Made by a program: the position numbers and the translations under genes. Below the pieces are notes generated by a model. It worked only from the letters and a program-made list of their open reading frames with translations. It was not told where the DNA came from and did not search any database. From assembly GCA_020439995.1 (NCBI GenBank), contig JAGROY010000060.1:1-64000 (forward strand): a stretch of 64,000 bases of DNA, written 5' to 3'. Of the stretch, positions 1 to 64,000 are shown piece after piece. The stretch's first letter is position 1. The number at the start of each line of letters is the position of its first letter. The stretch comes from Verrucomicrobiia bacterium. Its GTDB lineage: Bacteria; Verrucomicrobiota; Verrucomicrobiia; Verrucomicrobiales; DEV007.

Positions 1-668
1 ATCTTGAGCAGCGCCTGCTGCACACCTTCACCGGAGACATCGCGGGTGATACTGACGTTCTCCGTTTTCCGACCGATCTTGTCGATCTCGTCGATGTAAA
101 TGATGCCCAGCTCAGCACGCTTGACGTCGTACTCCGCACTCTGCAGGAGTCGAAGGATAATGTTTTCTACGTCCTCACCGACATAACCGGCCTCAGTCAG
201 AGTAGTGGCATCGACAATGCAAAATGGGACATTCAGCGTGCGGGCCAGCGTCTTCGCCAGCAATGTCTTTCCGCAGCCTGTGGGGCCGATCAAAAGCACA
301 TTACTTTTCTCGATCTCAACATCGGACAGCTCGTCATAACGAGCGCAATCTTCATCGTCTTCCAACTTATGCGCGTCCTGAAGAATTCGCTTGTAGTGAT
401 TGTGTACTGCCACCGAAAGCACCTTCTTGGCCTGAGCCTGGCCGATGACATACCTATCGAGGTCGCGGCACAAATCCGCAGGCTTCGGCACCGTCAGGTC
501 ACCGATCTCCACGCTTTCCTCCTCACCGAGCTCCTTGTCGAGGATGCTTTTGCAGACCCCGATGCAGCTATCGCAAATGTAGACGCCAGGGCCTGCGATG
601 AGTTTCTTAACCTCCGCGTGGCTTTTGCCACAGAAGGAACACATTGTTAGATTCGTCGCCCTGGCCAT
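1..668 (-). CDS. clpX: ClpX, ATP-binding unfoldase subunit of the Clp protease (partial, C-terminus beyond window)
   Basis: This is the first ~222 residues of ClpX, the AAA+ unfoldase that recognises substrates and feeds them into ClpP in the cytoplasm. The N-terminus begins MARATNLTM and carries the four-cysteine zinc-binding domain (CSFC near residues 10-13, then a CDSC pair). A Walker A motif GPTGCGKT lies near residues 128-135 and a Walker B-like [10 protein letters not shown] further on. Cys replaces the more usual Ser in the Walker A loop, which should be tolerated. The ATG at 668 gives the expected N-terminus directly before the zinc finger. The gene lies 15 bp after clpP on the same strand, the common tig-clpP-clpX order, so the three are probably co-transcribed. 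The reading frame runs off position 1, so the AAA+ small domain is not visible. Confidence 0.97.
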
Positions 669-683
669 GTCTAAGAAATAGGT

Positions 684-1445
684 TTATTCGGAAGTATCCT
701 TGGTTGCGGCAGTTCCTGCGTCAGGGCTGGGCAAGTCTTTCTTGCTCTCGAGAACCTTGTCGACCAGACCGTACGCTTTCGCGTCTTCTGCCCGCATGTA
801 GTTGTCACGATCTGCGTCCTTTTCCACCTGCTCAGGTGTCTTGCCGCAGTGGTGACCGATGATCGCATTCAGCCGGCGCTTAAGGCCATACATGAACTCC
901 ACGGTGCGTTCTACGTCACTTGCAGTTCCCTGAGCACCACCGGAGACCTGGTGAATCATGACGTGCGCATTCGGCAGGACAAAACGCTTCCCAGGACTGC
1001 CCGCGCAGAGCAACACCGCCCCCATACTTGCAGCCATGCCTATGCAGTAAGTGTTTACGTCACAGGTAAGAAACTGCATCGTGTCATAAATCGCCAAGCC
1101 TGCCGTAACGGAGCCTCCGGGCGAATTGATGTAGATGCTGATGTCTTTGGAAGGATCCTGCATTTGCAGATACAGCATCTGCGCAATCACATAATTTGCG
1201 AGAGGATCACTGATGGCCTCACCAATGAAGATGATGCGATCCTTTAAGAGTCTCGAAATGAGGTCAAACTGGATCAGAGTTCCGCCCTCTTTCTCAATGA
1301 TGCTGACGTTCTGCATGCCTGCGGCAGATCCGCCAAACCCTGAAACTGGTGACCCTGTGCCAGCGATACCAGCCATGCCGACAGGCGTCTGCTGCTGAAG
1401 GTGGGCCGGGAGGAGCGGGGATTGTGGGGAAAAGTCTTGATTCAT
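684..1445 (-). CDS. clpP: ClpP, ATP-dependent Clp protease proteolytic subunit
   Basis: This is a serine peptidase that forms the barrel-shaped proteolytic chamber of ClpXP. The catalytic triad is in place: Ser140 in GMAASMGA, His165 in MIHQ and Asp214 in DRDNYM. The 25 and 49 residue spacings match those of E. coli ClpP (S97/H122/D171). The protein has 253 residues, about 50 longer than typical. The excess is a Gly/Pro/Gln-rich N-terminal extension before the core starting near MQNVSII (residue 44), plus a short acidic tail. The start at 1445 is favoured because its ATG overlaps the tig stop as ATGA, a classic translational-coupling arrangement. The N-terminal extension may be a processed propeptide. 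clpX follows after 15 bp. Confidence 0.97.
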   Translation of the reverse strand: MNQDFSPQSPLLPAHLQQQTPVGMAGIAGTGSPVSGFGGSAAGMQNVSIIEKEGGTLIQFDLISRLLKDRIIFIGEAISDPLANYVIAQMLYLQMQDPSKDISIYINSPGGSVTAGLAIYDTMQFLTCDVNTYCIGMAASMGAVLLCAGSPGKRFVLPNAHVMIHQVSGGAQGTASDVERTVEFMYGLKRRLNAIIGHHCGKTPEQVEKDADRDNYMRAEDAKAYGLVDKVLESKKDLPSPDAGTAATKDTSE

Positions 1446-2818
1446 ACTTCTTCTTTGTTCTCGGGTTCGGATGATTCTGTGCCCGATGATTCGTCCGGCG
1501 CTTTATCTCGTTCAGTGAGGGAAACGCTAGCACCCGACTTTAGGAAATCAAGGGTCTTGGCCGCCAAAATCTGTTCACGGAGTGACTCCAACTGACCCGC
1601 ATCCTGAAGCTGTTTTACCATTTTCTTTGGCGAGACCTTGTTGCGCTGCGCGAGCGCGGTGACCTGCATGGCGAGTTCGCGCTGCGATACAGTCATCTCC
1701 TCCTTCTTGGCAACTTCGAGCAGAAGAAAGCGTGACTTCACATCCAAACGCGCCTGCTGGCTGGCATTTGCCAGAATCTCATCCTGATGCTCCAGAATCT
1801 CCTCGTTGGCAATTCCCTGCATCTGCCCGCGCTCGACCATCTGATCGACGAGCATCTGCGCCTGACGATCCACGGCCGTCTTCGGCAGTTCGAACTCGGT
1901 ATTCGTGTGGAGAAATTCAAGAACCTGGCTCGTCTTGATTTCGTCAACCCTCCGCTCCATCTGATGCTGAAGGTTTTCGGTAATCCACTGGCGCGCCTGT
2001 TCCAGGTTTCTACCTTCGAACATTTTCTCGCAAAACGCGTCGTCCACTTCCGGCAAATTGCGCTTCTTGATCTCCTTGACCGTGACTTCGTAGGTGGCTT
2101 CGACTCCCTGAAGCTCAAAGACGTCGTAGTCTTTGGGATAGCGCACGATCACTTTACGCTGCTCTCCAATGGCTGAGCCGACCAGCTGCATGGCGAACCC
2201 TGGCAGAAATCCTTCTTCGGACACCTCGAGCCACGCATCGCTGCCCTCAGCAAGGTAGCCCGCTGCCTTGGGCACCGCTTCTGTTATCGGGGCTCCGTCG
2301 ATATTTCCCGTGTAATCGATCACCACAAAATCGCCGCCACTGGCACCGCGATGCTCTACCGGCTCAAATTCCGCGACCTTCTCACGCACTCGCTCGATCG
2401 AGTTAACGATGTTCTCCTCGGTTACTTCCACCTTTGGCAGCTCGACTGCAATCTCCTTATAATCAGGTAGTGTGATCTCTGGAGACAAGGACATATCGAC
2501 AACGAACGAGAACGTACCGTCCTCATTGAGCGATGTTTCCTTGATCTCCTCCAGGTGCAGTACGGAAAGCTCCTCCTTTTTGATGGCCTCATTACATCCG
2601 GTCTGAACCAGACGCTGCATCAACTCGTCGGTGATATCGCTGGCGTAACGCTTCTCGACCACCCCTCTTGGCACTTTTCCGGGACGAAATCCTGGAATTT
2701 TCGCCTGCCGAGTGAACGCGACTACGATTTTGTCGCGTTCCGCCGACACCGCGTCCGCAGGCATTTCGACCCGCATGGTTGCCAAGCATTCGGGGAGTTT
2801 CTCGACCGTTGTATTCAT
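1442..2818 (-). CDS. tig: Trigger factor, ribosome-associated chaperone
   Basis: Trigger factor (458 residues) binds nascent chains at the ribosome exit tunnel. The ribosome-binding signature GFRPGKVP lies near residue 45 of the N-terminal domain. An FKBP-like peptidyl-prolyl isomerase domain follows at roughly residues 150-240 (GDFVVIDYTG...). The rest is the helical C-terminal chaperone domain, with a charged Glu/Ser-rich tail. I start the gene at the ATG at 2818 (MNTTVEKLPEC). The frame stays open for 52 more codons upstream, but that stretch lacks family similarity and crosses the predicted promoter. There is no obvious Shine-Dalgarno sequence. It is the first gene of the tig-clpP-clpX operon and ends in a 4-nt overlap with clpP. 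Confidence 0.95.
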   Translation of the reverse strand: MNTTVEKLPECLATMRVEMPADAVSAERDKIVVAFTRQAKIPGFRPGKVPRGVVEKRYASDITDELMQRLVQTGCNEAIKKEELSVLHLEEIKETSLNEDGTFSFVVDMSLSPEITLPDYKEIAVELPKVEVTEENIVNSIERVREKVAEFEPVEHRGASGGDFVVIDYTGNIDGAPITEAVPKAAGYLAEGSDAWLEVSEEGFLPGFAMQLVGSAIGEQRKVIVRYPKDYDVFELQGVEATYEVTVKEIKKRNLPEVDDAFCEKMFEGRNLEQARQWITENLQHQMERRVDEIKTSQVLEFLHTNTEFELPKTAVDRQAQMLVDQMVERGQMQGIANEEILEHQDEILANASQQARLDVKSRFLLLEVAKKEEMTVSQRELAMQVTALAQRNKVSPKKMVKQLQDAGQLESLREQILAAKTLDFLKSGASVSLTERDKAPDESSGTESSEPENKEEV

Positions 2819-3143
2819 AGGTAAGTGTTTAAAGATAAATTCGTTAAGGGAAGCAGTCGCGCTGGAAAACCAATCGGCGCGAGGGCGCACTATAGAGGAG
2901 GCCGGGCATTTGACAACCTCAGCTACCGGGCTGGTACCTCGGACGAAGAATGCCGAGCAATCGGCGAGATGCAAACGGCGTTTCCAACCGAGTTTGCTCC
3001 CAGCAACTTCGAAGATTACCCATAGTCTCGTTTAATGACCAGCCTGGGCCAGCTGCCCTGCCCAGAACATTTCGTCATGAATGTGGAAAAAGGGCACCCG
3101 CTCGAGAGGCCGACGCGGAACTTTGGCGTTAAGTTTCTCCGCC
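2819..3143. other. Intergenic region between tig and the membrane-protein gene
   Basis: This 325-bp stretch holds the tig promoter and leader. I find no convincing ORF, tRNA or terminator in the rest. The downstream end abuts the stop codon of the membrane-protein gene, which is also on the minus strand. Confidence 0.6.
2889..2916 (-). promoter_or_regulatory. Sigma-70-type promoter for the tig-clpP-clpX operon
   Basis: On the minus strand a -35 box TTGTCA (2916-2911) is followed by 16 bp and a -10 box TATAGT (2894-2889). Both are one or two bases from consensus. Transcription would start near 2882, giving a 5' leader of about 64 nt before the tig ATG. The promoter is inferred from sequence only. 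Confidence 0.6.
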
Positions 3144-5078
3144 CTACTGGGCCGTCTTGTATCCCCCTTCAGGCGGAGAATATTTCAGTCGGTCGATATT
3201 CTCCCTCAACCAGTTGACCAGGTCTGCATCGGCAGGGAGGCGGTCGACCAGAAGCGGCGCGATCATTCGTTGAGCCCACTCCCGGCTGATGGAATTTTCG
3301 CCTGCGGCGTACTCAGCCAGGCGCCGCAATGCGTTCGTATCCCCTTGCTCTGCTGCCCAGAGCGCGAAGTAATTTTCGCCTGCGCCGTCGCTCACGAGTC
3401 CGTACTTACGGTTCTTCCAGCCAGCGGCAACTGACTTAGACCAGTCGCAGGCGGGATGTGCCCGCACGAGTTCGCCCAGAACGCCGAGATTCGAATTGCT
3501 CAAATCGCTGTAGCGCGGAAACTCCCGTTGAAAGTGCGGGCCGAGTGCCGGATCCCCCAGTCTCGCCAGCGCGATCATGCAGGGCATTGGCAGGAGATGG
3601 CCGTCGATCAGGTGTTGTTTCAGCTCTGGGATCGCCTGCTCTTCCCAGCCTCTGGCGATCATGATCTCACCGATGCGGGGGTCGAACTCGAGAGCGTCTA
3701 ACATTTGCGGCAGGTGCTCTTCAGAAGCCTGGCTTTCCAGATACGGCCCGACCACTTCGTCCCAGCACTGCTTCGTCCACGGATGGTAGTCCAGCACAAA
3801 GGGAACTGCTCGGGCATCGAGCGCTTTGATCGCTCGCTTCGCCTGATCCACGACGTCTGAGTGAGTGTGGTTTCCACGATCGATCAAACGATGGATTTGC
3901 TCGCGAAAGATGTCATCGGGCGCGTTTGGGGTCAATGTCAGGGATGTCTCCTCTCTTTCCTGGCGTGATGCATTTCGGTCGGGTACTGCGAGCCGTGAAA
4001 GCTTGTCGGCATCGATGGGAGCGAAAACCAACAGTTCGGCACCAGCGAGCAGTTCCTCCCAGCTCGCTGTGTTTTCGGGCAGACACATCGGAGACGTGTA
4101 GCTTCCCGAATGAACGACTGTGTGAACAGGTGCCAGGGGCAGAGCCGAAGGGACAACCTGTCTCTCAAATTCCTTTCGCGAACCGTAGCTGCCATCACTG
4201 TATTTCACCACAAAGAACAGCGAATCGGGATTGGGTACCACGTTGCTGTTGTAGAACCGAGTTTCCACCCCAAGCTGCAGGCGCTCCCCATCCAACTGCA
4301 TCCAGCGGATGCGCGCCCTGAGGTTGTCCCTTTCAACCACCTCTCCGCTCGATTGCGTGCTGATTGGAAGTCGCAGAAATTCGAAGACGTAATCTTCAGC
4401 ATCCTCCGCAATAGGGAGTGGCCATCCCCCAAGTAGAAGTGCATCGGCTGGCAGCAATTTTCGTGAGGCCGACATGGCTAACGAATTCTGTTCATACCCG
4501 CCGCTCTGGAACCGCGTTGGAACATCTGGCAGCATCACGCGCTTCATCCACCCTAGGGGCAGGCGTCCTGCGATCAGCGCGAACGCAAAAAGCGTGATCC
4601 ACATCCAGGTACGCATCGTGCGCCAGCGCCCGACTACCGCAATGATCAGGGCCACGATTCCTGCAATCCCAAGAGTTGGCACCCAGACCGTCTGCATCAG
4701 ATCGACCCAGCTGTCTCGATTCAGCGGTAACGAAGGCCACATGCAGACCGCACGCAACAGCAACGCCGGAACCAACACACCAATGAGCAGCATCACCTGG
4801 GACAATGGCAGTACCCAGCGCCGCACCGGGCGGGATCGCCAGTCTCCGTGCACGCGGAATCGGCTCTCAGCGATGGCCAGTCTAACAGTGATCCAAACGA
4901 ACGCCAAAAGCTCCAGCCAGCTCAGAGCCGTCGACGACGGAAGCGAATCGATGTCGATCAGCATCCAGAGGCTGGCACCGAAACTGATCAGCCAGAACGC
5001 CGTGATGCCTGGCCAGAAACGCCGGAAGAGACTCTTGATGAAATGGGCGATCGCCCGGCGATTCGCGTGATCAGACAT
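3144..5078 (-). CDS. Multi-pass membrane protein, last gene of GntR/ABC operon
   Basis: This 644-residue protein is of unknown function. The N-terminal third has about five hydrophobic segments (roughly residues 25-42, 52-68, 90-110, 128-148 and 153-170). The remaining ~450 residues look soluble and helical, with no motif I recognise. The ATG at 5078 is preferred over an in-frame ATG further upstream because it has a strong AAGGAGG 8 nt before it. It also overlaps the preceding ABC ATPase reading frame by 8 nt. In YtrA-type operons this position is normally occupied by a membrane partner of the ABC ATPase, so it may once have formed the membrane part of a transporter. The truncated ATPase upstream makes that function doubtful today. 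Confidence 0.8.
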   Translation of the reverse strand: MSDHANRRAIAHFIKSLFRRFWPGITAFWLISFGASLWMLIDIDSLPSSTALSWLELLAFVWITVRLAIAESRFRVHGDWRSRPVRRWVLPLSQVMLLIGVLVPALLLRAVCMWPSLPLNRDSWVDLMQTVWVPTLGIAGIVALIIAVVGRWRTMRTWMWITLFAFALIAGRLPLGWMKRVMLPDVPTRFQSGGYEQNSLAMSASRKLLPADALLLGGWPLPIAEDAEDYVFEFLRLPISTQSSGEVVERDNLRARIRWMQLDGERLQLGVETRFYNSNVVPNPDSLFFVVKYSDGSYGSRKEFERQVVPSALPLAPVHTVVHSGSYTSPMCLPENTASWEELLAGAELLVFAPIDADKLSRLAVPDRNASRQEREETSLTLTPNAPDDIFREQIHRLIDRGNHTHSDVVDQAKRAIKALDARAVPFVLDYHPWTKQCWDEVVGPYLESQASEEHLPQMLDALEFDPRIGEIMIARGWEEQAIPELKQHLIDGHLLPMPCMIALARLGDPALGPHFQREFPRYSDLSNSNLGVLGELVRAHPACDWSKSVAAGWKNRKYGLVSDGAGENYFALWAAEQGDTNALRRLAEYAAGENSISREWAQRMIAPLLVDRLPADADLVNWLRENIDRLKYSPPEGGYKTAQ

Positions 5079-5349
5079 CTTCGTTGCCTCCTTCCTCGGC
5101 TTCAGATTCGGCTGCGGGCAGCCTGCAGGAATCAACACCCAATACCTGCGCGGAACCACCGCTGGGACGGAGCAGGTTCACCGCAATGCGAAGGGCCGTA
5201 GACTTTCCAGCGCCGTTTGCTCCTAGCAACGCAGTCACCGATCCCGACGGCACGGTGAAACTGACATCGTTGAGCGCCTGAGTGCGAAAGAATCGCATCG
5301 AGACGTTTCTGAATTCGATCAAGTGGTGGTTGCGGTCAGTCGTTGGCAT
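5071..5349 (-). CDS. Truncated ABC-transporter ATP-binding protein (N-terminal third only)
   Basis: This is a 92-residue reading frame that is clearly the N-terminus of an ABC ATPase. It has the A-loop region, then GANGAGKST (Walker A, near residues 43-51), then LLRPSGGSAQVLGVDS. After LGVDSCRLPA the protein ends in a short acidic tail (EAEEGGNEDV). The Q-loop, signature motif, Walker B and H-loop, some 150-200 residues in YtrB-like homologues, are absent from all frames here. An internal deletion fusing the N-terminal part to the natural C-terminus would explain the intact operon junctions: 14 bp from the GntR gene upstream and an 8-nt overlap downstream. It cannot hydrolyse ATP in the usual way. 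It is either a remnant or a small nucleotide-binding or translation-coupling peptide. Confidence 0.8.
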   Translation of the reverse strand: MPTTDRNHHLIEFRNVSMRFFRTQALNDVSFTVPSGSVTALLGANGAGKSTALRIAVNLLRPSGGSAQVLGVDSCRLPAAESEAEEGGNEDV

Positions 5350-5363
5350 CGTAGGTGTGTATG

Positions 5364-5744
5364 TCAGGGTTTCCGTTTTGCGGCCGCGCGTCGCAGGGCT
5401 TTGATGGCGTCTTCAATGCCGAGCCCCAGTTGAGTGGCCTGTTGCAACAGTGCTTCACATGCGGGAAGAAGGTTCTCGATCAAGGTGTCCGCCGCCGGGC
5501 CCTCAGGCTTTACGACGACCATTCCGACGCCGGGACGCGACACGAGAAAGCCATCGTTCTTCAATTCCTGCACGACCTTGTGCGCCGTGGTCGGGCTGAT
5601 CTTGAGCTCTTTTCCCAGTGCACGCACTGACGGGAAAATCGCACCGTCCGCCAGTTCGCCAGCCAGAATGGCACGCTGCGCGGAACGAATCAATTGATCC
5701 GAAACCGGCAAACCATCCTGAATCTGAATGCGAAAAGGCAGCAT
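5364..5744 (-). CDS. GntR-family (YtrA-like) transcriptional repressor
   Basis: This 126-residue protein has an N-terminal winged helix-turn-helix of the GntR class. Recognisable parts are the FPSVRALGKELKISPTTAHK core near residues 37-56 and the wing GFLVSRPGVGMVVV. A short helical tail follows instead of a large ligand-binding domain, as in YtrA, whose family usually represses an adjacent ABC transporter operon. It is the first gene of the operon, followed after 14 bp by the truncated ABC ATPase and then the membrane protein. A perfect TGTTACA palindrome and a second half-site lie just upstream, so autorepression is likely. Confidence 0.92.
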   Translation of the reverse strand: MLPFRIQIQDGLPVSDQLIRSAQRAILAGELADGAIFPSVRALGKELKISPTTAHKVVQELKNDGFLVSRPGVGMVVVKPEGPAADTLIENLLPACEALLQQATQLGLGIEDAIKALRRAAAKRKP

Positions 5745-5753
5745 TTCTCAGTG

Positions 5754-5789
5754 TGTTACAGGTGTAACAGCACGAATGTTACACTTACA
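5754..5789. promoter_or_regulatory. Probable GntR/YtrA-type operator (palindrome plus second half-site)
   Basis: TGTTACAGGTGTAACA (5754-5769) is a perfect inverted repeat of 7 bp arms around a 2-bp centre. A second TGTTACA occurs at 5777-5783, followed by a partial opposing arm (TTACA). The sites begin 10 bp upstream of the GntR start codon and overlap the predicted -10 box, as expected for an autoregulatory operator. Confidence 0.65.
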
Positions 5790-5803
5790 GGTTTAGATGG
5801 CAA
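5776..5803 (-). promoter_or_regulatory. Predicted promoter of the GntR-ABC-membrane protein operon
   Basis: On the minus strand TTGCCA (5803-5798), a 16-bp spacer and TAACAT (5781-5776) form a plausible sigma-70 promoter. The -10 box lies inside the second TGTTACA half-site, so operator binding would block it. Confidence 0.45.
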
Positions 5804-5867
5804 GGAGAGTCGTGAAACTTTTTGCAGATTCGTTGCGACGACCGAAGCGCATTGGTATCGTAGCGAA

Positions 5868-6287
5868 ATGTCCGGGGCAGAACTCACCAGTTGGATCTCC
5901 TTCGCCGAATACCTGGAGGAGGAGGACGCCGAAGAACGCCACGAATACATTGATGGGAAAGTGTTCCAAATGGCCGGAGCAAGTGAGCGCCACGAAATCG
6001 TTGCCGGCAAATCTATTCGTAGCGATCCATCGGCATCTTAAAGGGAAGCCGTGAAGATTTCGCTGCAATATCTGGTCGTGAGTCAGGATCCGAACGAAAG
6101 ACAAGCGTGGCTCTACCAGCGCGCGAACGACTGGGATCAGGAAGAAGGCGCTCCGAATGGGACGATTCGGCTCGACTCGATCGACTTCTCGCTTGCACTG
6201 GACGAGGTTTACGAATCTCAGGCAGGAAATCGAGCTGAAGCTCGAGCTACTTTGAGCTACTCGAACCAGGTATCGTCGTGGGAGTAG
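5868..6287 (+). pseudogene. Decayed Uma2-family (DUF820) nuclease-fold gene
   Basis: From the ATG at 5868 the frame encodes a typical Uma2 N-terminus (SFAEYLEEEDAEERHEYIDG, then AGASERHEIVAG). It then goes out of frame at GGCAAATCT near 6006. Removing one A restores NLFVAIHRHLKGKP in the next frame. That frame stops at 6054. The C-terminal part (QYLVVSQDPNERQAWLYQRA...) resumes near 6051 and runs to the stop at 6287. Between the two, the central part with the catalytic Asp and (D/E)xK residues of this PD-(D/E)XK family is missing. One frameshift plus one internal deletion therefore inactivate the gene. Its 3' end overlaps the cupin gene on the other strand by 31 bp. Confidence 0.8.
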
Positions 6288-6610
6288 GGCGGGGCGCAGC
6301 AGCAGAGAAAGCGTACATCGCTCAGGGCTGTGATTTGATGCCATGCTCCGGGCGGGATCAAGATTCCGTCGCCGGGGCCGACTTCCCGCACTTCGCCGTC
6401 AAGCTCCATGGATGCAGTCCCCTCAAGGATAAAGTAAAGCTCTTCGCTGAGCTTGTGGTAATGGCGTTCGGTTTGCCCGCCACTGGACATAGAAGCCTCC
6501 GCAAGGCTCTGCTGCACCACCGGCGCATTGGTTAGATCAAGAATGCTGCGGATGGTGGAGCCGTCCTTGGTAGTGAACGGCGCTTGCTCGGAGAGTTGGT
6601 TAATTGTCAT
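6257..6610 (-). CDS. Small cupin-domain protein
   Basis: This 117-residue single-domain cupin (Cupin_2 type) has the metal-binding motif 1 as HYHKLSEELYFILEG and motif 2 as PGDGILIPPGAWHQI. These give three His and one Glu ligands of the usual mononuclear metal site. Such proteins bind or transform small molecules, and the substrate cannot be told from sequence. The start at 6610 is an ATG. The gene converges with the decayed Uma2 gene and is divergent from the hydrolase gene at 6682, with about 70 bp between the starts. Confidence 0.88.
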   Translation of the reverse strand: MTINQLSEQAPFTTKDGSTIRSILDLTNAPVVQQSLAEASMSSGGQTERHYHKLSEELYFILEGTASMELDGEVREVGPGDGILIPPGAWHQITALSDVRFLCCCAPPYSHDDTWFE

Positions 6611-6681
6611 GGCGTCCTTGTTTCATAATGCGAATCGTTGCAGATTGCAAAACCCGTCAGCCGTTGTCTACATTCCCCGCG

Positions 6682-9249
6682 ATGAACGAATACTATGTGC
6701 AAAAGGATGGCGACCGGCGTGGCCCGTACACCCGGGCAGATTTGCGTGAAGAGCTGACCTCTGGAAATTTCGCCAGCACAGACCTTGTCGAATCACGGGA
6801 CGGCCTGGCTGCAGGCGCTCCCCCTCAATTCGTTTCCCTGGCACAGCTGCTCAACAGTCCCCCGCCCCTCCCAGCAGGCAAGGCCACGACCGCTCCGACA
6901 TTGCTGGAGCGGCAGCTGGCTGCGAAGTCCCACCAACCACTCCGCAAGCCCCCTTCTAACAAACCACTATGGATTGGCGTCTCTGCTGGCCTCGTGCTGA
7001 TGTTCGCAGGCGCGGCATTTTTGTTCTACATCGGAAAGTCGGCTTTGCAGCTTTTCGAAAACTATGCAGGAATCGACGATGTGCCCGAGCAGTCTGAACT
7101 GCCCCTGCTGGCAGAGCGCACGGGGCACATCACAGAGTGGACGGAGAGTTCCTTCGAAGCGGCGGGAGATGCTCCAGATCCGCCAGCAGACGTCTTTCAA
7201 AAAGTGAACTATCCGTCGTCCGTAGGCGACCTCGTGGCATATGTCAGCCCCGATCCTGGCGATGGCGGGAAACACCCGGCGATGGTCTGGGCACATGGTG
7301 GATTCGGCGGCATTGGCGCTGATTTCTGGCAGCCGGCCAGTCGCAAAAACGACCAGTCAGCACGGGCATTTCGCGAGGCGGGCATTGTGCTGATGTGCCC
7401 ATCGTGGCGCGGGGAAAACAGCAATCCCGGTCGATTCGAGCTATTCTACGGCGAAGTCGACGACTTGCTGGCAGCGGTCGAGTATGTGAAATCGCTGCCG
7501 TATGTAGACCCGGAGCGCGTTTACATTGGCGGCCACAGCACGGGCGGGACTCTGGCATTGCTGGCTGCGGTCGCGCAGGCGGACTGCCGCGCGGTTTTCT
7601 CCTTTGGCGGAGCACCCAATATGAACAGCGTGATGGAAAACGGCGAAGGCTATGGCAACACGCCTTATGCAATCGACAGCACGCGCGATCACGATTTGCG
7701 CAACCCCATCCGCTACACCAGGCACATTCAGCGGCCGACGTTTTACTTCGAAGGAACCGATTCCTGGTACACGTACGACGCGTGGGATATGGAGGTAATT
7801 GCCAGGGAACATGGCGTCCCGTTTGAGCAGTTCGAATTGCCTGGTGACCACTTCGATATCCTCGCACCGACTACGTCTCTCGTGGCAACGAAGATCGTCG
7901 CCGACACGGATCCTGGCACGTGCAAAATCACTTTCACTCTTGATGAACTCGAATTGATCGGGAAAGCAATACAGGAAACCCCGCTGGTCGGCACCCTGAA
8001 CGCGTGGCTGCAGAACGGCGGCGATTTGTCCGAAGCCCTGGCGAATCTGGAAGACGACGCGGTGGTGGCCTCAGTAGAGGATGCAGGCGCGCTGACCAGT
8101 GCCCTCCGCAAGAGCACTAACGACGGAAACGCTGCCGATGTTGCAGCGCTTGCCGGGCTTATGGATGAATGTGAGAGCGAATCAGCAAAAGCTACATTTG
8201 AAAAAGGGAGCGCCCCCATGCTACGGGATTGGATCCGACGGCAGACCGCAAATCCCTTCACCACTGAGGAATCGGTGACGGCGACTTTGACCACACTGGC
8301 CTCACTGGCAGCCAACGGAGCTGAACCAGATGGCGCGCTCATCGCGGAGATCGAGGCCACCGGATTCGCACGTGGAAATGATGCCTGGTCGAGCGTTTTG
8401 TGGAATTTAGAAACGGAGTCGCCAGCTTTCGCCACAATGATGACGCGCTTCCTGCGTGTCCTGCCGGACGCCAGCCTTTGTGAACAGGTCATGCGGATTG
8501 CCAACAGCGCCTTGCTGAATGGCGAGTGGACCGGCACGCATCCATTTGATACCCCGGCAGGAAGGGCCAGACTGCAGGAATGGCTGCAGCCGCAGGAGGA
8601 ACCTGGCGCTGCCAGCAGAGCGTTCGCGAGTGCCGTGGCGCTGGCGTTCATCAGCAACACTACGCGGGAGGGGCTGGTGCCACTGGGCCTGGCTTACCCG
8701 GACGTCGATGTGCAATTGGAAGCTGCATGGGCGGATGTAAAAACGAACGGACCGCTGGGACTCCCACGCTTGCAGGAGGCGTGCCTGAACCTTGAATATG
8801 CCGCCACTGCGAGAGCGTATCTCGAAGAGCTGGATCGTGGCGATGCTGTTCCAGGTGAAGCGCGTGAGCCAGAATTCGCCGCCACTGCCGACATCATTGA
8901 CTGGCTGAAGCATCCCAACGAACTGGGGAGTCCACCGGAGTCGCTCAAGGTCTATGACACGCGCACGATTTTCTGGCCGCCTGCAGACGAGCGCATCACC
9001 GTGTGGCTGTTCGAGTTCACCTACAGATTCGATGATACCGAACCCTTCAAGACTGGCTATGCAATGGCTGGCTCCACCAAGTGGTCATTCTTCGATGAAT
9101 ATCATGAGCCACCCGCCGCCAAAGACCTCTATGTGAAGCACTGCGCCTGGGAGTTGACTCAGAACTCGGAATACCAGGATGATGAGCCTGAGAAGTTCTC
9201 AGAAGAGGACGCTAACAAGCTGCTAAGCGAAAAGAATCCCGACTGGTGA
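6682..9249 (+). CDS. GYF_2 domain - transmembrane - serine hydrolase fusion protein
   Basis: This 855-residue protein has three clear parts. Residues 1-50 (MNEYYVQKDGDRRGPYTRAD...) match the GYF_2 domain. A Pro-rich linker and a single transmembrane helix near residues 95-118 follow. Then comes an alpha/beta hydrolase of the dienelactone-hydrolase/S9 type with nucleophile Ser286 in GGHSTGG, probable Asp360 (EGTDSW) and His390 (GDHFD). The last ~450 residues are helical and unassigned, ending in an acidic tail. The GYF domain should be cytoplasmic and the hydrolase periplasmic. I start at the ATG at 6682 because it begins the GYF domain; the open frame extends 26 codons upstream without similarity. 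It is probably a peptidase or esterase of unknown substrate. Confidence 0.85.
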   Translation: MNEYYVQKDGDRRGPYTRADLREELTSGNFASTDLVESRDGLAAGAPPQFVSLAQLLNSPPPLPAGKATTAPTLLERQLAAKSHQPLRKPPSNKPLWIGVSAGLVLMFAGAAFLFYIGKSALQLFENYAGIDDVPEQSELPLLAERTGHITEWTESSFEAAGDAPDPPADVFQKVNYPSSVGDLVAYVSPDPGDGGKHPAMVWAHGGFGGIGADFWQPASRKNDQSARAFREAGIVLMCPSWRGENSNPGRFELFYGEVDDLLAAVEYVKSLPYVDPERVYIGGHSTGGTLALLAAVAQADCRAVFSFGGAPNMNSVMENGEGYGNTPYAIDSTRDHDLRNPIRYTRHIQRPTFYFEGTDSWYTYDAWDMEVIAREHGVPFEQFELPGDHFDILAPTTSLVATKIVADTDPGTCKITFTLDELELIGKAIQETPLVGTLNAWLQNGGDLSEALANLEDDAVVASVEDAGALTSALRKSTNDGNAADVAALAGLMDECESESAKATFEKGSAPMLRDWIRRQTANPFTTEESVTATLTTLASLAANGAEPDGALIAEIEATGFARGNDAWSSVLWNLETESPAFATMMTRFLRVLPDASLCEQVMRIANSALLNGEWTGTHPFDTPAGRARLQEWLQPQEEPGAASRAFASAVALAFISNTTREGLVPLGLAYPDVDVQLEAAWADVKTNGPLGLPRLQEACLNLEYAATARAYLEELDRGDAVPGEAREPEFAATADIIDWLKHPNELGSPPESLKVYDTRTIFWPPADERITVWLFEFTYRFDDTEPFKTGYAMAGSTKWSFFDEYHEPPAAKDLYVKHCAWELTQNSEYQDDEPEKFSEEDANKLLSEKNPDW

Positions 9250-9253
9250 ATCA

Positions 9254-10927
9254 TCACTTTTTCGACAGCGTCAGCCACAAATCTGGCGTCGCGTTGACGA
9301 GTAATTCGCCCGCATCCGCGTTCGTCCCTTTGATCGGATGCTCAATCGTGGTGAAGGGCTGCTCACTGCCAGACTCGCGAAATCGAAGCTGAAATGGCAG
9401 ACAGTCCGGTTCCGCATTTTCCTCGGTTGATTCAATCGTCAACTTCCATTCGCCTTTGGCATCAGCCGGGATTTCGGTCGGCGAAATGTGAATACCTTCC
9501 GGCAAACCTTCCGCTGCGAGCGTCAATGCGCTGGCGTATCCGTGATGCCGGGTGATGGTCAGGGCCAGCTCAGCTTTCTCTCCCGGCTTGAGGACAATTA
9601 CGTCAGTCGCCGCAGTGATGTTCACTTCAGGCTTCGCTACACGGCTATCCAGTCGATAAAAAAGCTCTGCGCCGCTCTGCTTGCGAAAGCGTGACCGCAC
9701 GGTCACCGCGAACTCCCCGTCGGCCGGTGCCTTCCAGACAAGTTCGGGATCAAAGCGGTGCGCCACATCGTCATTGCTGGCGAGTTCCTTACCAGCACCA
9801 TCTTCAATCGCGACCACGGGATCCAACGCCGAACCGACTGCGGCAGCTTCCACCTTAAACACGTAGGCAACATCTTTTGTCGCTTTGATAGGGTAGCGGT
9901 CGACTTCGCCAGCCACACCGATCCGGCCCGTCACTCCACTCGGGATCACCAGGGACTCGACTGGCTCTTCATATTCCCCCACATCGCTGATAAGGATGGC
10001 GACAGGCACCGGGCACTTCGGCACATCGACAGGCATCACATCGCTAGCCCAAGTGGCTGGCACCGTCAGCTCGTGGGCGATCGAAGTTTCATCCGTGAGC
10101 TGAACTTGAATGGTGCGGGTCGATCCGCGTTCGACCGCCAGTGGCAATGTGTGCGTGACCAGTGGCACGCCTTTTGACAAAGTCAGCCGGTATCGCGTCG
10201 CAGCGCTTCCGGTGAACCGCACATCCGCCCTGGGAGGATAAGCGAATCCAGCAAGCTCTAACACATATCTGCCCGCCACGGGAGCAGTGAACACCAGCCG
10301 TGGATCGAGTAGGCTGCCTGGAGCATCGTGATTGAACGCCATCCGGTATCCCTTAGGGCCGCGCACGTGCAGCAGTGAATCCACCGGAGAGTCCAGCACA
10401 TAGGCCGCGACATCGGCCACCAGGGCCTGCCCCTCGCCCAGCTCGACAGCAAAGCAGTCGACGTCCTCATTCTTCTCCAGCTGCCCATTGATCACCCGCA
10501 CCGCGGGCTCGCCGCTAATCTCCTGCGCATCCTGGAAGGTACCATTCGGCTCCACCTCCAGCTCTTCGGGCAAGCTGCCAACCACAAAGATGCACGGTGC
10601 CGACACACCTTCCTCCGAATAAAGGCGCACCAGATAAGCCCCAGGCACACACTCGGCTGCGACGCTTACTGTCAATTCACCCTTCTTCTTTTCGTCCGCA
10701 CTCGGCACAAACCGCAGCCAGCCATCGGCGGCATTCGTCCAGACTTTCACTGGCCACTGGTCAAATTTTCCGCCCACAGTGATCACAACATTCTCCGCAC
10801 CCTGACGCACACCTGCGGGGAATAGATAGTCCAAAGGCGGTGCCGCTGCATGCGACGCAACGGGAACCAGCGCGGCGCAACTGAGTAGCAGCGAAAATAC
10901 TTGGCGTGAAGCAACAAAAGGGAACAC
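9254..10927 (-). CDS. Secreted PPC-domain (pre-peptidase C-terminal) protein
   Basis: This is a 557-residue exported protein starting at a GTG. The signal peptide is followed by an Ala-rich cleavage region (SHAAAPP). The first ~110 residues form an Ig-like domain (LFPAGVRQGAENVVITVGG) often seen at the start of planctomycete and verrucomicrobial PPC proteins. Two PPC-type beta-sandwich regions follow. One is near residues 125-240 (NGTFQDAQEISG, then VDCFAVELGEGQ). The other is near residues 330-430 (GEVDRYPIKATKDVAYVF). No catalytic domain is present, so a binding or structural role outside the cell is likely. The gene ends 4 bp from the convergent hydrolase gene and is divergent from the pseudouridine synthase gene. 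Confidence 0.85.
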   Translation of the reverse strand: MFPFVASRQVFSLLLSCAALVPVASHAAAPPLDYLFPAGVRQGAENVVITVGGKFDQWPVKVWTNAADGWLRFVPSADEKKKGELTVSVAAECVPGAYLVRLYSEEGVSAPCIFVVGSLPEELEVEPNGTFQDAQEISGEPAVRVINGQLEKNEDVDCFAVELGEGQALVADVAAYVLDSPVDSLLHVRGPKGYRMAFNHDAPGSLLDPRLVFTAPVAGRYVLELAGFAYPPRADVRFTGSAATRYRLTLSKGVPLVTHTLPLAVERGSTRTIQVQLTDETSIAHELTVPATWASDVMPVDVPKCPVPVAILISDVGEYEEPVESLVIPSGVTGRIGVAGEVDRYPIKATKDVAYVFKVEAAAVGSALDPVVAIEDGAGKELASNDDVAHRFDPELVWKAPADGEFAVTVRSRFRKQSGAELFYRLDSRVAKPEVNITAATDVIVLKPGEKAELALTITRHHGYASALTLAAEGLPEGIHISPTEIPADAKGEWKLTIESTEENAEPDCLPFQLRFRESGSEQPFTTIEHPIKGTNADAGELLVNATPDLWLTLSKK

Positions 10928-11016
10928 CCGGGAATCCTAGCGACCGCAGCCTGAGGCATCGATCAAAAACAATCGGGCGGCTTTCCATCTTCCAGGAACG
11001 GCGGTATGGGCTCTGG

Positions 11017-11688
11017 ATGCCCGACACTTCGCTCCCGCCCCTTGCAATTCTATTTCGCGACGAGTGGATCGTGGCGATCGACAAGCCTGCTGGCCAGCTG
11101 GTGCATCCCGCCGAAGAGCCAGCCGAGGGCGACCTTGTCACCATGAAGATTCTGCGCGACCAGATCGGCGAACGAGTTCACTTGATCCACCGGCTCGACC
11201 GTCCCACATCAGGCGTGATGGTTTTTGCGATCGATAGTGAAGTTGCGCGGAAATTGCACCAGGCATTCGAGGCGCAGGACGTTCAGAAGATTTACTGGGC
11301 GGTGATCGATGGCCACCCCACCAGTGATGACTGGAGATGCGCGGAGCCCATTCGCAAAAGTGAAACTGCCCCCGAGAGATCCGCTGAGACGGAATTTCGC
11401 GTGATCGATCGTCTCCCGCAAAGCCTCGCCCTGGTGGAAGCGCGACCGAGAACGGGTAGGTTTCACCAGATCCGTCGGCACCTCCTCCACGCCGGGCACC
11501 CCATCGTCGGCGACTATCGCTACATGGGAAACGCGCGCTGCGATGAGCTGGGATCGCTGCTCGGCACTGGCTCGCGCATGTTGCTTCAAGCAAAGAGTCT
11601 ACAATTCCAACATCCGACCACAGGCAGCCCCCTCCATATCGAAGCCCCTACCGATCCGCTCATTGTGAGAATAAGGAATCAGTGTTGA
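11017..11688 (+). CDS. truC: TruC-like RluA-family pseudouridine synthase
   Basis: This enzyme (223 residues) isomerises uridine to pseudouridine in RNA. The catalytic Asp lies in HRLDRPTSGV. The family elements LFRDEWIVAIDKPAGQLVH, RDQIGERV and TGRFHQIRRHLLHAGHPI are all present. The overall pattern resembles E. coli TruC, which modifies U65 of tRNA, better than RluD or RluC, because there is no S4 domain. The ATG at 11017 is preferred; an open frame continues 37 codons upstream but has no family similarity and overlaps the divergent PPC gene. TruC specificity is an inference from similarity. Confidence 0.85.
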   Translation: MPDTSLPPLAILFRDEWIVAIDKPAGQLVHPAEEPAEGDLVTMKILRDQIGERVHLIHRLDRPTSGVMVFAIDSEVARKLHQAFEAQDVQKIYWAVIDGHPTSDDWRCAEPIRKSETAPERSAETEFRVIDRLPQSLALVEARPRTGRFHQIRRHLLHAGHPIVGDYRYMGNARCDELGSLLGTGSRMLLQAKSLQFQHPTTGSPLHIEAPTDPLIVRIRNQC

Positions 11689-11758
11689 AAATGTTGCAAG
11701 GTCGTGGGCGGCGCTGCGTTGTAATTGGATTTCCTGTTATTTATGGTTCAGTAGGAAC

Positions 11759-13723
11759 ATGCGACGTCTCCTACTTCTTCTGGTCACAGTATGCCTACTA
11801 TCAACACACCCTCGGGTGTCTGGAGAGGAGCCAGGAGTTCAGACCACCGTTCAGCCTCCCGAAAGCATCGTCATCGATGGTGTTCCGGCGATCGATCCAG
11901 CATTGGTCGACACGGTGGCACGCTACCAGCAGGGACGGTCTGCATCATTTGCAAGCTGGCACCCAACCGAACTGCAAATGCTGATCAGCACGCGGTTTGC
12001 GAGCACTTCTCAAATCCACCTTGTAGCAAATCCCGGCGGCGCGCGCCGGCAACTGACCTTTGGCAATGAACCAGCGCTAGGCGGCAATTTCCGTCCAGGC
12101 GTGGGTGACTACTTCACCTATGCCGCTGATACGGGGGGCAACGAGAACTACCAGATCTTTCTCTACGAAATCGCCTCTGGGAATACCATCCGCATCACCG
12201 ATGGCAAGTCGCGCAATGGCGGCGGCAAGTGGTCACACGATGGCACTCAGATCGTGTACTATTCCAACGGCAGAAATGGCACCACCAACGATTTTTACAT
12301 TGTCGACCTGGAAAACCTGGGAGCACCGAAAAAGGTCTTCGAAGCGCCAAGCGTGGGATGGTATCTGGACGACTGGTCACGCGATGGCAGCAAGCTGTTG
12401 CTTACGGAATACATATCAGTCAACGAGTCTCGCCTTCATTTGCTCGATGTCGCCTCGGGCGCGATCGCCCAGTTGCTGCCTGCCGAAGGTGAAGGCCGCG
12501 GAGCGTTCCGGCCTGCCATTTTTGGTCTCGACGGCACGACCGTTATCGTCGGCTCCAATCAGTCATCGGAATTCAGGCAATTGCATGAGGTCGACGTAAG
12601 TACCGGCGAGAGCAAGCCCCTCACTCCAGATATCCCTTGGGACATTGATGATGTTCAGCTATCGCCCGATGGCTCGAAGCTCGCCTTTGTTGCAAATGAA
12701 AACGGAGCTGGCGTGCTGCATTTGATAACCACTGCCGGTCAACAGGCACTGCCCATCCCGAAGTTACCGGTCGGATCCGTCAGCGGAGTCGATTGGCATT
12801 CCAACGGCAAAGAGATCGCTTTCAACCTCAACGGCTCAAGCAGTCCCTCCGACGTTTACTCAGTGAACATCGCAATCAATACCGTCGCACGCTGGACTCA
12901 AAGTGAAACCGGCCCGGTGAATGCAGAACGGTTCGTCGAACCCGAAATCATCACCATGAAAAGCTTCGACGATCTGGAGATTTCCGCAATCGTCTACCGT
13001 CCGGATGCGACGCGGTTCCCTGGCCCGCGGCCGGTAGTCATCAGTATTCATGGCGGCCCGGAAGGCCAGTCTCGCCCCGGGTTCATGGGAACTTACAACT
13101 ACTTCCTTGAAGAACTCGGCATCGCAATCGTGCTCCCCAACGTCCGCGGCTCAGCTGGTTTTGGAAAATCTTTCCTCGATCTTGACAACGGATTCAAACG
13201 CGAAGATTCCGTCAAAGACATCGGTACCGTTCTCGACCGGATCGCCACCGATCCCGCGTTGGACGCCGAGCGAGTGGCCGTGCGTGGTGGAAGCTACGGC
13301 GGGTACATGTCACTCGCCTGCATGGTTCACTACAGCGACCGACTCAAATGCGGGATCGATGTCGTTGGCATCTCAAACTTTGTCACCTTCCTGACCAATA
13401 CCGAAGACTACCGCCGCGATCTGCGCCGGGTGGAATACGGAGACGAACGCAACCCGGAGATGAACGCATTCCTGCAGAAGATCTCTCCAGCCAATCAGGT
13501 CGAAAAAATCCGCAAGCCACTCCTCATCGTCCAGGGCCTCAACGACCCACGCGTGCCGGAGACCGAATCCAGCCAGATGGTGAAAGCAATCCGCGAGAAA
13601 GGCGGCAACTCCGTCTGGTACCTGTTAGCAAATAACGAAGGCCACGGCTTCAGAAAGAAAGAAAACCGCGACTACGAACTGATGGTAACCGTACAATTTC
13701 TTAAGATGTTTCTGCTTCAGTGA
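11759..13723 (+). CDS. Exported S9-family (prolyl oligopeptidase-type) serine peptidase
   Basis: This 654-residue protein has an N-terminal signal peptide (RRLLLLLVTVCLLS). It carries a PD40/WD40-like beta-propeller across about residues 50-380 (repeats such as GKWSHDGTQIVYYSNG and VQLSPDGSKLAFVAN) and a C-terminal alpha/beta hydrolase domain. The triad is Ser512 in RGGSYGGY, Asp596 in GLNDPRVP and His629 in NEGHGF, the arrangement of acylaminoacyl-peptidase/DPP-type enzymes. The propeller normally restricts access to short peptides. It is expected in the periplasm. A short AGGA precedes the ATG by 2 nt. Flanking genes are not obviously linked in function. Confidence 0.93.
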   Translation: MRRLLLLLVTVCLLSTHPRVSGEEPGVQTTVQPPESIVIDGVPAIDPALVDTVARYQQGRSASFASWHPTELQMLISTRFASTSQIHLVANPGGARRQLTFGNEPALGGNFRPGVGDYFTYAADTGGNENYQIFLYEIASGNTIRITDGKSRNGGGKWSHDGTQIVYYSNGRNGTTNDFYIVDLENLGAPKKVFEAPSVGWYLDDWSRDGSKLLLTEYISVNESRLHLLDVASGAIAQLLPAEGEGRGAFRPAIFGLDGTTVIVGSNQSSEFRQLHEVDVSTGESKPLTPDIPWDIDDVQLSPDGSKLAFVANENGAGVLHLITTAGQQALPIPKLPVGSVSGVDWHSNGKEIAFNLNGSSSPSDVYSVNIAINTVARWTQSETGPVNAERFVEPEIITMKSFDDLEISAIVYRPDATRFPGPRPVVISIHGGPEGQSRPGFMGTYNYFLEELGIAIVLPNVRGSAGFGKSFLDLDNGFKREDSVKDIGTVLDRIATDPALDAERVAVRGGSYGGYMSLACMVHYSDRLKCGIDVVGISNFVTFLTNTEDYRRDLRRVEYGDERNPEMNAFLQKISPANQVEKIRKPLLIVQGLNDPRVPETESSQMVKAIREKGGNSVWYLLANNEGHGFRKKENRDYELMVTVQFLKMFLLQ

Positions 13724-13838
13724 ACCGAAATTCCGTCACCAAGGCCCCTCATTCTTGCAACAATTCTCATTTGTGGTAATCGCCTTATCAAAAGGACTTG
13801 TTGACTGTTAGGTAGAGAGTAGCGGTAAGTTGAGGCAT

Positions 13839-14855
13839 ATGAAACGTGCACTTATCACCGGAATTACCGGGCAAGATGGATCTTATCTCGCTGAGCTCCT
13901 TCTCCAGAAGGGGTACGAGGTTCACGGGATCATCCGTCGCGCATCCTCTTTTAACACGGGGCGGATTGATCATCTGTACACAGACCCTCACTTTGACAAC
14001 ACCCGCCTTTTCCTTCACTACGGCGATTTGACGGACTCTGTAGCCTTGGTAAAACTGCTCTACGAACTGAAGCCTGCGGAGATTTACAACCTTGGCGCTC
14101 AGAGTCACGTGCGTGTCTCATTCGATATTCCAGAGTCGACGGGAGACATCGTTGGACTCGGAGCCTTGCGCATTCTTGAGGCAGTGCGCGAAGCGGGACT
14201 TGTCGACAAAGTCCGTTTCTACCAGGCCTCATCGTCGGAGATGTATGGGGAAGTCAGGGAGGTTCCGCAGTCGGAGACTACGCCTTTCTGGCCACGTTCA
14301 CCCTATGCTTGCGCAAAGGTCTATGCCCACTGGCTAACCGTTAATTATCGCGAATCCTACGGGCTCCATGCCAGCAACGGAATTCTGTTCAACCATGAAT
14401 CTCCCCGCCGCGGGGAGACTTTCGTGACCCGGAAGATCACCCGGGCAGCAACGCGGATCAAACTGGGACTGCAAGAGAAGCTCTACCTGGGCAACCTTGA
14501 TGCAAAACGCGACTGGGGATATGCCAAGGAATATGTCGAAGCGATGTGGTTGATTCTACAACAGGAACGACCGGACGACTTTGTTATCGCCACGGGCGAG
14601 ACGCACTCCGTTAAGGAATTCTGCGAAGCAACTTTTGCCGCGCTTAATCTGGACTGGGAGAAATACGTGGTCTACGACAAACGCTACGAACGCCCAGCCG
14701 AGGTCGATCTGCTGGTTGGCGATTCAACCAAGGCCAAACGGTTACTCAACTGGGAACCCAAGGTGAAATTCCCCGATCTGGTGAAGATAATGGTAGACGC
14801 TGACTTGGCGCTCGCAGAACGCGAGAAAGCGATGCGGGTGGCGGGGATCGTTTGA
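13839..14855 (+). CDS. gmd: GDP-mannose 4,6-dehydratase
   Basis: This short-chain dehydrogenase/reductase-fold enzyme (338 residues) converts GDP-mannose to GDP-4-keto-6-deoxymannose, the first step to GDP-fucose, GDP-rhamnose and related sugars for surface polysaccharides. It has the NADP-binding [21 protein letters not shown] carrying the catalytic Ser/Glu, Tyr156-x3-Lys160 in SPYACAKVY, and [19 protein letters not shown] typical of GMD. The ATG at 13839 is chosen over an in-frame TTG three codons earlier. No GDP-fucose synthase is adjacent. aroQ starts 48 bp downstream. Confidence 0.96.
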
Positions 14856-14902
14856 TCCGGTCATTGACTCTCGAACGGAAAATCCACTCTTTCATTACAA
14901 CA

Positions 14903-15337
14903 ATGCGCATCCACATCATCAACGGACCCAACTTGAATCTTCTCGGAAAACGGGAACCGGAAATCTATGGAACTCAGACGTTTGAAGACTACTTTTCCAC
15001 TCTGGTTCCAGCGTTTCCTGATCATAGCCTGACGTACCTGCAGTCGAATCACGAGGGTGCGCTGATCGACGCGCTCCACGCTATTGGCTTTGATAAGGAC
15101 ACAGCAGTGGTGATCAATCCTGGAGGCTACACGCACACATCCATCGCTCTGGCCGATGCGGTCGGAGGCATCGAGATTCCTGTGGTGGAAGTGCACATTT
15201 CGAATGTGATGGAGCGCGAACCCTTCCGCCACATCTCTTACCTGCGTGGCAACTGTGCACACAGCATCATTGGCAAGGGATTGGACGGCTACAGGGAAGC
15301 TGTCGAGTGGTTGATTGCAGGGATTTCCCGCGCCTGA
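14903..15337 (+). CDS. aroQ: Type II 3-dehydroquinate dehydratase
   Basis: This dodecameric dehydroquinase (144 residues) carries out the third step of the shikimate pathway, 3-dehydroquinate to 3-dehydroshikimate. The start motif IINGPNLNLLGKREPEIYG contains the catalytic Tyr22. NPGGYTHTSIAL and the catalytic His98 in EVHISN follow. Length and motifs fit the family throughout. The ATG at 14903 begins the conserved MRIHIINGPN. The gene lies 48 bp after gmd on the same strand and may share its transcript. It ends 35 bp from the convergent peroxidase gene. Confidence 0.96.
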   Translation: MRIHIINGPNLNLLGKREPEIYGTQTFEDYFSTLVPAFPDHSLTYLQSNHEGALIDALHAIGFDKDTAVVINPGGYTHTSIALADAVGGIEIPVVEVHISNVMEREPFRHISYLRGNCAHSIIGKGLDGYREAVEWLIAGISRA

Positions 15338-15371
15338 CAACAGCTGCTTCTCCAGTTGTGTTCCTGGCGAT

Positions 15372-17291
15372 CTATCGGCGTATATTCACTCGGTAGTAGC
15401 CCTCCATACTTGGATCAGGGTCGGTAAACGCCTGCACAGAAGCGTCGGCGGGAGCTTCGATCGATCCGAGAGATTTCCACCTGCCACCGACCCGCTCCTG
15501 GTATTCGACTGTATAAAGCTTGCCGGGCATGCTGCTCCACTCTAACAGAACACCACTCTGAGTACGCTCTATTTTGGTGATCTTGAACAGGGAACCGGCA
15601 TCGTTTGGATCCGTTCCAGCAATCGACTCGGCGAGATCATCCATGCCGTCACCATCGGAATCGATCACCATCGAGTGATGGGCGTGAAAGGCGTCTACAG
15701 GCAGCGTTCCTGCCGTTGTGTTCCGGCTGATGACATCGCTAAGCGTGGTTCCCATCAGCGCGGCCTTTTCATCAACGGACAACTCATCATCGTAGAGGAA
15801 GAAGAAGCGATCGCCGTCTCGGAGCCTAATGAATTGTTCACGGATCCCGGCTGCAATCGTCTCGCCAACGCTACCTTCGCCGTAGTGAGGCTCCGACATC
15901 GCACCGATCCAGAGATCGAGACTATCGGTAGAATCATACAGCGACTCAAGGCCGGCCACCAGGCGTGGTTCGGTCGCAATTTCGGCGAATTTAGACCATT
16001 TAGCCAACCCCAGCGATGCGCGCACGTCATTGTAGCTGGGAAGGCCGTGATCGCGCCCGCGTTGGATATTCAGCGAAATCAGATCAAGCCCCCCTGCCCC
16101 GGGCACGCCAAAGAGAAAATTCCTCAGATCATCGACGACCAGAACATCGACCTCCTGCATCTGCTTGACCATCAGCCCGCGAAACACCGCATCGACCGAC
16201 GCCGGGCCGTCGAGGCACTGGGGATTGAAAAAACAATCGCGCAAGATGATGAGCGGAACATCGGACATTGATCCGTCCGGCCCGACTTTCGCGATGTGCG
16301 TTGGAATCATGCTGTGCCCAAGCCGGTAGAGGCCTGCAGAGAACTCGTTCAAAATGCCTGGATTCAATGTTGGATCGTATGCGGCATTAGAAAGCAAGGG
16401 TGCCAGATCCCCGATCAGGGCCGGCAGGAACTCCTGATAGGTGATCACCTGGATCTCGGCTCCGACGAAACGACGGGCGTACTGGAAGATTTCCTCGTCC
16501 GTCCAGTCCGGATGCTCGCTGGAAGCCTGCTCCGCCAGCCGGTTGTGTTCGCGCACCCACAGTGTGTGCATTGCGAGCAGAGCGGGATTCTCATTTGCCC
16601 GCACATCACCCACGCTGTGCAATGCCTCCACTGGCAGATTCACCGGGTTTGCCATATCGATACCTGGCAGGTTCTTAGGCAGCATTCCATCCAGAGTCAT
16701 CACCGGCCGACCGCCCTGCCCCGTGCGGAGTCGCATCGCACGCTCTGCGCTCGATCCGTAGACACCGGATCCATCAATGAACGCAGTAATCGCGTTGGTC
16801 TGCTGCCGTGGATTCGTCGCGTCGGTGCCAGTAGCCGAATCATACGCTGATCGCATCATCGGAATCATGGGCGCGAGTACATCGTCACTGGCGGTCATGA
16901 CTGCGGCAAACTCGCTCTCCGATTCGGGCGTGATCGAGATATCGTGATCGAGAAACTGCCCCCAGACCCACACCATGTCGCTGAGTTGATGTCCACTGGC
17001 CATGATCGCCGCCTGCTCGCTGAGAACATTGCTGACTTTCCGGGGATTCGGACGGGAAGACTCTGCAATCGTCGAAACCTGATCTCCATAAAATGCCGGG
17101 GACAGGCGCTCGAGTCTGGCTCCCGCAGCGCCCCAGCCAGGATGGGCCTCATTGTTTCCAGATCCGTCGAAAGATCGTGTTTCTCCCATCGCATGAATAG
17201 CAACGGCAGCCAGCGAGAGCAGGATAATGCAAACGCCGACTGGCCTGCTACGCAATGACGTCGGGCTCAATGAACCAGGCTGCAATACCAT
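15372..17291 (-). CDS. Exported animal-type haem peroxidase with C-terminal repeat module
   Basis: This is a 639-residue member of the peroxidase-cyclooxygenase (An_peroxidase) family. Signature residues line up with myeloperoxidase. They are Gln112, Asp115 and distal His116 in WGQFLDHD, Arg231 and Glu234 in GDVRANE, and proximal His326 in YRLGHSM. A signal peptide precedes residue 37. After the catalytic domain a thrombospondin-3-like calcium motif (DSDGDGMDDLAES) leads into a C-terminal module of about 75 residues (LLEWSSMPGKLYTVEY...YYRVNIRR). Similar modules occur in several other large proteins of this window. It probably oxidises halides or phenolics outside the cell. It begins 33 bp after the ABC permease gene on the same strand and may share its mRNA. 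Confidence 0.93.
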   Translation of the reverse strand: MVLQPGSLSPTSLRSRPVGVCIILLSLAAVAIHAMGETRSFDGSGNNEAHPGWGAAGARLERLSPAFYGDQVSTIAESSRPNPRKVSNVLSEQAAIMASGHQLSDMVWVWGQFLDHDISITPESESEFAAVMTASDDVLAPMIPMMRSAYDSATGTDATNPRQQTNAITAFIDGSGVYGSSAERAMRLRTGQGGRPVMTLDGMLPKNLPGIDMANPVNLPVEALHSVGDVRANENPALLAMHTLWVREHNRLAEQASSEHPDWTDEEIFQYARRFVGAEIQVITYQEFLPALIGDLAPLLSNAAYDPTLNPGILNEFSAGLYRLGHSMIPTHIAKVGPDGSMSDVPLIILRDCFFNPQCLDGPASVDAVFRGLMVKQMQEVDVLVVDDLRNFLFGVPGAGGLDLISLNIQRGRDHGLPSYNDVRASLGLAKWSKFAEIATEPRLVAGLESLYDSTDSLDLWIGAMSEPHYGEGSVGETIAAGIREQFIRLRDGDRFFFLYDDELSVDEKAALMGTTLSDVISRNTTAGTLPVDAFHAHHSMVIDSDGDGMDDLAESIAGTDPNDAGSLFKITKIERTQSGVLLEWSSMPGKLYTVEYQERVGGRWKSLGSIEAPADASVQAFTDPDPSMEGYYRVNIRR

Positions 17292-17324
17292 GAATCGCAG
17301 AATAGACCGAGGCGCCTGAGAATC

Positions 17325-18746
17325 TCAATCCAATTCCGCATCCGGTCTTGTGCTGCGGCCGATTTCCCGCTCGGCGGCGCACACGCTTCGGAAGCCGAGC
17401 CACGATGCCATCAGACTCACCAGCACGATGCAACCAGTTGAAACACAGACCACTGAATGAGTCAGCTCCGGGGACTGCCAGAGCAGATCAGCGTATTGAT
17501 CTCCAAAAGTGGCAGCCAGCGCACCATTCGGCAAAGCGCATGCCACCAGTGCCACCCAATGCTGCCTGGAAGCCGTGGCCACTAACAGGACACCAAAGCC
17601 AAGGGAGCTCACCGCCGACTGAACAATCATATAAAGCCCGAATCGGCTCCCTGGCGGCTTCCATTTTTCCAGAATCCACAACACCGGCACCGGCAACAAA
17701 GCTGCCGCAGGCCACGCCAGCCATTGCACCAGGGCTGCGGGAGCCGGTGTCTTGAACGCGTCGAACGGCACGACGATTCCGGCCATGACCAGGGTGAACC
17801 AGACACCGGAACTCCATCCTGGATAGAGGAGTCGACCTGCAACTCTGCCGAAGAATCCCCGGCGAACGAATGGCAGCAGCACCGAGCGATTGACATTGAT
17901 CGGTTCGGCCAGGGCATCAACCACTGGAATCAGGGCAAGTGCCAGCGGCAGGACGCGCCATGCCGGATCTGACAGCGCAGCCACGATGGTGACGACAACC
18001 ATGCTGACCAGGCGCTTGCGGACAGCGTGATTCTCCGCGGCGGAAGCAATGCGCGAGGCTCCGAACTCCAGCAGAAACCAGCTGGCGTAACCACTCGCGA
18101 AGACCGCCACCATCAGGCTACCTGGGGACAGCCATTCTGCCGGAATCGATTGGAAATCGATGAGCTGCCCCGTAAATCGCGCGGCAAGAGATCCCACTAC
18201 CATCGCCAGAGCGGAACGCACCAGAAACGAAGGAAAAACGGAGAACGCAATGGTCAGTGCTGAGAGCACGGACGAAAGCAGGAACAGATAGAAAAACGCG
18301 GTTAGCTCCACCTTGAGATCAATCCCTCCGAGGAAGTAACGCATGATGACATACGGCAAAATCGTGACGCAGAGCAGCAACGTCTGCACCACCAGGGCGC
18401 TCCACTTTCCAAACGCAATCCGCAGCGATGAGAGCCGCGTGATCATGATAAGATCCAGCGTATTGTCCTCGATTTCATCGCTGAGCGCCGCGAATCCCCG
18501 CAGCGGCATGACACCCACCAGGAGCACGGCCGACACGAACCAGAACGAATAACTACTGCCGCTGGAGTTACCATCGAGCGAAAAGAACAACACCATCGAC
18601 AGCAGCCCCTGCAACACGATGAACGCGACGACAAAGACCTTTGTCCGCAGTCCCTGCCGCAGTTCCTTGACCAGCATCGGACTCAGCCAGTCAGAGAAAT
18701 CCGTCAGGCGTGCGGCTGGATTGCATTCTTCTGCAGCGCTGCTCAT
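17325..18746 (-). CDS. ABC transporter permease (ABC-2 type)
   Basis: This 473-residue integral membrane protein has about ten to twelve hydrophobic segments. It starts with a soluble N-terminus and the motif SPMLVKELRQGLRTK that is typical of ABC-2 permeases of Planctomycetes and Verrucomicrobia. Residues near 70-100 contain DEIEDNTLDLIMITRLSSL, another hallmark of this class. It begins 12 bp after the ATPase gene stop, so the two should form one exporter of unknown substrate. The peroxidase gene follows after 33 bp. Confidence 0.88.
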   Translation of the reverse strand: MSSAAEECNPAARLTDFSDWLSPMLVKELRQGLRTKVFVVAFIVLQGLLSMVLFFSLDGNSSGSSYSFWFVSAVLLVGVMPLRGFAALSDEIEDNTLDLIMITRLSSLRIAFGKWSALVVQTLLLCVTILPYVIMRYFLGGIDLKVELTAFFYLFLLSSVLSALTIAFSVFPSFLVRSALAMVVGSLAARFTGQLIDFQSIPAEWLSPGSLMVAVFASGYASWFLLEFGASRIASAAENHAVRKRLVSMVVVTIVAALSDPAWRVLPLALALIPVVDALAEPINVNRSVLLPFVRRGFFGRVAGRLLYPGWSSGVWFTLVMAGIVVPFDAFKTPAPAALVQWLAWPAAALLPVPVLWILEKWKPPGSRFGLYMIVQSAVSSLGFGVLLVATASRQHWVALVACALPNGALAATFGDQYADLLWQSPELTHSVVCVSTGCIVLVSLMASWLGFRSVCAAEREIGRSTRPDAELD

Positions 18747-18758
18747 TGCGTCGAGGTT

Positions 18759-19901
18759 TCAGTATTCGTCCGGAGAAAACCTGGGTGGCGGAGGTGGTTT
18801 GAACTCGGTCAGCGCATCCGGCTCGGGAATTTCCGACAAATCGTTTTTGACCTTCCCGCTCTTGAGCGGCGGAGGCGGCAACTTCGGTGGCTGCTGCAAA
18901 GCGGATAGCGAAGTCGGCGGTGCTCCTTCATATTCCTTGCCCACTCGAGCAGCCTCCAGGTCGGACAGAATATCGATGAAGGCATCCTCCAGATTGCGTT
19001 CCTCCTGATGAAAATCTGTCACAGCGATGCCATCCTGCACCAGACGCTTCAGCACGTCAGCGATGCGTTCCTGCTCCTGTGAATCAATGCGCAGCCGAGC
19101 CCCCGACTTACGCTCTTCGACCAGGTCGACATGCGGGGACATCGTAATCCAATTGTAGAGTGGCGCTGTGTCGCCCGCGACCCGGACATTGACAATAGTG
19201 GCATCATCGCGCCCTTTCTTGAGACTCTCGGAGGTTCCATGATGGACGATGCTGCCATTGTCGATGAACAATAGCGTATCGCACATCTCCCCTAACTCTG
19301 ACAGAATGTGCGAGCTGATCAGGATCGTTTTCCCTTCTTCCGCAAGAATCCGGATCAGGTGTTTCAATTCAACCCTCGCCTTCGGGTCCAAGCCTGCCGC
19401 CGGCTCATCGAGAATGAGCACTTCCGGATCATGGATCAGAGCCCGGCTCAGACAGAGCCGCTGGCCCATGCCCTTCGACAACTTGTTGGTCAACCGATCC
19501 GCCAGTCCAGTCAGATCTGTGAAGTGCATCACTTCAGCAATCCTGGAAACGCGCTCGTCTCCCCGATAGCCCAACGCCCTCGCGTAGAAGTCGAGATACT
19601 CGACCACCGTCATGTGCGTGTAAGTGCCGAAGCTGTCCGGCATCCACCCGAGCATCCGGCGAACCTTTGCCGGATGATTGACGACATCGATCCCCAGCAC
19701 ATGCGCCGATCCCCAGGTCGGGTATTCGAGCGTGGCAAAAATGCGCATCGTCGTCGTCTTGCCAGCACCATTCGCCCCAACGAAACCCACCACCTGCCCT
19801 CTCGGCACCGTAAACGACACTCCCTCCACCGCACGCAGATCCCCGAACCTACGGTGCAGGTTCCGCACTTCGATGCCAGGAATGTCATCAGGAATCGTCA
19901 T
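18759..19901 (-). CDS. ABC transporter ATP-binding protein with proline-rich tail
   Basis: This 380-residue ABC ATPase has Walker A GANGAGKTT (residues 42-50), signature LSKGMGQRL in place of LSGGQ, Walker B VLILDEPAAGLD and H-loop SSHILSE. It is of the type paired with ABC-2 permeases, as encoded 12 bp downstream. The last ~50 residues form an unusual extension with PPKLPPPPLK and FKPPPPPRF. This part lies outside the nucleotide-binding fold and may be a docking segment. The ATG at 19901 fits the family N-terminus. Confidence 0.93.
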   Translation of the reverse strand: MTIPDDIPGIEVRNLHRRFGDLRAVEGVSFTVPRGQVVGFVGANGAGKTTTMRIFATLEYPTWGSAHVLGIDVVNHPAKVRRMLGWMPDSFGTYTHMTVVEYLDFYARALGYRGDERVSRIAEVMHFTDLTGLADRLTNKLSKGMGQRLCLSRALIHDPEVLILDEPAAGLDPKARVELKHLIRILAEEGKTILISSHILSELGEMCDTLLFIDNGSIVHHGTSESLKKGRDDATIVNVRVAGDTAPLYNWITMSPHVDLVEERKSGARLRIDSQEQERIADVLKRLVQDGIAVTDFHQEERNLEDAFIDILSDLEAARVGKEYEGAPPTSLSALQQPPKLPPPPLKSGKVKNDLSEIPEPDALTEFKPPPPPRFSPDEY

Positions 19902-20005
19902 TGGCTTGTCTGTAATTCGTCAGCGGCCGCTACAAAATCAAATCGCATCGATCCTGACACGTAGGACGCAATTATCAATGCCAAATGGTTGCGCCAGCCT
20001 CTTGC

Positions 20006-21643
20006 TCACCTCCCGTCAGCGGGCGCGGCAGCGGGGAGGTCCAAGACCTGCCCCTGTGCCAACAGTCGCGCGCGCAGCTTCGCATACGATAGCTCCTGCA
20101 CCGCTATCCCATCCCTGGCTGACAGGGCAGCAGCGACGCCAGCGCCTTGACCGATCACCATCCACGTCCCTTCGATCCGCAGCGATGAGATCCCGACGTG
20201 CGTGCAAGAGAGCGCTACGGGCACCAGCAGGTTGTCGCACTGCTCGATCCTGGGCAGAACTGAGCGGTAAGGAATATGGTATGCGTAGCCCTGCTTCGGA
20301 TTCGATCTTCGCACTGGAAAGATCGTGCCCTCGTTGATCACGCCGCCACCCTTGAGTGCGATCCGCTGGCAGTCGTGCGAGTCGATCGGGAATGAGGAGA
20401 TCGCGATCGGGTCGTCCTTTTCGGGGTCATCGAGAATGTCCCTCTGGCTGATCACGTGCAGGCCCTTCATCCGGCGCGATTCCCGGACGTAGAGAGCCGG
20501 GGGAAAGTGTTCATCGGCCGCGAACTCGTCCTTGCAAAAACCGAGCTCGGCGTAGTGATCCCGCATCTTCACCGGCACTGTCGGGTCGTTAGTGAGAAAG
20601 TGATAGAACTCGAGCGTGTACTGCTTGTGTGCCTCCCAGATAGCCTTCCTTCCAGCCTCGTCCGCGGCATGCCAGTCTTTGCCTCCGCCGACCAGCCCGA
20701 TTGAGAACTGACGACCGATCGAGTTGTTGCCGTCGAGCTTGCCGCCCGGCAATGGGTAAAGGTCGAATCCGATCTGATTGCTGTCGCCCCCAGCCTTCAG
20801 GTATCGGCGGATGATCTCGAACCGGGCCGTATCGTAATCTTCTGGCACCGGTATAGGAACGCGATTCTTCGGGTCTTTTGTCAGACACAGCCGGAAGCTG
20901 TAGGTCATGATATTCTTGTCGCCAGCCTCTTCTGGCCCGCCATTGTTGGTCGTGACCAACGGCAGGGGCTCGCCTCCATCGCCAAAGCCGTTCGTGTCCA
21001 TTTTCACCTTTGGGTACCGCTTGCCCGCGAATGACTCGCCATACTCGGCGCGTCCTTCACGGCCGATCGTCCAGTCCACTCCGGCCGCAGCCATCAGGTC
21101 GCCCTCGTAAGTGCCGTCCACAAAGATCCTGGCAGAGAACGTGCCGTTCTTCGTGATCAGCGATGTGATGCGAGCGCCATCTTTCGTCACCGACGTCAGG
21201 TAGCGTTCCGTCAGCACCGTGACTCCCGCCTCGTCGAGCATCTGCTTCGTCACTCGCATCGCGACGTGTGGCTCAAAGGTCCAGCGTGACTGATCCTTCA
21301 CCGCTGGGTTGTAGGGTGCCTGTAGTCCACGGTCCGTGTAGTCCTTCACCACCCTTGTGTGCCATTCGTCGAACAGCCCCATTACCGTGGCGCGCACCAT
21401 CTGGTTGGAGTCGCAATGGCTCAGCCCACCAGTGCTCATCGCGCCGATGTGGTGGGTGGGCTCAAGGAGAATGACCGAGGCTCCTTCGCGGGCCGCCGCA
21501 ATCGCAGCGCAGAATCCGCCAGGAGTGGAGCCGTACACAATGACGTCAGCCTCAGTCGTCGCCTCCTGTCCGTAACACACGACTGCTTGAAGAGTCAATG
21601 CAAGTATCAGCTTGATGATGATGGGGGTGTTGGACTTCAGCAT
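20006..21643 (-). CDS. Secreted FAD-dependent oxidoreductase (FAD_oxidored family)
   Basis: This 545-residue flavoprotein has a signal peptide (LILALTLQAVVCYG) followed by the dinucleotide-binding region ADVIVYGSTPGGFCAAIAA and an acidic strand end at LLEP. The following THHIGAMSTGGLSHCD matches the PF12831-type family. A C-terminal FAD-contact region contains GTWMVIGQGAGVAAALS. Members are common next to sulfatases and glycan genes in this phylum, but their substrate is not established. The ABC ATPase gene lies 104 bp downstream on the same strand; the DP-repeat gene is divergent. Confidence 0.9.
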   Translation of the reverse strand: MLKSNTPIIIKLILALTLQAVVCYGQEATTEADVIVYGSTPGGFCAAIAAAREGASVILLEPTHHIGAMSTGGLSHCDSNQMVRATVMGLFDEWHTRVVKDYTDRGLQAPYNPAVKDQSRWTFEPHVAMRVTKQMLDEAGVTVLTERYLTSVTKDGARITSLITKNGTFSARIFVDGTYEGDLMAAAGVDWTIGREGRAEYGESFAGKRYPKVKMDTNGFGDGGEPLPLVTTNNGGPEEAGDKNIMTYSFRLCLTKDPKNRVPIPVPEDYDTARFEIIRRYLKAGGDSNQIGFDLYPLPGGKLDGNNSIGRQFSIGLVGGGKDWHAADEAGRKAIWEAHKQYTLEFYHFLTNDPTVPVKMRDHYAELGFCKDEFAADEHFPPALYVRESRRMKGLHVISQRDILDDPEKDDPIAISSFPIDSHDCQRIALKGGGVINEGTIFPVRRSNPKQGYAYHIPYRSVLPRIEQCDNLLVPVALSCTHVGISSLRIEGTWMVIGQGAGVAAALSARDGIAVQELSYAKLRARLLAQGQVLDLPAAAPADGR

Positions 21644-21779
21644 TCTACTTCATTGGGTTTGTTTCGGGATCTTTTTGGCTCTTCTTCAGGGAAGGAAACG
21701 GTACCCTCATATCCGATTACTACCATCCGAAAGGCCGAAAGGGAAACAGGCTTTACACTTGAAACCATGCTTGCCCACA

Positions 21780-23165
21780 ATGGAGGGAATGCAGAAGATT
21801 GTCCCTGGAATTTATGCGGTAGCGATGTGCTTGCTGGGATATGCGCTTGGGCCGGGCGCTGGCTCCGTTGTTGTAGAAACTTCGGAATCAGGCGGGCAGG
21901 CGCCGGAATTACAATCACCACTGGTGACGGAAACTGTTTCCGCAGGCTTCACTTTGGCAGAGATGGCAGAGGATGTCGCTTCCGACTATCCGGCAATCAT
22001 TCAGGAACTGTGGATGGGCGATGATCCGGCAAAGGAGGATCGCCTGCTGCTAGTCATCGCGCAGTGGTGCGAAATCGCGCCGGAAGCTGCCATTGAGTAT
22101 TTGAAGGAGCTGGGCCGGGCTTGGCAAGAGAACGTGGATGCACGTGGCGTTTCACTTGGACAATGGATCTACGAAACCGGCGGGCCGTTCGCCGACCGCG
22201 TGTGGGCGCGAGTGGATCGCGAGGCTGCGGAGCAAAGTATAGCCATTCGTAAAGAAGAACTGCTGCGGCTGGATGCGATGCGGAATCCAGATGCGATCGA
22301 AGCGTATCTGGCCAGCGGTCACCATGGCGATTCCGCTCGGGAGTTAATGCGGACATTCGCCCACGAACGCACGGAGGACGCCATGCGTTTGGTTGTCGAG
22401 CAAGGGGCATTCGGCGGTGATCTCTTGCGCGAAGTCGCCGATGTCCTGGTGGAACGCGATCCGCAGGCAGCGCTGGCCTGGGCGAAGGATGCCTACAGTG
22501 GCCACGATGAACGCAACGCCACAGCGGCTGTGATCAAGGCATGGGCCCGGATCGATCCAGAGGCAGCTGTGACCTATGCAGCGACCACCGATCACTTCCA
22601 CAGTGCCTTGCGGGAGTTTGCCAGCCAGGACTACCGGCAGGCATTTCGCTGGCTGCAAAAGAATCCTCCTGAGTTTGGCACTCCGAGTATGACTGCCGCC
22701 AGCACGGTGGCTACAGGGATTTCAGACGCACCACTCGAAGAAATCGTGTCCGTTTTCTCGGAGATCTTTCCCGACGCTGCCGTCGAAGGTTCAACCACAC
22801 CGTTTTCATTAGACCTCAGCGCATCCTTTTCGGGTCAACTGGGTGCCGTAACTCTTTCGATGCGGAGCAACGGCTGGCCAGGGGAGAATGCCGCAGCGGT
22901 GGCAGCAGAGCTCGCCGATCAACCGCGCAGCGGTCTCCGCGATGCTCTCCTTGGGCTTGCCCTGAACCGCTGGGCAGAGACCGATCCCGGTGGCGCAATC
23001 GAGACGATGAGAAACGTCGCAGCTACGACTGGCATCGAAGCCGCAGGCACCTGGGTAAGCCCTGACGCTTTCGATACAAACCCCGATGCCGCATTCGAGT
23101 TCGCAGCGCTCTTACCTGCCAGTGAAAAGGTGGAATGGCTCCGTAAGTTTGTGGAAAAGATGTGA
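21780..23165 (+). CDS. Exported 'DP-repeat' helical protein, N-terminal part (frame broken at 3' end)
   Basis: From the ATG at 21780 this frame encodes 461 residues: a signal peptide or anchor (IVPGIYAVAMCLLGYALG) and then many imperfect helical repeats. These have the pattern 'A-x-x-W-x-x-x-DPxxA', for example VERDPQAALAWA, ARIDPEAAVTYA and AETDPGGAIETM. The function is unknown; similar solenoid proteins are frequent in Verrucomicrobia. A second in-frame ATG at 21789 has GGAGG only 2 nt before it. The frame ends at a TGA (23163-23165), directly where the same repeat continues in another frame (23162-23551). I therefore read the two as one gene split by a frameshift. The frame is open further upstream, but that would overlap the divergent FAD gene. 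Confidence 0.75.
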   Translation: MEGMQKIVPGIYAVAMCLLGYALGPGAGSVVVETSESGGQAPELQSPLVTETVSAGFTLAEMAEDVASDYPAIIQELWMGDDPAKEDRLLLVIAQWCEIAPEAAIEYLKELGRAWQENVDARGVSLGQWIYETGGPFADRVWARVDREAAEQSIAIRKEELLRLDAMRNPDAIEAYLASGHHGDSARELMRTFAHERTEDAMRLVVEQGAFGGDLLREVADVLVERDPQAALAWAKDAYSGHDERNATAAVIKAWARIDPEAAVTYAATTDHFHSALREFASQDYRQAFRWLQKNPPEFGTPSMTAASTVATGISDAPLEEIVSVFSEIFPDAAVEGSTTPFSLDLSASFSGQLGAVTLSMRSNGWPGENAAAVAAELADQPRSGLRDALLGLALNRWAETDPGGAIETMRNVAATTGIEAAGTWVSPDAFDTNPDAAFEFAALLPASEKVEWLRKFVEKM

Positions 23166-23551
23166 ATTCGCTTCACAGCAATGCTCGGTTGAACCGCTGG
23201 GTGAATCGCGATCCAGATGCAGCCGTTCGCATGCTGACTGCCCTGCCTGCCACCGTGAGAAAAGCCGGACTGCGCGATGCCGTGGTTGCGTGGCTGGATT
23301 CGCTCGACCCCACCAGCCGTGAAACCGCCTACCAGTCGCTTTCGATCAACTTCGTTGGCTCACCGAAAGCGATCGAGTGGCTCACCACCGCCCCCGACCA
23401 TCCCTTCGCCGAGGAAGTCCTCGAAGACCTTGTCGACAGCCTGATCGAAAACGAGGCGACCGCCACGGCCGACGAGTGGCTGCCAGACTTTCCACCTGAC
23501 CGCGCCGCCTACGTGCGCAAGCGCCTGGAGGCTGCTGATCCCTCTTCCTAA
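23162..23551 (+). CDS. DP-repeat protein, C-terminal part after apparent frameshift
   Basis: This 129-residue frame opens at a GTG that overlaps the preceding TGA as GTGA. It continues the same repeat (RLNRWVNRDPDAAVRMLTALP, SLDPTSRETAYQS) and ends in an acidic tail. It has no signal peptide of its own. Standing alone it would be cytoplasmic, unlike the exported first part. A frameshift in one gene is the simplest reading. Translational coupling of two genes or programmed frameshifting are alternatives. Confidence 0.6.
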   Translation: MNSLHSNARLNRWVNRDPDAAVRMLTALPATVRKAGLRDAVVAWLDSLDPTSRETAYQSLSINFVGSPKAIEWLTTAPDHPFAEEVLEDLVDSLIENEATATADEWLPDFPPDRAAYVRKRLEAADPSS

Positions 23552-23900
23552 TCCCAGCGGCCATGTGATTGACAGGCCATCGTCATCGCCTGTCACACTC
23601 ACGTGTTCAGGTATGGTTCGACTGAAAGTAGCCCGAGCTTTAGCTTTAGCTCGATCTTATCATCTTATTGTGCAGGAGAATTGAGCTAAAGCTCAGGCTA
23701 CTTCCTGCATTCCACCGTGCCCTATTGATTCCACCGAACAGAGAAAAAGTGCGGGGCACCGAAATGGAAACCTCATCCACCGCATGCAAATCCCCATCCT
23801 CCGAATACCATGCTGGAGCTGGATTCAAGCGCAATGAACGCGCTGCCATAGCCAAATCGCGCGGGGCACCAGAGACTTTGAGGCTGTTGATTGAAGTACC
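23552..23900. other. Intergenic region carrying a REP-like inverted repeat
   Basis: This 349-bp non-coding stretch holds the long inverted repeat described at 23626-23703. I recognise no gene or RNA in the remainder. Confidence 0.6.
23626..23703. repeat. REP/REPIN-like element: two inverted palindromic units
   Basis: AAGTAGCCCGAGCTTTAGCT (23626-23645) is the reverse complement, with one mismatch, of AGCTAAAGCTCAGGCTACTT (23684-23703). Each arm also contains a short internal palindrome (GAGCTTTAGCTC-like). Two such units in inverted orientation around a ~38-bp centre is the layout of REPINs mobilised by REP-associated tyrosine transposases (RAYTs). No transposase is nearby, so mobility would be in trans. 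Confidence 0.65.
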
Positions 23901-26900
23901 ATGAAACTCCCCGTCTGTATTTGCCACGCCGCCCCCATCTGGATCCCTGGCTCTATTGGTAAAATCCTTCGCGTTGCGCTCCTCGGAAGCATTTTCCTCC
24001 AAGCGGTCTCGACAACAGATGCCAAGAACGCAGATCTATCGTCATCGATCGCCAACCTTTCGGAATCTTCAGCGGAGACCGCACCGGGACTTTCCGACGA
24101 GTCACCGGAAATCGTGACCGAGGGTGACAATGTGCATGTGTTCTGGTTTGCCAGGCATCCCGATGGTGGTCACAAAATCTGCCACAAGCGATCGCCGGAT
24201 CGCGGCAGAACGTGGTTGCCCACCTATGAGTTTTACCAGCAGGATCTGGCATTGCGCGATCCACTCGCGGGTCCATTGAACAAGCATCTGGCCGTGATCA
24301 ATGGAACCGTGCACATTGCCTTTGGCGCGTATGGAGGCGAGGGTGGTGGCTGGTATGGGAAGATGATGTACCTGCGTTCGATGGACAACGGAGCCAGCTT
24401 CGAGACTCCCCGCGTGATGTGGGCGTCTGAGGGGCCGTGGCACGCCTACGATGTTCGCGTGGCCTCCGCTGATGGAAAACTGGCGATCTGCTACCGGCAG
24501 TCGCCGAACTGGTACAACAACCTGGGGGTTCACGTGCTGATATCCACCGACTTCGGTGCGACGTTTACTGATACGGTGGCGATGACGGGCGGCGAAGGAG
24601 GCTCCTGGAGTCTGGACGATTTTGTATTCACCGGTGACATGGCTGCGGTGATCTGCCTGCAATGGGGCAATACCGCATGGGGCTGGAAAGGTGATCTGCA
24701 CATGGCGGTCTCAGATGATGGTGGAGCAAGCTTCCGTCAGCAGCTCATCTCGGTTCCATCGACCAATGATCTGCACCGCAGCAATCTTTCCCACGACTAT
24801 CACTACAGCCCGATCATCGCCTGTAATTCCGGTCGAGCCCATGCGCTCTGGCTGGCCCAAGACGCGGAAGGAACCAACGGCGTATTCTATCGCCGCTCTG
24901 CCGATGGCGGGCGCTCGTGGGAAGCTGCACAGAATCTCACTGCGGGCACCGGCATCAATCCAGCGCAGTTGTACCCGCGGCAGACGATCACCACCGATGG
25001 CGATCTTGTCTTCGCACTGATCCACACCAGTGCATCGAAGATCTACCTGCGCCGATCGACCGACGGCGGTGCAAGTTTCGGGCCACTCATCGAAGCGACG
25101 GATCCTGCAGGCGAGTCGATTGCTGCCGATGGCTGGTGGCCAGTGATGAAACGCGTTCCCACTGGGCAACCTGGCGTGACCGCCCTGGACATTGTCACCA
25201 CTGGCTTGCGGCGGTTTCGATCACTCGACGATGGCACAACGTTCACGACCACAGCCGTTGGGCCCATCTGGTCACTGCGCGAAAGCAACCGACCGCAATT
25301 TGCCAGCGATGCAGCAGGAGCCACGCACATCATCTGTGAGGGAAAATGGACATGGTACTCAACGGGAGTTTTTGGTGATCCCGATGTGCTCTACGCCCGC
25401 ATCGACCCCGAACCCGCACCCCTCAGTGGCAAGCAGGCCTTGCAAATGACCACCATCAGAAATCCCGGCGACGGCACAGGAACCGAACGCTGGGACGGCA
25501 TGCTCGTTCCCGATGACGGAAGTCTACTGCCACGATCCGCGCTGACGATTGAGTGCTGGGTCAAGTCACAGCTGGCCAGCTCAGACGTTGAAAGTTACTA
25601 CGTGGAGAAACAAGGCCCAGGTGCTGGAGGGGCCTGGGAGACTGTTCTCATCGGAAACTGGAGATCCGGCCAGGCTGATGTGCGCATTGCCACGGAATCG
25701 GATGGCTATGTGCTGGTGGGCGGCGAACCGATCGTGAATGGCGACTGGCATCATATCGCTGTGACTTACGATTCCCAACAGGCTGGCGAGAATATGCGGC
25801 TCTTTGTCGACGGCGAACAAGTCGCAGCCACTGCTGCCACAGGGATGGTTAAGGCCGGTCGTGGCCCTGTGTTCCTGGGTGGTGACAATAGCCAACGCGC
25901 TGACGGAACCGTCACGATCGATGACGTTCGAATCTGGGATCGCGCGCTGAGCCGTGCTGATATCATGGCACGGAAAACTCTGGCGCTTTCCGGCAATGAG
26001 CCCGGGCTGGTCGCCTGGTATCCGTTGGATGGATCGACACGTGACGCCTCTGGCAACGGGCATCACGGGACACTCCTTTACAAAGAGGCGTTCGTTGCAG
26101 GTGTTACCGGCTCTCCTGTGGTTGCGGTGCCTGCCATCACAAGCGCCACCATTCTCAATGGAACCGTTGGATCTCCCCTCGCCTACGGCATCGTTTCAGT
26201 CCCGGCAGCAACTTCCTTCAGCGCCATGGGGCTTCCAGATGGCCTGGAGATTGACACTGCTTCCGGAATGATTTCAGGCACACCGGCAACCGCTGGAATC
26301 TACTCCGTTCCCGTCACCGCCACTGGCTCCGGTGGCACGGCGAATCTTACATTGACTGTAAACATACAAAGCGGCGAGACGGGAGTTTTTGACAACAACA
26401 ACATCGCCGGTGTTCAGAGCGCCCCCCCACAGCCGACGACGTTCACCTTAGACTTCCCCACCCTGATCACTTACGTGATGGACTACCACTACTTCAACAA
26501 CGGCACACCTCCGGGAACGATCGCCCTGCGCCACAGCGATGGAACAGTCTATGGCCCCTGGCAGAGCGAGGGACGTATTGGGCAGGGCGGCGTCAGCAAT
26601 GCCTACTGGGAAGTGTGGCCGATGGTGTCGCTGCCAGCCGGATCGTATACAGTCATCGATTCTTCGCCCGCAACATGGTCGTGGAATGCCCAGTCCCAGA
26701 GCAGCGGCATCAGCACCATCAAGGGAATTCCTAACGGACAGGACGGCACGGCATTGCTGACCGCATGGGCATCGGCCAATGGCCTGACCGGCGCATCTGC
26801 CGCACCCGAAGCAGACCCGGATGGCGACAACCGCCCGAACTGGATCGAAGCTGCTCTTGGAGCCAATCCAATGCGTTTTGATCCCGCACCTCCCCATCTC

Positions 26901-27194
26901 TCGGCGGTGACTGTCGGCACGGAACATGCGGTCGCATACACGATTGGCGCGGGAGGCATTGGGGTTCCCGGAATCGATCATGTTGTCAATGGTGCTCGCA
27001 TCTATCTGGAGGCATCGACATCTCTCAACCCGGACTCATGGAGCCGCACCGTCGAAAATCTCGATATCGCTGCTGCCGAAAAGATCGACAACGGCGACGG
27101 CACCGAAACCGTGGTAATCCCACTGCGTCAGGGACAATTGGGCGCGACTCCGCTATTCATCCGCGAGCATTTCACCCGAGCAACGAGCGAGTAG
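23901..27194 (+). CDS. Large exported sialidase-like (BNR/Asp-box) protein with LamG domain
   Basis: This is a 1097-residue secreted protein. An N-terminal hydrophobic segment (ILRVALLGSIFLQAVS) is followed by a beta-propeller with seven Asp-boxes. These include SPDRGRTW, SMDNGASF, STDFGATF, SDDGGASF, SADGGRSW, STDGGASF and SLDDGTTF. Next come a concanavalin/LamG-like domain (about residues 530-735, with WHHIAVTYD and VDGEQVAATA), a putative Ig domain of the He_PIG type (near residues 740-825) and a jelly-roll-like segment. A degenerate calcium motif (DPDGDNRPNWIE) precedes the shared C-terminal module (YLEASTSLNPDSW...). The propeller resembles sialidases, but I cannot assign catalytic residues, so enzymatic activity is unproven. 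A glycan-binding or glycan-cleaving surface protein is likely. Confidence 0.85.
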   Translation: MKLPVCICHAAPIWIPGSIGKILRVALLGSIFLQAVSTTDAKNADLSSSIANLSESSAETAPGLSDESPEIVTEGDNVHVFWFARHPDGGHKICHKRSPDRGRTWLPTYEFYQQDLALRDPLAGPLNKHLAVINGTVHIAFGAYGGEGGGWYGKMMYLRSMDNGASFETPRVMWASEGPWHAYDVRVASADGKLAICYRQSPNWYNNLGVHVLISTDFGATFTDTVAMTGGEGGSWSLDDFVFTGDMAAVICLQWGNTAWGWKGDLHMAVSDDGGASFRQQLISVPSTNDLHRSNLSHDYHYSPIIACNSGRAHALWLAQDAEGTNGVFYRRSADGGRSWEAAQNLTAGTGINPAQLYPRQTITTDGDLVFALIHTSASKIYLRRSTDGGASFGPLIEATDPAGESIAADGWWPVMKRVPTGQPGVTALDIVTTGLRRFRSLDDGTTFTTTAVGPIWSLRESNRPQFASDAAGATHIICEGKWTWYSTGVFGDPDVLYARIDPEPAPLSGKQALQMTTIRNPGDGTGTERWDGMLVPDDGSLLPRSALTIECWVKSQLASSDVESYYVEKQGPGAGGAWETVLIGNWRSGQADVRIATESDGYVLVGGEPIVNGDWHHIAVTYDSQQAGENMRLFVDGEQVAATAATGMVKAGRGPVFLGGDNSQRADGTVTIDDVRIWDRALSRADIMARKTLALSGNEPGLVAWYPLDGSTRDASGNGHHGTLLYKEAFVAGVTGSPVVAVPAITSATILNGTVGSPLAYGIVSVPAATSFSAMGLPDGLEIDTASGMISGTPATAGIYSVPVTATGSGGTANLTLTVNIQSGETGVFDNNNIAGVQSAPPQPTTFTLDFPTLITYVMDYHYFNNGTPPGTIALRHSDGTVYGPWQSEGRIGQGGVSNAYWEVWPMVSLPAGSYTVIDSSPATWSWNAQSQSSGISTIKGIPNGQDGTALLTAWASANGLTGASAAPEADPDGDNRPNWIEAALGANPMRFDPAPPHLSAVTVGTEHAVAYTIGAGGIGVPGIDHVVNGARIYLEASTSLNPDSWSRTVENLDIAAAEKIDNGDGTETVVIPLRQGQLGATPLFIREHFTRATSE

Positions 27195-27493
27195 GCCCCC
27201 CAAAAGTAACGCACACTGATCCTCGAACGAGGCGCCGTAGGTGAACGCCTGCATTGAAGGGATCGGCCACAGAAGTGCCACGGGAGACATCGGGCGCTCG
27301 AACCTGAGCGCAATTGTCCACACACAGCAAAATCGAGCACGCTGCACACAGCGAAGACCTCTCAATGTGCTCCAACGGGACAGGGAGGCATTTCAGCGGC
27401 ACCCCGGATGACCACCGATGCCACGCTAGAATGTCATGGATTCCCGCCATTCATAGGATTAAGCTGAGAGTCAACCACCGAAGATGCCTCTGA
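27195..27493. other. Intergenic region, no gene recognised
   Basis: This 299-bp stretch contains a small perfect hairpin, CCTCGAACGAGG (27221-27232), soon after the preceding stop codon. There is no T-tract, so it is at best a weak terminator. Nothing else is recognised. Confidence 0.4.
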
Positions 27494-28129
27494 ATGATGG
27501 ATTCTGTCCCTCCCCCATTGCCTCCCGATCCCCCCGCGTCCTCAAGCACCATGAGGGCGGACGGGTTGAGTGACGCTGATGCCTCGCATCTGCAGCTGCT
27601 CGCGATTTTTCACTACATTCTGGCCGGACTTACATTTCTGTTTGGTCTCATTCCCATTGCCTACGCCGTTTTTGGCCTGATGCTGCTGACGAATCAGGAG
27701 TTTTCCGGCCCCAACTACGCGGAACTGGAACGGCAAGCCCACCAGGAACACGAGAAGATGCAGGAAGAAGTTCTGTTTGGTGGCGAAGCCCCGCCGGAGC
27801 CAATCGCTGTCGAAGCAGAACCCGGACAGGAGTTTGAATTCGAACCGGAAGCGGTTCCGCCCCCTGGAATGCATAGAGACGCCAAAGTTGTCGGAGGAAT
27901 CGTGATTGGTGTTAGCGCTCTCCTGGCGCTGGTCACTTGGCTTACAGCCGGTCTAATGTTGCTAACCGGTCGCTCCTTGCAAAAGCGCAAACGCTATGCG
28001 CTCTGCATGGTGACAGCGGCAATCTCCCTGCTCCAATTTCCTTTTGGCACTACCTTGGGCATCTTCACCATTATTGTTCTCCAGCGACCTGGCATCGTAG
28101 CAGCATTCAAGCGCGGAAAGGTAGCGTGA
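27494..28129 (+). CDS. Small membrane protein, function unknown
   Basis: This 211-residue protein has a Pro-rich cytoplasmic-type N-terminus (PPPLPPDPP). A hydrophobic region near residues 35-62 is followed by an acidic Glu/Pro-rich loop (residues ~75-125) and two more membrane segments near 132-156 and 165-197. The stretch HLQLLAIFHYILAGLTFLFG resembles small verrucomicrobial and planctomycete membrane proteins of unknown function. It lies 69 bp upstream of the DUF5685-like gene on the same strand, so the two may be co-expressed. Confidence 0.75.
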   Translation: MMDSVPPPLPPDPPASSSTMRADGLSDADASHLQLLAIFHYILAGLTFLFGLIPIAYAVFGLMLLTNQEFSGPNYAELERQAHQEHEKMQEEVLFGGEAPPEPIAVEAEPGQEFEFEPEAVPPPGMHRDAKVVGGIVIGVSALLALVTWLTAGLMLLTGRSLQKRKRYALCMVTAAISLLQFPFGTTLGIFTIIVLQRPGIVAAFKRGKVA

Positions 28130-28197
28130 GGGCGACCAGCTGCAGCAGGTAATTGCTATTGATTCACTGGTTTCAACATTGGTATTCAGATTCCTCA

Positions 28198-29235
28198 ATG
28201 TTCGGTTACTTTGGATCTCCCTGTAGTGGATGCCGCGGCGGTGATGCCCGTGCCTACCGCTCGTTTTTCTGCGGATTGTGCAATCGATTGCGAGGTGACT
28301 ACGGGTTGCCTGCGCGATTTCTGGTAAACCGGGACAGCACCTTTCTGGCAGTGCTGGCTGCCGCACAGATGCGGGAGCAACCGGTGATTTCCCGATCGAC
28401 TTGCTGCAATCCATTTGGAAAAAAGCGCGAGCACTTCGAAACTGGGCCAGCAGTGACCTACGCGTCTGCAGTAACTGTGTTCGGTTTGGAAATGAAGCTG
28501 CGGGACAATGCGCTCGACGATTCAGGATGGAATCGAAGCGTGGCATCCGGGTTACTTTCCATGGCCAGAGGCAGCTTCGAACATGCGAGAGCTGTGTTGG
28601 GAGCAACGGGACTGTGCCCTGCGACGTTGGCAGCAGGCTTCGACGAGCAGGCAGAGCGCGAACGTGCATTCGCAGCTGAAAGGAAGAATCTGGAACTGGT
28701 GACGGCGCCCACTTCCACCGCCTACTCCGCCATCATCTCGCAAACCGCAGCCTTACAGGGAGCCGACACCCGGATTTCGAGCGGCTCCTTCGCTCAATTT
28801 GGGAATCACCTTGGTTCATTGGTGTATTTGTTAGATGCCGCTACCGACAGAGATCGGGACCGCAAGACAGGAGCATTCAATCCGGTTCACCACATTGGCC
28901 TTCCCGCAGTGACCGATGCCGCCCTGCAGCGAGTCGGGCAACTGGAGGAAATCACTTCAGGACTACAGGGAGAATTCATCCACTTCGGTGACCTCATCGG
29001 GCAACTCGTCAGCTCGCTGCGGGCTACTGCGCAGACCATTCTCGCTCCACAAACCGCAACTCCGACCGAGGGCGAGAGGAAGAAGAAAAGAAAAAAGTCG
29101 AAGGACAACCAGTCCAGCTGCTGTGACTACTGCGATTGCGTCCCTACTTGCGACTGCTGCCGCTGCTGCGATTGTTGCAAGTGCTGTGGAAAAGGAGGCT
29201 GCGATTGTGATTGCCCGTGCTGCTGCTGCGATTGA
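28198..29235 (+). CDS. DUF5685-like protein with extremely cysteine-rich C-terminus
   Basis: This 345-residue protein begins MFGYFGSPCSGC and has FFCGLCNRLRGDYGLPARFL, matching my recollection of the DUF5685 family, whose function is not established. A Cys pair near residues 80-81 (STCCNPFG) and the helical region EMKLRDNALDDSG also fit. After a Lys-rich linker (GERKKKRKKSKDN) the last 38 residues (308-345) contain 20 cysteines, mostly as CC or CxC pairs, with no close family counterpart that I know. A metal-binding tail is plausible. The ATG at 28198 starts the conserved MFGY; an upstream extension of 15 codons is unlikely. Confidence 0.8.
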   Translation: MFGYFGSPCSGCRGGDARAYRSFFCGLCNRLRGDYGLPARFLVNRDSTFLAVLAAAQMREQPVISRSTCCNPFGKKREHFETGPAVTYASAVTVFGLEMKLRDNALDDSGWNRSVASGLLSMARGSFEHARAVLGATGLCPATLAAGFDEQAERERAFAAERKNLELVTAPTSTAYSAIISQTAALQGADTRISSGSFAQFGNHLGSLVYLLDAATDRDRDRKTGAFNPVHHIGLPAVTDAALQRVGQLEEITSGLQGEFIHFGDLIGQLVSSLRATAQTILAPQTATPTEGERKKKRKKSKDNQSSCCDYCDCVPTCDCCRCCDCCKCCGKGGCDCDCPCCCCD

Positions 29236-29278
29236 CTTGAGGCTTCAGCAGTTCTCGAAATGACAACTGGATTCTGGG

Positions 29279-30826
29279 TCAGCTTTTCGGCAGAACCCCG
29301 GAAAGCTTTACCAACGCATCACTGCTCGCAATCTGCTCACCGTCCGCCAGCACCTGCAGGCAAGCGCCGCGACCGTAGCGGGTACCGTCTTTGTCCCAGA
29401 GGATGGTGAGACTGCGACCGTGATATTGAATGCGATCGAGACAGAACCAGTCCCAGGTTCCTGCGGGGACAAGCGGATGGACTTTGATCACATCGTCCGC
29501 CCTCGGGCGCAGCCCCATGAGGCCAGTGATCAGTGAGTCGGCGAATGTGGAATGGTTGTAGAATGCGCTGCGATCTCCACGGTTGATCCAGGCGCCAGTG
29601 ACTTCGTCCTGGTATTCGCCGATGAAAGGTTTGCCATCGGCATACTGCGATTTCACGTAGGTGCGGAACACGTCGAAGTAATCGCTGGCAGTGACGACAT
29701 CCTGCGGGTAGTCGCACAACACATTGGCCAGGGCATCGAGTGTCTGGGATGTGGCGAAAGGCCAGAGGGCGCCGTCCCATTCGCAGGTGCCAATCCCGCT
29801 GGAGCGGAACTTTGGATGGCGGCGCTCTGCTGTGGTGACACCGAAGGGTGCTCGGAATCCCTTTTCATCCATCAATTGAGCCCAGGCGACTTCATATCCA
29901 GCTCCTGGCCTGGGCAGGTGGAAGCGCCAGGGAATGAAGCCGATCGCCTCGCGCACTTTGGCGAATCCTTTCTCAGGATGACGCACGGTGAAGAACTTCA
30001 GTTCAGGATCCCAGAGATACTCGGATGTCAGCTTCCGGAGGACTTCCGCCTTGATGCCAAATTCTCTTGCCAGCTCCGGTCGATCAGCCAGGAGCGCAAT
30101 CTCATGAATCGCCCGTGCGTTGGCGAACATGTAACTGTTGATGGTCGGTCGCGCCTGCTGTTCACGGCGGGAGCCGCTGATCGATTCCTCCATTCCATCT
30201 TTCACATCGTGCTGCCAGAACAGACCACTGGGTAACTGCCGATCCCGCTCCCACACGCCATAGTCGGTCACCAGATCGTCGAGGATTCCTAAGAGGAACT
30301 GCTTGTCCTGGGCCACTAGATAACGTTCCCACGCGGCAGCTGCCAGCCAGTTGCTGAACTTGTAAAATTTGGGCGCCGGCTTGCCATCGGAACCTCTGAG
30401 CCAGTAGAGCATGTACTGGTCGATCGGCTTTCGATCGTGCAGCCAGCGGCCTTCGGCAATATGATGACCTAACGCACAACTCACCGTATTGAAATCGCCG
30501 GCGTGACCAACTGGCGTAAGAAATTCCGTGAATACGAATCCTTTAGGCGTTTGCTTGAGATGCTTGCGGAATGACCACCAGCGAAAGTAATAGATCTCCT
30601 CGACCGCGTTATCCGGACACTCGAAGAATGGAATGTTCTGCTGAAGCCAATCCCACGACTCGGCGTTCGGGATCAAGTTGACGACGGTTTCTTCCGCCAT
30701 CGCATTGAACCGCTCGATGTGATGCTTGAAGTTGTCGGGCTTGATTACGTTCTCGTCAGCGATGCCTGAATGGACGACGCCGAGCACCAGCGAGACGAAG
30801 AAGAGGATACTTGTCATTGCTCTCAT
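29279..30826 (-). CDS. Exported MGH1-like (alpha,alpha)6-barrel glycoside hydrolase
   Basis: This 515-residue protein has a signal peptide (SILFFVSLVLGVVHSGIADE). The rest looks like a helical toroid enzyme of the trehalase/GH63/MGH1-like group: WWSFRKHLKQTPKGF, DGMEESISGSR, INSYMFANARAIHEIA, TCEWDGALWPFATSQT and HSTFADSLITGLMGLRP. DGMEE and the later EWDG region are where the acid and base residues of this group usually sit. The substrate is not clear. The gene follows a small anchored protein (22 bp away) and araA on the same strand, suggesting a role in releasing or using a plant-type sugar. The ATG at 30826 is chosen as the start of the signal peptide; the frame is open upstream. Confidence 0.82.
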   Translation of the reverse strand: MRAMTSILFFVSLVLGVVHSGIADENVIKPDNFKHHIERFNAMAEETVVNLIPNAESWDWLQQNIPFFECPDNAVEEIYYFRWWSFRKHLKQTPKGFVFTEFLTPVGHAGDFNTVSCALGHHIAEGRWLHDRKPIDQYMLYWLRGSDGKPAPKFYKFSNWLAAAAWERYLVAQDKQFLLGILDDLVTDYGVWERDRQLPSGLFWQHDVKDGMEESISGSRREQQARPTINSYMFANARAIHEIALLADRPELAREFGIKAEVLRKLTSEYLWDPELKFFTVRHPEKGFAKVREAIGFIPWRFHLPRPGAGYEVAWAQLMDEKGFRAPFGVTTAERRHPKFRSSGIGTCEWDGALWPFATSQTLDALANVLCDYPQDVVTASDYFDVFRTYVKSQYADGKPFIGEYQDEVTGAWINRGDRSAFYNHSTFADSLITGLMGLRPRADDVIKVHPLVPAGTWDWFCLDRIQYHGRSLTILWDKDGTRYGRGACLQVLADGEQIASSDALVKLSGVLPKS

Positions 30827-30848
30827 GCTCTCATTAGGTCTTCTTGCA

Positions 30849-31277
30849 CTAGCTTGTAGGCTCAGTCGTCCAGCCAAACTGTCCACGTCCAGTTTGCGAC
30901 CATTCATGGCGATAGGGAATCCAGACTCCCTGGTCCGTCCGATGAAGATAGATCCGATCAATCGATGAGTGAACACTATCATCGCGACAACTGGGGTCGT
31001 AAATCGATACCCGCACCCGGCTTTCGGGGAGCTGCTTGGTTGTAATCTCGATTCGGGCGGGAATTTCACTTTGGTAGTCCGTATCGTAGTACAGGTAACG
31101 TTCTGCACACTCCTCCGGATCGACATCGCTCATTTTCTGGAGCTCCACCACGAACTCCAGCGCTGGCGATCGAAGCGATGCTTCAGCGTAGGCGAATGGG
31201 ACGGTGAGCTTAAGCGCGGTGATTCCCCCAACGAGTATGACCAACGAAACGAGTAACCAAATTAGTTTGTGTCTCAT
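30849..31277 (-). CDS. Small membrane-anchored protein, function unknown
   Basis: This 142-residue protein has an N-terminal hydrophobic anchor or signal (KLIWLLVSLVILVGGITAL). A soluble domain with two cysteines (ECAERY, DPSCRDD) that could form a disulfide follows. I recognise no family. It sits between araA (33 bp upstream) and the glycoside hydrolase gene (22 bp downstream) on the same strand, so it probably belongs to the same transcript. Confidence 0.7.
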   Translation of the reverse strand: MRHKLIWLLVSLVILVGGITALKLTVPFAYAEASLRSPALEFVVELQKMSDVDPEECAERYLYYDTDYQSEIPARIEITTKQLPESRVRVSIYDPSCRDDSVHSSIDRIYLHRTDQGVWIPYRHEWSQTGRGQFGWTTEPTS

Positions 31278-31310
31278 TTTCTCAGTGAGCAGTTTCGCTT
31301 TGACTTAACG

Positions 31311-32828
31311 CTACACTCTGCCTAACCCCTGCGAAAGATGGTAGGAAATATCGTTCCAGCGCAATTCTTTTTTGAGTTCGGAGATTTTTGTATCGGCGTT
31401 GATCACGATGATTTCTATCCCGCTCATCGCGGCGAAGTCTTCTAGGTGTTCGGTGGTGACGGCGTAGCTGTAGCCGGTGTGATGGGCGCCTCCCGCATAA
31501 ATCCAGGCTGCGCAGGCAGTCTTGAAATCTGGCTGACATGCCCAGACGGCCCGGGCCACTGGCAGCTTGGGCAGCGGCCGGGGCGGGGCCACTGCTGTCA
31601 CTTCGTTTACGAGCAGGCGGAAGCGATTGCCGAGGTCGACAATGGAGGCATTGAGCGCTGGGCCAGCGGGTGCATTAAAGACAAGTCGAGCCGGGTCCTC
31701 TTTGCCACCGATTCCCAGCGGGTGGACTTCGAGCGAGGGCTTGGTCGATGCGATCGATTCGCAGATCTCTAACATGTGCGCACCCAGCACGAGGTGGCGC
31801 TTGGGATCGAGGTGGTAAGTGTAGTCCTCCATAAAGGAGGTGCCGCCCTTCAGATCTGCTCCGATCACTTTCATTGAGCGAAGCAGGGCACAGGTTTTCC
31901 AGTCGCCCTCTCCGCCAAAGCCGTAGCCATCGGCCATGAGGCGTTGGACCGCGATGCCCGGCAATTGTTTGAGCCCATGGAGGGCTTCGAAACTGGTGGT
32001 GAAGCCCTTGAATCCGCCGTCGTCGAGAAAGGAACGGAGGCCAAGCTCGATGCCTGCAGCATCGCGAACCGACGCATGGCGTTTGCCGCCCTGGCGCAGA
32101 TCCTTCGTCATCTTGTAGCTGTCTTCGTACTCGCTGCAAAGCCGCGTTACGGCAGCCGTTGAGACCGCGTCCACGTGAGCGACCACGTCACCCACTCCGT
32201 ATCCATTTACCGCGTAGCCAAAGCGCATCTCGGCAGCCACCTTGTCGCCGTCGGTCACGGCGACCTCGCGCATGTTGTCACCGATGCGAGCAATCTTCAT
32301 GCCCTGCATGTCGTGATGAGCACGCGCCGCGCGCATCCAGGCAGCGAGTCGATCGTGGACTTCCGGATCGCTGTGGTGGCCGACGACCACCTTGCGCTCA
32401 AGGCGCATGCGGGTGTGGATGAACCCAGCCTCGCGGTCACCATGCGCGGACTGGTGAAGATTCATGAAGTCCATGTCGATCTTACCCCATGGCAGGTCAC
32501 GGCTCAACTGGGTGTGCAGGTGGAGGAAGGGCTTGAGCAGCGCAGTCAGTCCGCCGATCCACATTTTCGACGGCGAAAATGTATGCATCCACAGGATCAG
32601 GCCAGCGCAGTTGTCGTCGTTGTTGGCTTCGAGGCAACGCTCCCGCACTTCCTCCGGTCGGGTCACGATCGGCTTGAAGACGACCTTGAGAGGAATGGCT
32701 TTGGCAGCACTGAGCGAGCGAGCGATTGCCTCGGCATTGGCCGCGACTTCGTTCAGGGCTTCGGGGCCGTAGAGGTGCTGGCTGCCAGTAACGAACCAGA
32801 TTTCGGGGCATGCGAGATTCTTGATCAT
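31311..32828 (-). CDS. araA: L-arabinose isomerase
   Basis: L-arabinose isomerase (505 residues; E. coli AraA has 500) converts L-arabinose to L-ribulose. The metal-binding catalytic residues are present as Glu307 (GFGGEGDW), Glu334 (SFMEDYTYH), His351 (VLGAHMLEI) and the GGAHHT pair at 449-450. The N-terminal signature [11 protein letters not shown] begins near residue 11. The ATG at 32828 is favoured over an in-frame GTG six codons upstream because it lies next to the conserved start. No araB or araD is adjacent. The gene heads a likely three-gene minus-strand unit with a small anchored protein and a glycoside hydrolase. Confidence 0.97.
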
Positions 32829-32938
32829 TAAAAAATGAGGGGCCACAGGTATCGCACGGCCACGAGAGGAAATGCAACAAGGATCCCCTCACCTTCCGGG
32901 GAAACACTGCCAGCTATCCGGGTATCCGGTGTGCGCGC

Positions 32939-32966
32939 TTGAAATTACCTGGCCATTTTGATAAAT
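32939..32966 (+). promoter_or_regulatory. Possible promoter of the esterase gene, placed for a leaderless transcript
   Basis: TTGAAA (32939-32944), a 16-bp spacer and ATAAAT (32961-32966) resemble a sigma-70 promoter. The ATG of the esterase lies only 6 nt downstream of the -10 box, so transcription would start at or next to it. This is a prediction only. Confidence 0.3.
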
Positions 32967-32972
32967 GGACTC

Positions 32973-33917
32973 ATGGATCAACAAGCTAAGAAGTTTCTGA
33001 CAGCTGTTGCAGCCGCTGGTGGGCCAACCGTCTCGGAAATGACTCCAGCAGCCGCCCGCGAGATGTTTGCCGGACAAACTGCGGTTTTCCTGCCGCCCAG
33101 GGAAGATGTTAGAGCTTCAGATTTTGTTGTGCCTCGCGAATCAGGAGATGGCGTTTCGTGTCGCCTGTATCGACCTGAGGGCAGCAGTGATGACACCCTT
33201 CCAGTGGTACTCTATTTCCATGGTGGCGGCTGGGTGATGGGAAGCGTGGAAACGCATGACACGCTGTGCCAACACCTGTGCCATTTCAGTGAGGCGGCGA
33301 TCGTTTCTGTCGACTACCGACTCGCGCCGGAGCACCCGTTTCCGGCAGCTGCGGATGATTGCTTTCAAGCCCTCCATTACGTCCATCTCAATGCCGAACT
33401 CTTCAAGATCGATCCCAAAAGGATCGCGGTGGCTGGCGATAGCGCAGGAGGCAACCTGGCCGCACTGGTGAGCCGAGCCGCACGCGATCTGCGTGCCACT
33501 TCAGACGACCATCCTGCCATCGTATTCCAGGCGTTGATCTATCCGGTTATCGATGCGGGATGCGATACCGCTTCTTACACGGACTTCGCGACAGACCACG
33601 GACTGTCTAAAGAACAGATGCAGTACTTCTGGAACTGCTACTGCGGTAGCGATTCTTCAAACGAGAGGGCAGCGTCTCCATCACGAGAGACAAATCTGTC
33701 AGGGCTGCCAGCCACCTGGATTTTGACTGCAGAGTTCGACGTGCTCCGGGACGAGGCCGAGAGCTACGCTGCCAAGCTAAAGATCGCGGGAACAAAAGTG
33801 GACTTCGAGCGCTGGCGCGGTCAGATTCATGGTTTCGTCCACTGCGCGGGATACTTCGATGAAGGCCGCAGAGCCGTCAAGCGAGTAGGGCAGAAGCTGA
33901 AGGCAGCTCTGTCGTAA
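32973..33917 (+). CDS. HSL-family alpha/beta-hydrolase (carboxylesterase)
   Basis: This is a 314-residue esterase of the hormone-sensitive-lipase family. The oxyanion-hole motif HGGGW starts near residue 83. The nucleophile is Ser157 in GDSAGG, with Asp256 in EFDVLRDE and His286 in QIHGFV, all at the usual spacing. DYRLAPEHPFPAA is also typical. No signal peptide is visible, so it is probably cytoplasmic. The ATG at 32973 is used; a TTG five codons upstream is a weaker alternative. It is divergent from araA across 144 bp and its stop codon abuts the start of the pseudouridine synthase gene. Confidence 0.93.
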   Translation: MDQQAKKFLTAVAAAGGPTVSEMTPAAAREMFAGQTAVFLPPREDVRASDFVVPRESGDGVSCRLYRPEGSSDDTLPVVLYFHGGGWVMGSVETHDTLCQHLCHFSEAAIVSVDYRLAPEHPFPAAADDCFQALHYVHLNAELFKIDPKRIAVAGDSAGGNLAALVSRAARDLRATSDDHPAIVFQALIYPVIDAGCDTASYTDFATDHGLSKEQMQYFWNCYCGSDSSNERAASPSRETNLSGLPATWILTAEFDVLRDEAESYAAKLKIAGTKVDFERWRGQIHGFVHCAGYFDEGRRAVKRVGQKLKAALS

Positions 33918-34784
33918 ATGTTTGGCGAAATCCGTGCTTGTCGACACGCCTGCTGCACCGAAGTTGTCTCTGTGTCACGCAAACGCCCTAAACGTCCCAA
34001 TCGCTCTGATCGTCCCGCCCGCAGGAAACACCAGCCCATGGGCATGGACATCCTGCATGAGGATAGGGACGTCATTGTCGTCAACAAGGCAGCAGGCCTG
34101 CTGACCATCGGCACCGGAAAAGATGGCGGCCGCACGGCGCATGCAGCTTTGACCGACTACGTGAAGAAGGGCAACCCCAAGTCACGCGAGCAGATTTTCA
34201 TCGTCCACCGGCTCGATCGCGATACCTCGGGTGCCGTCGTGTTCGCCCGCACTGAGCAGGCAAAGATCACGCTGCAGAGCAACTGGAAGAACGCTGAAAA
34301 GACTTACCTTGCATTCGTGGAGGGCCATCCAGAACCGGCCGAGGACACGATCACCACTTACCTCGCAGAGAACTCCGCTCGGCGCGTTTTTTCCACACTG
34401 GATCCAAAGGAAGGCAAGCTCTCGCACACAAGATACAAAGTGATCAAGACCGTCGGCGATCGCTCACTGATGGAGATTTATCTGCTGACCGGTCGCAAGA
34501 ATCAGATCCGCGTCCACCTTGCTGACAAAGGATGGCCGATTGTCGGCGACTCCAAGTATGGGCGCAAGATCCGTGACAACAAGCGACTGGCGCTGCACTC
34601 CTACGTGCTCAGCTTTGATCATCCGTTTCATGGCGAAAGGATCACCATCACCGCTCCGGTTCCAGATACATTTTACCGGATGGCTGCGGCCCCTACGCCC
34701 GAGCCGCCTCGCGAGCCAAAGAAGGAACGGGAGCGCAAGACCAACGATCGAGGCCAGCGCGGCCAATGCGGCGATCGGTCGTGA
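33918..34784 (+). CDS. RluA-family pseudouridine synthase
   Basis: This pseudouridine synthase (288 residues) has the catalytic Asp in VHRLDRDTSGAVVFA. Other family elements are LTGRKNQIRVHLADKGWPIVGD and LALHSYVLSFDHP. The N-terminus has a very basic stretch (SRKRPKRPNRSDRPARRKHQ) and the C-terminus is Arg/Lys/Pro-rich; both could bind RNA. The ATG at 33918 directly follows the TAA of the esterase gene; an internal ATG at 34038 (MGMDILHED), at the start of the conserved domain, is an alternative start. The target RNA position cannot be assigned. The dGTPase gene follows after 44 bp. Confidence 0.9.
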   Translation: MFGEIRACRHACCTEVVSVSRKRPKRPNRSDRPARRKHQPMGMDILHEDRDVIVVNKAAGLLTIGTGKDGGRTAHAALTDYVKKGNPKSREQIFIVHRLDRDTSGAVVFARTEQAKITLQSNWKNAEKTYLAFVEGHPEPAEDTITTYLAENSARRVFSTLDPKEGKLSHTRYKVIKTVGDRSLMEIYLLTGRKNQIRVHLADKGWPIVGDSKYGRKIRDNKRLALHSYVLSFDHPFHGERITITAPVPDTFYRMAAAPTPEPPREPKKERERKTNDRGQRGQCGDRS

Positions 34785-34828
34785 GTTGCACTTTGCCCCA
34801 CATTCGGTAGAAGAGAAGTACGTCTCCC

Positions 34829-36091
34829 ATGGACAACCGCTTCTACAACACCTTCGATCTCGAAAGCCTTGAGCCAGAGCCCACCGGCACTGGCGACTAC
34901 CGCACCGTATTTCAGCGGAATCGGGATCGGATCATTTACACATCGGCATTCCGGCGTCTGCAGAACAAGACGCAGGTGTTCCTTTCCGGTGACTACGATT
35001 TCTACCGCACACGGCTGACGCATTCGATCGAAGTATCGCAGATCGGCCGCAGTATCTGTTCTTATCTGCAGAGCACCTCACCACTGCTGAGTGACGATTT
35101 TTTTATCGATCCCGATGTCGTGGAAGCCAGCTGCCTTTCGCATGACATCGGCCACCCGCCATTCGGGCATACCGGCGAGCGCACATTGAACAGGCTGATG
35201 CAGCCGTATGGGGGATTCGAGGGCAACGCACAGACGCTGCGCATGCTGACCGAAACCATTTTTTCCAACAGCGGTCGCGGCATGAATCCATGCCGGGCGT
35301 TTCTCGATGGCGTGCTCAAATACAAAACGCTGCACAGCGAGCTGGACGATCCAGAGAACCACTTTCTCTACGACCAGCAGGATCGTTACATTGACTTCGT
35401 CTACGGCGACCAGGCGTTTCCGCTGGAGTACACTCCTGGCAAAGTCCGCGATGGATTCAAGTCGATCGAGTGCGAGATCATGGACTGGGCCGATGACACC
35501 GCGTATTCCCTCAACGACCTGATGGATGGCATCAACGCCGGATTCATCACCTTGGAAAAACTGGAACGCTGGACAGCAGGAGCCTCACTCAACGAAACCG
35601 AAACCGCTCATGTGGAGCAACTGATGCGCGCCATCCGTGATGCTCGGGTGGAAGGCCGCCTGGGGCGCAAAGTGGGCGCGTTCATTGCCGCATGCACGCT
35701 CGAGGAAGACGTCAACTTCCTCAGTGCCACCACCAATCGCCATCGCTACCGCCTGAAGGTGGCCGCCGAAGCAAAAGCTGAAGCTGAAGTGTACAAAAGG
35801 ATTTCCCTCAATCTCGTTTTCCGCTCACAGGAACTGCATCAACTCGATCACAAAGCCGACTACGTCCTCACGCGGCTCTTCCGCGTGCTCGAAAAACGTT
35901 ACGTCGCAGGCGAAGGAAAACTCCGCCTGCTCCCCGAGACACAAGAGCAAGCCATTCTGCGAGCACCCGAACCCGCTCACCGAGCCCGCCTCGTCTGCGA
36001 CGCCATCGCAGCAATGACCGACGGCTTCGCCACGCGCACCTACAAGCGACTCTTCGATGCCGACTTTGGCTCAATCGCTGATCTGGTTTAG
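34829..36091 (+). CDS. dgt: Deoxyguanosinetriphosphate triphosphohydrolase (dGTPase-like HD hydrolase)
   Basis: This 420-residue HD-domain enzyme has the family start RDRIIYTSAFRRLQNKTQVF. The first metal ligand is His65 in RLTHSIEVS, the HD pair is His105-Asp106 in LSHDIGHPPFGHTGE, and the later Asp is in IMDWADDTAYS. Such enzymes hydrolyse dGTP (or other dNTPs) to the nucleoside and triphosphate and affect dNTP pools. The length fits the short dGTPase-like group. It lies 44 bp after the pseudouridine synthase gene on the same strand. Confidence 0.93.
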   Translation: MDNRFYNTFDLESLEPEPTGTGDYRTVFQRNRDRIIYTSAFRRLQNKTQVFLSGDYDFYRTRLTHSIEVSQIGRSICSYLQSTSPLLSDDFFIDPDVVEASCLSHDIGHPPFGHTGERTLNRLMQPYGGFEGNAQTLRMLTETIFSNSGRGMNPCRAFLDGVLKYKTLHSELDDPENHFLYDQQDRYIDFVYGDQAFPLEYTPGKVRDGFKSIECEIMDWADDTAYSLNDLMDGINAGFITLEKLERWTAGASLNETETAHVEQLMRAIRDARVEGRLGRKVGAFIAACTLEEDVNFLSATTNRHRYRLKVAAEAKAEAEVYKRISLNLVFRSQELHQLDHKADYVLTRLFRVLEKRYVAGEGKLRLLPETQEQAILRAPEPAHRARLVCDAIAAMTDGFATRTYKRLFDADFGSIADLV

Positions 36092-36264
36092 GTTCAGGCC
36101 GGGACGCTGACTCCCTTCAACGGATACTGCATCTGCATCTCTTCATCATCGACTGAGATTTCCGGTTCAAGAGTTTGAGCGAGTTCTAACCGCCCACAGG
36201 GACGACAGCCTTTCCGCAATCGGTGAAGCCTAACGCGGATCGCCAACTCACCGATGCCGTGAAA

Positions 36265-39200
36265 TCAATCCGAAGGGCGAAATGCCACGCGAAGATAGAG
36301 ATTCCCCTGTGGCACAAGCTCTTTGGGTAGCAGCAACTCCGTTTGATCCGCACTAAGAATTCCGGGAGCAGGATTCCATACAATCAGATCATCAGATGTC
36401 TCCAACCTGAGCACCCCCTCCCGATATCGCGAAAATCGAACCGTAACCCCGCTTTGATTTTGAGTTACGGTCAATACTCGAAAAAACGAACTAGAATCAT
36501 CGGGCGCGGATCCCACCTGCCATTCGTTCACATTCGATACTCCATCCCCATCGAAGTCATCCTCTCCTAATTCGTCGAGATTGCCAAAATGGGCCAGTTC
36601 GAACTCATCGGGAAGTCCGTCGCGATCACTGTCCGAGTCGTCACCTCCTTTGCGAAACTCTACCGAGCGGTTTAAGAACACCAACGTTTCTTCAGCCCCA
36701 ACCTCATTCAATCTGAGGCCCAAAAGATCTAAGTCGCCGTCTCCGTCGATATCCACCAGGCTCGAATCCGCAAGTTCAGGCAATATCAGCTCATCAACCC
36801 ACGCATTGGCTCCACTGGCTCTCAGCCACTTTCGCAATGGCAGGTTGACTAAGTCAAAGCGACCATCGCCATCAACATCCCGGACATTAATTGTCTTTCC
36901 TCCGAGTGTGGCGTCGACAGCCAATGCATCCGTAAACTCGCCCGATCCCTTGTTGCAAAACCACATGAGAGATCCGCCTGATCCGATACTGGCGACAAGA
37001 TCAAAATCCCCGTCGATATCGATGTCGAGAATCCAAAATTCATGAATCTGTCGGAATGCAGCAGAAATGATCCGTTCACTACCTGCCATCAGTCCGCCTT
37101 CCAGAGGTATCCACGAGACAGTCACAATATTGTCGTCACCTGTGCGAATCCCTGCAATATCGGGACTGCCATCTCCGTTAATATCTCCAATATCGAACTG
37201 AGAGTAGTGTGGATCGCTGGCCAGAAAAGTCACATCCTCAAACACTCCAGCATTGTTGATTCTCGCCATAGGTGGGGACAAGAGATCTTCATCGCCGTCG
37301 CCATCGATATCGTACCAGTGACCGACCCTTGGACCGTTGAATTCCATTTCTGTAAATCTTCCACCGCCATCATTTAGATAGCCCGTCGATCCCACATACC
37401 CGGTGTTGGTGGTTCGAGTGACTTTCAAATCCACGATCCCGTCAAGGTTGAGATCGCCGAACTCCATTCCTGGCTGGTCGTCTCCACTGGACAATCGCTG
37501 GCTTTCAACATAGCCATCAGTGGTATTGATATACACGGCGATTTCGTTGCTCCGAAGAGGTTTGAAGAGGTCGACCATCCCGTCGCCGTTGACATCGAGA
37601 CCGACAATTCCTTCACCTGTGGGAATACCGGAGGGAGCAACCACTGAGTCGAAGTAATTGACGTATGCAGTAATAGCCCTTTCAGCAATTTCGTTGCCTG
37701 ATTTCACTTGAAGAGTGAACGTCGTAGTTTCCGAAATGGCAACATTCAGAGGATCGACCTGATTGCCGACAGGATCGAATAGGGTTGCGGTCCCGGCACG
37801 GCGGATATCCCAATTGATTCGGCGAGTTCCAGCTCCCGCGCCCTGTGGTTCTACGCTTGCCGAGTAGATCCGCGGCGCGGTTGGGGACATCCAGTTGGGA
37901 AACGCACGGATACCCGGACTCACCTTCCCGCCCACTACGCCAATTATATCGATATAACCGTCGCGATTGAGATCACCATGGGCGCTTTGCACGACTAAGC
38001 GTTCTGGATTGATAACTCTTCCCTCTGGAAACTGCACTGGATCACTCTGCAACGCAAGCAACACTCCATTACTCTTGGAGCTGGACACCACGTCCAGCAG
38101 TCCATCACCGTCAAAATCAAACAGGTGAGGAACTTCACCCAAAGCATAAGTCACCTGTTCAGAAGTGAACGTCCCGGAATCGTCGACGAGGTAGTATGAA
38201 TCACTCTCAACAAGATCCTCCCGACCGTCACCATTGATGTCTCCGATATCTGTATCCGAACTCGCGAACTTGATCGCTGACTGCTCAACCGCCCCGGAGA
38301 ACGCACCATCTCCAAGTCCAAGAAACCTGCGATACCCTTGCTGTCCTCCAGAATATTTCGCCAGCAAATCATTCGTTCCATTGCCGTCAAAATCACTACA
38401 GTATATATCAGTGAACTGAAAGGAAGGGCCATCTTCATCAAGGAAGATCATATTACCTTCCTGAAAATTACCCATACCGTCATTTATCAAACTGACTATC
38501 CCGTTTGCTTCGTTGCTATTCTGCCAAGCGGCAGCGAGGTCAAGGTTCCCGTCATTGTCTAGATCGGCAGGGGAGACAACGCTGCAACGCCGGTCCGCCG
38601 GCCAGGAAATTGGCACGATGTCGAAAATGCCCCGACCATCGTTCTTCAACCAGCGGAGCCCAGTTGTGTCCCAGGCGACGATGTCCGAATCACCATCGCT
38701 ATCAATGTCCGCAATGGCACGGACGACGCTTGATCCGACGCTGGAAAGCAACACCTCCCCAGAGAACTTGAATTTGCCCAATCCCTTGCGCCAGGAGAGT
38801 GGCATTCCCTGAGAGGATGAGTAGAGTAGATCTAAGACACTGTCACCATCAAGATCCGCAACTACACAATCTCTCACCGTCCTGCCGTTACCAGACAGAA
38901 CGACCTCCGGGCCGAACTCCCAGTCATCCAGATTCAAAGACATGTCAAATCTCGCATTGGCGGTGCCAATTCCATACGCGTGAAGTTCCACTGCGATTAT
39001 GTTAGTGCCATCCCTGAGAAAGTTCCGCGACTGATGCAAGTCGTATCTGAGATAACGGGCTTCCTCATCTTTGACTACAAAACTTCCTTTCGTTTCAAAA
39101 TTTGGCGCAGGATCGAGATCCGCACTTAGCACCAGTTCTCCATTGAGATAGACTGCCACACCCGCATCCTTCATGATGTAGGCCACCATTCCATCAAAAT

Positions 39201-39531
39201 TCTCTTTTGCCCCCTGCGGCACATCGAATGCTTTTCGAAAGTAGTAGGTCACGTGACGTGTTGATGGCGCAATGCGGGTCTTTTCCCCACCGTTGCCAAA
39301 ACCAAACCACCCCTGCCCCTCCTTCCATGACGAATCATCATACTCCCGCTGTCGCCATTCCTCCCCCCGAGGCGACGGATCGTCAGAGTAGCGCCAGATG
39401 CTTTCCTTGCCCATCAGCAGAACTGGATCGCCATCTGCAAGAACGAATTCAATCCCCATGCCAACTACTATCCAGATAAAAATCCAGTTCCACCAACCTT
39501 GTTTTCCAATACTTCGCTGCTCTATTGCCAT
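36265..39531 (-). CDS. Giant exported FG-GAP/VCBS-repeat protein
   Basis: This is a 1088-residue exported protein. After an N-terminal hydrophobic segment (WNWIFIWIVVGMGIEFVLA) there is a galactose-binding-like jelly roll at about residues 35-200 (DDSSWKEGQGWFGFG, VAVYLNGELVLSAD, GTNIIAVELHAYG). Long tracts of FG-GAP/VCBS repeats follow, with calcium-loop motifs such as DLDGDSVLDLL, DIDSDGDSDIV and DFDGDGLLDVV. The end carries a calcium-binding hinge (DRDGLPDEFE, DFDGDGVSNVNEW) and the shared C-terminal module (RLETSDDLIVW...LYLRVAF). No catalytic domain is evident; adhesion or a structural surface role is likely. Base composition looks lower in G+C than the neighbours in sampled lines. Confidence 0.85.
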   Translation of the reverse strand: MAIEQRSIGKQGWWNWIFIWIVVGMGIEFVLADGDPVLLMGKESIWRYSDDPSPRGEEWRQREYDDSSWKEGQGWFGFGNGGEKTRIAPSTRHVTYYFRKAFDVPQGAKENFDGMVAYIMKDAGVAVYLNGELVLSADLDPAPNFETKGSFVVKDEEARYLRYDLHQSRNFLRDGTNIIAVELHAYGIGTANARFDMSLNLDDWEFGPEVVLSGNGRTVRDCVVADLDGDSVLDLLYSSSQGMPLSWRKGLGKFKFSGEVLLSSVGSSVVRAIADIDSDGDSDIVAWDTTGLRWLKNDGRGIFDIVPISWPADRRCSVVSPADLDNDGNLDLAAAWQNSNEANGIVSLINDGMGNFQEGNMIFLDEDGPSFQFTDIYCSDFDGNGTNDLLAKYSGGQQGYRRFLGLGDGAFSGAVEQSAIKFASSDTDIGDINGDGREDLVESDSYYLVDDSGTFTSEQVTYALGEVPHLFDFDGDGLLDVVSSSKSNGVLLALQSDPVQFPEGRVINPERLVVQSAHGDLNRDGYIDIIGVVGGKVSPGIRAFPNWMSPTAPRIYSASVEPQGAGAGTRRINWDIRRAGTATLFDPVGNQVDPLNVAISETTTFTLQVKSGNEIAERAITAYVNYFDSVVAPSGIPTGEGIVGLDVNGDGMVDLFKPLRSNEIAVYINTTDGYVESQRLSSGDDQPGMEFGDLNLDGIVDLKVTRTTNTGYVGSTGYLNDGGGRFTEMEFNGPRVGHWYDIDGDGDEDLLSPPMARINNAGVFEDVTFLASDPHYSQFDIGDINGDGSPDIAGIRTGDDNIVTVSWIPLEGGLMAGSERIISAAFRQIHEFWILDIDIDGDFDLVASIGSGGSLMWFCNKGSGEFTDALAVDATLGGKTINVRDVDGDGRFDLVNLPLRKWLRASGANAWVDELILPELADSSLVDIDGDGDLDLLGLRLNEVGAEETLVFLNRSVEFRKGGDDSDSDRDGLPDEFELAHFGNLDELGEDDFDGDGVSNVNEWQVGSAPDDSSSFFRVLTVTQNQSGVTVRFSRYREGVLRLETSDDLIVWNPAPGILSADQTELLLPKELVPQGNLYLRVAFRPSD

Positions 39532-39890
39532 TGAAGGAAGAGCAGACCAAATATGATCATTTTTGCAAGCTGAATTCTATCCTCACTCTTAAAAACTTTT
39601 AAGACTCGACCCAGACGGAAAACGGGTATTTCCCGAGAGGTTTGATTTGAGGCTTGAGGGAATTGAGATCCTTCGACGCCACCGTAGTCCCTGGTATCGG
39701 CTTCGAATGCCAATGGAACTCTGGACAGGGGATCTGAAATGAAATCACTGCGACTACGCCTCCAGAGATGTAGTATTGGTGGCCTCGCCATCCTCTACAA
39801 GGCATCCAATTTAAGCCTCTTTCACCCCGACGATCAGAACCGCGATCCCGCGTTTCATGAGATTTGCCATTGCGACAATCTCGCAACACC
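39532..39890. other. Intergenic region, no gene recognised
   Basis: This 359-bp stretch lies between two minus-strand genes. It contains an AT-rich perfect palindrome CTTAAAAACTTTTAAG (39588-39603). I see no gene, clear terminator or other motif. Confidence 0.4.
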
Positions 39891-42482
39891 TTACTCGCCG
39901 TAGCGCGAAACCTTGAATGAGGTCGCACCTTGCTGCTGGTTGCAGATCGCAAGATCGCCCGACTTCAGTACCAACGGCTCTGAGGCTTCGCCGCTGGGCC
40001 AGTGCACCGTTACGGTCGCCTCTGCGGCGTCGCCGATACCGACAAGCATGGTGGCACTGTTCTGCCCAGCGTAGCCTTCTCCACAGAGGTGCTCGCGTTC
40101 CATACGCAGGTCGCCAGCTTCGATAACCAGGCGGGCACCGTAGCCATCCCTTGGTGTCATCCCTTTGCGGGGCTCAGCCTTGTCGTTGGCTCCTTGAAAT
40201 TTCAGGGCGATAAATCCATTCCCGGCCCGGTGACCGGCTTCCTTTGATTGATTTCGATACCAGCTGAGAAGTGGTCGGTTGGCGTTGACGACGACGATGT
40301 CCGTGCGTCCGTCTTTGTCGAAATCCCACCGCACCCAGGTGCGGCTGTCGGCAAGATCATCGGCACCGGAGACGCTGGAGATATCGAGGAAATCAGTCCC
40401 GCCCTGGTTGATAAAAAGCTTGTTGCGTTCGTATCCGCTGTAGGGGTGCTTGTGAAATTCGGTGCCGTAGAGATTGAACCGCTCAAACTCGGGTTTCTTC
40501 TCGCCCGTTGATGGGTCGATGATCCATTGCGATTCATCGCGAAAGGATTGCGGCAGGCTTTCGTCCGAGCGTACGACCGTACGCCAGAGGCAACTTCACA
40601 AGTCGACGTTGTTGCCGATGCCATCCGGTGGTGTGTAAAATCCACTGGAGACGTAGAGGTCAAGAAAGCCATCGTTATCGAAGTCTGCGAACTGGCCTCC
40701 CCACGACCAGCCAGCATTGGCGACCTGGATCGCTGGTTTTTCCAGTCCGGATGTGCGCTGGAAGGTGGCGTCACCGTTGCTGCGGAACAGGTAGTTGCCC
40801 TCGGCACCGGCGACCATGCGCTGGTCGATGCCCGGCACCTGCGCAGTGATGCGACGGCCGGCTTTGGAATACATGTTAGAGACGTAGAGATCCTGCCAGC
40901 CATCGTTGTCGTAGTCACCAAATGCCGCGCCCATGCCGAAGCCCATGAGGTTGGTTCCGGAAGCTTCTGTGATATCAGTGAAACCCGCGTCGCCATCGTT
41001 GCGGAAAAAATGGTCGAGAGCGAAATCGTTGGCAACATAGAGATCGGGGTCGCCGTCCTTATCGAAATCACTCCAGGTCGCCTGGAACGTGTTACGGTAG
41101 CCAGCCAGGGTTGCGGACTCAGGTGCGCGAGCGAATTTGCCATCGCCCTTGTTGACAAAAAGCATGTTCGGCGGGCCGACTTGCCCGAGGAACCCATGAT
41201 ACTTGGCGTAGTGGTGCTTCACTTCTGCCGCCTCTTCCGCAGACAGAAACTTCTCGACCCACTCCGGCTGCGCTGAGGACTTGCCAGTGATCCGCGCTGT
41301 GATGTCCAGCGGGCTGTAAGTGCAGAAGAAGATGTCGAGGAGTCCGTCCCCGTTGTAGTCAGCCGAACTGGTCGATGTCACCAGATAGGGCAACTCGCCA
41401 TCGATATTGCCAAACGAGGCCTCGATGAAATTCCCGCCGGCATTGATGAGATACTGACTGCGTTCGAGGCTGCGCCCGAGCATGAGATCCGGGTCGCCGT
41501 CGTTGTCAAAATCGGCGAAAGTGGCGCTGGTCGATCGCCCTTCGATGTCGAGTCCATAGTTGGAAGCCACTTCTTCAAAGGTGCCGTTGCCCAGGTTCCG
41601 GAACAGCATGTTCTTGCCCCAGCGGACACAGACGTACAAATCATCCCAGCCATCGTTGTCGATATCTACCACCGACAATGCCGGGTGGACATTCACCGCA
41701 TCGGGAAAGAAGCGCTTGTCGGTGTAGCCGCGAGGGGTTCTTGCTGGCTTTCCCCCAAAGTAGTTTTCAACAAGGATCTCCTGGTGCCTTGAAACAATGG
41801 CCCGCTGGCGAGGGCCTTCATCCGGAATGGCGGTGGCGAGCACCTCGTCGAACAGCAACGCCGGGGTTTCGAGTCCTTCAAAATCTTTCTGCCGCCATCC
41901 AGAAATCTTCCACTCGTCATCGTCCTGTTGTGTCCATGTCAGATCTTGATGTGCACTCACAGCGATCCATTTCCCACCGGATCGAACGAGCGCGTCGAAC
42001 CCACAGGGGGTGACAAATAATCTGCCCGTGCCTTCGGTAAATGCCCCGCTGATAAGGTAAAATTTCGCCGACTTCACGTCACTGTCCGAAGGAACGATCC
42101 CTTGCCATAACCGGAGATTCTCCCGTTGAGATTCCACTTGCTGATCCGCTACAGGCACGGAAAACGCGGCCAGCTCAGATCCGAAGATTGGGTAGCTGCC
42201 CGCCTTTGAAGATGCATCAAGAACGCCAGTGACAGCGATATTGTCCGCAAACAGACCACCAGTGCTGTCACTGACTTGGCGGCTTGTCAGGAAACTTTCT
42301 GACAACGCCTTGAGACGGGGACTGAGTTGCAGGATGAGTTCTTCCGAGGCGACGACCGTTCGCACCGTCGAGAGATCGGCGGGAGGCGCGACTGATGAAG
42401 TGTTCGAATCGTCCTTTCCGCATGCTGTGAAGAGGACTGACCCGAAAGCAATGAGAGCGCTGTTAAAAAAACCTGCGGACAT
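39891..42482 (-). CDS. CRTAC1/ASPIC-UnbV family lipoprotein read across one in-frame UGA (candidate selenoprotein or nonsense mutant)
   Basis: The ATG at 42482 starts a lipoprotein signal ending at a lipobox (FTAC, Cys21). After ~200 residues, FG-GAP/VCBS repeats (DIDNDGWDDLYV, DFDNDGDPDLML and others) follow. An ASPIC/UnbV-type C-terminus (VRWDFDKDGRTDIVVV...TVTVHWPSGEASEPLVL) ends at 39891. The frame is continuous over 864 codons except for a TGA at codon 629 (40596-40598). Family-like sequence continues without shift on both sides: NNVDL before it, SCLWRTVV directly after it and HPYSGYERNKLFINQGG further on. If UGA is a stop, the product has 628 residues and lacks the ASPIC/UnbV domain. 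If it is decoded as selenocysteine, it creates a Sec-Ser-Cys motif. A hairpin 11 nt downstream supports the second reading. An in-frame TTG at 42527 is a weaker alternative start. CRTAC1-like proteins are extracellular, of unknown function. Confidence 0.8.
40569..40584 (-). promoter_or_regulatory. bSECIS-like hairpin downstream of the in-frame UGA
   Basis: On the coding (minus) strand GCGTACGGTCGTACGC forms a perfect 6-bp stem with loop GGUC. The stem begins 11 nt after the UGA (40598-40596) and the loop begins 17 nt after it. Bacterial SECIS elements, as I recall, need a stem-loop just downstream of UGA, an apical loop about 16-37 nt away and a G among the first two loop bases. The E. coli fdhF loop is also GGUC. 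The same bases encode WRTVVR, so the match could be chance. Confidence 0.45.
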
Positions 42483-42520
42483 CAGAGGGAGGCTACCACA
42501 AAAGCGCTGCAATGAGAACT

Positions 42521-42560
42521 CAAACAAAAAGGCTCCGCTGGATAATTCCAGCGAAGCCTT
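42521..42560 (-). terminator. Rho-independent terminator after the PEP-CTERM gene
   Basis: On the minus strand an AAGGCT / AGCCTT stem with one mismatch continues into a perfect 7-bp CGCTGGA/TCCAGCG stem with a TAAT (ATTA) loop (42529-42560). A T-rich tract (TTTTTGTTTG, 42530-42521) follows. It begins 34 nt after the stop codon of the PEP-CTERM gene and lies upstream of the CRTAC1 gene, separating the two transcripts. Confidence 0.85.
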
Positions 42561-42593
42561 CGAAAAACAGGAGATGGTGGTTACCCCCCTAGA

Positions 42594-43259
42594 TCAATCG
42601 CGTCTGCGGCGAGCAAAGAAAGCCGCTCCGGTCAGGGCAAGCAGGCCAAAGGTGGAAGGCTCAGGCACTGCATCGTAGACGAAATTGCCCGCGCCATATC
42701 GGATGGAAGGACCTCCGTCCAAGCTTGAGGGGAACGCTTCCGGGGTGGCTGCGTCACCGAAACGTGATCCGCCAACAAATTCAATCTGACCACCACCGTC
42801 ATTGACTGTGGTCGGCCAAGCCCCAGTGTTCCCGTCGTTGCCATTGCTCTCTCCCGCTCCGTATCCCCAGCCCACCAGGGTGTAATTGCCAGGGTCAAGA
42901 GTTACGCTTGCATCCTTGAAGCGATAGGAACCTTGAAGCGTGCCGGGATCCACATTCGTAAAAGTAGTGAGCCCAAGTATTGCGCCCACGCCTGCATCAT
43001 CAGCAAAATCGTCAGGAGTTCCGCCATCGTCACGTCGATAAATTCCCACGGAGATATCGAGGTTCATTCCATCACCGTTGTGATCAAACGCTCCGAGCTG
43101 TGTTATCGCGATCGGAGAATGCACGATAAAATCCAAGCCTAGCGAACCGCCATATTCTTGATTTCCAGCGGTTAGAGTGGCCTCAATTGCTGTATTCGCA
43201 GCGTTTGCCGCAGTGCACACCATGCTGGCGGCGATCAGAATTGATGTTGCTTTCTTCAT
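42594..43259 (-). CDS. PEP-CTERM protein with a single copy of a local ~185-residue domain
   Basis: This 221-residue exported protein has a signal peptide (KKATSILIAASMVCTAANA). It ends in a PEP-CTERM sorting signal: VPEPSTFG, a hydrophobic helix (LLALTGAAFFA) and RRRRD. The signal is recognised by an exosortase encoded elsewhere. The domain between them (GNQEYGGSLGLDFIVHSPI, then LGAFDHNGDGMNLD, IYRRDDGGTPDD, GNYTLVGWGYGAGESN, RYGAGNFVYD) recurs three times in the neighbouring 916-residue protein. It is probably a beta-sandwich with calcium-binding Asp-rich loops. A strong terminator follows the gene. Confidence 0.9.
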   Translation of the reverse strand: MKKATSILIAASMVCTAANAANTAIEATLTAGNQEYGGSLGLDFIVHSPIAITQLGAFDHNGDGMNLDISVGIYRRDDGGTPDDFADDAGVGAILGLTTFTNVDPGTLQGSYRFKDASVTLDPGNYTLVGWGYGAGESNGNDGNTGAWPTTVNDGGGQIEFVGGSRFGDAATPEAFPSSLDGGPSIRYGAGNFVYDAVPEPSTFGLLALTGAAFFARRRRD

Positions 43260-43318
43260 TGTATTACAGGTTAGACGGGAAATTTAGTCTGCGAGCGCGG
43301 AAAATACAAGGATCGAAA

Positions 43319-46069
43319 TTACTCCGAGCGCACGCGGTAGTAGCGCCACGGGGAGTCTGCGGGAACATTTTCCTCGGTAAACTCTGTAATTTCGCCATCA
43401 GACGGCAAGCCGTCCTCCAGCTCGATCCATTGCTCTAGATCGGTCGAATATGAGACCGCGTATGTCGCCCCGGGCGAGGAACTCCATGTAAGCGTCACGG
43501 ATCGGCCTGCCTGGTCGAGGGCGATGTCGGTTATTTGAAAGGGGACGGATGTGCCCTCGTCAAAGGTGAAGCTCCCGGCTCCGTAGCGGATTTCTGGGCC
43601 GCCGTCCACCGAGGTCGGAAAATCACCCCCGGTAGCGCCAAAGCGCGAAGTGCCGATGAATTCGATCGCATCGGACTCCGTCAGCTCCGTTGGAAAGTTA
43701 CCTAAATTGCCGTCGTTGCCGTTCATTTCCTCTCCATTGTAGCCCCAGCCCACAATCGTGTAAGCACCAGGCTCCAGAATGAGTGGGCTATCGAGGTCGC
43801 GAAACTGATAACCTCCAAGAAGGTCGCCCTGATCGTCGGGGGTGAACACGATGGAAGCCATAATATCGATGCCTGCATCATCTCCGATGTCCTCAGGGGT
43901 TTCTGCATCGTCTCGTGACCAGAGCTCGACGGTGATCTCAGCATTAAATCCATCAGAGCCATCGTCGAAGGCGCCTAGCTCGAGGATTCGGATCGGACGG
44001 TGCACAATAAAGTCCATGCCAAGCCCACCGGAGAAAGCCTGATTCCCCGTCCTTCCCTCCTCGACGTTGATTGCGACTTCCCCAGAAATCTCCACGGGCG
44101 GGAAGCTGTTCGGGTCGATCGGGTTGGTGCCTTTGGCAATTTCCCGGGCGTCGCTGGATCCGTCTCCATCGGTGTCACTCTTTACCGGACTGGTTCCCGG
44201 ATCCGCGGCGCTGACGTATACACCAGAGTTGTTCTCCACGCCGTCGGCTAGTCCATCGGCATCCGAATCGGCGTTGAGCGGATCTGTTCCCCGATCACTC
44301 TCGTTCAGCCAGGTCCCGGTATTCGTTTCGATCCCGTCGCTCAGGCCATCGCCGTCCGTATCTGCCTTGGCAATGTCGGTCCCGCGTTCGTATTCCTGCT
44401 TGTTTGTCAGTCCATCACTGTCGGGATCGAGCGCCGCATCGGCAGGGTTACTCTTGTCTAGTCCCAGGCTGTCCTCGACGAGATCTGGAATACCATCGCC
44501 ATCGGTGTCGTCAGTGGTCGTGTACTTGAAGGTGCCCGCGCCATAGCGGTTTTCCGGGCCACCGTCGACCGACGTGGGAAACTCGCCATTCGCCCCAGCG
44601 TCTCCGAATCGCCCGCTTCCGATGAAGGTGATGAAGTCCAGATCACTCAGGAAGAGTCCCGCGTCCTCACCGAAGCCTCCGTTAAGGTTATAGTTTTCCT
44701 CGCCGCCTCCGTAGCCCCAAGCGACGATGGTGTAGGCACCTGGCGTGAGCACGACCGGCACTCCGAGCGGAAGAAAGCGGCTGCCACCTACGAGCGTGCC
44801 AGTTTCTCCCTCTTCAAATTCGAGCGACGCAAGGATTTCGGCCCCGCTGTCATCGGCACCATCGTCCGGTGTTCCGCCGTCATCCCGGCTCCAAAGTTCC
44901 ACGGTAATCGGGAGAATGAACCCGTCCGAGCCGCTGTCAAAGGCACCGAGTTCAATCACCTGTAGCGGCTTATCGACGATGAAGTCCATCCCGAGCGCAC
45001 CGCTGTGGGCCTGATTGCCGATCACGCCTTCGTCAATCTGGTAGGCAACCTCAAGCACTTTGCCTGGTGTGCTGCCAACGTCGGTCGGATCGGAGCCCTC
45101 ATCCACTTCCCGGCCATCTTTGAAGCCGTCTCCATCCGTATCACCAACAGTGGGATCCGTGCCAGTGTCAGCAGCACTGACAAATGTTCCGGTGTCGGTT
45201 TCCACTCCGTCTTTGAGACCATCACCGTCAGTGTCAGGGTTGCGCGGATCGGTTTCGGTTTCCGCACTATCACTCAAACCGTCAGCATCCGTATCGGTTT
45301 CGGACGGGTCAGTGCCCCGATTGTATTCTTCTACATTCGAGAGTCCGTCACCATCCAGGTCCATGGCACCGTCCGCCGCGTCGTCTTTGTTGAGTCCATT
45401 CTCTTCCTCCCACGAGTCGGGGGCACCATCGCCATCGCTGTCCAGAAGAATGAAGGTAAACGATCCCGCTCCGTATCGATTTACGGGGCCACCATCGGGG
45501 CTGAACGGGAATGCTCCAGGCCCGGCACCAGCATCGCCAAACCGCGAACTTCCGACAAAAGTGATTAAATCGGTATCGGCCACTGTAAGTCCCTCAGCTG
45601 CAGCGTTCCGGTCCCCGACATTGTAGTTTGACTCACCGGGGCCATAGCCGACTCCGACAATCGTGTAGGCACCCGGCTCAAGCACCACCGGTTCCGCGAG
45701 TGTCAAAAAACGGCTTCCTCCCATCGCCGTGCCCGTTTCTCCCTCTTCGAACTCCGCGCTCGCAAGAATCTCCAACCCATCGTCATCAGAAAAATCGTCT
45801 GGAGTTTCGAAGTCGTCCCGTGACCAGAGTTCCACCGTGATTGGCAGATTGAACCCGTCTGAATCGCTGTCAAAGGCACCAAGCGAATCAACCGTGATCG
45901 TGCTGTTGACGATGAAGTCCATTCCTAGAGCACCTCCAAATTCCTGATTTCCAACGACACCTTCGTCAATCTGGTAAGCAACTACAGACTGCGAGTGTCC
46001 GTGGTTGCAAAAGAGGCTCAAGGTAGTTAGAACGATAAAGACAGGGGCAGCAAACTTCGAGCGGATCAT
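43319..46069 (-). CDS. Exported three-domain protein with thrombospondin-3-like linkers
   Basis: This is a 916-residue secreted protein with a signal peptide (FAAPVFIVLTTLSLFCNHGHS). Three copies of a ~185-residue domain begin near residues 31, 340 and 660 (YQIDEGVVGNQEFGGALGMDF, YQIDEGVIGNQ, NVEEGRTGNQAF). They share internal motifs such as LGAFDSDSDGFNLPI, VELWSRDD, GAYTIVGWGY and RYGAGSF. The domains are joined by thrombospondin-3/calcium repeats (DTDADGLSDSAE, DTDGDGLKDGVE, GTDP). The end is the shared C-terminal module (VTLTWSSSPGATYAVSYSTDLEQW...YYRVRSE) rather than a PEP-CTERM. The neighbouring PEP-CTERM gene encodes a single copy of the same domain, implying local duplication. The ATG at 46069 is preferred to an upstream TTG. 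Confidence 0.85.
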   Translation of the reverse strand: MIRSKFAAPVFIVLTTLSLFCNHGHSQSVVAYQIDEGVVGNQEFGGALGMDFIVNSTITVDSLGAFDSDSDGFNLPITVELWSRDDFETPDDFSDDDGLEILASAEFEEGETGTAMGGSRFLTLAEPVVLEPGAYTIVGVGYGPGESNYNVGDRNAAAEGLTVADTDLITFVGSSRFGDAGAGPGAFPFSPDGGPVNRYGAGSFTFILLDSDGDGAPDSWEEENGLNKDDAADGAMDLDGDGLSNVEEYNRGTDPSETDTDADGLSDSAETETDPRNPDTDGDGLKDGVETDTGTFVSAADTGTDPTVGDTDGDGFKDGREVDEGSDPTDVGSTPGKVLEVAYQIDEGVIGNQAHSGALGMDFIVDKPLQVIELGAFDSGSDGFILPITVELWSRDDGGTPDDGADDSGAEILASLEFEEGETGTLVGGSRFLPLGVPVVLTPGAYTIVAWGYGGGEENYNLNGGFGEDAGLFLSDLDFITFIGSGRFGDAGANGEFPTSVDGGPENRYGAGTFKYTTTDDTDGDGIPDLVEDSLGLDKSNPADAALDPDSDGLTNKQEYERGTDIAKADTDGDGLSDGIETNTGTWLNESDRGTDPLNADSDADGLADGVENNSGVYVSAADPGTSPVKSDTDGDGSSDAREIAKGTNPIDPNSFPPVEISGEVAINVEEGRTGNQAFSGGLGMDFIVHRPIRILELGAFDDGSDGFNAEITVELWSRDDAETPEDIGDDAGIDIMASIVFTPDDQGDLLGGYQFRDLDSPLILEPGAYTIVGWGYNGEEMNGNDGNLGNFPTELTESDAIEFIGTSRFGATGGDFPTSVDGGPEIRYGAGSFTFDEGTSVPFQITDIALDQAGRSVTLTWSSSPGATYAVSYSTDLEQWIELEDGLPSDGEITEFTEENVPADSPWRYYRVRSE

Positions 46070-46164
46070 GGCGCTGATCTTGATCAATTAGGAGGCTTGC
46101 TGTCAATGTCTGAGAATTCCCTGCTTCCCATTGTGACTGGATCGGGCAATGATGGACGGCCTCC

Positions 46165-49100
46165 ATGCTCACCACTGTTCACATCAAGGCACTTCGAGAC
46201 GTTCTCTTTCGGACAATCAGCCTTCTTGCTGGGGCGATCGTCGGAATCGGCAACAGCCTCGGCGCGCCCATCGTGTCGGAGTTTCTTGCCGACGATCCAG
46301 AGGGCGGGCCGGACTGGATCGAGATAGCAAGCGATTCAGCAACAACGATCGACCTTTCGGGTTGGCAGTTGCGTGACAGCGATACCACTTGGCAATTTCC
46401 GATAGGAGCTTCGCTGCCTCCGCGTGGTTTGTTAGTTGTGTTCGCCAGTGGCCAGACTGAGCCTGGCTACCAGGACGAGGACGGAAACTATCATACGTCC
46501 TTCCGACTCAATCGGGACGGTGAAGTGCTGGCGCTCTATGATCCAACCGGGCTCCAGGTATCGATGGTGCCCGAGCCTGTGCCGAGGCAGATCGCGGGTG
46601 TCTCGTATGGGGTCACCTCATCGGGCAACTGGCGCTTCTTTGAAAATCCAACGCCAGGAACGCTGAATCCCGCTGATGGGATCGAAGGCTTTGTCGAAGA
46701 GATTGAGTTCTCGGTGGGCCGTGGGTTTTTCGATGATCCGTTCACCGTTGAGCTGACATCTGCAACACCTGATGCGGAGATTCGATTCACGACGAATGGA
46801 TCGGCACCCGATGAAAACAGCACTCTCTACGAGAAAGCGCTCGAGGTGACCACGACGAAAGTGGTGCGAGCACAAGCGTTCAAGTCTGGTTACCAATCAT
46901 CGCCGACAGCCACAGTGACTTACCTCTTCCCGTCCGACATTGCAGTACAATCCGATGCGCCGGAGGGATTTCCGGCACGCTGGAAATCCACCGCTGCCGA
47001 CTATGAGATGGACGGGAATGCTGGCGACTATGCAAAGGCAGCTGGCAGCGCCGATTTTACTCCAGAACAGGCGCGCGCGGCGATCGCCGAGTCGCTGGTT
47101 GCGATCCCAAGTCTATCGATCGTGATGGCCAACGATGACCTGTTCGCATCAAGCGATGGGATCTACTCCAATCCCGGTTCCCGAGGTGATCGATGGGAAC
47201 GTCCCGCTTCCGTCGAATTCTTGAATCCAGATGGATCTGAGGGCTTCCAGATCGATGGCGGCATTCAGGTGATGGGCGGCACCTCCAGGGATCTGAGTTT
47301 TGCCAAGAAGCTCAGTTTCCGGCTGGTCTTCAAGCGCGAGTATGGGCCGGGATGGCTTGAGTATCCGTTCTTCGGGCCGGAGGGTGCGACTCGATTCAAC
47401 ACGCTGCCGCTGCGGACGAATATCAGGGATTCGTGGGTCGCTGAATACGGCGGGTTCGGCAAGGCATTGTACATCGCGGATCAATGGGCAAAGCAGACGC
47501 AACTCGATATGGGGCAGCCGGCAACGCGCGGGCGCTTTGTGCATCTCTACTTGAATGGACTCTACTGGGGCCTCTATAATCCGACCGAACGACCTGATTC
47601 CGCATTCGCGGAGTCGTATCTGCCGGGAGTTCGCGAGGACTACGATGTCGTCAAATTCTGCTGTCCGGATCGTGTGGTCGATGGCTCGACCGCGATGTGG
47701 AATCGGCTCATCACATTGTGCAACCGCGGGCTGCAGGACAACGCTGACTATTTCTTCATTCAAGGTCGTGATCCAGACGGCGCCCCGAATCCAGAATTCC
47801 AGACGCTGATCGATGTCGATAACTTCATCGACTACGTCATCAATGGTCAGTATCACGCAGCCAATGACTGGCCCGGAAACTACTACGTCATGCGCGACGG
47901 CAACGACGACCGCAGCGAAGGATTCAAATATTTCACCTGGGACAACGACCTCGCATTCGTCAATGCGAACATCAACTTGAACAAGGTGCAAACCGATCCC
48001 GGCCACAACTGGTGGACGGAATCTCCCGGAGTCATGGACATCGCTCTGCGGCGAAACGATGAGTATCGACTGCGATTTGCTGATCATGTTTACAGACACT
48101 ATTTCAACGGTGGCGCGCTCACTGAAGAGGCCAACGCAAAGCGCTGGATCGCGATAGCCGATGCTGTGAAGCCTGCGCTTTATGCTGAAGCAGCGCGCTG
48201 GGGCGACGCTAAAGCACGGATCCGCACGGTGCAGGATCACTGGCAGGCGATGAGTGATCGAATGGTGGACACGTTCTTCCCGCGACGTCAGGCAGTAGTC
48301 TTCAAGCAACTGCGCCAGTACGGTTTGTATCCCGAGCTTGAGCCGCCGCAGATGAATCAAAGTGGTGGAATGGTGGAACCAGGCTTCGGCCTCCAGTTCA
48401 GCGCCGAGGCCCCGGTGTTCTACACCACCGACGGCAGCGATCCGCGGCTCATCGGCGACGAGCAGAATCCTGATGCGACGGTCGTCAGCGGCGGGATCGG
48501 TGAGGCAGTGTTTATTGAAGAAAGCAGTGCGCTCAAAGCTTTTGTGCCCGCAGATGATTCATTGGAGAACCAGTGGCAATTGCCGGACTTTGATGACAGC
48601 CTCTGGCCCGCTGGAGCATCCGGTGTAGGATACGATACTGGATCGGTGTACCGGGATCTGATTGGTCTGGATTTCTTCGAAACCATGCGACTCTTCAATT
48701 CAACCGTCTACCTGCGGATGGCGTTCGAAGTGGGTGATGCCGCCGCCGTGCAGTCGTTACGCCTTGCCATGAAATATGACGACGGATTCGTGGCCTATTT
48801 GAACGGTGAGAAAGTGGCCCAGATGAACGCGCCGGAAACGGCTACTTGGAACTCACGGGCGACCGACGGGCATCCGGACACTGAGGCGCTGGTGTTCGAA
48901 GAGTTTGACATCACTGCCAGCAAGTCATTGCTCCGCGCCGGAACCAACGTTCTGGCGATCCAGGGCTTGAATGATGACATGAACAGCTCCGACTTTCTCA
49001 TCGTGCCGGAATTGCGCGCCACCGTTTTCGAAACAGCGAGCCGCATTCCGATCCAGGGAACGACTACTGTGAAAGCCCGCGCCTACAATGGCACGGAATG

Positions 49101-49884
49101 GTCCGCGTTGCACGAGGCTCGGTTCATCGTTGGATCACCTGCAACTGCCGAGAACCTGAAGGTCACCGAGATCCACTACCGGCCTGCGGCGCCATCCGAC
49201 AACGAGATCGCACTAGGTTACGATCAGCGCTCCGACTTCGAGTTTGTCGAAATCTCTAACACATCTACAATCGATGCAATCGTCGATGGACTTGTGTTCA
49301 CTCAGGGCATTCGCACCACTCCCCTCGCCGGTGTCATTCCTGCTGGGGCATCAATGTTAATCGTCAGCAATCCATCCGCATTCCTCACCCGCTACGGAGA
49401 GTCCATGCAACCAAACATCCTGGCTACCTTCGCCGATGGCACGAATCTGGCAGACGGTGGCGAGCGCATTGAACTCACAGATGCACACGGAGCCGAATTG
49501 GCATCTGTCGAATACGACGACGCCCCGCCATGGCCATCCGCCGCCGACGGGGACGGGCCTTCGCTTGAGCTGGATTCAGATGGAACGTGGCGAGCAAGTG
49601 TGGAACCCGGGGGAAGCCCTGGGACATTCGAGGGCACCGGTGAAGCAACCATTCAGATCACAGGCATTCACATCATACGCGAGCCGGACGGCGATCCAGG
49701 GATGCTTGAAATAAAGTATTCCTCGGTTCCTGATTCCCTCGTTCCCATGGTTGAATGGAGTGGCGACCTTCGAGCCTGGGAAAACGTGCTACCAACTGGA
49801 GTCGATGCCGGCAATACTGGTGTCGTAAAGGTTGCCCTGCCTCTGGGCGCAGTCGGCGGCTACGTGCGACTTCGATTCCGGTAG
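46165..49884 (+). CDS. Giant exported CotH-kinase and lamin-tail protein (first copy)
   Basis: This 1239-residue protein has an N-terminal hydrophobic segment (FRTISLLAGAIVGIG) and a lamin-tail domain (SEFLADDPEGGPDWIEIAS). A chitobiase/hexosaminidase C-terminal-type domain follows near residues 175-255 (ATPDAEIRFTTNGSAPDE). The CotH-like atypical kinase domain spans about residues 310-700. Its candidate catalytic Lys lies in AKKLSFRLVFKREYG, with the metal-binding aspartates in YFTWDNDLAF. A jelly roll (KYDDGFVAYLNGEKV), a second lamin-tail domain (VTEIHYRPAAPSDNEI) and a C-terminal module like those of neighbouring proteins (VEWSGDLRAW...YVRLRFR) complete it. CotH phosphorylates spore-coat proteins in Bacillus; here the target is unknown. 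Confidence 0.87.
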   Translation: MLTTVHIKALRDVLFRTISLLAGAIVGIGNSLGAPIVSEFLADDPEGGPDWIEIASDSATTIDLSGWQLRDSDTTWQFPIGASLPPRGLLVVFASGQTEPGYQDEDGNYHTSFRLNRDGEVLALYDPTGLQVSMVPEPVPRQIAGVSYGVTSSGNWRFFENPTPGTLNPADGIEGFVEEIEFSVGRGFFDDPFTVELTSATPDAEIRFTTNGSAPDENSTLYEKALEVTTTKVVRAQAFKSGYQSSPTATVTYLFPSDIAVQSDAPEGFPARWKSTAADYEMDGNAGDYAKAAGSADFTPEQARAAIAESLVAIPSLSIVMANDDLFASSDGIYSNPGSRGDRWERPASVEFLNPDGSEGFQIDGGIQVMGGTSRDLSFAKKLSFRLVFKREYGPGWLEYPFFGPEGATRFNTLPLRTNIRDSWVAEYGGFGKALYIADQWAKQTQLDMGQPATRGRFVHLYLNGLYWGLYNPTERPDSAFAESYLPGVREDYDVVKFCCPDRVVDGSTAMWNRLITLCNRGLQDNADYFFIQGRDPDGAPNPEFQTLIDVDNFIDYVINGQYHAANDWPGNYYVMRDGNDDRSEGFKYFTWDNDLAFVNANINLNKVQTDPGHNWWTESPGVMDIALRRNDEYRLRFADHVYRHYFNGGALTEEANAKRWIAIADAVKPALYAEAARWGDAKARIRTVQDHWQAMSDRMVDTFFPRRQAVVFKQLRQYGLYPELEPPQMNQSGGMVEPGFGLQFSAEAPVFYTTDGSDPRLIGDEQNPDATVVSGGIGEAVFIEESSALKAFVPADDSLENQWQLPDFDDSLWPAGASGVGYDTGSVYRDLIGLDFFETMRLFNSTVYLRMAFEVGDAAAVQSLRLAMKYDDGFVAYLNGEKVAQMNAPETATWNSRATDGHPDTEALVFEEFDITASKSLLRAGTNVLAIQGLNDDMNSSDFLIVPELRATVFETASRIPIQGTTTVKARAYNGTEWSALHEARFIVGSPATAENLKVTEIHYRPAAPSDNEIALGYDQRSDFEFVEISNTSTIDAIVDGLVFTQGIRTTPLAGVIPAGASMLIVSNPSAFLTRYGESMQPNILATFADGTNLADGGERIELTDAHGAELASVEYDDAPPWPSAADGDGPSLELDSDGTWRASVEPGGSPGTFEGTGEATIQITGIHIIREPDGDPGMLEIKYSSVPDSLVPMVEWSGDLRAWENVLPTGVDAGNTGVVKVALPLGAVGGYVRLRFR

Positions 49885-49930
49885 ACAGATGGCCTGAAGA
49901 TACGGGTTGCCCTGCGATCCTCTGCAATGT

Positions 49931-50863
49931 ATGACCCCAAAGATGGAATACGTAATCCTGACTGCGGTCATCTTGTCTGCTGTTTTTGTCATTCTCGCGA
50001 TGCGAGGACGTCTTCGCCGAACCCACGAAGCAGTCAGGCTGCTACAAAAGGAGCAAAAGCGCATCACCAAGCAGATGGACTCGCTCAAGTCGCGGCTACA
50101 GCAGAACCAGGAAATGCTGAAAACGGGATTCAAAGTAAGCCGCTACGACTTTGACAATGATTGCCTGCGCGTCTGGGGGAAGACGGTCGACTTTCTGCAG
50201 GATCCTAAATTCCGCCAGGCATACGAAAAAGGAATGTTCTCCGGCCACCGGATCAGCGGTGAGTATGGGATCGATTTGCACATTGAATGGCGCATTCATG
50301 TGCTATGCTGGGCGGCGTCCCAGGCAGTGAAGCTTAAGGGCGATTTTGTCGAGTGTGGTGTCAACACCGGCATTTTCTCGCTGGCGATCTGTGACTACAC
50401 CGATTTTGCATCTTTCCCGGACAAGAAGCTGTATCTCTTCGATACCTATGAGGGCATTCCCAGAGAGCAGATCACTGAGGCCGAAAAGCAGCACAAGAGG
50501 GAGGAGTTCAATGAACTCGCATATGAAGATTGTTTTGAGCAGGCAAAGCAAAACTTTGCACATGTGCCGAATGCGCAACTCGTGAAAGGGCGCGTGCCAG
50601 AGAGTCTCGAAGCAGTCGAGATCGGGCCGGTAGCATACCTTAGTATCGACATGAACATCGTTGAGCCAGAGATCGCTGCGCTGGAATTCTTCTGGGACAA
50701 ACTGGTGCCCGGCGCACTGGTGGTTCTCGATGACTACGGCTGGGAAGATCATATTGAGCAGAAGCGGGCGATCGATGCATTCGCCATGAAACGTGGAACC
50801 GCGGTGCTCAATCTGCCCACGGGCCAGGGACTGATGATCAAGGCACCCGGTGAAAGCGTGTGA
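49931..50863 (+). CDS. Membrane-anchored TylF/MycF-like O-methyltransferase
   Basis: This 310-residue protein starts with a transmembrane helix (YVILTAVILSAVFVILAM). A basic coiled-coil segment follows (RRTHEAVRLLQKEQKRITKQ and on to ~residue 60). The rest is a TylF-type methyltransferase domain with FVECGVNTGIFSLAI (SAM-binding region), LYLFDTYEGIP, YLSIDMNIVEPEI and VVLDDYGWEDH. TylF/MycF enzymes use Mg2+ and methylate sugar hydroxyls. Here a membrane-attached, surface-glycan role is an inference. The gene sits between two CotH/lamin-tail genes on the same strand, 46 bp after the first. The ATG at 49931 is preferred; the ATG at 49943 is equally possible. Confidence 0.82.
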   Translation: MTPKMEYVILTAVILSAVFVILAMRGRLRRTHEAVRLLQKEQKRITKQMDSLKSRLQQNQEMLKTGFKVSRYDFDNDCLRVWGKTVDFLQDPKFRQAYEKGMFSGHRISGEYGIDLHIEWRIHVLCWAASQAVKLKGDFVECGVNTGIFSLAICDYTDFASFPDKKLYLFDTYEGIPREQITEAEKQHKREEFNELAYEDCFEQAKQNFAHVPNAQLVKGRVPESLEAVEIGPVAYLSIDMNIVEPEIAALEFFWDKLVPGALVVLDDYGWEDHIEQKRAIDAFAMKRGTAVLNLPTGQGLMIKAPGESV

Positions 50864-50921
50864 AATCGTGCATTGTCGCTGAATGAGTTTCTGGTTAGGG
50901 TTCCCCAAGAACTCTTTACCA

Positions 50922-53900
50922 ATGACTCGTCCCGCTACGCTTCCCGTTTTCACTTATCTCCTTTGTTCATGCTGTTTCGCGGATGTTGTCATCAACGAGA
51001 TTCACTACGAACCAGCAGAACTGGAAGAGCTGTCCGAGTTTATCGAGCTGCACAACACCGGTGACACCGCTGTGGATATGGCGGGTTGGGCGCTTCGGGA
51101 TGGAGTCACTTACACGTTTCCAGAAGGAGCACTGATCGATGCCGCAGGGTATCTGGTAATCGCACGCAATGTCGATGCAGTTCGAGCTGCGCATGGAGTG
51201 GCTGCACTTGGCCCGTGGGAAGGAAGATTGAGCAACAAGGGGGAGCGCGTCGAGCTGGAAGATGCAGAAGGAAAGCGCGTGGATGTCGTGGAGTACGGGC
51301 TGGCTTTTCCCTGGCCCACCGGCTCGGCGGGCGGCGGAGGATCGATGGAGTTGATCAACCCATCGCTTGATAACGACCTCGGTGGATCATGGCGCTACTC
51401 GCAACCACCCAGTCCTCTTGGCGCATTGACCTACATCACGGAATCGTCGCTGAACTGGAGTTACCGCCCCGGCGACAGTGAAGCTTCAGATCCTGTCGGG
51501 GCATGGCGCGGCATCGACTTTGCTGAAGGCGATGATTGGCTTAGAGGGCAGACGCCCATCGGATTCGCGCGAACAGTCGATACGGATGGGCCGTTCAACA
51601 CGTTTCTGGATGGCATGCAGTCTAACTACAGCTCCCTGTATCTGCGGCATTCATTTGAAGTGGCTCCCGGAGAGCTTCCATCCCAATTGCTCCTCCGTTA
51701 CCGGATCGACGATGGCGTAATCATCTGGATCAATGGTGTGGAAGTAGAACGGTTCCAGGTGGATGCAGGCGAGGCACCGTTCAGTGCGACGGCGAATGGT
51801 TCCACTGAAGTCAGTGTGGGCTGGCGGGAAGTGACGATCAACGGCGGCGCTCTGGTAGAAGGTAAAAATGTCATCTCTGCCCACGCCTTCAATTCCTCCA
51901 TCTCCGGCAGCGATTTCTCGGTCGATGTTTCCCTTGAACGTCAGGCCGAGCCGCAACCCGAACCCCAACCAACTGCCGGCCGCCCCAACTCCACGTTCTC
52001 CGCGAACGCCCCACCCCAAGCCCGTCAAGTCAATCACACTCCGAAGCAGCCAAAAACCAACGAGCCCGTAGTCGTTAGCGCCAAGGTTACCGATCCCGAC
52101 GGCGTCGCGCGCGTGACATTGCTTTACCAGATCGTCGAGCCTGGGAACTACATCCGCTCCACCGACGAGGCATTCGAAGCAAACTGGATCGCCATGCCAA
52201 TGACGGACGCAGACGGCGATGATGTGTTTGAGGTGACGATGCCCACATCCGTGCAGGTTCATCGTCGATTGATCCGCTATCGCATCGAAGCAGAAGACAG
52301 TGCCGCCAACTCCGTGCGTGTCCCTTATGCTGACGATCCCGCACTCAACTTTGCCTACTTCGTTTACGACGGTGCCCCAGCGTGGACGGGAAGCTTCAAA
52401 CCTGGCGGTGAAATGGTCACCTTCACCGCCGATATCATGAATTCACTGCCGATCTACCATTTGATCGGACAGGAAAGAGACATTCGCGACTCACAGTACA
52501 CCACGCGCTACAACGACGGAGTGTATCGGTTTCTCGGAACCATGGTTCACGATGGTGAAGTCTACGATCACATGTCCTACCGCATTCGTGGACATGGTTC
52601 GACCTACAACACTGGCAAGAATAAATGGAAACTGCGCTTCAATTCCGGCCACTACTTCAAGGCGCACGACAACTACGGGCGCCCACGGAATGAAGCAGTG
52701 AAAACACTCAACTGGAGCGCACTTGCCAGCCCATGGAACCCGGCGAACCGTGGCATGGCAGGCTTGGACGAGGCTGTCGCTTTCCGCCTCTGGCAGCTCA
52801 CCGGAACCCCAGCTGCCAACACCAATTACTTTCATCTGCGCATTATCGACGACGCGGTTGAGCAAAATCCCGACGACCAGTACGACGGAGACAACTGGGG
52901 GCTCTATCTCACCATCGAGCAAACCGATAAACGCTTCCTCGACGAGCGCGGCCTGCCCGATGGCAACACCTACAACATGCACTTCGGCGATAGCAATGTG
53001 CTCAATCAGGCACCAGGGGAACCTGCAACCACCACCGACCTGCGCCGCTTCTATGGCACTTCCGCCGACGGTTACAACAAGCGCAATCCCATCCAACCAG
53101 TCTCGTGGTGGGAAGAGAACGTTGAAATCGACCACTACTTTTCCTATCGAGCAGTGGTCGAAGCGATCAATCACAGCGACCTGCGGGATCAGGAAAATTC
53201 CAACTATTACCACAACCCGGTGACCGGGAAATGGACCATGATTCCGTGGGATGTCGATCTACTCTATGAAGAGTTCGATCGCTGGGGCCCCAATGCGGTG
53301 CAGTCACAGGCGACACTCGAGCAGTTCCGCAAAGCACTTGATCACCCTGAGCTTAACCTGCGCTTTCAAAACCGTGCCCGTGAACTGCAGGACTTGCTGC
53401 TCAACGAAGATCAAGGATGGATGCTGATTGATGAATTCGCCCACATTCTGGGAAGTGCCGATGGCGAGATGGGCTGGGCGGAGGTCGATGCCTATCGATG
53501 GGAAGAAGACCCACGTTCGCGCGCTATCGAAGGACCTTCCACCAACAGCGGCAGCTTCTTCGTTAATCCCTATCGCTCCACGCGTTTTCCAAGCAAACGT
53601 CGCGAGCTGGTGAGTGGTGATTTTGCTGGCATGATGCAGTGGGTGAAGGACTTCATCGTGCCTACGGGTTTCGGTGGCGGGCGCCTGAACGCAATGGCAG
53701 AAGATCAGACGATCCCTGACAAGCCAGTGCTTACATATGCGGGAGCGGACGGATTTCCGCTGGGAGGAATCGTCCTGCAGTCATCGTCGTTCGCATCGCC
53801 GAGTGGCGAGACGTTTCAGTCGATGCAGTGGCGACTGGGAGAAATCCGCAGCACCGCTGGCGAACCTTACATCTACGAAATTGAGCCGCTGTGGAATCCT

Positions 53901-54818
53901 GAGCCGCAAGACACTTTCGCAGCGCAAGTCACCGTGCCGACATCAGCGCTGGTTCCGGGAAGAACGTACCGCGCCCGCGTCCGCCATCAAGATGCCTCAG
54001 GTCGGTGGAGTCATTGGTCAGATCCGGTTCAGTTCTCACCAGCAGAACCAGACCTAGCAAGCTTGCGCGCCGACCTCGTCATCAGCGAGATCATGTATGA
54101 CCCTGCTCCGCCGTCAGCAGTGGAAATGGCAGCGGGCTTTGGAGCTGCGGATTTCGAATTTGTCGAACTTCACAATCGCGGTGAGGGTAATGTTGATCTG
54201 GCCTCATTGCGATTCACCAAAGGCATTGATTTTGATTTCGCACTGCTGGCCAACCCGGTTCTCACATCCGGACAAACCCTCGTCATTGCCCGCAATGCCG
54301 ATGCGTTTGCCCTGCGCTACGGATTTGCCGCAGCAGCTGAGTGGGGAGCCGACAAGCTCGCCAACGAAGGCGAACTCCTGAAGCTTAGCGTCGGAGCAGG
54401 ACTGTCATTCATCGAGATCGACTACAACGACGCGGCACCCTGGCCAGTCGCAGGCAGCGCTGGCTCAATCGAGCTCAGCCGCATTACCGCTACTGACACG
54501 ACTGTCGCTGCGAGCTGGAGACGCAGTGCTCTCGCCAATGGATCGCCGGGAACCATCCCTGAAATTGCCGATGGACAAGTACCCGTGATCGTAAGCCTGC
54601 AGCTCGATGAAACGATCGCCTCCCTGACTATTGACGCTGCCTTGGGTTCCGGCGAACCACAATTGCAGACATCCGCCGACCTCGTGTTATGGGTAAATCA
54701 ACCCAGCACCGTGTCACCAATCGATGGCGCTCCCAGCGGCCAGCGCTACAAGCTCGAATACCCGCTCGCTGATGATCAGCGTTCAGGAGATCTGTTTTTG
54801 AGGACAGTCCTTAAGTGA
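50922..54818 (+). CDS. Giant exported CotH-kinase and lamin-tail protein (second copy)
   Basis: This 1298-residue protein has a signal peptide (RPATLPVFTYLLCSCCFA) directly followed by a lamin-tail domain (INEIHYEPAELEELSEFIEL). Next come a galactose-binding-like jelly roll (RIDDGVIIWINGVEVE), a Pro/Gln-rich linker and an Ig-like domain (NEPVVVSAKVTDPDGVARV). The CotH-like kinase domain spans about residues 500-850, with NKWKLRFNSG, NWGLYLTIEQTDKRFLD and IPWDVDLLYEEFD as probable catalytic parts. A fibronectin-like region, a second lamin-tail (SEIMYDPAPPSAVEM) and a C-terminal module (QTSADLVLW...LFLRTVLK) end it. It is related in layout to the other CotH protein. The ATG at 50922 gives the best signal peptide. 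Confidence 0.87.
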   Translation: MTRPATLPVFTYLLCSCCFADVVINEIHYEPAELEELSEFIELHNTGDTAVDMAGWALRDGVTYTFPEGALIDAAGYLVIARNVDAVRAAHGVAALGPWEGRLSNKGERVELEDAEGKRVDVVEYGLAFPWPTGSAGGGGSMELINPSLDNDLGGSWRYSQPPSPLGALTYITESSLNWSYRPGDSEASDPVGAWRGIDFAEGDDWLRGQTPIGFARTVDTDGPFNTFLDGMQSNYSSLYLRHSFEVAPGELPSQLLLRYRIDDGVIIWINGVEVERFQVDAGEAPFSATANGSTEVSVGWREVTINGGALVEGKNVISAHAFNSSISGSDFSVDVSLERQAEPQPEPQPTAGRPNSTFSANAPPQARQVNHTPKQPKTNEPVVVSAKVTDPDGVARVTLLYQIVEPGNYIRSTDEAFEANWIAMPMTDADGDDVFEVTMPTSVQVHRRLIRYRIEAEDSAANSVRVPYADDPALNFAYFVYDGAPAWTGSFKPGGEMVTFTADIMNSLPIYHLIGQERDIRDSQYTTRYNDGVYRFLGTMVHDGEVYDHMSYRIRGHGSTYNTGKNKWKLRFNSGHYFKAHDNYGRPRNEAVKTLNWSALASPWNPANRGMAGLDEAVAFRLWQLTGTPAANTNYFHLRIIDDAVEQNPDDQYDGDNWGLYLTIEQTDKRFLDERGLPDGNTYNMHFGDSNVLNQAPGEPATTTDLRRFYGTSADGYNKRNPIQPVSWWEENVEIDHYFSYRAVVEAINHSDLRDQENSNYYHNPVTGKWTMIPWDVDLLYEEFDRWGPNAVQSQATLEQFRKALDHPELNLRFQNRARELQDLLLNEDQGWMLIDEFAHILGSADGEMGWAEVDAYRWEEDPRSRAIEGPSTNSGSFFVNPYRSTRFPSKRRELVSGDFAGMMQWVKDFIVPTGFGGGRLNAMAEDQTIPDKPVLTYAGADGFPLGGIVLQSSSFASPSGETFQSMQWRLGEIRSTAGEPYIYEIEPLWNPEPQDTFAAQVTVPTSALVPGRTYRARVRHQDASGRWSHWSDPVQFSPAEPDLASLRADLVISEIMYDPAPPSAVEMAAGFGAADFEFVELHNRGEGNVDLASLRFTKGIDFDFALLANPVLTSGQTLVIARNADAFALRYGFAAAAEWGADKLANEGELLKLSVGAGLSFIEIDYNDAAPWPVAGSAGSIELSRITATDTTVAASWRRSALANGSPGTIPEIADGQVPVIVSLQLDETIASLTIDAALGSGEPQLQTSADLVLWVNQPSTVSPIDGAPSGQRYKLEYPLADDQRSGDLFLRTVLK

Positions 54819-54846
54819 ACAGCCCACGGAGATCGAATACCACCCC

Positions 54847-56223
54847 ATGACCCACGTTCCATTTCTTCCATTTCTTCATTTACCGCGGCCTACCCCCTGG
54901 TCGTTGTGCGCGCTGTTGTTTCTCGCCTGTTTTCCAATGATCAGGACTGCTGCTCAGGCTGACGATCCCAGTCCTTTGCCCCTTTATGACAAGGATCCGC
55001 AGCACTTGTGGAATCGCCTTTCCTCAGCCATCACTACGTGCGCGCCGGAAGGAAAACCAGTGCCACCGGATCTGCTGGATCCTCCTTACCTCGATCTACT
55101 TTTCGCGGGCGAGGCGAAAATGGAAGCGGTCGCGCTGCTGAATGAATTCCTGGCAAGTGAGGTAACGCTGGTAGCCATGGCACCGATTCAGAGGGCACTC
55201 ATGCAGCGGGATCTCCTCGCCGCTTTCCATCAACTCACGGAGGGTGAGTGGACCAGTGCCAAGCGCGAGTTGGCCACGGCTCTTGCCCGGGCCATTCGCC
55301 GGGTGGCCCTCGCTCCCGAGGAGATCCGCACGCTACCCGACAACTACGCTGCGGCCACAGTAAGCCTGGGCATTCCTACCGCAGATGATCCGGCGCATCC
55401 CGCACCCTTTTTGCCCAAGGATCTGCTGGCGGATGATGGCCCCTGGATTCTGCTGGCGACCGAGGGAACAGAAACTGCGGTCGTACCCCGTTTTCATTTC
55501 AAAACCTTCCGAGCCCGCAGCTCATTCGAAGTGCGGATGCACCACCCGGACGGCCGTGCAGCGGGCGAAGCTTATCTGAAGGCACTGGCGGACATGGCGC
55601 AACCCTGGGTGTATGAAGAATCTGCGGAAGCACAGGAGCTCAAGCCCAATGTACCCGATAACGGCATCTGGCCGAACCCCGCTACTCCGCAGTTTCCGGT
55701 CGGCACCGCGTGGGCGCTGGTGCGCCGAGCCATGCTGGCGGACAGTAATGGTCGGCCCGTGGTCTCGCCTCTCGTGGAGAGCGTCCAGATCCGGGTGTAT
55801 CGTGCGGCGAGCCCGAAGGCCCTAATGCAATCCCCGGACTTCCAGAGTGTCGTAAACGAGCTGGAGAAAAGCAGCAGCGATTACAATTTACTTGATTTTG
55901 TGGCAGCCCGCTACATGACGTCTTTCGAGTGGGAAATGAAGCGTGCACTGGTACTGGAAAAGGGAGGATTTCACCTGACGGTGCCGGATGATCTGCCGTT
56001 CTCCGGTTTCTCTCCGTCGGAAAAACGTCCGATCGCCAGCTTCTGCATGCAGTGCCACTCGGCTCCCGGGATTCACTCAGTTCAGAGCCGCGCGAGACTG
56101 TTCAGTGAGGCGCTGGAGCTCAAACCATCAAACCGCGCCAGCCTGGACCGCGTCACCACCAGCGAAGCCCGCAAGCAGCCAGGCTGGCTCCTGCTTGAGT
56201 GGTTGTGGCAAGAAAATTTTTAG
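54847..56223 (+). CDS. Exported protein with a single CxxCH haem-attachment motif
   Basis: This 458-residue protein has an N-terminal signal (WSLCALLFLACFPMIRTAAQA). Most of it is unassigned, with a helical N-terminal half. Near the C-terminus Cys400-Met-Gln-Cys403-His404 (CMQCH) is a classic c-type haem-binding motif, preceded by PIASFCMQCHSAPG. No clear distal Met domain is visible, so it may be a low-complexity cytochrome c or a relic. It begins 29 bp after the second CotH gene on the same strand and could be co-transcribed. It converges with the AraC gene. Confidence 0.7.
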   Translation: MTHVPFLPFLHLPRPTPWSLCALLFLACFPMIRTAAQADDPSPLPLYDKDPQHLWNRLSSAITTCAPEGKPVPPDLLDPPYLDLLFAGEAKMEAVALLNEFLASEVTLVAMAPIQRALMQRDLLAAFHQLTEGEWTSAKRELATALARAIRRVALAPEEIRTLPDNYAAATVSLGIPTADDPAHPAPFLPKDLLADDGPWILLATEGTETAVVPRFHFKTFRARSSFEVRMHHPDGRAAGEAYLKALADMAQPWVYEESAEAQELKPNVPDNGIWPNPATPQFPVGTAWALVRRAMLADSNGRPVVSPLVESVQIRVYRAASPKALMQSPDFQSVVNELEKSSSDYNLLDFVAARYMTSFEWEMKRALVLEKGGFHLTVPDDLPFSGFSPSEKRPIASFCMQCHSAPGIHSVQSRARLFSEALELKPSNRASLDRVTTSEARKQPGWLLLEWLWQENF

Positions 56224-56247
56224 CCAGGCTTTCCGTATCCTGCCGAA

Positions 56248-57150
56248 TCATCCACAGAAATCCGCCCGATACTCAGCCGTACTTCGGCCAAAGGTTGCCT
56301 TCATCTGTTCATCCAGGCCGCTGGCATTGGTGAAGCCGGTCTGTGCGACAATGGCTTCCGTTGAAGTTTCGCCGGCCAGGATCTGGCGTGCCGCGTGTTG
56401 GGCGCGGCGGCGTTCGAGGTAATCCATCGGTGCCATGCCGAGCCCGTCTTCGATGATCTGGGACAGGCGCGATTCTTTCATTCCACTTTCCTCTGTGGCT
56501 TGCCGGATATTCATGCGCTTGCCCTGAGCTGCTACACGTTCAAACATTGCCAGCAACTTCGGCAGCTCCGCAGGCCAGTCCAGGTGTTGCTTTCCGCGCC
56601 AGTATTTGCCGTGCGCCGCTGCCAGTTGCAGTAGTATTTTGAGCAGCGTATGCTTCACAAGGCTACTGGTAGGAATGTTAGATTCTAGCTCGCCACGTAT
56701 GACTGTGAGGTCAGATTCAAGGGCCGCGAGAACTGGTGCTTCCAGAGAGAATACTTGCGGCTGATGGTCGCCAGATTCCCGCCCGCTGAAATAGAAGGGA
56801 CGCCCCCACAGCGCCGCAGAATTTTTCGATCCAAGCAACGATTCCGACTGATCCGATAGCCACTCCGGCAGGAAGCGCAGCGCCGTCATCGTGAGAGCCT
56901 GCACATTCACCAGATTGAAGCGCCCCCCAGGGAGCGACCCTACAGCCGTTCCGTTTGCGATCACCTGCCTGCCCTTGCCAGTCTTTGTGTCGACCACAGC
57001 CTTGCCGGAGTGCACGATGAAGATTTCAGGCTGCTCGCGAGGGGTCAGCTCAAAGTCGGCGACAAGTTCGAACATGCGCATGCGCACCGGCCATCCACCC
57101 AGTTTCTCCTGATGATTGGTCTTTGACTGATTCCGTTTGAAGAGTTGCAC
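56248..57150 (-). CDS. AraC-family transcriptional regulator
   Basis: This 300-residue protein has a C-terminal double helix-turn-helix of the AraC/XylS type (MNIRQATEESGMKESRLSQI and TEAIVAQTGFTNASGLDEQM...FGRSTAEYR). The N-terminal ~190 residues contain a cupin-like effector region (EIFIVHSGKAVVDTKTG) with no clear ligand motif. The start is uncertain: a GTG at 57150 gives 300 residues and an ATG at 57081 gives 277. It is divergent from the histidine kinase gene (120 bp between) and convergent with the putative cytochrome gene. Its regulon cannot be inferred. Confidence 0.88.
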   Translation of the reverse strand: MQLFKRNQSKTNHQEKLGGWPVRMRMFELVADFELTPREQPEIFIVHSGKAVVDTKTGKGRQVIANGTAVGSLPGGRFNLVNVQALTMTALRFLPEWLSDQSESLLGSKNSAALWGRPFYFSGRESGDHQPQVFSLEAPVLAALESDLTVIRGELESNIPTSSLVKHTLLKILLQLAAAHGKYWRGKQHLDWPAELPKLLAMFERVAAQGKRMNIRQATEESGMKESRLSQIIEDGLGMAPMDYLERRRAQHAARQILAGETSTEAIVAQTGFTNASGLDEQMKATFGRSTAEYRADFCG

Positions 57151-57269
57151 TGCGAAATACCTAGCGCATTTCCGCAGATTGAAAACCGATTACCTTCGTG
57201 CCGGCATGATCCGCGCTTGGCTCCTCGGGTGAACCGTGGCAGTGTGGCCCTGATAGCTAGCACGATTCG

Positions 57270-58484
57270 ATGGCCAGAAAATCAGGATTTCTAGACAAAT
57301 TCATTCAGCGACTTGACCGCGTGGAGCCAGGTGAAGTCCAGAGCTACCTCGTGCGACTGGCACAGGATCACGGCCTGCTGGAGAGGGTGTTTGACGCACT
57401 GCAAGAGGGCGTAATCGTCACCAACCTGAGGGGTGAAATCACTTACATCAACAGGGCTGCCTGTCAGTTCTTTGGCCTCGATGCCGAAAGTGTGGCTGGC
57501 ATTGCGGTGGAGGCAGTGATTCACGGCCTCGAGTGGAAGAACCTGATCGGCAAAGGTGAGGGACAGGTGGTCAGCCGTGACCTCGAGGTCTTCTATCCGG
57601 ACCGGCGATTTCTCAATTTCTACCTGACTCCTCTGGAAGAGCAGGGCGAACGCGAGATGTCGGGCTACGTAATGCTGGTGCGCGACATCACTTTGACCCG
57701 CAAGCTGGCCGAGGAAGAGATCGAATCGGAAAGACTGAATGCATTGACGATGCTTGCAGCCAGCGTGGCACATGAAATTGGGAATCCTTTGAACTCGCTC
57801 AACATTCACCTGCAGGTGCTGGAGCGTAAGTTGAAGAAGATTTCGCCGGATGCCTACGCAGCGACGAGTGATATTCTAGAAGTGGCGCGTGGTGAAATCA
57901 CCCGGCTCGATTTTATCATCGATCAGTTCCTGCGGGCGATTCGCCCCACCAAACCACAACTGGAACTGCAGAGCCTGAACACTCTGGTCACCGAAGCAAC
58001 GAGCTTCCTGAAGCCGGAACTCGAAGACAGATGCATCACCACAAGACTTATCCTGGAAGAGAAGCTGCCGATGCTGCGAGTCGACGGCGATCAGATGAAG
58101 CAGGCTTTTTACAATCTCATTAAGAATGCGTTCCAGGCAATGGGAACCAAGGGCCGACTGACCGTCACCACGGAATCCAATGAATACGAGGTCAGGGTTA
58201 TTGTTAGTGATACCGGCAAAGGAATCACGCGCGAAACGATGGGGCGTATCTTTGAGCCATACTACACCACAAAGGCATCGGGCACCGGACTGGGATTGCT
58301 CATCGTGCGGCGTATCGTCCGCGAGCACGGTGGAGAACTGGGAGTAACCAGCGAAGCAGAAGTGGGCACCACGATCACCATCCACCTGCCCCGCGGCCCC
58401 AAGCCCGTGCGAATGCTGGAGGACAAGGCGACCACTGTGCCAAGGACTGTCAAGAAGAAGTCCGAGACGGTCATCGATGTGTAG
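57270..58484 (+). CDS. Soluble PAS-domain sensor histidine kinase
   Basis: This 404-residue kinase lacks transmembrane segments. A PAS domain covers about residues 35-150 (VFDALQEGVIVTNLRGEITYIN). It is followed by a HisKA region with phospho-acceptor His168 in SVAHEIGNPLNSL and a HATPase with N-box NLIKNAFQAM, G1 DTGKGI and G2 GTGLGL. The architecture resembles NtrB-type cytoplasmic kinases. No response-regulator gene is adjacent, so it is an orphan in this window. The C-terminal tail is basic and Thr/Val-rich. Confidence 0.93.
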   Translation: MARKSGFLDKFIQRLDRVEPGEVQSYLVRLAQDHGLLERVFDALQEGVIVTNLRGEITYINRAACQFFGLDAESVAGIAVEAVIHGLEWKNLIGKGEGQVVSRDLEVFYPDRRFLNFYLTPLEEQGEREMSGYVMLVRDITLTRKLAEEEIESERLNALTMLAASVAHEIGNPLNSLNIHLQVLERKLKKISPDAYAATSDILEVARGEITRLDFIIDQFLRAIRPTKPQLELQSLNTLVTEATSFLKPELEDRCITTRLILEEKLPMLRVDGDQMKQAFYNLIKNAFQAMGTKGRLTVTTESNEYEVRVIVSDTGKGITRETMGRIFEPYYTTKASGTGLGLLIVRRIVREHGGELGVTSEAEVGTTITIHLPRGPKPVRMLEDKATTVPRTVKKKSETVIDV

Positions 58485-58800
58485 CAGCTGTGGCTTGCTT
58501 CGCTCTAAAACGGCTTGGAGCTCATTCTCCACCTGTATTTATGGCGGTCACGTCCAGACGAAATCTTAATGAAGACCGAAAGAAGAATCTCACAACTATT
58601 CGGCATCTTAACAGCGGTTTAATGGTGATTGAGCCATTATTCAGGTGCTGACATTACTGACTTTGAGCTTGTGGTTTTTTCTGAACGTAGATTGCGTGGC
58701 TTCTGCGTCCGCCTGCGGCGGAGTCAGATTTGTCAGTGCGCATAGTGCGCATGTGAAAACCGTCCATTCATTGGATTCAGCTGGCAATAACTAACTAACT
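58485..58800. other. Intergenic region before the 1536-residue protein gene
   Basis: This 316-bp stretch includes a small GC hairpin TCCGCCTGCGGCGGA (58708-58722) and a direct repeat of GTGCGCAT near 58735-58750. I see no recognisable gene or clear promoter. Confidence 0.4.
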
Positions 58801-61800
58801 ATGATCACGCGAAAAACTACAGCGTATCTCCGCTCGGTGCTGACGGCACTCGGAGCAATGGGCGTCTCCCTTGTGGGGAGCGCCACGGCCAACGCCCAGT
58901 TCCTGCCGTTCTGGCTCGGACAGGGTGTGGTTCTTGAAGCATCTGACATTTACGATGACGGTGTGGCAGCGCAGTCGCTGCAGGTCACCTACTACGACGG
59001 AATCAATCCTGAATCTCTGGGGGACGATGAAATTTGGGTGGTCAGCCCTGATGGATTCAATGCCCTGGCGAAGTTCGAAGGATACGAAGAGATTCCTGGC
59101 GGCGACGTGCTTGCCGATCCGGAGCTGCTGGATCGACTGGGGCTGTTCGGGCCGGAGGGAGATCCGCTGTTGCCCTGGCTTTTCGATTCTGCGATCTCCG
59201 CAAAGTACTCCCTTCCCGCGCCTGATGGCAACGCATGGAACCCGGACGACAACGGTTCCTACTCGGTGCTTGTCGCTCCCGAGTCGGTCGCACTTAAAAC
59301 AGGCGGATTCGTCGGGCATCAGCTGCTGGGCACCTTCGGCGTCCGTATCGGTGAGCCGCTGCCCGTTCAGGTGGATGATTGGAATGTCGATGTCCTGGAT
59401 TCCAATGGCGTGTGCAATGCCAATGTCAGGCTCAAGTTTGCCTCCGCAACTGATGTGGAATGGGGCGAAGTCATGCGCGATGGCGAGCGGCTCTTCGTGC
59501 GCATCGAGGCCACGACGGGTGATGCTGGTGCACGTGCTGCGTCTCACAGTTACGCTCTGGGAGACTTGCCCCCAGGCCAGTATCTGTTTGAAGTTCGAGT
59601 GAACGATCGCCTGCTCGATGCGACTCCATTTGTAAAACGGGACACGCCACTGATCGTGCCAGCCAGGACGGACGTAGCCGTGCTGCAAGGCCCAGCGCAG
59701 CCGTTGACTGGAAATGTCACGGTTCAGTTCACGAAAGCGGGTTGGGCAGTTGCAGACGCTGGTGAGATTCAGCGATCTGGAAACCGATTCTTCGTCAATG
59801 CCACAGCTGCGCGGTCAGCTGATGGTGTCGAGGGTGATGCGTGGACCATGGACTATCCCATCCCAGAGCCGGAACCAGGAATCTACACGTTCACGTTTTG
59901 CCTGAATGGTCAGGTCTGCGACTCGACGCGATTTGCAGTGGCGGGTCCAGATGGCGCTATCCGGGTGCAAAGCCTCGACGTCGTATTCACCGGTGCAATC
60001 GCCTGCCCAGATGGCATTCCGGGGGGCGCTCTGGTGGGCGAAGGCGAATGTCTTTATGACCATGTGGCAGGTGTGACGGTGGCACTTTCGCCACAGGTCG
60101 CCGTGGTAGACTGGGGCACGCCTGAGCGTCTAAATGGACGTACGATCGTTATCGATATTACAACCGCAGAGGTGCCCGGTGGAATCCCAGAGCCCGATCC
60201 CACAGAAGGATGGCCGCTCGGAACAAGTCATCGTTACGATCTGGGGCTTCTCGAAGCCGGCGAGTGGTCGCTGCTCATCACAAGTGCTGGTCAGCGGCTG
60301 GCGAAGGAGACATTCAACTCGCCCGCCTCCAGTGGACTGAATGCGGAACTGCGCACTGCACCTTTGGATCCAGAACGGCCAGAGCATCAGTTCAACGTGA
60401 TCTACTCCGGATTTTCGCCAGTGGATGTGTCTACGCTGGGCGATGATGACATTCAAGTAACCAACCCGATCCTGTATGTAATGGACCTGGTCGGCCCGGC
60501 TCCCGACTGCCTGACACAGTTCGCCAAGCTGGTTGACTATGCAGTCGCGACCGACGGCGGGCCGACGATGGCGACCTACTCGATTCGCTGCACCGATGAG
60601 AACTGGGCAAAATGGGGCAGCGCAGGTGGATTTGCAGAAGGTCTGGACGTGTTTCTTGCCGAAGGGGGTGTCTCAACCGTGAGCGGCGTGAAGGTGGAAG
60701 GCAGGCAACTGGGAGTGATTCCCTTCAAGAGTGACGCGTTTCACCTGACAGTCCATGCGGATGCCAGACCGGTTCATGAGCCTGGAACCACCGCGAAGAT
60801 TTATGTCTCCTACGACAGCCGAAGCCCGATCGATGTTGCCTCGCTTGGTGATGGCGACATCGTGGCATTCGAAGCTGAGATTATCGCCGCAGATGGAACG
60901 GTAACTCCACTCGCCGAGCCGCTGTATGCGGCGCTGAGCGAGTACAAGGCATCTGATGATCATCAAAACATTGAAGCCGTCTACAATCTGGCACCTGCAA
61001 ATGGCTGGACGGCAAAGTGGAACGGCCACTACATTCTTACACTCCCACAAGGGGAGCTCACCAATGAGTCTGGACAGCCAAACAAGCGCAGCGCTGTCGG
61101 CACCCTGATGGTCGACATCGAACCCGACCTCGTCATCGGCGATGCGAGAATCGCAATCCGGCAGGATGGCGACAAAGTCCTCGCGGATGTGAAAACTGAT
61201 CTGCGCTCCCACATGATTTCCGCATGGGGAAATCCAGTGCTGCGCGGCAACATTTTCTATCTGGATGCGTCAGCAGATCCATCGACTACCGGAAGCACTC
61301 AGGAACACACCTACCAGTTGCTGCCGCAGGTTGAGGCAAATCCCGACGAACCGGTGGAATTCGAGCCCATCCCGGGCGATGCCATATTGCCTGCAATACT
61401 GAGTCAGCCGTTCGACATTGTGATTCGAACTGCGGACGAATGGGAAGCTTTCATCAAAGAGCACCGGGATGACGCCAGCAATGCAGAGACACCAGCTCCG
61501 CCGGTAGATTTCGGATCGAGGATGATCGTGGGCATCGCTCTTGGTCGGCAACCGTCTGGCTTCGATGTGCAGATATCAGGAGTCGTGATCTCCGGCGGGG
61601 GGCAATTGGTCGTCCGTTACGACGAGATCATTCCCGGAGTGCAGCCCCCGGAGGACGCGTTCAGCAACCCGATTGCTCTGGTCAGTATTCCCCAAATTGA
61701 TGTGCCGGTCTCATTTGAACAAAACATCATCGCACTCCCGGGACCAGCGCCTGATGAAAACGGCCTGATAGCTCCGGCAGATCCGTTTCCACTACCATTC

Positions 61801-63411
61801 CCAGAGCCTCCGATCAATGAAGGCCGTACCTACGCTGTCGTCTTCAGAGTGAACGGACAGGTGCTCGCGAGAACGTCCTTCTCGCAGCCCAGTACGGGAG
61901 GGATTCTCGCGAAGGCGTCGATCGACATCGAGAGTGATGCCAGCGGAGTCGTCGCGAATGTGAATGTAGCCTTTCCTGGCTACCCCTACCATCACATGGT
62001 CGACTGGGGGAACGTCCGGCGCGAAGGCAACGCTTTCTACCTGCCAGCGAAAGCGGAGAGGATCGACTTCATCGTCGATCCTGGAGTCGTTGAGCAAAGT
62101 CATCGTTACCGTCTGCTCGGTGACAGCGGCGGTGGAGGCAAGGCCATTCCGTTCGAACCTCTTGAGCTGGAAAACTGGCTCGCTCTTGAGGCGCGGAACC
62201 TTGTCATCCAGACGCCCGAAGAATGGGCCGATGCCTGGAGCAGCCTGGTGCCTTTCGACAGCCTGCCACCCGCACCTCCAGTTGACCTGGAGACTCACAC
62301 CCTGCTAGCCGTACTCCAGGGGCCACAGCCGAACGGCTGCTATGCCGTGAACATTGAAGAAGTCACCCGCGATGCAAATGGCTCTGTGACGGTTCACTAC
62401 AAGTCAACAGTGCCAGGGCCAGACGCTGCCTGCCCTGAAGTAATCACGCATCCGCAGAGCTTTGTCGTTATCGAGAAAATTGCGGAGCCCGTCACCTTTA
62501 CTGAGCAGCTGACTGATCCCGCACTCGTGGCAGAAGGCGGCGGTTTCCGCATCATTCCGTCCGTCCAGTACCCCGTCTACTTCCTCATCAACGACGTGGT
62601 CTACGCGCGCAGTCAGTTCAGCTGGCGGCCTGGCATTCCAAAGCCTCGGCAAACGTTCGACGTTGCCATCGATGCCAGAGGCGGTGAGAACGCGGCAACC
62701 GTTCGAGTCGAAATCTCGACTCCTGATGGAGTGATCGGCAATGTGGAATGGGGCGAGCCTGCGGTGAACGGGCACTCTGTAAATGCCGACGTTGCCCTCG
62801 ATGTCACTCCCTGGTCAGAGCTTCCAGAAGAAGTCGACATCGAAGAACAGACTCCCGTTGAGCACACTTATGAACTCGTCAATTTACCCGCAGGCTTCCA
62901 CACCTTCCGGCTGACAGTCAATGGAGTACAGCACACGCACGCATTCTTCCTCGTCCGTGGTGATGGCATCGAGCCAGTGCCGTTCGATAACTGGCTCGCG
63001 GGCCTGATCGGTGACGTCCATGATGCAGTGCACCAGGGTCTCGCTGAAGCTTTCGGCGACCTCGACGGCGATGGAGTGCGAGACATCGAGGAGTTCTACT
63101 TTGGCACTCATCCACTGAAGCGCGACCAACCGGAGATACGCCCTGAATGGATTGGCGGCAAAGATGGAAAGTCACACCTGGCGATCTGCTTCCAACGCAA
63201 TAAGACAGCGGAAGGCGTGACAGGACTTGTCGAAGCGTCTGAAAACTTGCATCAATGGGTCGACTCGCCGGATCTCTTCGAGCAGATCAGCGTGACCGAC
63301 CTCGGCAACGGACTGGAGGAAGTGATCATTTGCCTGAAACAGGCAGCCGGAGAGTCTCCTTTTCAGTTTCTGAGACTGCGCATGCAGCAGGAAACTGGCT
63401 CTCCCCAGTAG
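58801..63411 (+). CDS. Giant exported modular protein with two nested PrcB-like domains
   Basis: This is a 1536-residue secreted protein with a signal peptide ending near ANAQF (residue 33). It is built from two repeat types. Type A appears three times (SLGDDEIWVVSPDG, SLGDDDIQV, SLGDGDIVAF). Type B appears about six times (WG...R.GN.F, then H-Y-L, then NGQ...F; e.g. VEWGEVMRDGERLFV and VDWGNVRREGNAFYL). Two B copies each contain an inserted PrcB-like domain, near residues 870-980 (VIRTADEWEAFIKEH) and 1133-1240 (VIQTPEEWADAWSSL). These fall between the HTYQLL/HRYRLL and NGQ or NDV parts. A calcium hinge (DLDGDGVRDIEEF) and the shared C-terminal module (LVEASENLHQW...FLRLRM) end it. No enzyme motif is seen. 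A strong terminator follows. Confidence 0.85.
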   Translation: MITRKTTAYLRSVLTALGAMGVSLVGSATANAQFLPFWLGQGVVLEASDIYDDGVAAQSLQVTYYDGINPESLGDDEIWVVSPDGFNALAKFEGYEEIPGGDVLADPELLDRLGLFGPEGDPLLPWLFDSAISAKYSLPAPDGNAWNPDDNGSYSVLVAPESVALKTGGFVGHQLLGTFGVRIGEPLPVQVDDWNVDVLDSNGVCNANVRLKFASATDVEWGEVMRDGERLFVRIEATTGDAGARAASHSYALGDLPPGQYLFEVRVNDRLLDATPFVKRDTPLIVPARTDVAVLQGPAQPLTGNVTVQFTKAGWAVADAGEIQRSGNRFFVNATAARSADGVEGDAWTMDYPIPEPEPGIYTFTFCLNGQVCDSTRFAVAGPDGAIRVQSLDVVFTGAIACPDGIPGGALVGEGECLYDHVAGVTVALSPQVAVVDWGTPERLNGRTIVIDITTAEVPGGIPEPDPTEGWPLGTSHRYDLGLLEAGEWSLLITSAGQRLAKETFNSPASSGLNAELRTAPLDPERPEHQFNVIYSGFSPVDVSTLGDDDIQVTNPILYVMDLVGPAPDCLTQFAKLVDYAVATDGGPTMATYSIRCTDENWAKWGSAGGFAEGLDVFLAEGGVSTVSGVKVEGRQLGVIPFKSDAFHLTVHADARPVHEPGTTAKIYVSYDSRSPIDVASLGDGDIVAFEAEIIAADGTVTPLAEPLYAALSEYKASDDHQNIEAVYNLAPANGWTAKWNGHYILTLPQGELTNESGQPNKRSAVGTLMVDIEPDLVIGDARIAIRQDGDKVLADVKTDLRSHMISAWGNPVLRGNIFYLDASADPSTTGSTQEHTYQLLPQVEANPDEPVEFEPIPGDAILPAILSQPFDIVIRTADEWEAFIKEHRDDASNAETPAPPVDFGSRMIVGIALGRQPSGFDVQISGVVISGGGQLVVRYDEIIPGVQPPEDAFSNPIALVSIPQIDVPVSFEQNIIALPGPAPDENGLIAPADPFPLPFPEPPINEGRTYAVVFRVNGQVLARTSFSQPSTGGILAKASIDIESDASGVVANVNVAFPGYPYHHMVDWGNVRREGNAFYLPAKAERIDFIVDPGVVEQSHRYRLLGDSGGGGKAIPFEPLELENWLALEARNLVIQTPEEWADAWSSLVPFDSLPPAPPVDLETHTLLAVLQGPQPNGCYAVNIEEVTRDANGSVTVHYKSTVPGPDAACPEVITHPQSFVVIEKIAEPVTFTEQLTDPALVAEGGGFRIIPSVQYPVYFLINDVVYARSQFSWRPGIPKPRQTFDVAIDARGGENAATVRVEISTPDGVIGNVEWGEPAVNGHSVNADVALDVTPWSELPEEVDIEEQTPVEHTYELVNLPAGFHTFRLTVNGVQHTHAFFLVRGDGIEPVPFDNWLAGLIGDVHDAVHQGLAEAFGDLDGDGVRDIEEFYFGTHPLKRDQPEIRPEWIGGKDGKSHLAICFQRNKTAEGVTGLVEASENLHQWVDSPDLFEQISVTDLGNGLEEVIICLKQAAGESPFQFLRLRMQQETGSPQ

Positions 63412-63458
63412 TGGACGATCAGGACAGATCCCCACAACCCACTGTTAACAACTGTCCG

Positions 63459-63497
63459 CCGCGCGAGTCCTGCCTTCATGGGCTCGCGCGGTTTTTT
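63459..63497 (+). terminator. Rho-independent terminator of the 1536-residue protein gene
   Basis: CCGCGCGAG (63459-63467) and CTCGCGCGG (63483-63491) form a perfect 9-bp GC stem with a 15-nt loop, directly followed by six T residues (63492-63497). It lies 47 nt after the stop codon. Confidence 0.92.
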
Positions 63498-63722
63498 GTG
63501 GGGCTGCATACAGAGAGTTTGCTACGCTCACTAACCTTGTGTGTCTATCGCTGGCAGCGACTTCTCCTGCTTGCAGAGTTCTAAGTATTTGATTGATGCT
63601 ATTGTGGACGGCGTTACCGGCAGGGCCATCTGCCTTCAAAGAAGTGGGCTAGTCACCGCTGTGAATTTCACAAGCCCAGTGCCGACGCTTGAGTTCTTCA
63701 CCTACATACCGGAAAGATTACC

Positions 63723-63950
63723 ATGTCTATCATTGGCGACACCGTTTACAGCCGATCCATCGAATTCGATCTCGAAAGCTACCGGCATCGCCCCCTTGGG
63801 CTGGCAATCGATCCATCGACAATTGGCAGCATCAATCCCTCAGTGGTCGATGCGAATCGAGCGCTCGTCTTATCACTGGGCGGCACCAGCGTCTCGCGCT
63901 TCGATGTCCGTACTGGAGACCGGAGAATTTTCGGAACCTTGGAACCTTAG
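63723..63950 (+). CDS. Doubtful small ORF near right edge
   Basis: This 75-residue frame (MSIIGDTVYSRSIEFDLESY...) ends in SVSRFDVRTGDRRIFGTLEP. It has no clear ribosome-binding site or recognised family. FDVRTG is reminiscent of a beta-propeller blade, so it could be the start of a larger gene broken by a frameshift, or spurious. Two overlapping frames in the same stretch (from 63541 and 63689) look less protein-like. The 225 bp between the terminator and this ORF show nothing else. Confidence 0.25.
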   Translation: MSIIGDTVYSRSIEFDLESYRHRPLGLAIDPSTIGSINPSVVDANRALVLSLGGTSVSRFDVRTGDRRIFGTLEP

Positions 63951-64000
63951 GTAGGTAGGTACCTTTGGTAATTTTGACTTCTGCTTGCGTCGCATCTTGG

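Follow-up and report, generated by a model that had tools for sequence, protein, structure and literature searches.

Bacterial proteins of the CRTAC1/ASPIC-UnbV type, in which an FG-GAP beta-propeller is combined with a UnbV_ASPIC domain, have to our knowledge no established function. Selenocysteine (Sec) insertion in bacteria depends on a hairpin downstream of the UGA, the bSECIS element, and for the hairpin described here we take the fdhF-type bSECIS of E. coli to be the appropriate comparison. The constraints published for bSECIS elements are a loop of 3-9 nt with a G in its first two positions, a stem of 4-16 bp, a distance of 16-37 nt from the UGA and a minimum free energy (MFE) of at most -7.5 kcal/mol (PMC13188914). 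The catalogue of prokaryotic selenoprotein families given in the same source (May 2026; 119 families; PMC13188914, Table 1) is without any FG-GAP, ASPIC, CRTAC1 or VCBS family. In addition, none of the papers covered by our literature search joins CRTAC1, ASPIC, UnbV or FG-GAP to selenocysteine; the family may have been described already in Haft 2025 (mSystems) or in Deng 2026 (Cell Rep).

The gene, its in-frame UGA and its neighbours

The stretch of DNA analysed in this study, hereafter the window, comprises 64,000 nucleotides of a contig from a Verrucomicrobiia bacterium (JAGROY010000060.1). On its minus strand, a gene (39891..42482) encodes a protein of 863 residues with a lipoprotein-like signal, an N-terminal alpha/beta region, an FG-GAP beta-propeller and a C-terminal UnbV_ASPIC domain. 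The reading frame, which runs from 42482 to 39891, has a single interruption, a TGA at 40598-40596 (minus strand) corresponding to residue 629. As detailed below, the TGAs aligned with it in homologues, a sister subfamily with Cys, the TGA of the orthologue and the dN/dS values lead us to read this codon as Sec (Sec629), with a probability of about 0.93 that it is so decoded, and the gene is very probably a member of an extensive family of exported bacterial selenoproteins that seems not to have been catalogued so far.

The window protein matches FG-GAP_3, FG-GAP and UnbV_ASPIC (PF13517, PF01839 and PF07593) above the Pfam cut-off, and thus shows both the FG-GAP propeller and the UnbV_ASPIC domain by which CRTAC1/ASPIC-UnbV membership is defined; no NCBIfam 20.0 model scored above its cut-off on this protein. 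An AlphaFold model built with Cys standing in for Sec (pLDDT 88.6, pTM 0.91) gave mouse CRTAC1 (9etn) as its top PDB fold match, with an E value of 9e-26. The N-terminus, MSAGFFNSALIAFGSVLFTAC-G, contains a lipobox, the signal peptide and lipobox (LFTA-C, ending at Cys21) being encoded at 42420..42482 on the minus strand; export of the window protein, as a lipoprotein, is therefore predicted.

Upstream, the selenoprotein gene is adjoined on the same strand by a gene for a PEP-CTERM protein (42594..43259, minus strand). PEP-CTERM ends were also found upstream of six of the relatives' genes (L019, L024, L079, L086, L094 and L095), and the association of the two genes is only suggestive. The gene adjoining downstream (36265-39531, minus strand) encodes a second FG-GAP repeat protein, without UnbV_ASPIC and with an uninterrupted frame. 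Elsewhere in the window, two large proteins with CotH-kinase and lamin-tail domains are encoded on the plus strand (46165-49884 and 50883-54818), and a TylF-type methyltransferase gene sits between them.

Conservation of the UGA and of the downstream hairpin

The homologue search covered 57 related genomes. The close genomes exist as drafts, and most of the named ones, considered further below, are metagenome bins. Many homologues per genome were recovered, mostly as long open frames with exactly one TGA. A profile alignment placed the TGA of 97 homologous copies, 85 of them distinct sites, in one common column, and the same-genus orthologue (L019, 91% identity) carries the identical TGA. The typical form of the motif in the fetched loci is DL-U-S-x-[FYL]-W-R-x-V-V. 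At the DNA level, the pattern GAYYTNTGANNNNNNNNNTGGMGNNNNGTN yielded 128 matches in the 57 genomes, whereas its reversed form, used as control, yielded 4. Of the 128, about 124 were judged genuine; they are spread over 19 genomes, with up to 14 in one genome. The window's own genome contains 12 such sites, the window gene being one of at least 12 paralogues.

Among the named contigs, the UGA form is present in Verrucomicrobiota, in Planctomycetota (L087, L088, L096, L102, L110, L114), in Acidobacteriota (L104, L105, L107, L119), in Gemmatimonadota (L109) and in Chloroflexota (the Dehalococcoidia bin L111), some of these phylum assignments resting on single metagenome bins, for which misbinning is possible. 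Within the phylum of the window its distribution is patchy, because among the 388 genomes of a phylum-wide sample only G394 and the window's own genome carry the UGA form; three further genomes matched without the TGA. Two small groups depart from the typical motif. The DGU side clade (L066, L111, L120), from Verrucomicrobiota and a Dehalococcoidia bin, shows PDG-U-[STP]-C-[LM]-W, with a stem placed differently (for example GGCUGU...ACAGCC), and the Acidobacteriota contig L119 has two U-bearing genes with another motif (DL-U-LP) and the hairpin GCGC-GGUC-GCGC.

Comparison of the window gene with its orthologue gave a dN/dS of 0.06 before the UGA (from codon 201) and of 0.15 after it; as values near 1 would be expected for the tail of a pseudogene, the downstream part is under purifying selection. 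Directly 5' of the UGA stands the context GAC-UUG (40599..40604, minus strand). Of 76 family members, 68 use UUG as the Leu codon preceding the UGA, against a background of 16%, and the Ser codon following it is AGY at 72 of 75 sites, against a background of 35%. UUG-UGA-AGY therefore constitutes an extended context beyond the needs of the protein sequence, which may affect the balance between decoding and termination.

Downstream of the UGA, a bSECIS-like hairpin maps to 40564..40588 (minus strand), with a 6-bp upper stem (40584-40569), the loop GGUC (40578-40575) and, past a bulged U, a lower extension of 4 bp. Its upper part, GCGUAC-GGUC-GUACGC, begins 11 nt after the UGA, the loop lying 17 nt after it. 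The preliminary description of this locus, made from the letters of the window, had reported both the open frame with its lone TGA and this hairpin, and our analysis confirms the two features as described. The loop GGUC, the stem of 6 bp, the distance of 17 nt and the MFE of -13 kcal/mol obtained on local folding all lie within the four published ranges. When folded as a single sequence, the window hairpin was no stronger than shuffles (z = -0.93); single-sequence folding energy was hence discarded as uninformative.

At the level of the family, the hairpin goes far beyond chance and covaries, also at synonymous positions. A perfect 6-bp stem was found at 69 of the 85 homologous sites; synonymous recoding that leaves the peptides unchanged would be expected to yield 5.2. 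Two main registers could be distinguished, both with six pairs: at 27 sites, that of the window among them, the loop measures 4 nt, and at 56 sites it measures 5 nt. The loops mostly start with GGUC. On 55 distinct sites with the 5-nt loop, 97.6% of the cells were paired. Double changes numbered 21, the shuffles giving 2.9 +/- 1.5, and the covariation score was 0.330 against 0.119 +/- 0.016, a value which no shuffle equalled; shuffles ignore relatedness and so overstate this significance, but sliding the strands, a control that preserves relatedness, abolished the signal (at most 0.127), a large difference. The third base of the Arg codon, a fully synonymous position, pairs with its partner at 54 of the 55 sites (permutation maximum 43) through five types of pair (G-U, A-U, C-G, G-C and U-A). 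In a further pair, which joins the first Arg-codon base (CGN/AGG) to the third position of a codon further on, C-G and A-U replace each other.

The exact Sec column is occupied by Cys in a sister subfamily of eight proteins (L036, L059, L075, L081, L086, L108, L169 and L174) with the motif [KR]D[YH]-C-[TS]-x-[FY]-W. In a tree calculated with the Sec residue masked, these eight proteins form a single clade (SH-aLRT 96), and the Sec proteins group together, with 4 label changes compared to a shuffled mean of 11.7. Cys and other REPLACEMENTS are thus found at the Sec column, and within the Sec side Asn (L100) and Glu (L125) also occur. The hairpin is absent in the Cys homologues and broken in the Glu form, while all six pairs (6/6) are formed in L025, the nearest Sec relative of the latter. 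The Asn form (codon at 3141) still folds an 8-bp hairpin at the site. As the genome of the Asn form has selB, loss of the Sec machinery as the origin of this form is unsupported; the genome of the Glu form has selB and selA. Searching the relatives with a DNA pattern for the Cys motif returned background matches only, the pattern being too loose.

Selenocysteine machinery and alternative readings of the UGA

All four components of the Sec machinery were detected in the window's genome: a tRNA-Sec with a UCA anticodon on contig C32 (62.8 bits), selB on C85 (283 bits), selA on C45 (483 bits) and selD on C192 (263 bits). The selD match (L185, G000:C192:27856-28779) lies within an open frame of 757 residues and may be fused to another domain. 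Among the 57 relatives, selA is present in 18 of the 19 with the UGA form versus 7 of the 38 others (Fisher p 2.4e-8, in genomes that are related, so that the events are not independent); the only UGA-form relative without a selA match, G008, has a tRNA-Sec. The named loci led to 22 UGA-bearing genomes, two of which are also among the 57, and selA was found in 20 of them, twice as fragments. Beyond these 20, selB was found in G432, and in the metagenome bin G440 neither selA nor selB was found.

The presence of these genes and their co-occurrence with the UGA form, together with the conserved UGA, the covariation of the hairpin, the replacement by Cys and the selection acting after the UGA, lead us to infer that Sec is inserted at residue 629. 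UGA629 would be decoded by the standard bacterial Sec route in an exported CRTAC1-like beta-propeller lipoprotein, the GGUC-loop hairpin beginning 11 nt downstream of the codon recruiting SelB with Sec-tRNA(UCA). The preliminary description had put the gene forward as a candidate selenoprotein, to be judged by aligning homologues, by looking for a sense codon in close strains and by searching the genome for selA, selB, selD and tRNA-Sec. The alignment, with Sec-UGA in 97 copies and Cys in eight sister-clade proteins, the TGA of the same-genus orthologue, the family-wide covariation of the hairpin and the four genes found all strongly support that proposal.

Other readings of the UGA have to be weighed against these data. 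One stop in an otherwise open frame has the appearance of a recent mutation in a single genome; an origin of the TGA by nonsense mutation or sequencing error, whether the gene is intact or decaying, is nevertheless refuted by the TGAs aligned in the same column in 97 copies across several phyla, by the TGA of the orthologue and by the dN/dS of 0.15 past the stop, and the compensatory changes in the hairpin speak against it as well, so that its probability is negligible. A genome-wide reassignment of UGA was also rejected, because TGA is a normal stop in the window, where it ends 14 of the 26 genes. Some bacteria have UGA-decoding Cys tRNAs, and Cys homologues exist in this family; a suppressor tRNA with a UCA anticodon could on these grounds be imagined to insert Cys or another standard residue instead of Sec. 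We regard this as very improbable, considering that the bSECIS-type hairpin with its GG/GU loop, which is the signal for SelB, is conserved and covaries, that the UGA form co-occurs with selA, selB and tRNA-Sec, and that UGA is used as a normal stop elsewhere.

The position of the UGA, close to the end of the propeller, is such that termination there would keep most of the FG-GAP repeats and remove the ASPIC domain. The codon could hence act as a selenium-dependent switch between a truncated lipoprotein of 628 residues and the full protein, with the ratio of the two being what matters. However, the strong conservation of DxU...W in both the Sec and the Cys clades suggests that the residue itself is important, which makes such a switch improbable. 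The Asn and Glu forms within the Sec clade, the bin G440 and the unremarkable single-sequence fold of the window hairpin count against Sec decoding; all together, the data nonetheless argue for decoding of UGA629 as Sec.

Putative role of Sec629 and comparison with known systems

Sec or Cys is conserved at one column of the propeller only, that of residue 629 (46 of 47 aligned relatives), and the neighbouring Asp627 and Trp633 are invariant across the Sec and Cys clades. The preliminary description had proposed a Sec-Ser-Cys redox pair; this part was not supported, as no more than 10 of the 47 aligned relatives have the Cys at +2. In the AlphaFold model of the window protein, Sec629 starts an alpha-helix (629-638) beside the propeller, and in the model of the relative L024 the corresponding residue is likewise at the start of an alpha-helix (621-631). 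At the N-terminus of a helix, the active-site thiols of redox enzymes are known to have a lowered pKa.

Most Sec relatives (L024, L087, L098 and others) carry a C-terminal TlpA/ResA-like domain with a CxxC motif, and some add TPRs. This domain matches the ResA/TlpA structures 1jfu and 1st9, with E values from 4e-14 to 6e-13, and CxxC is kept in all 24 aligned relatives that have it. By Pfam and sequence, the C-terminal CxxC thioredoxin-like domain is absent from the window protein, as it is from the eight Cys homologues. The fusion found in the relatives therefore suggests an exported redox enzyme. From homology, the helix-N-terminal position and the domain fusion, we lean towards a role of Sec629 in extracytoplasmic thiol/selenol redox chemistry. 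In the relatives, the fused TlpA/ResA-like CxxC domain would re-reduce the Sec; the window protein, which is without this domain, would have to rely on a thioredoxin-like partner encoded separately. That the window protein has neither the fused domain nor another conserved Cys speaks against the redox role.

The main rival of this redox role is metal binding, in which the inserted Sec would act as a metal ligand or as a metal/metalloid trap. Residue 629 being the sole conserved Sec/Cys of the propeller, its vicinity in the sequence to the Asp-rich FG-GAP loops and to the invariant Asp627, and the export of the family are all compatible with it. On the other hand, the TlpA/ResA-like CxxC domain is fused in most Sec members and absent in the eight Cys homologues, which points to thiol redox partners and renders the metal reading unlikely. 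Taking the redox role further, the odds are about even that these proteins represent a new class of extracytoplasmic selenoenzymes, defined by a CRTAC1-type propeller, a helix-capping Sec and a fused or separate TlpA/ResA-like reductase, with a dozen paralogues per genome and making up maybe much of the selenoproteome of some Verrucomicrobiota.

Standard gene finders probably split the UGA-containing genes, and a large exported family would thus be misannotated in several phyla. The FG-GAP propeller would be a fold added to the current selenoprotein catalogue, and the more than 100 paralogous bSECIS elements offer a natural set varying in loop, stem register and codon context. In addition, the Sec site gives a clue to the chemistry carried out by bacterial CRTAC1/ASPIC proteins and makes it testable.

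With respect to known systems, the window protein has in common with CRTAC1/ASPIC-UnbV (PF07593 with PF13517/PF01839; mouse 9etn) the domain order and the best fold match, but the profile alignment leaves the DLUSxxWRxVV segment uncovered in mouse CRTAC1, the Sec there being a feature of the bacterial clade, many members of which carry, unlike CRTAC1/ASPIC-UnbV, added TlpA/ResA and TPR domains. The Cys subfamily resembles the window protein in that its D-x-C-[ST]-x-x-[FY]-W aligns with the Sec site, and differs from the Sec members in its Cys codon and in lacking both the hairpin and the C-terminal CxxC domain. The TlpA/ResA thiol-disulfide oxidoreductases are similar to the C-terminal CxxC domain of most Sec relatives, where it is fused behind the Sec-bearing propeller, whereas the window protein is without it. 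With the fdhF-type bacterial selenoproteins, finally, the locus shares the UGA, a hairpin 11 nt downstream, the GGUC apical loop and SelA, SelB, SelD and tRNA-Sec, while the family of the window differs in its FG-GAP propeller fold and in its two main stem registers, with other shapes in small side clades. In conclusion, the decoding mechanism is already known, and the protein family, its fold and the degree of paralogue expansion appear to be new.
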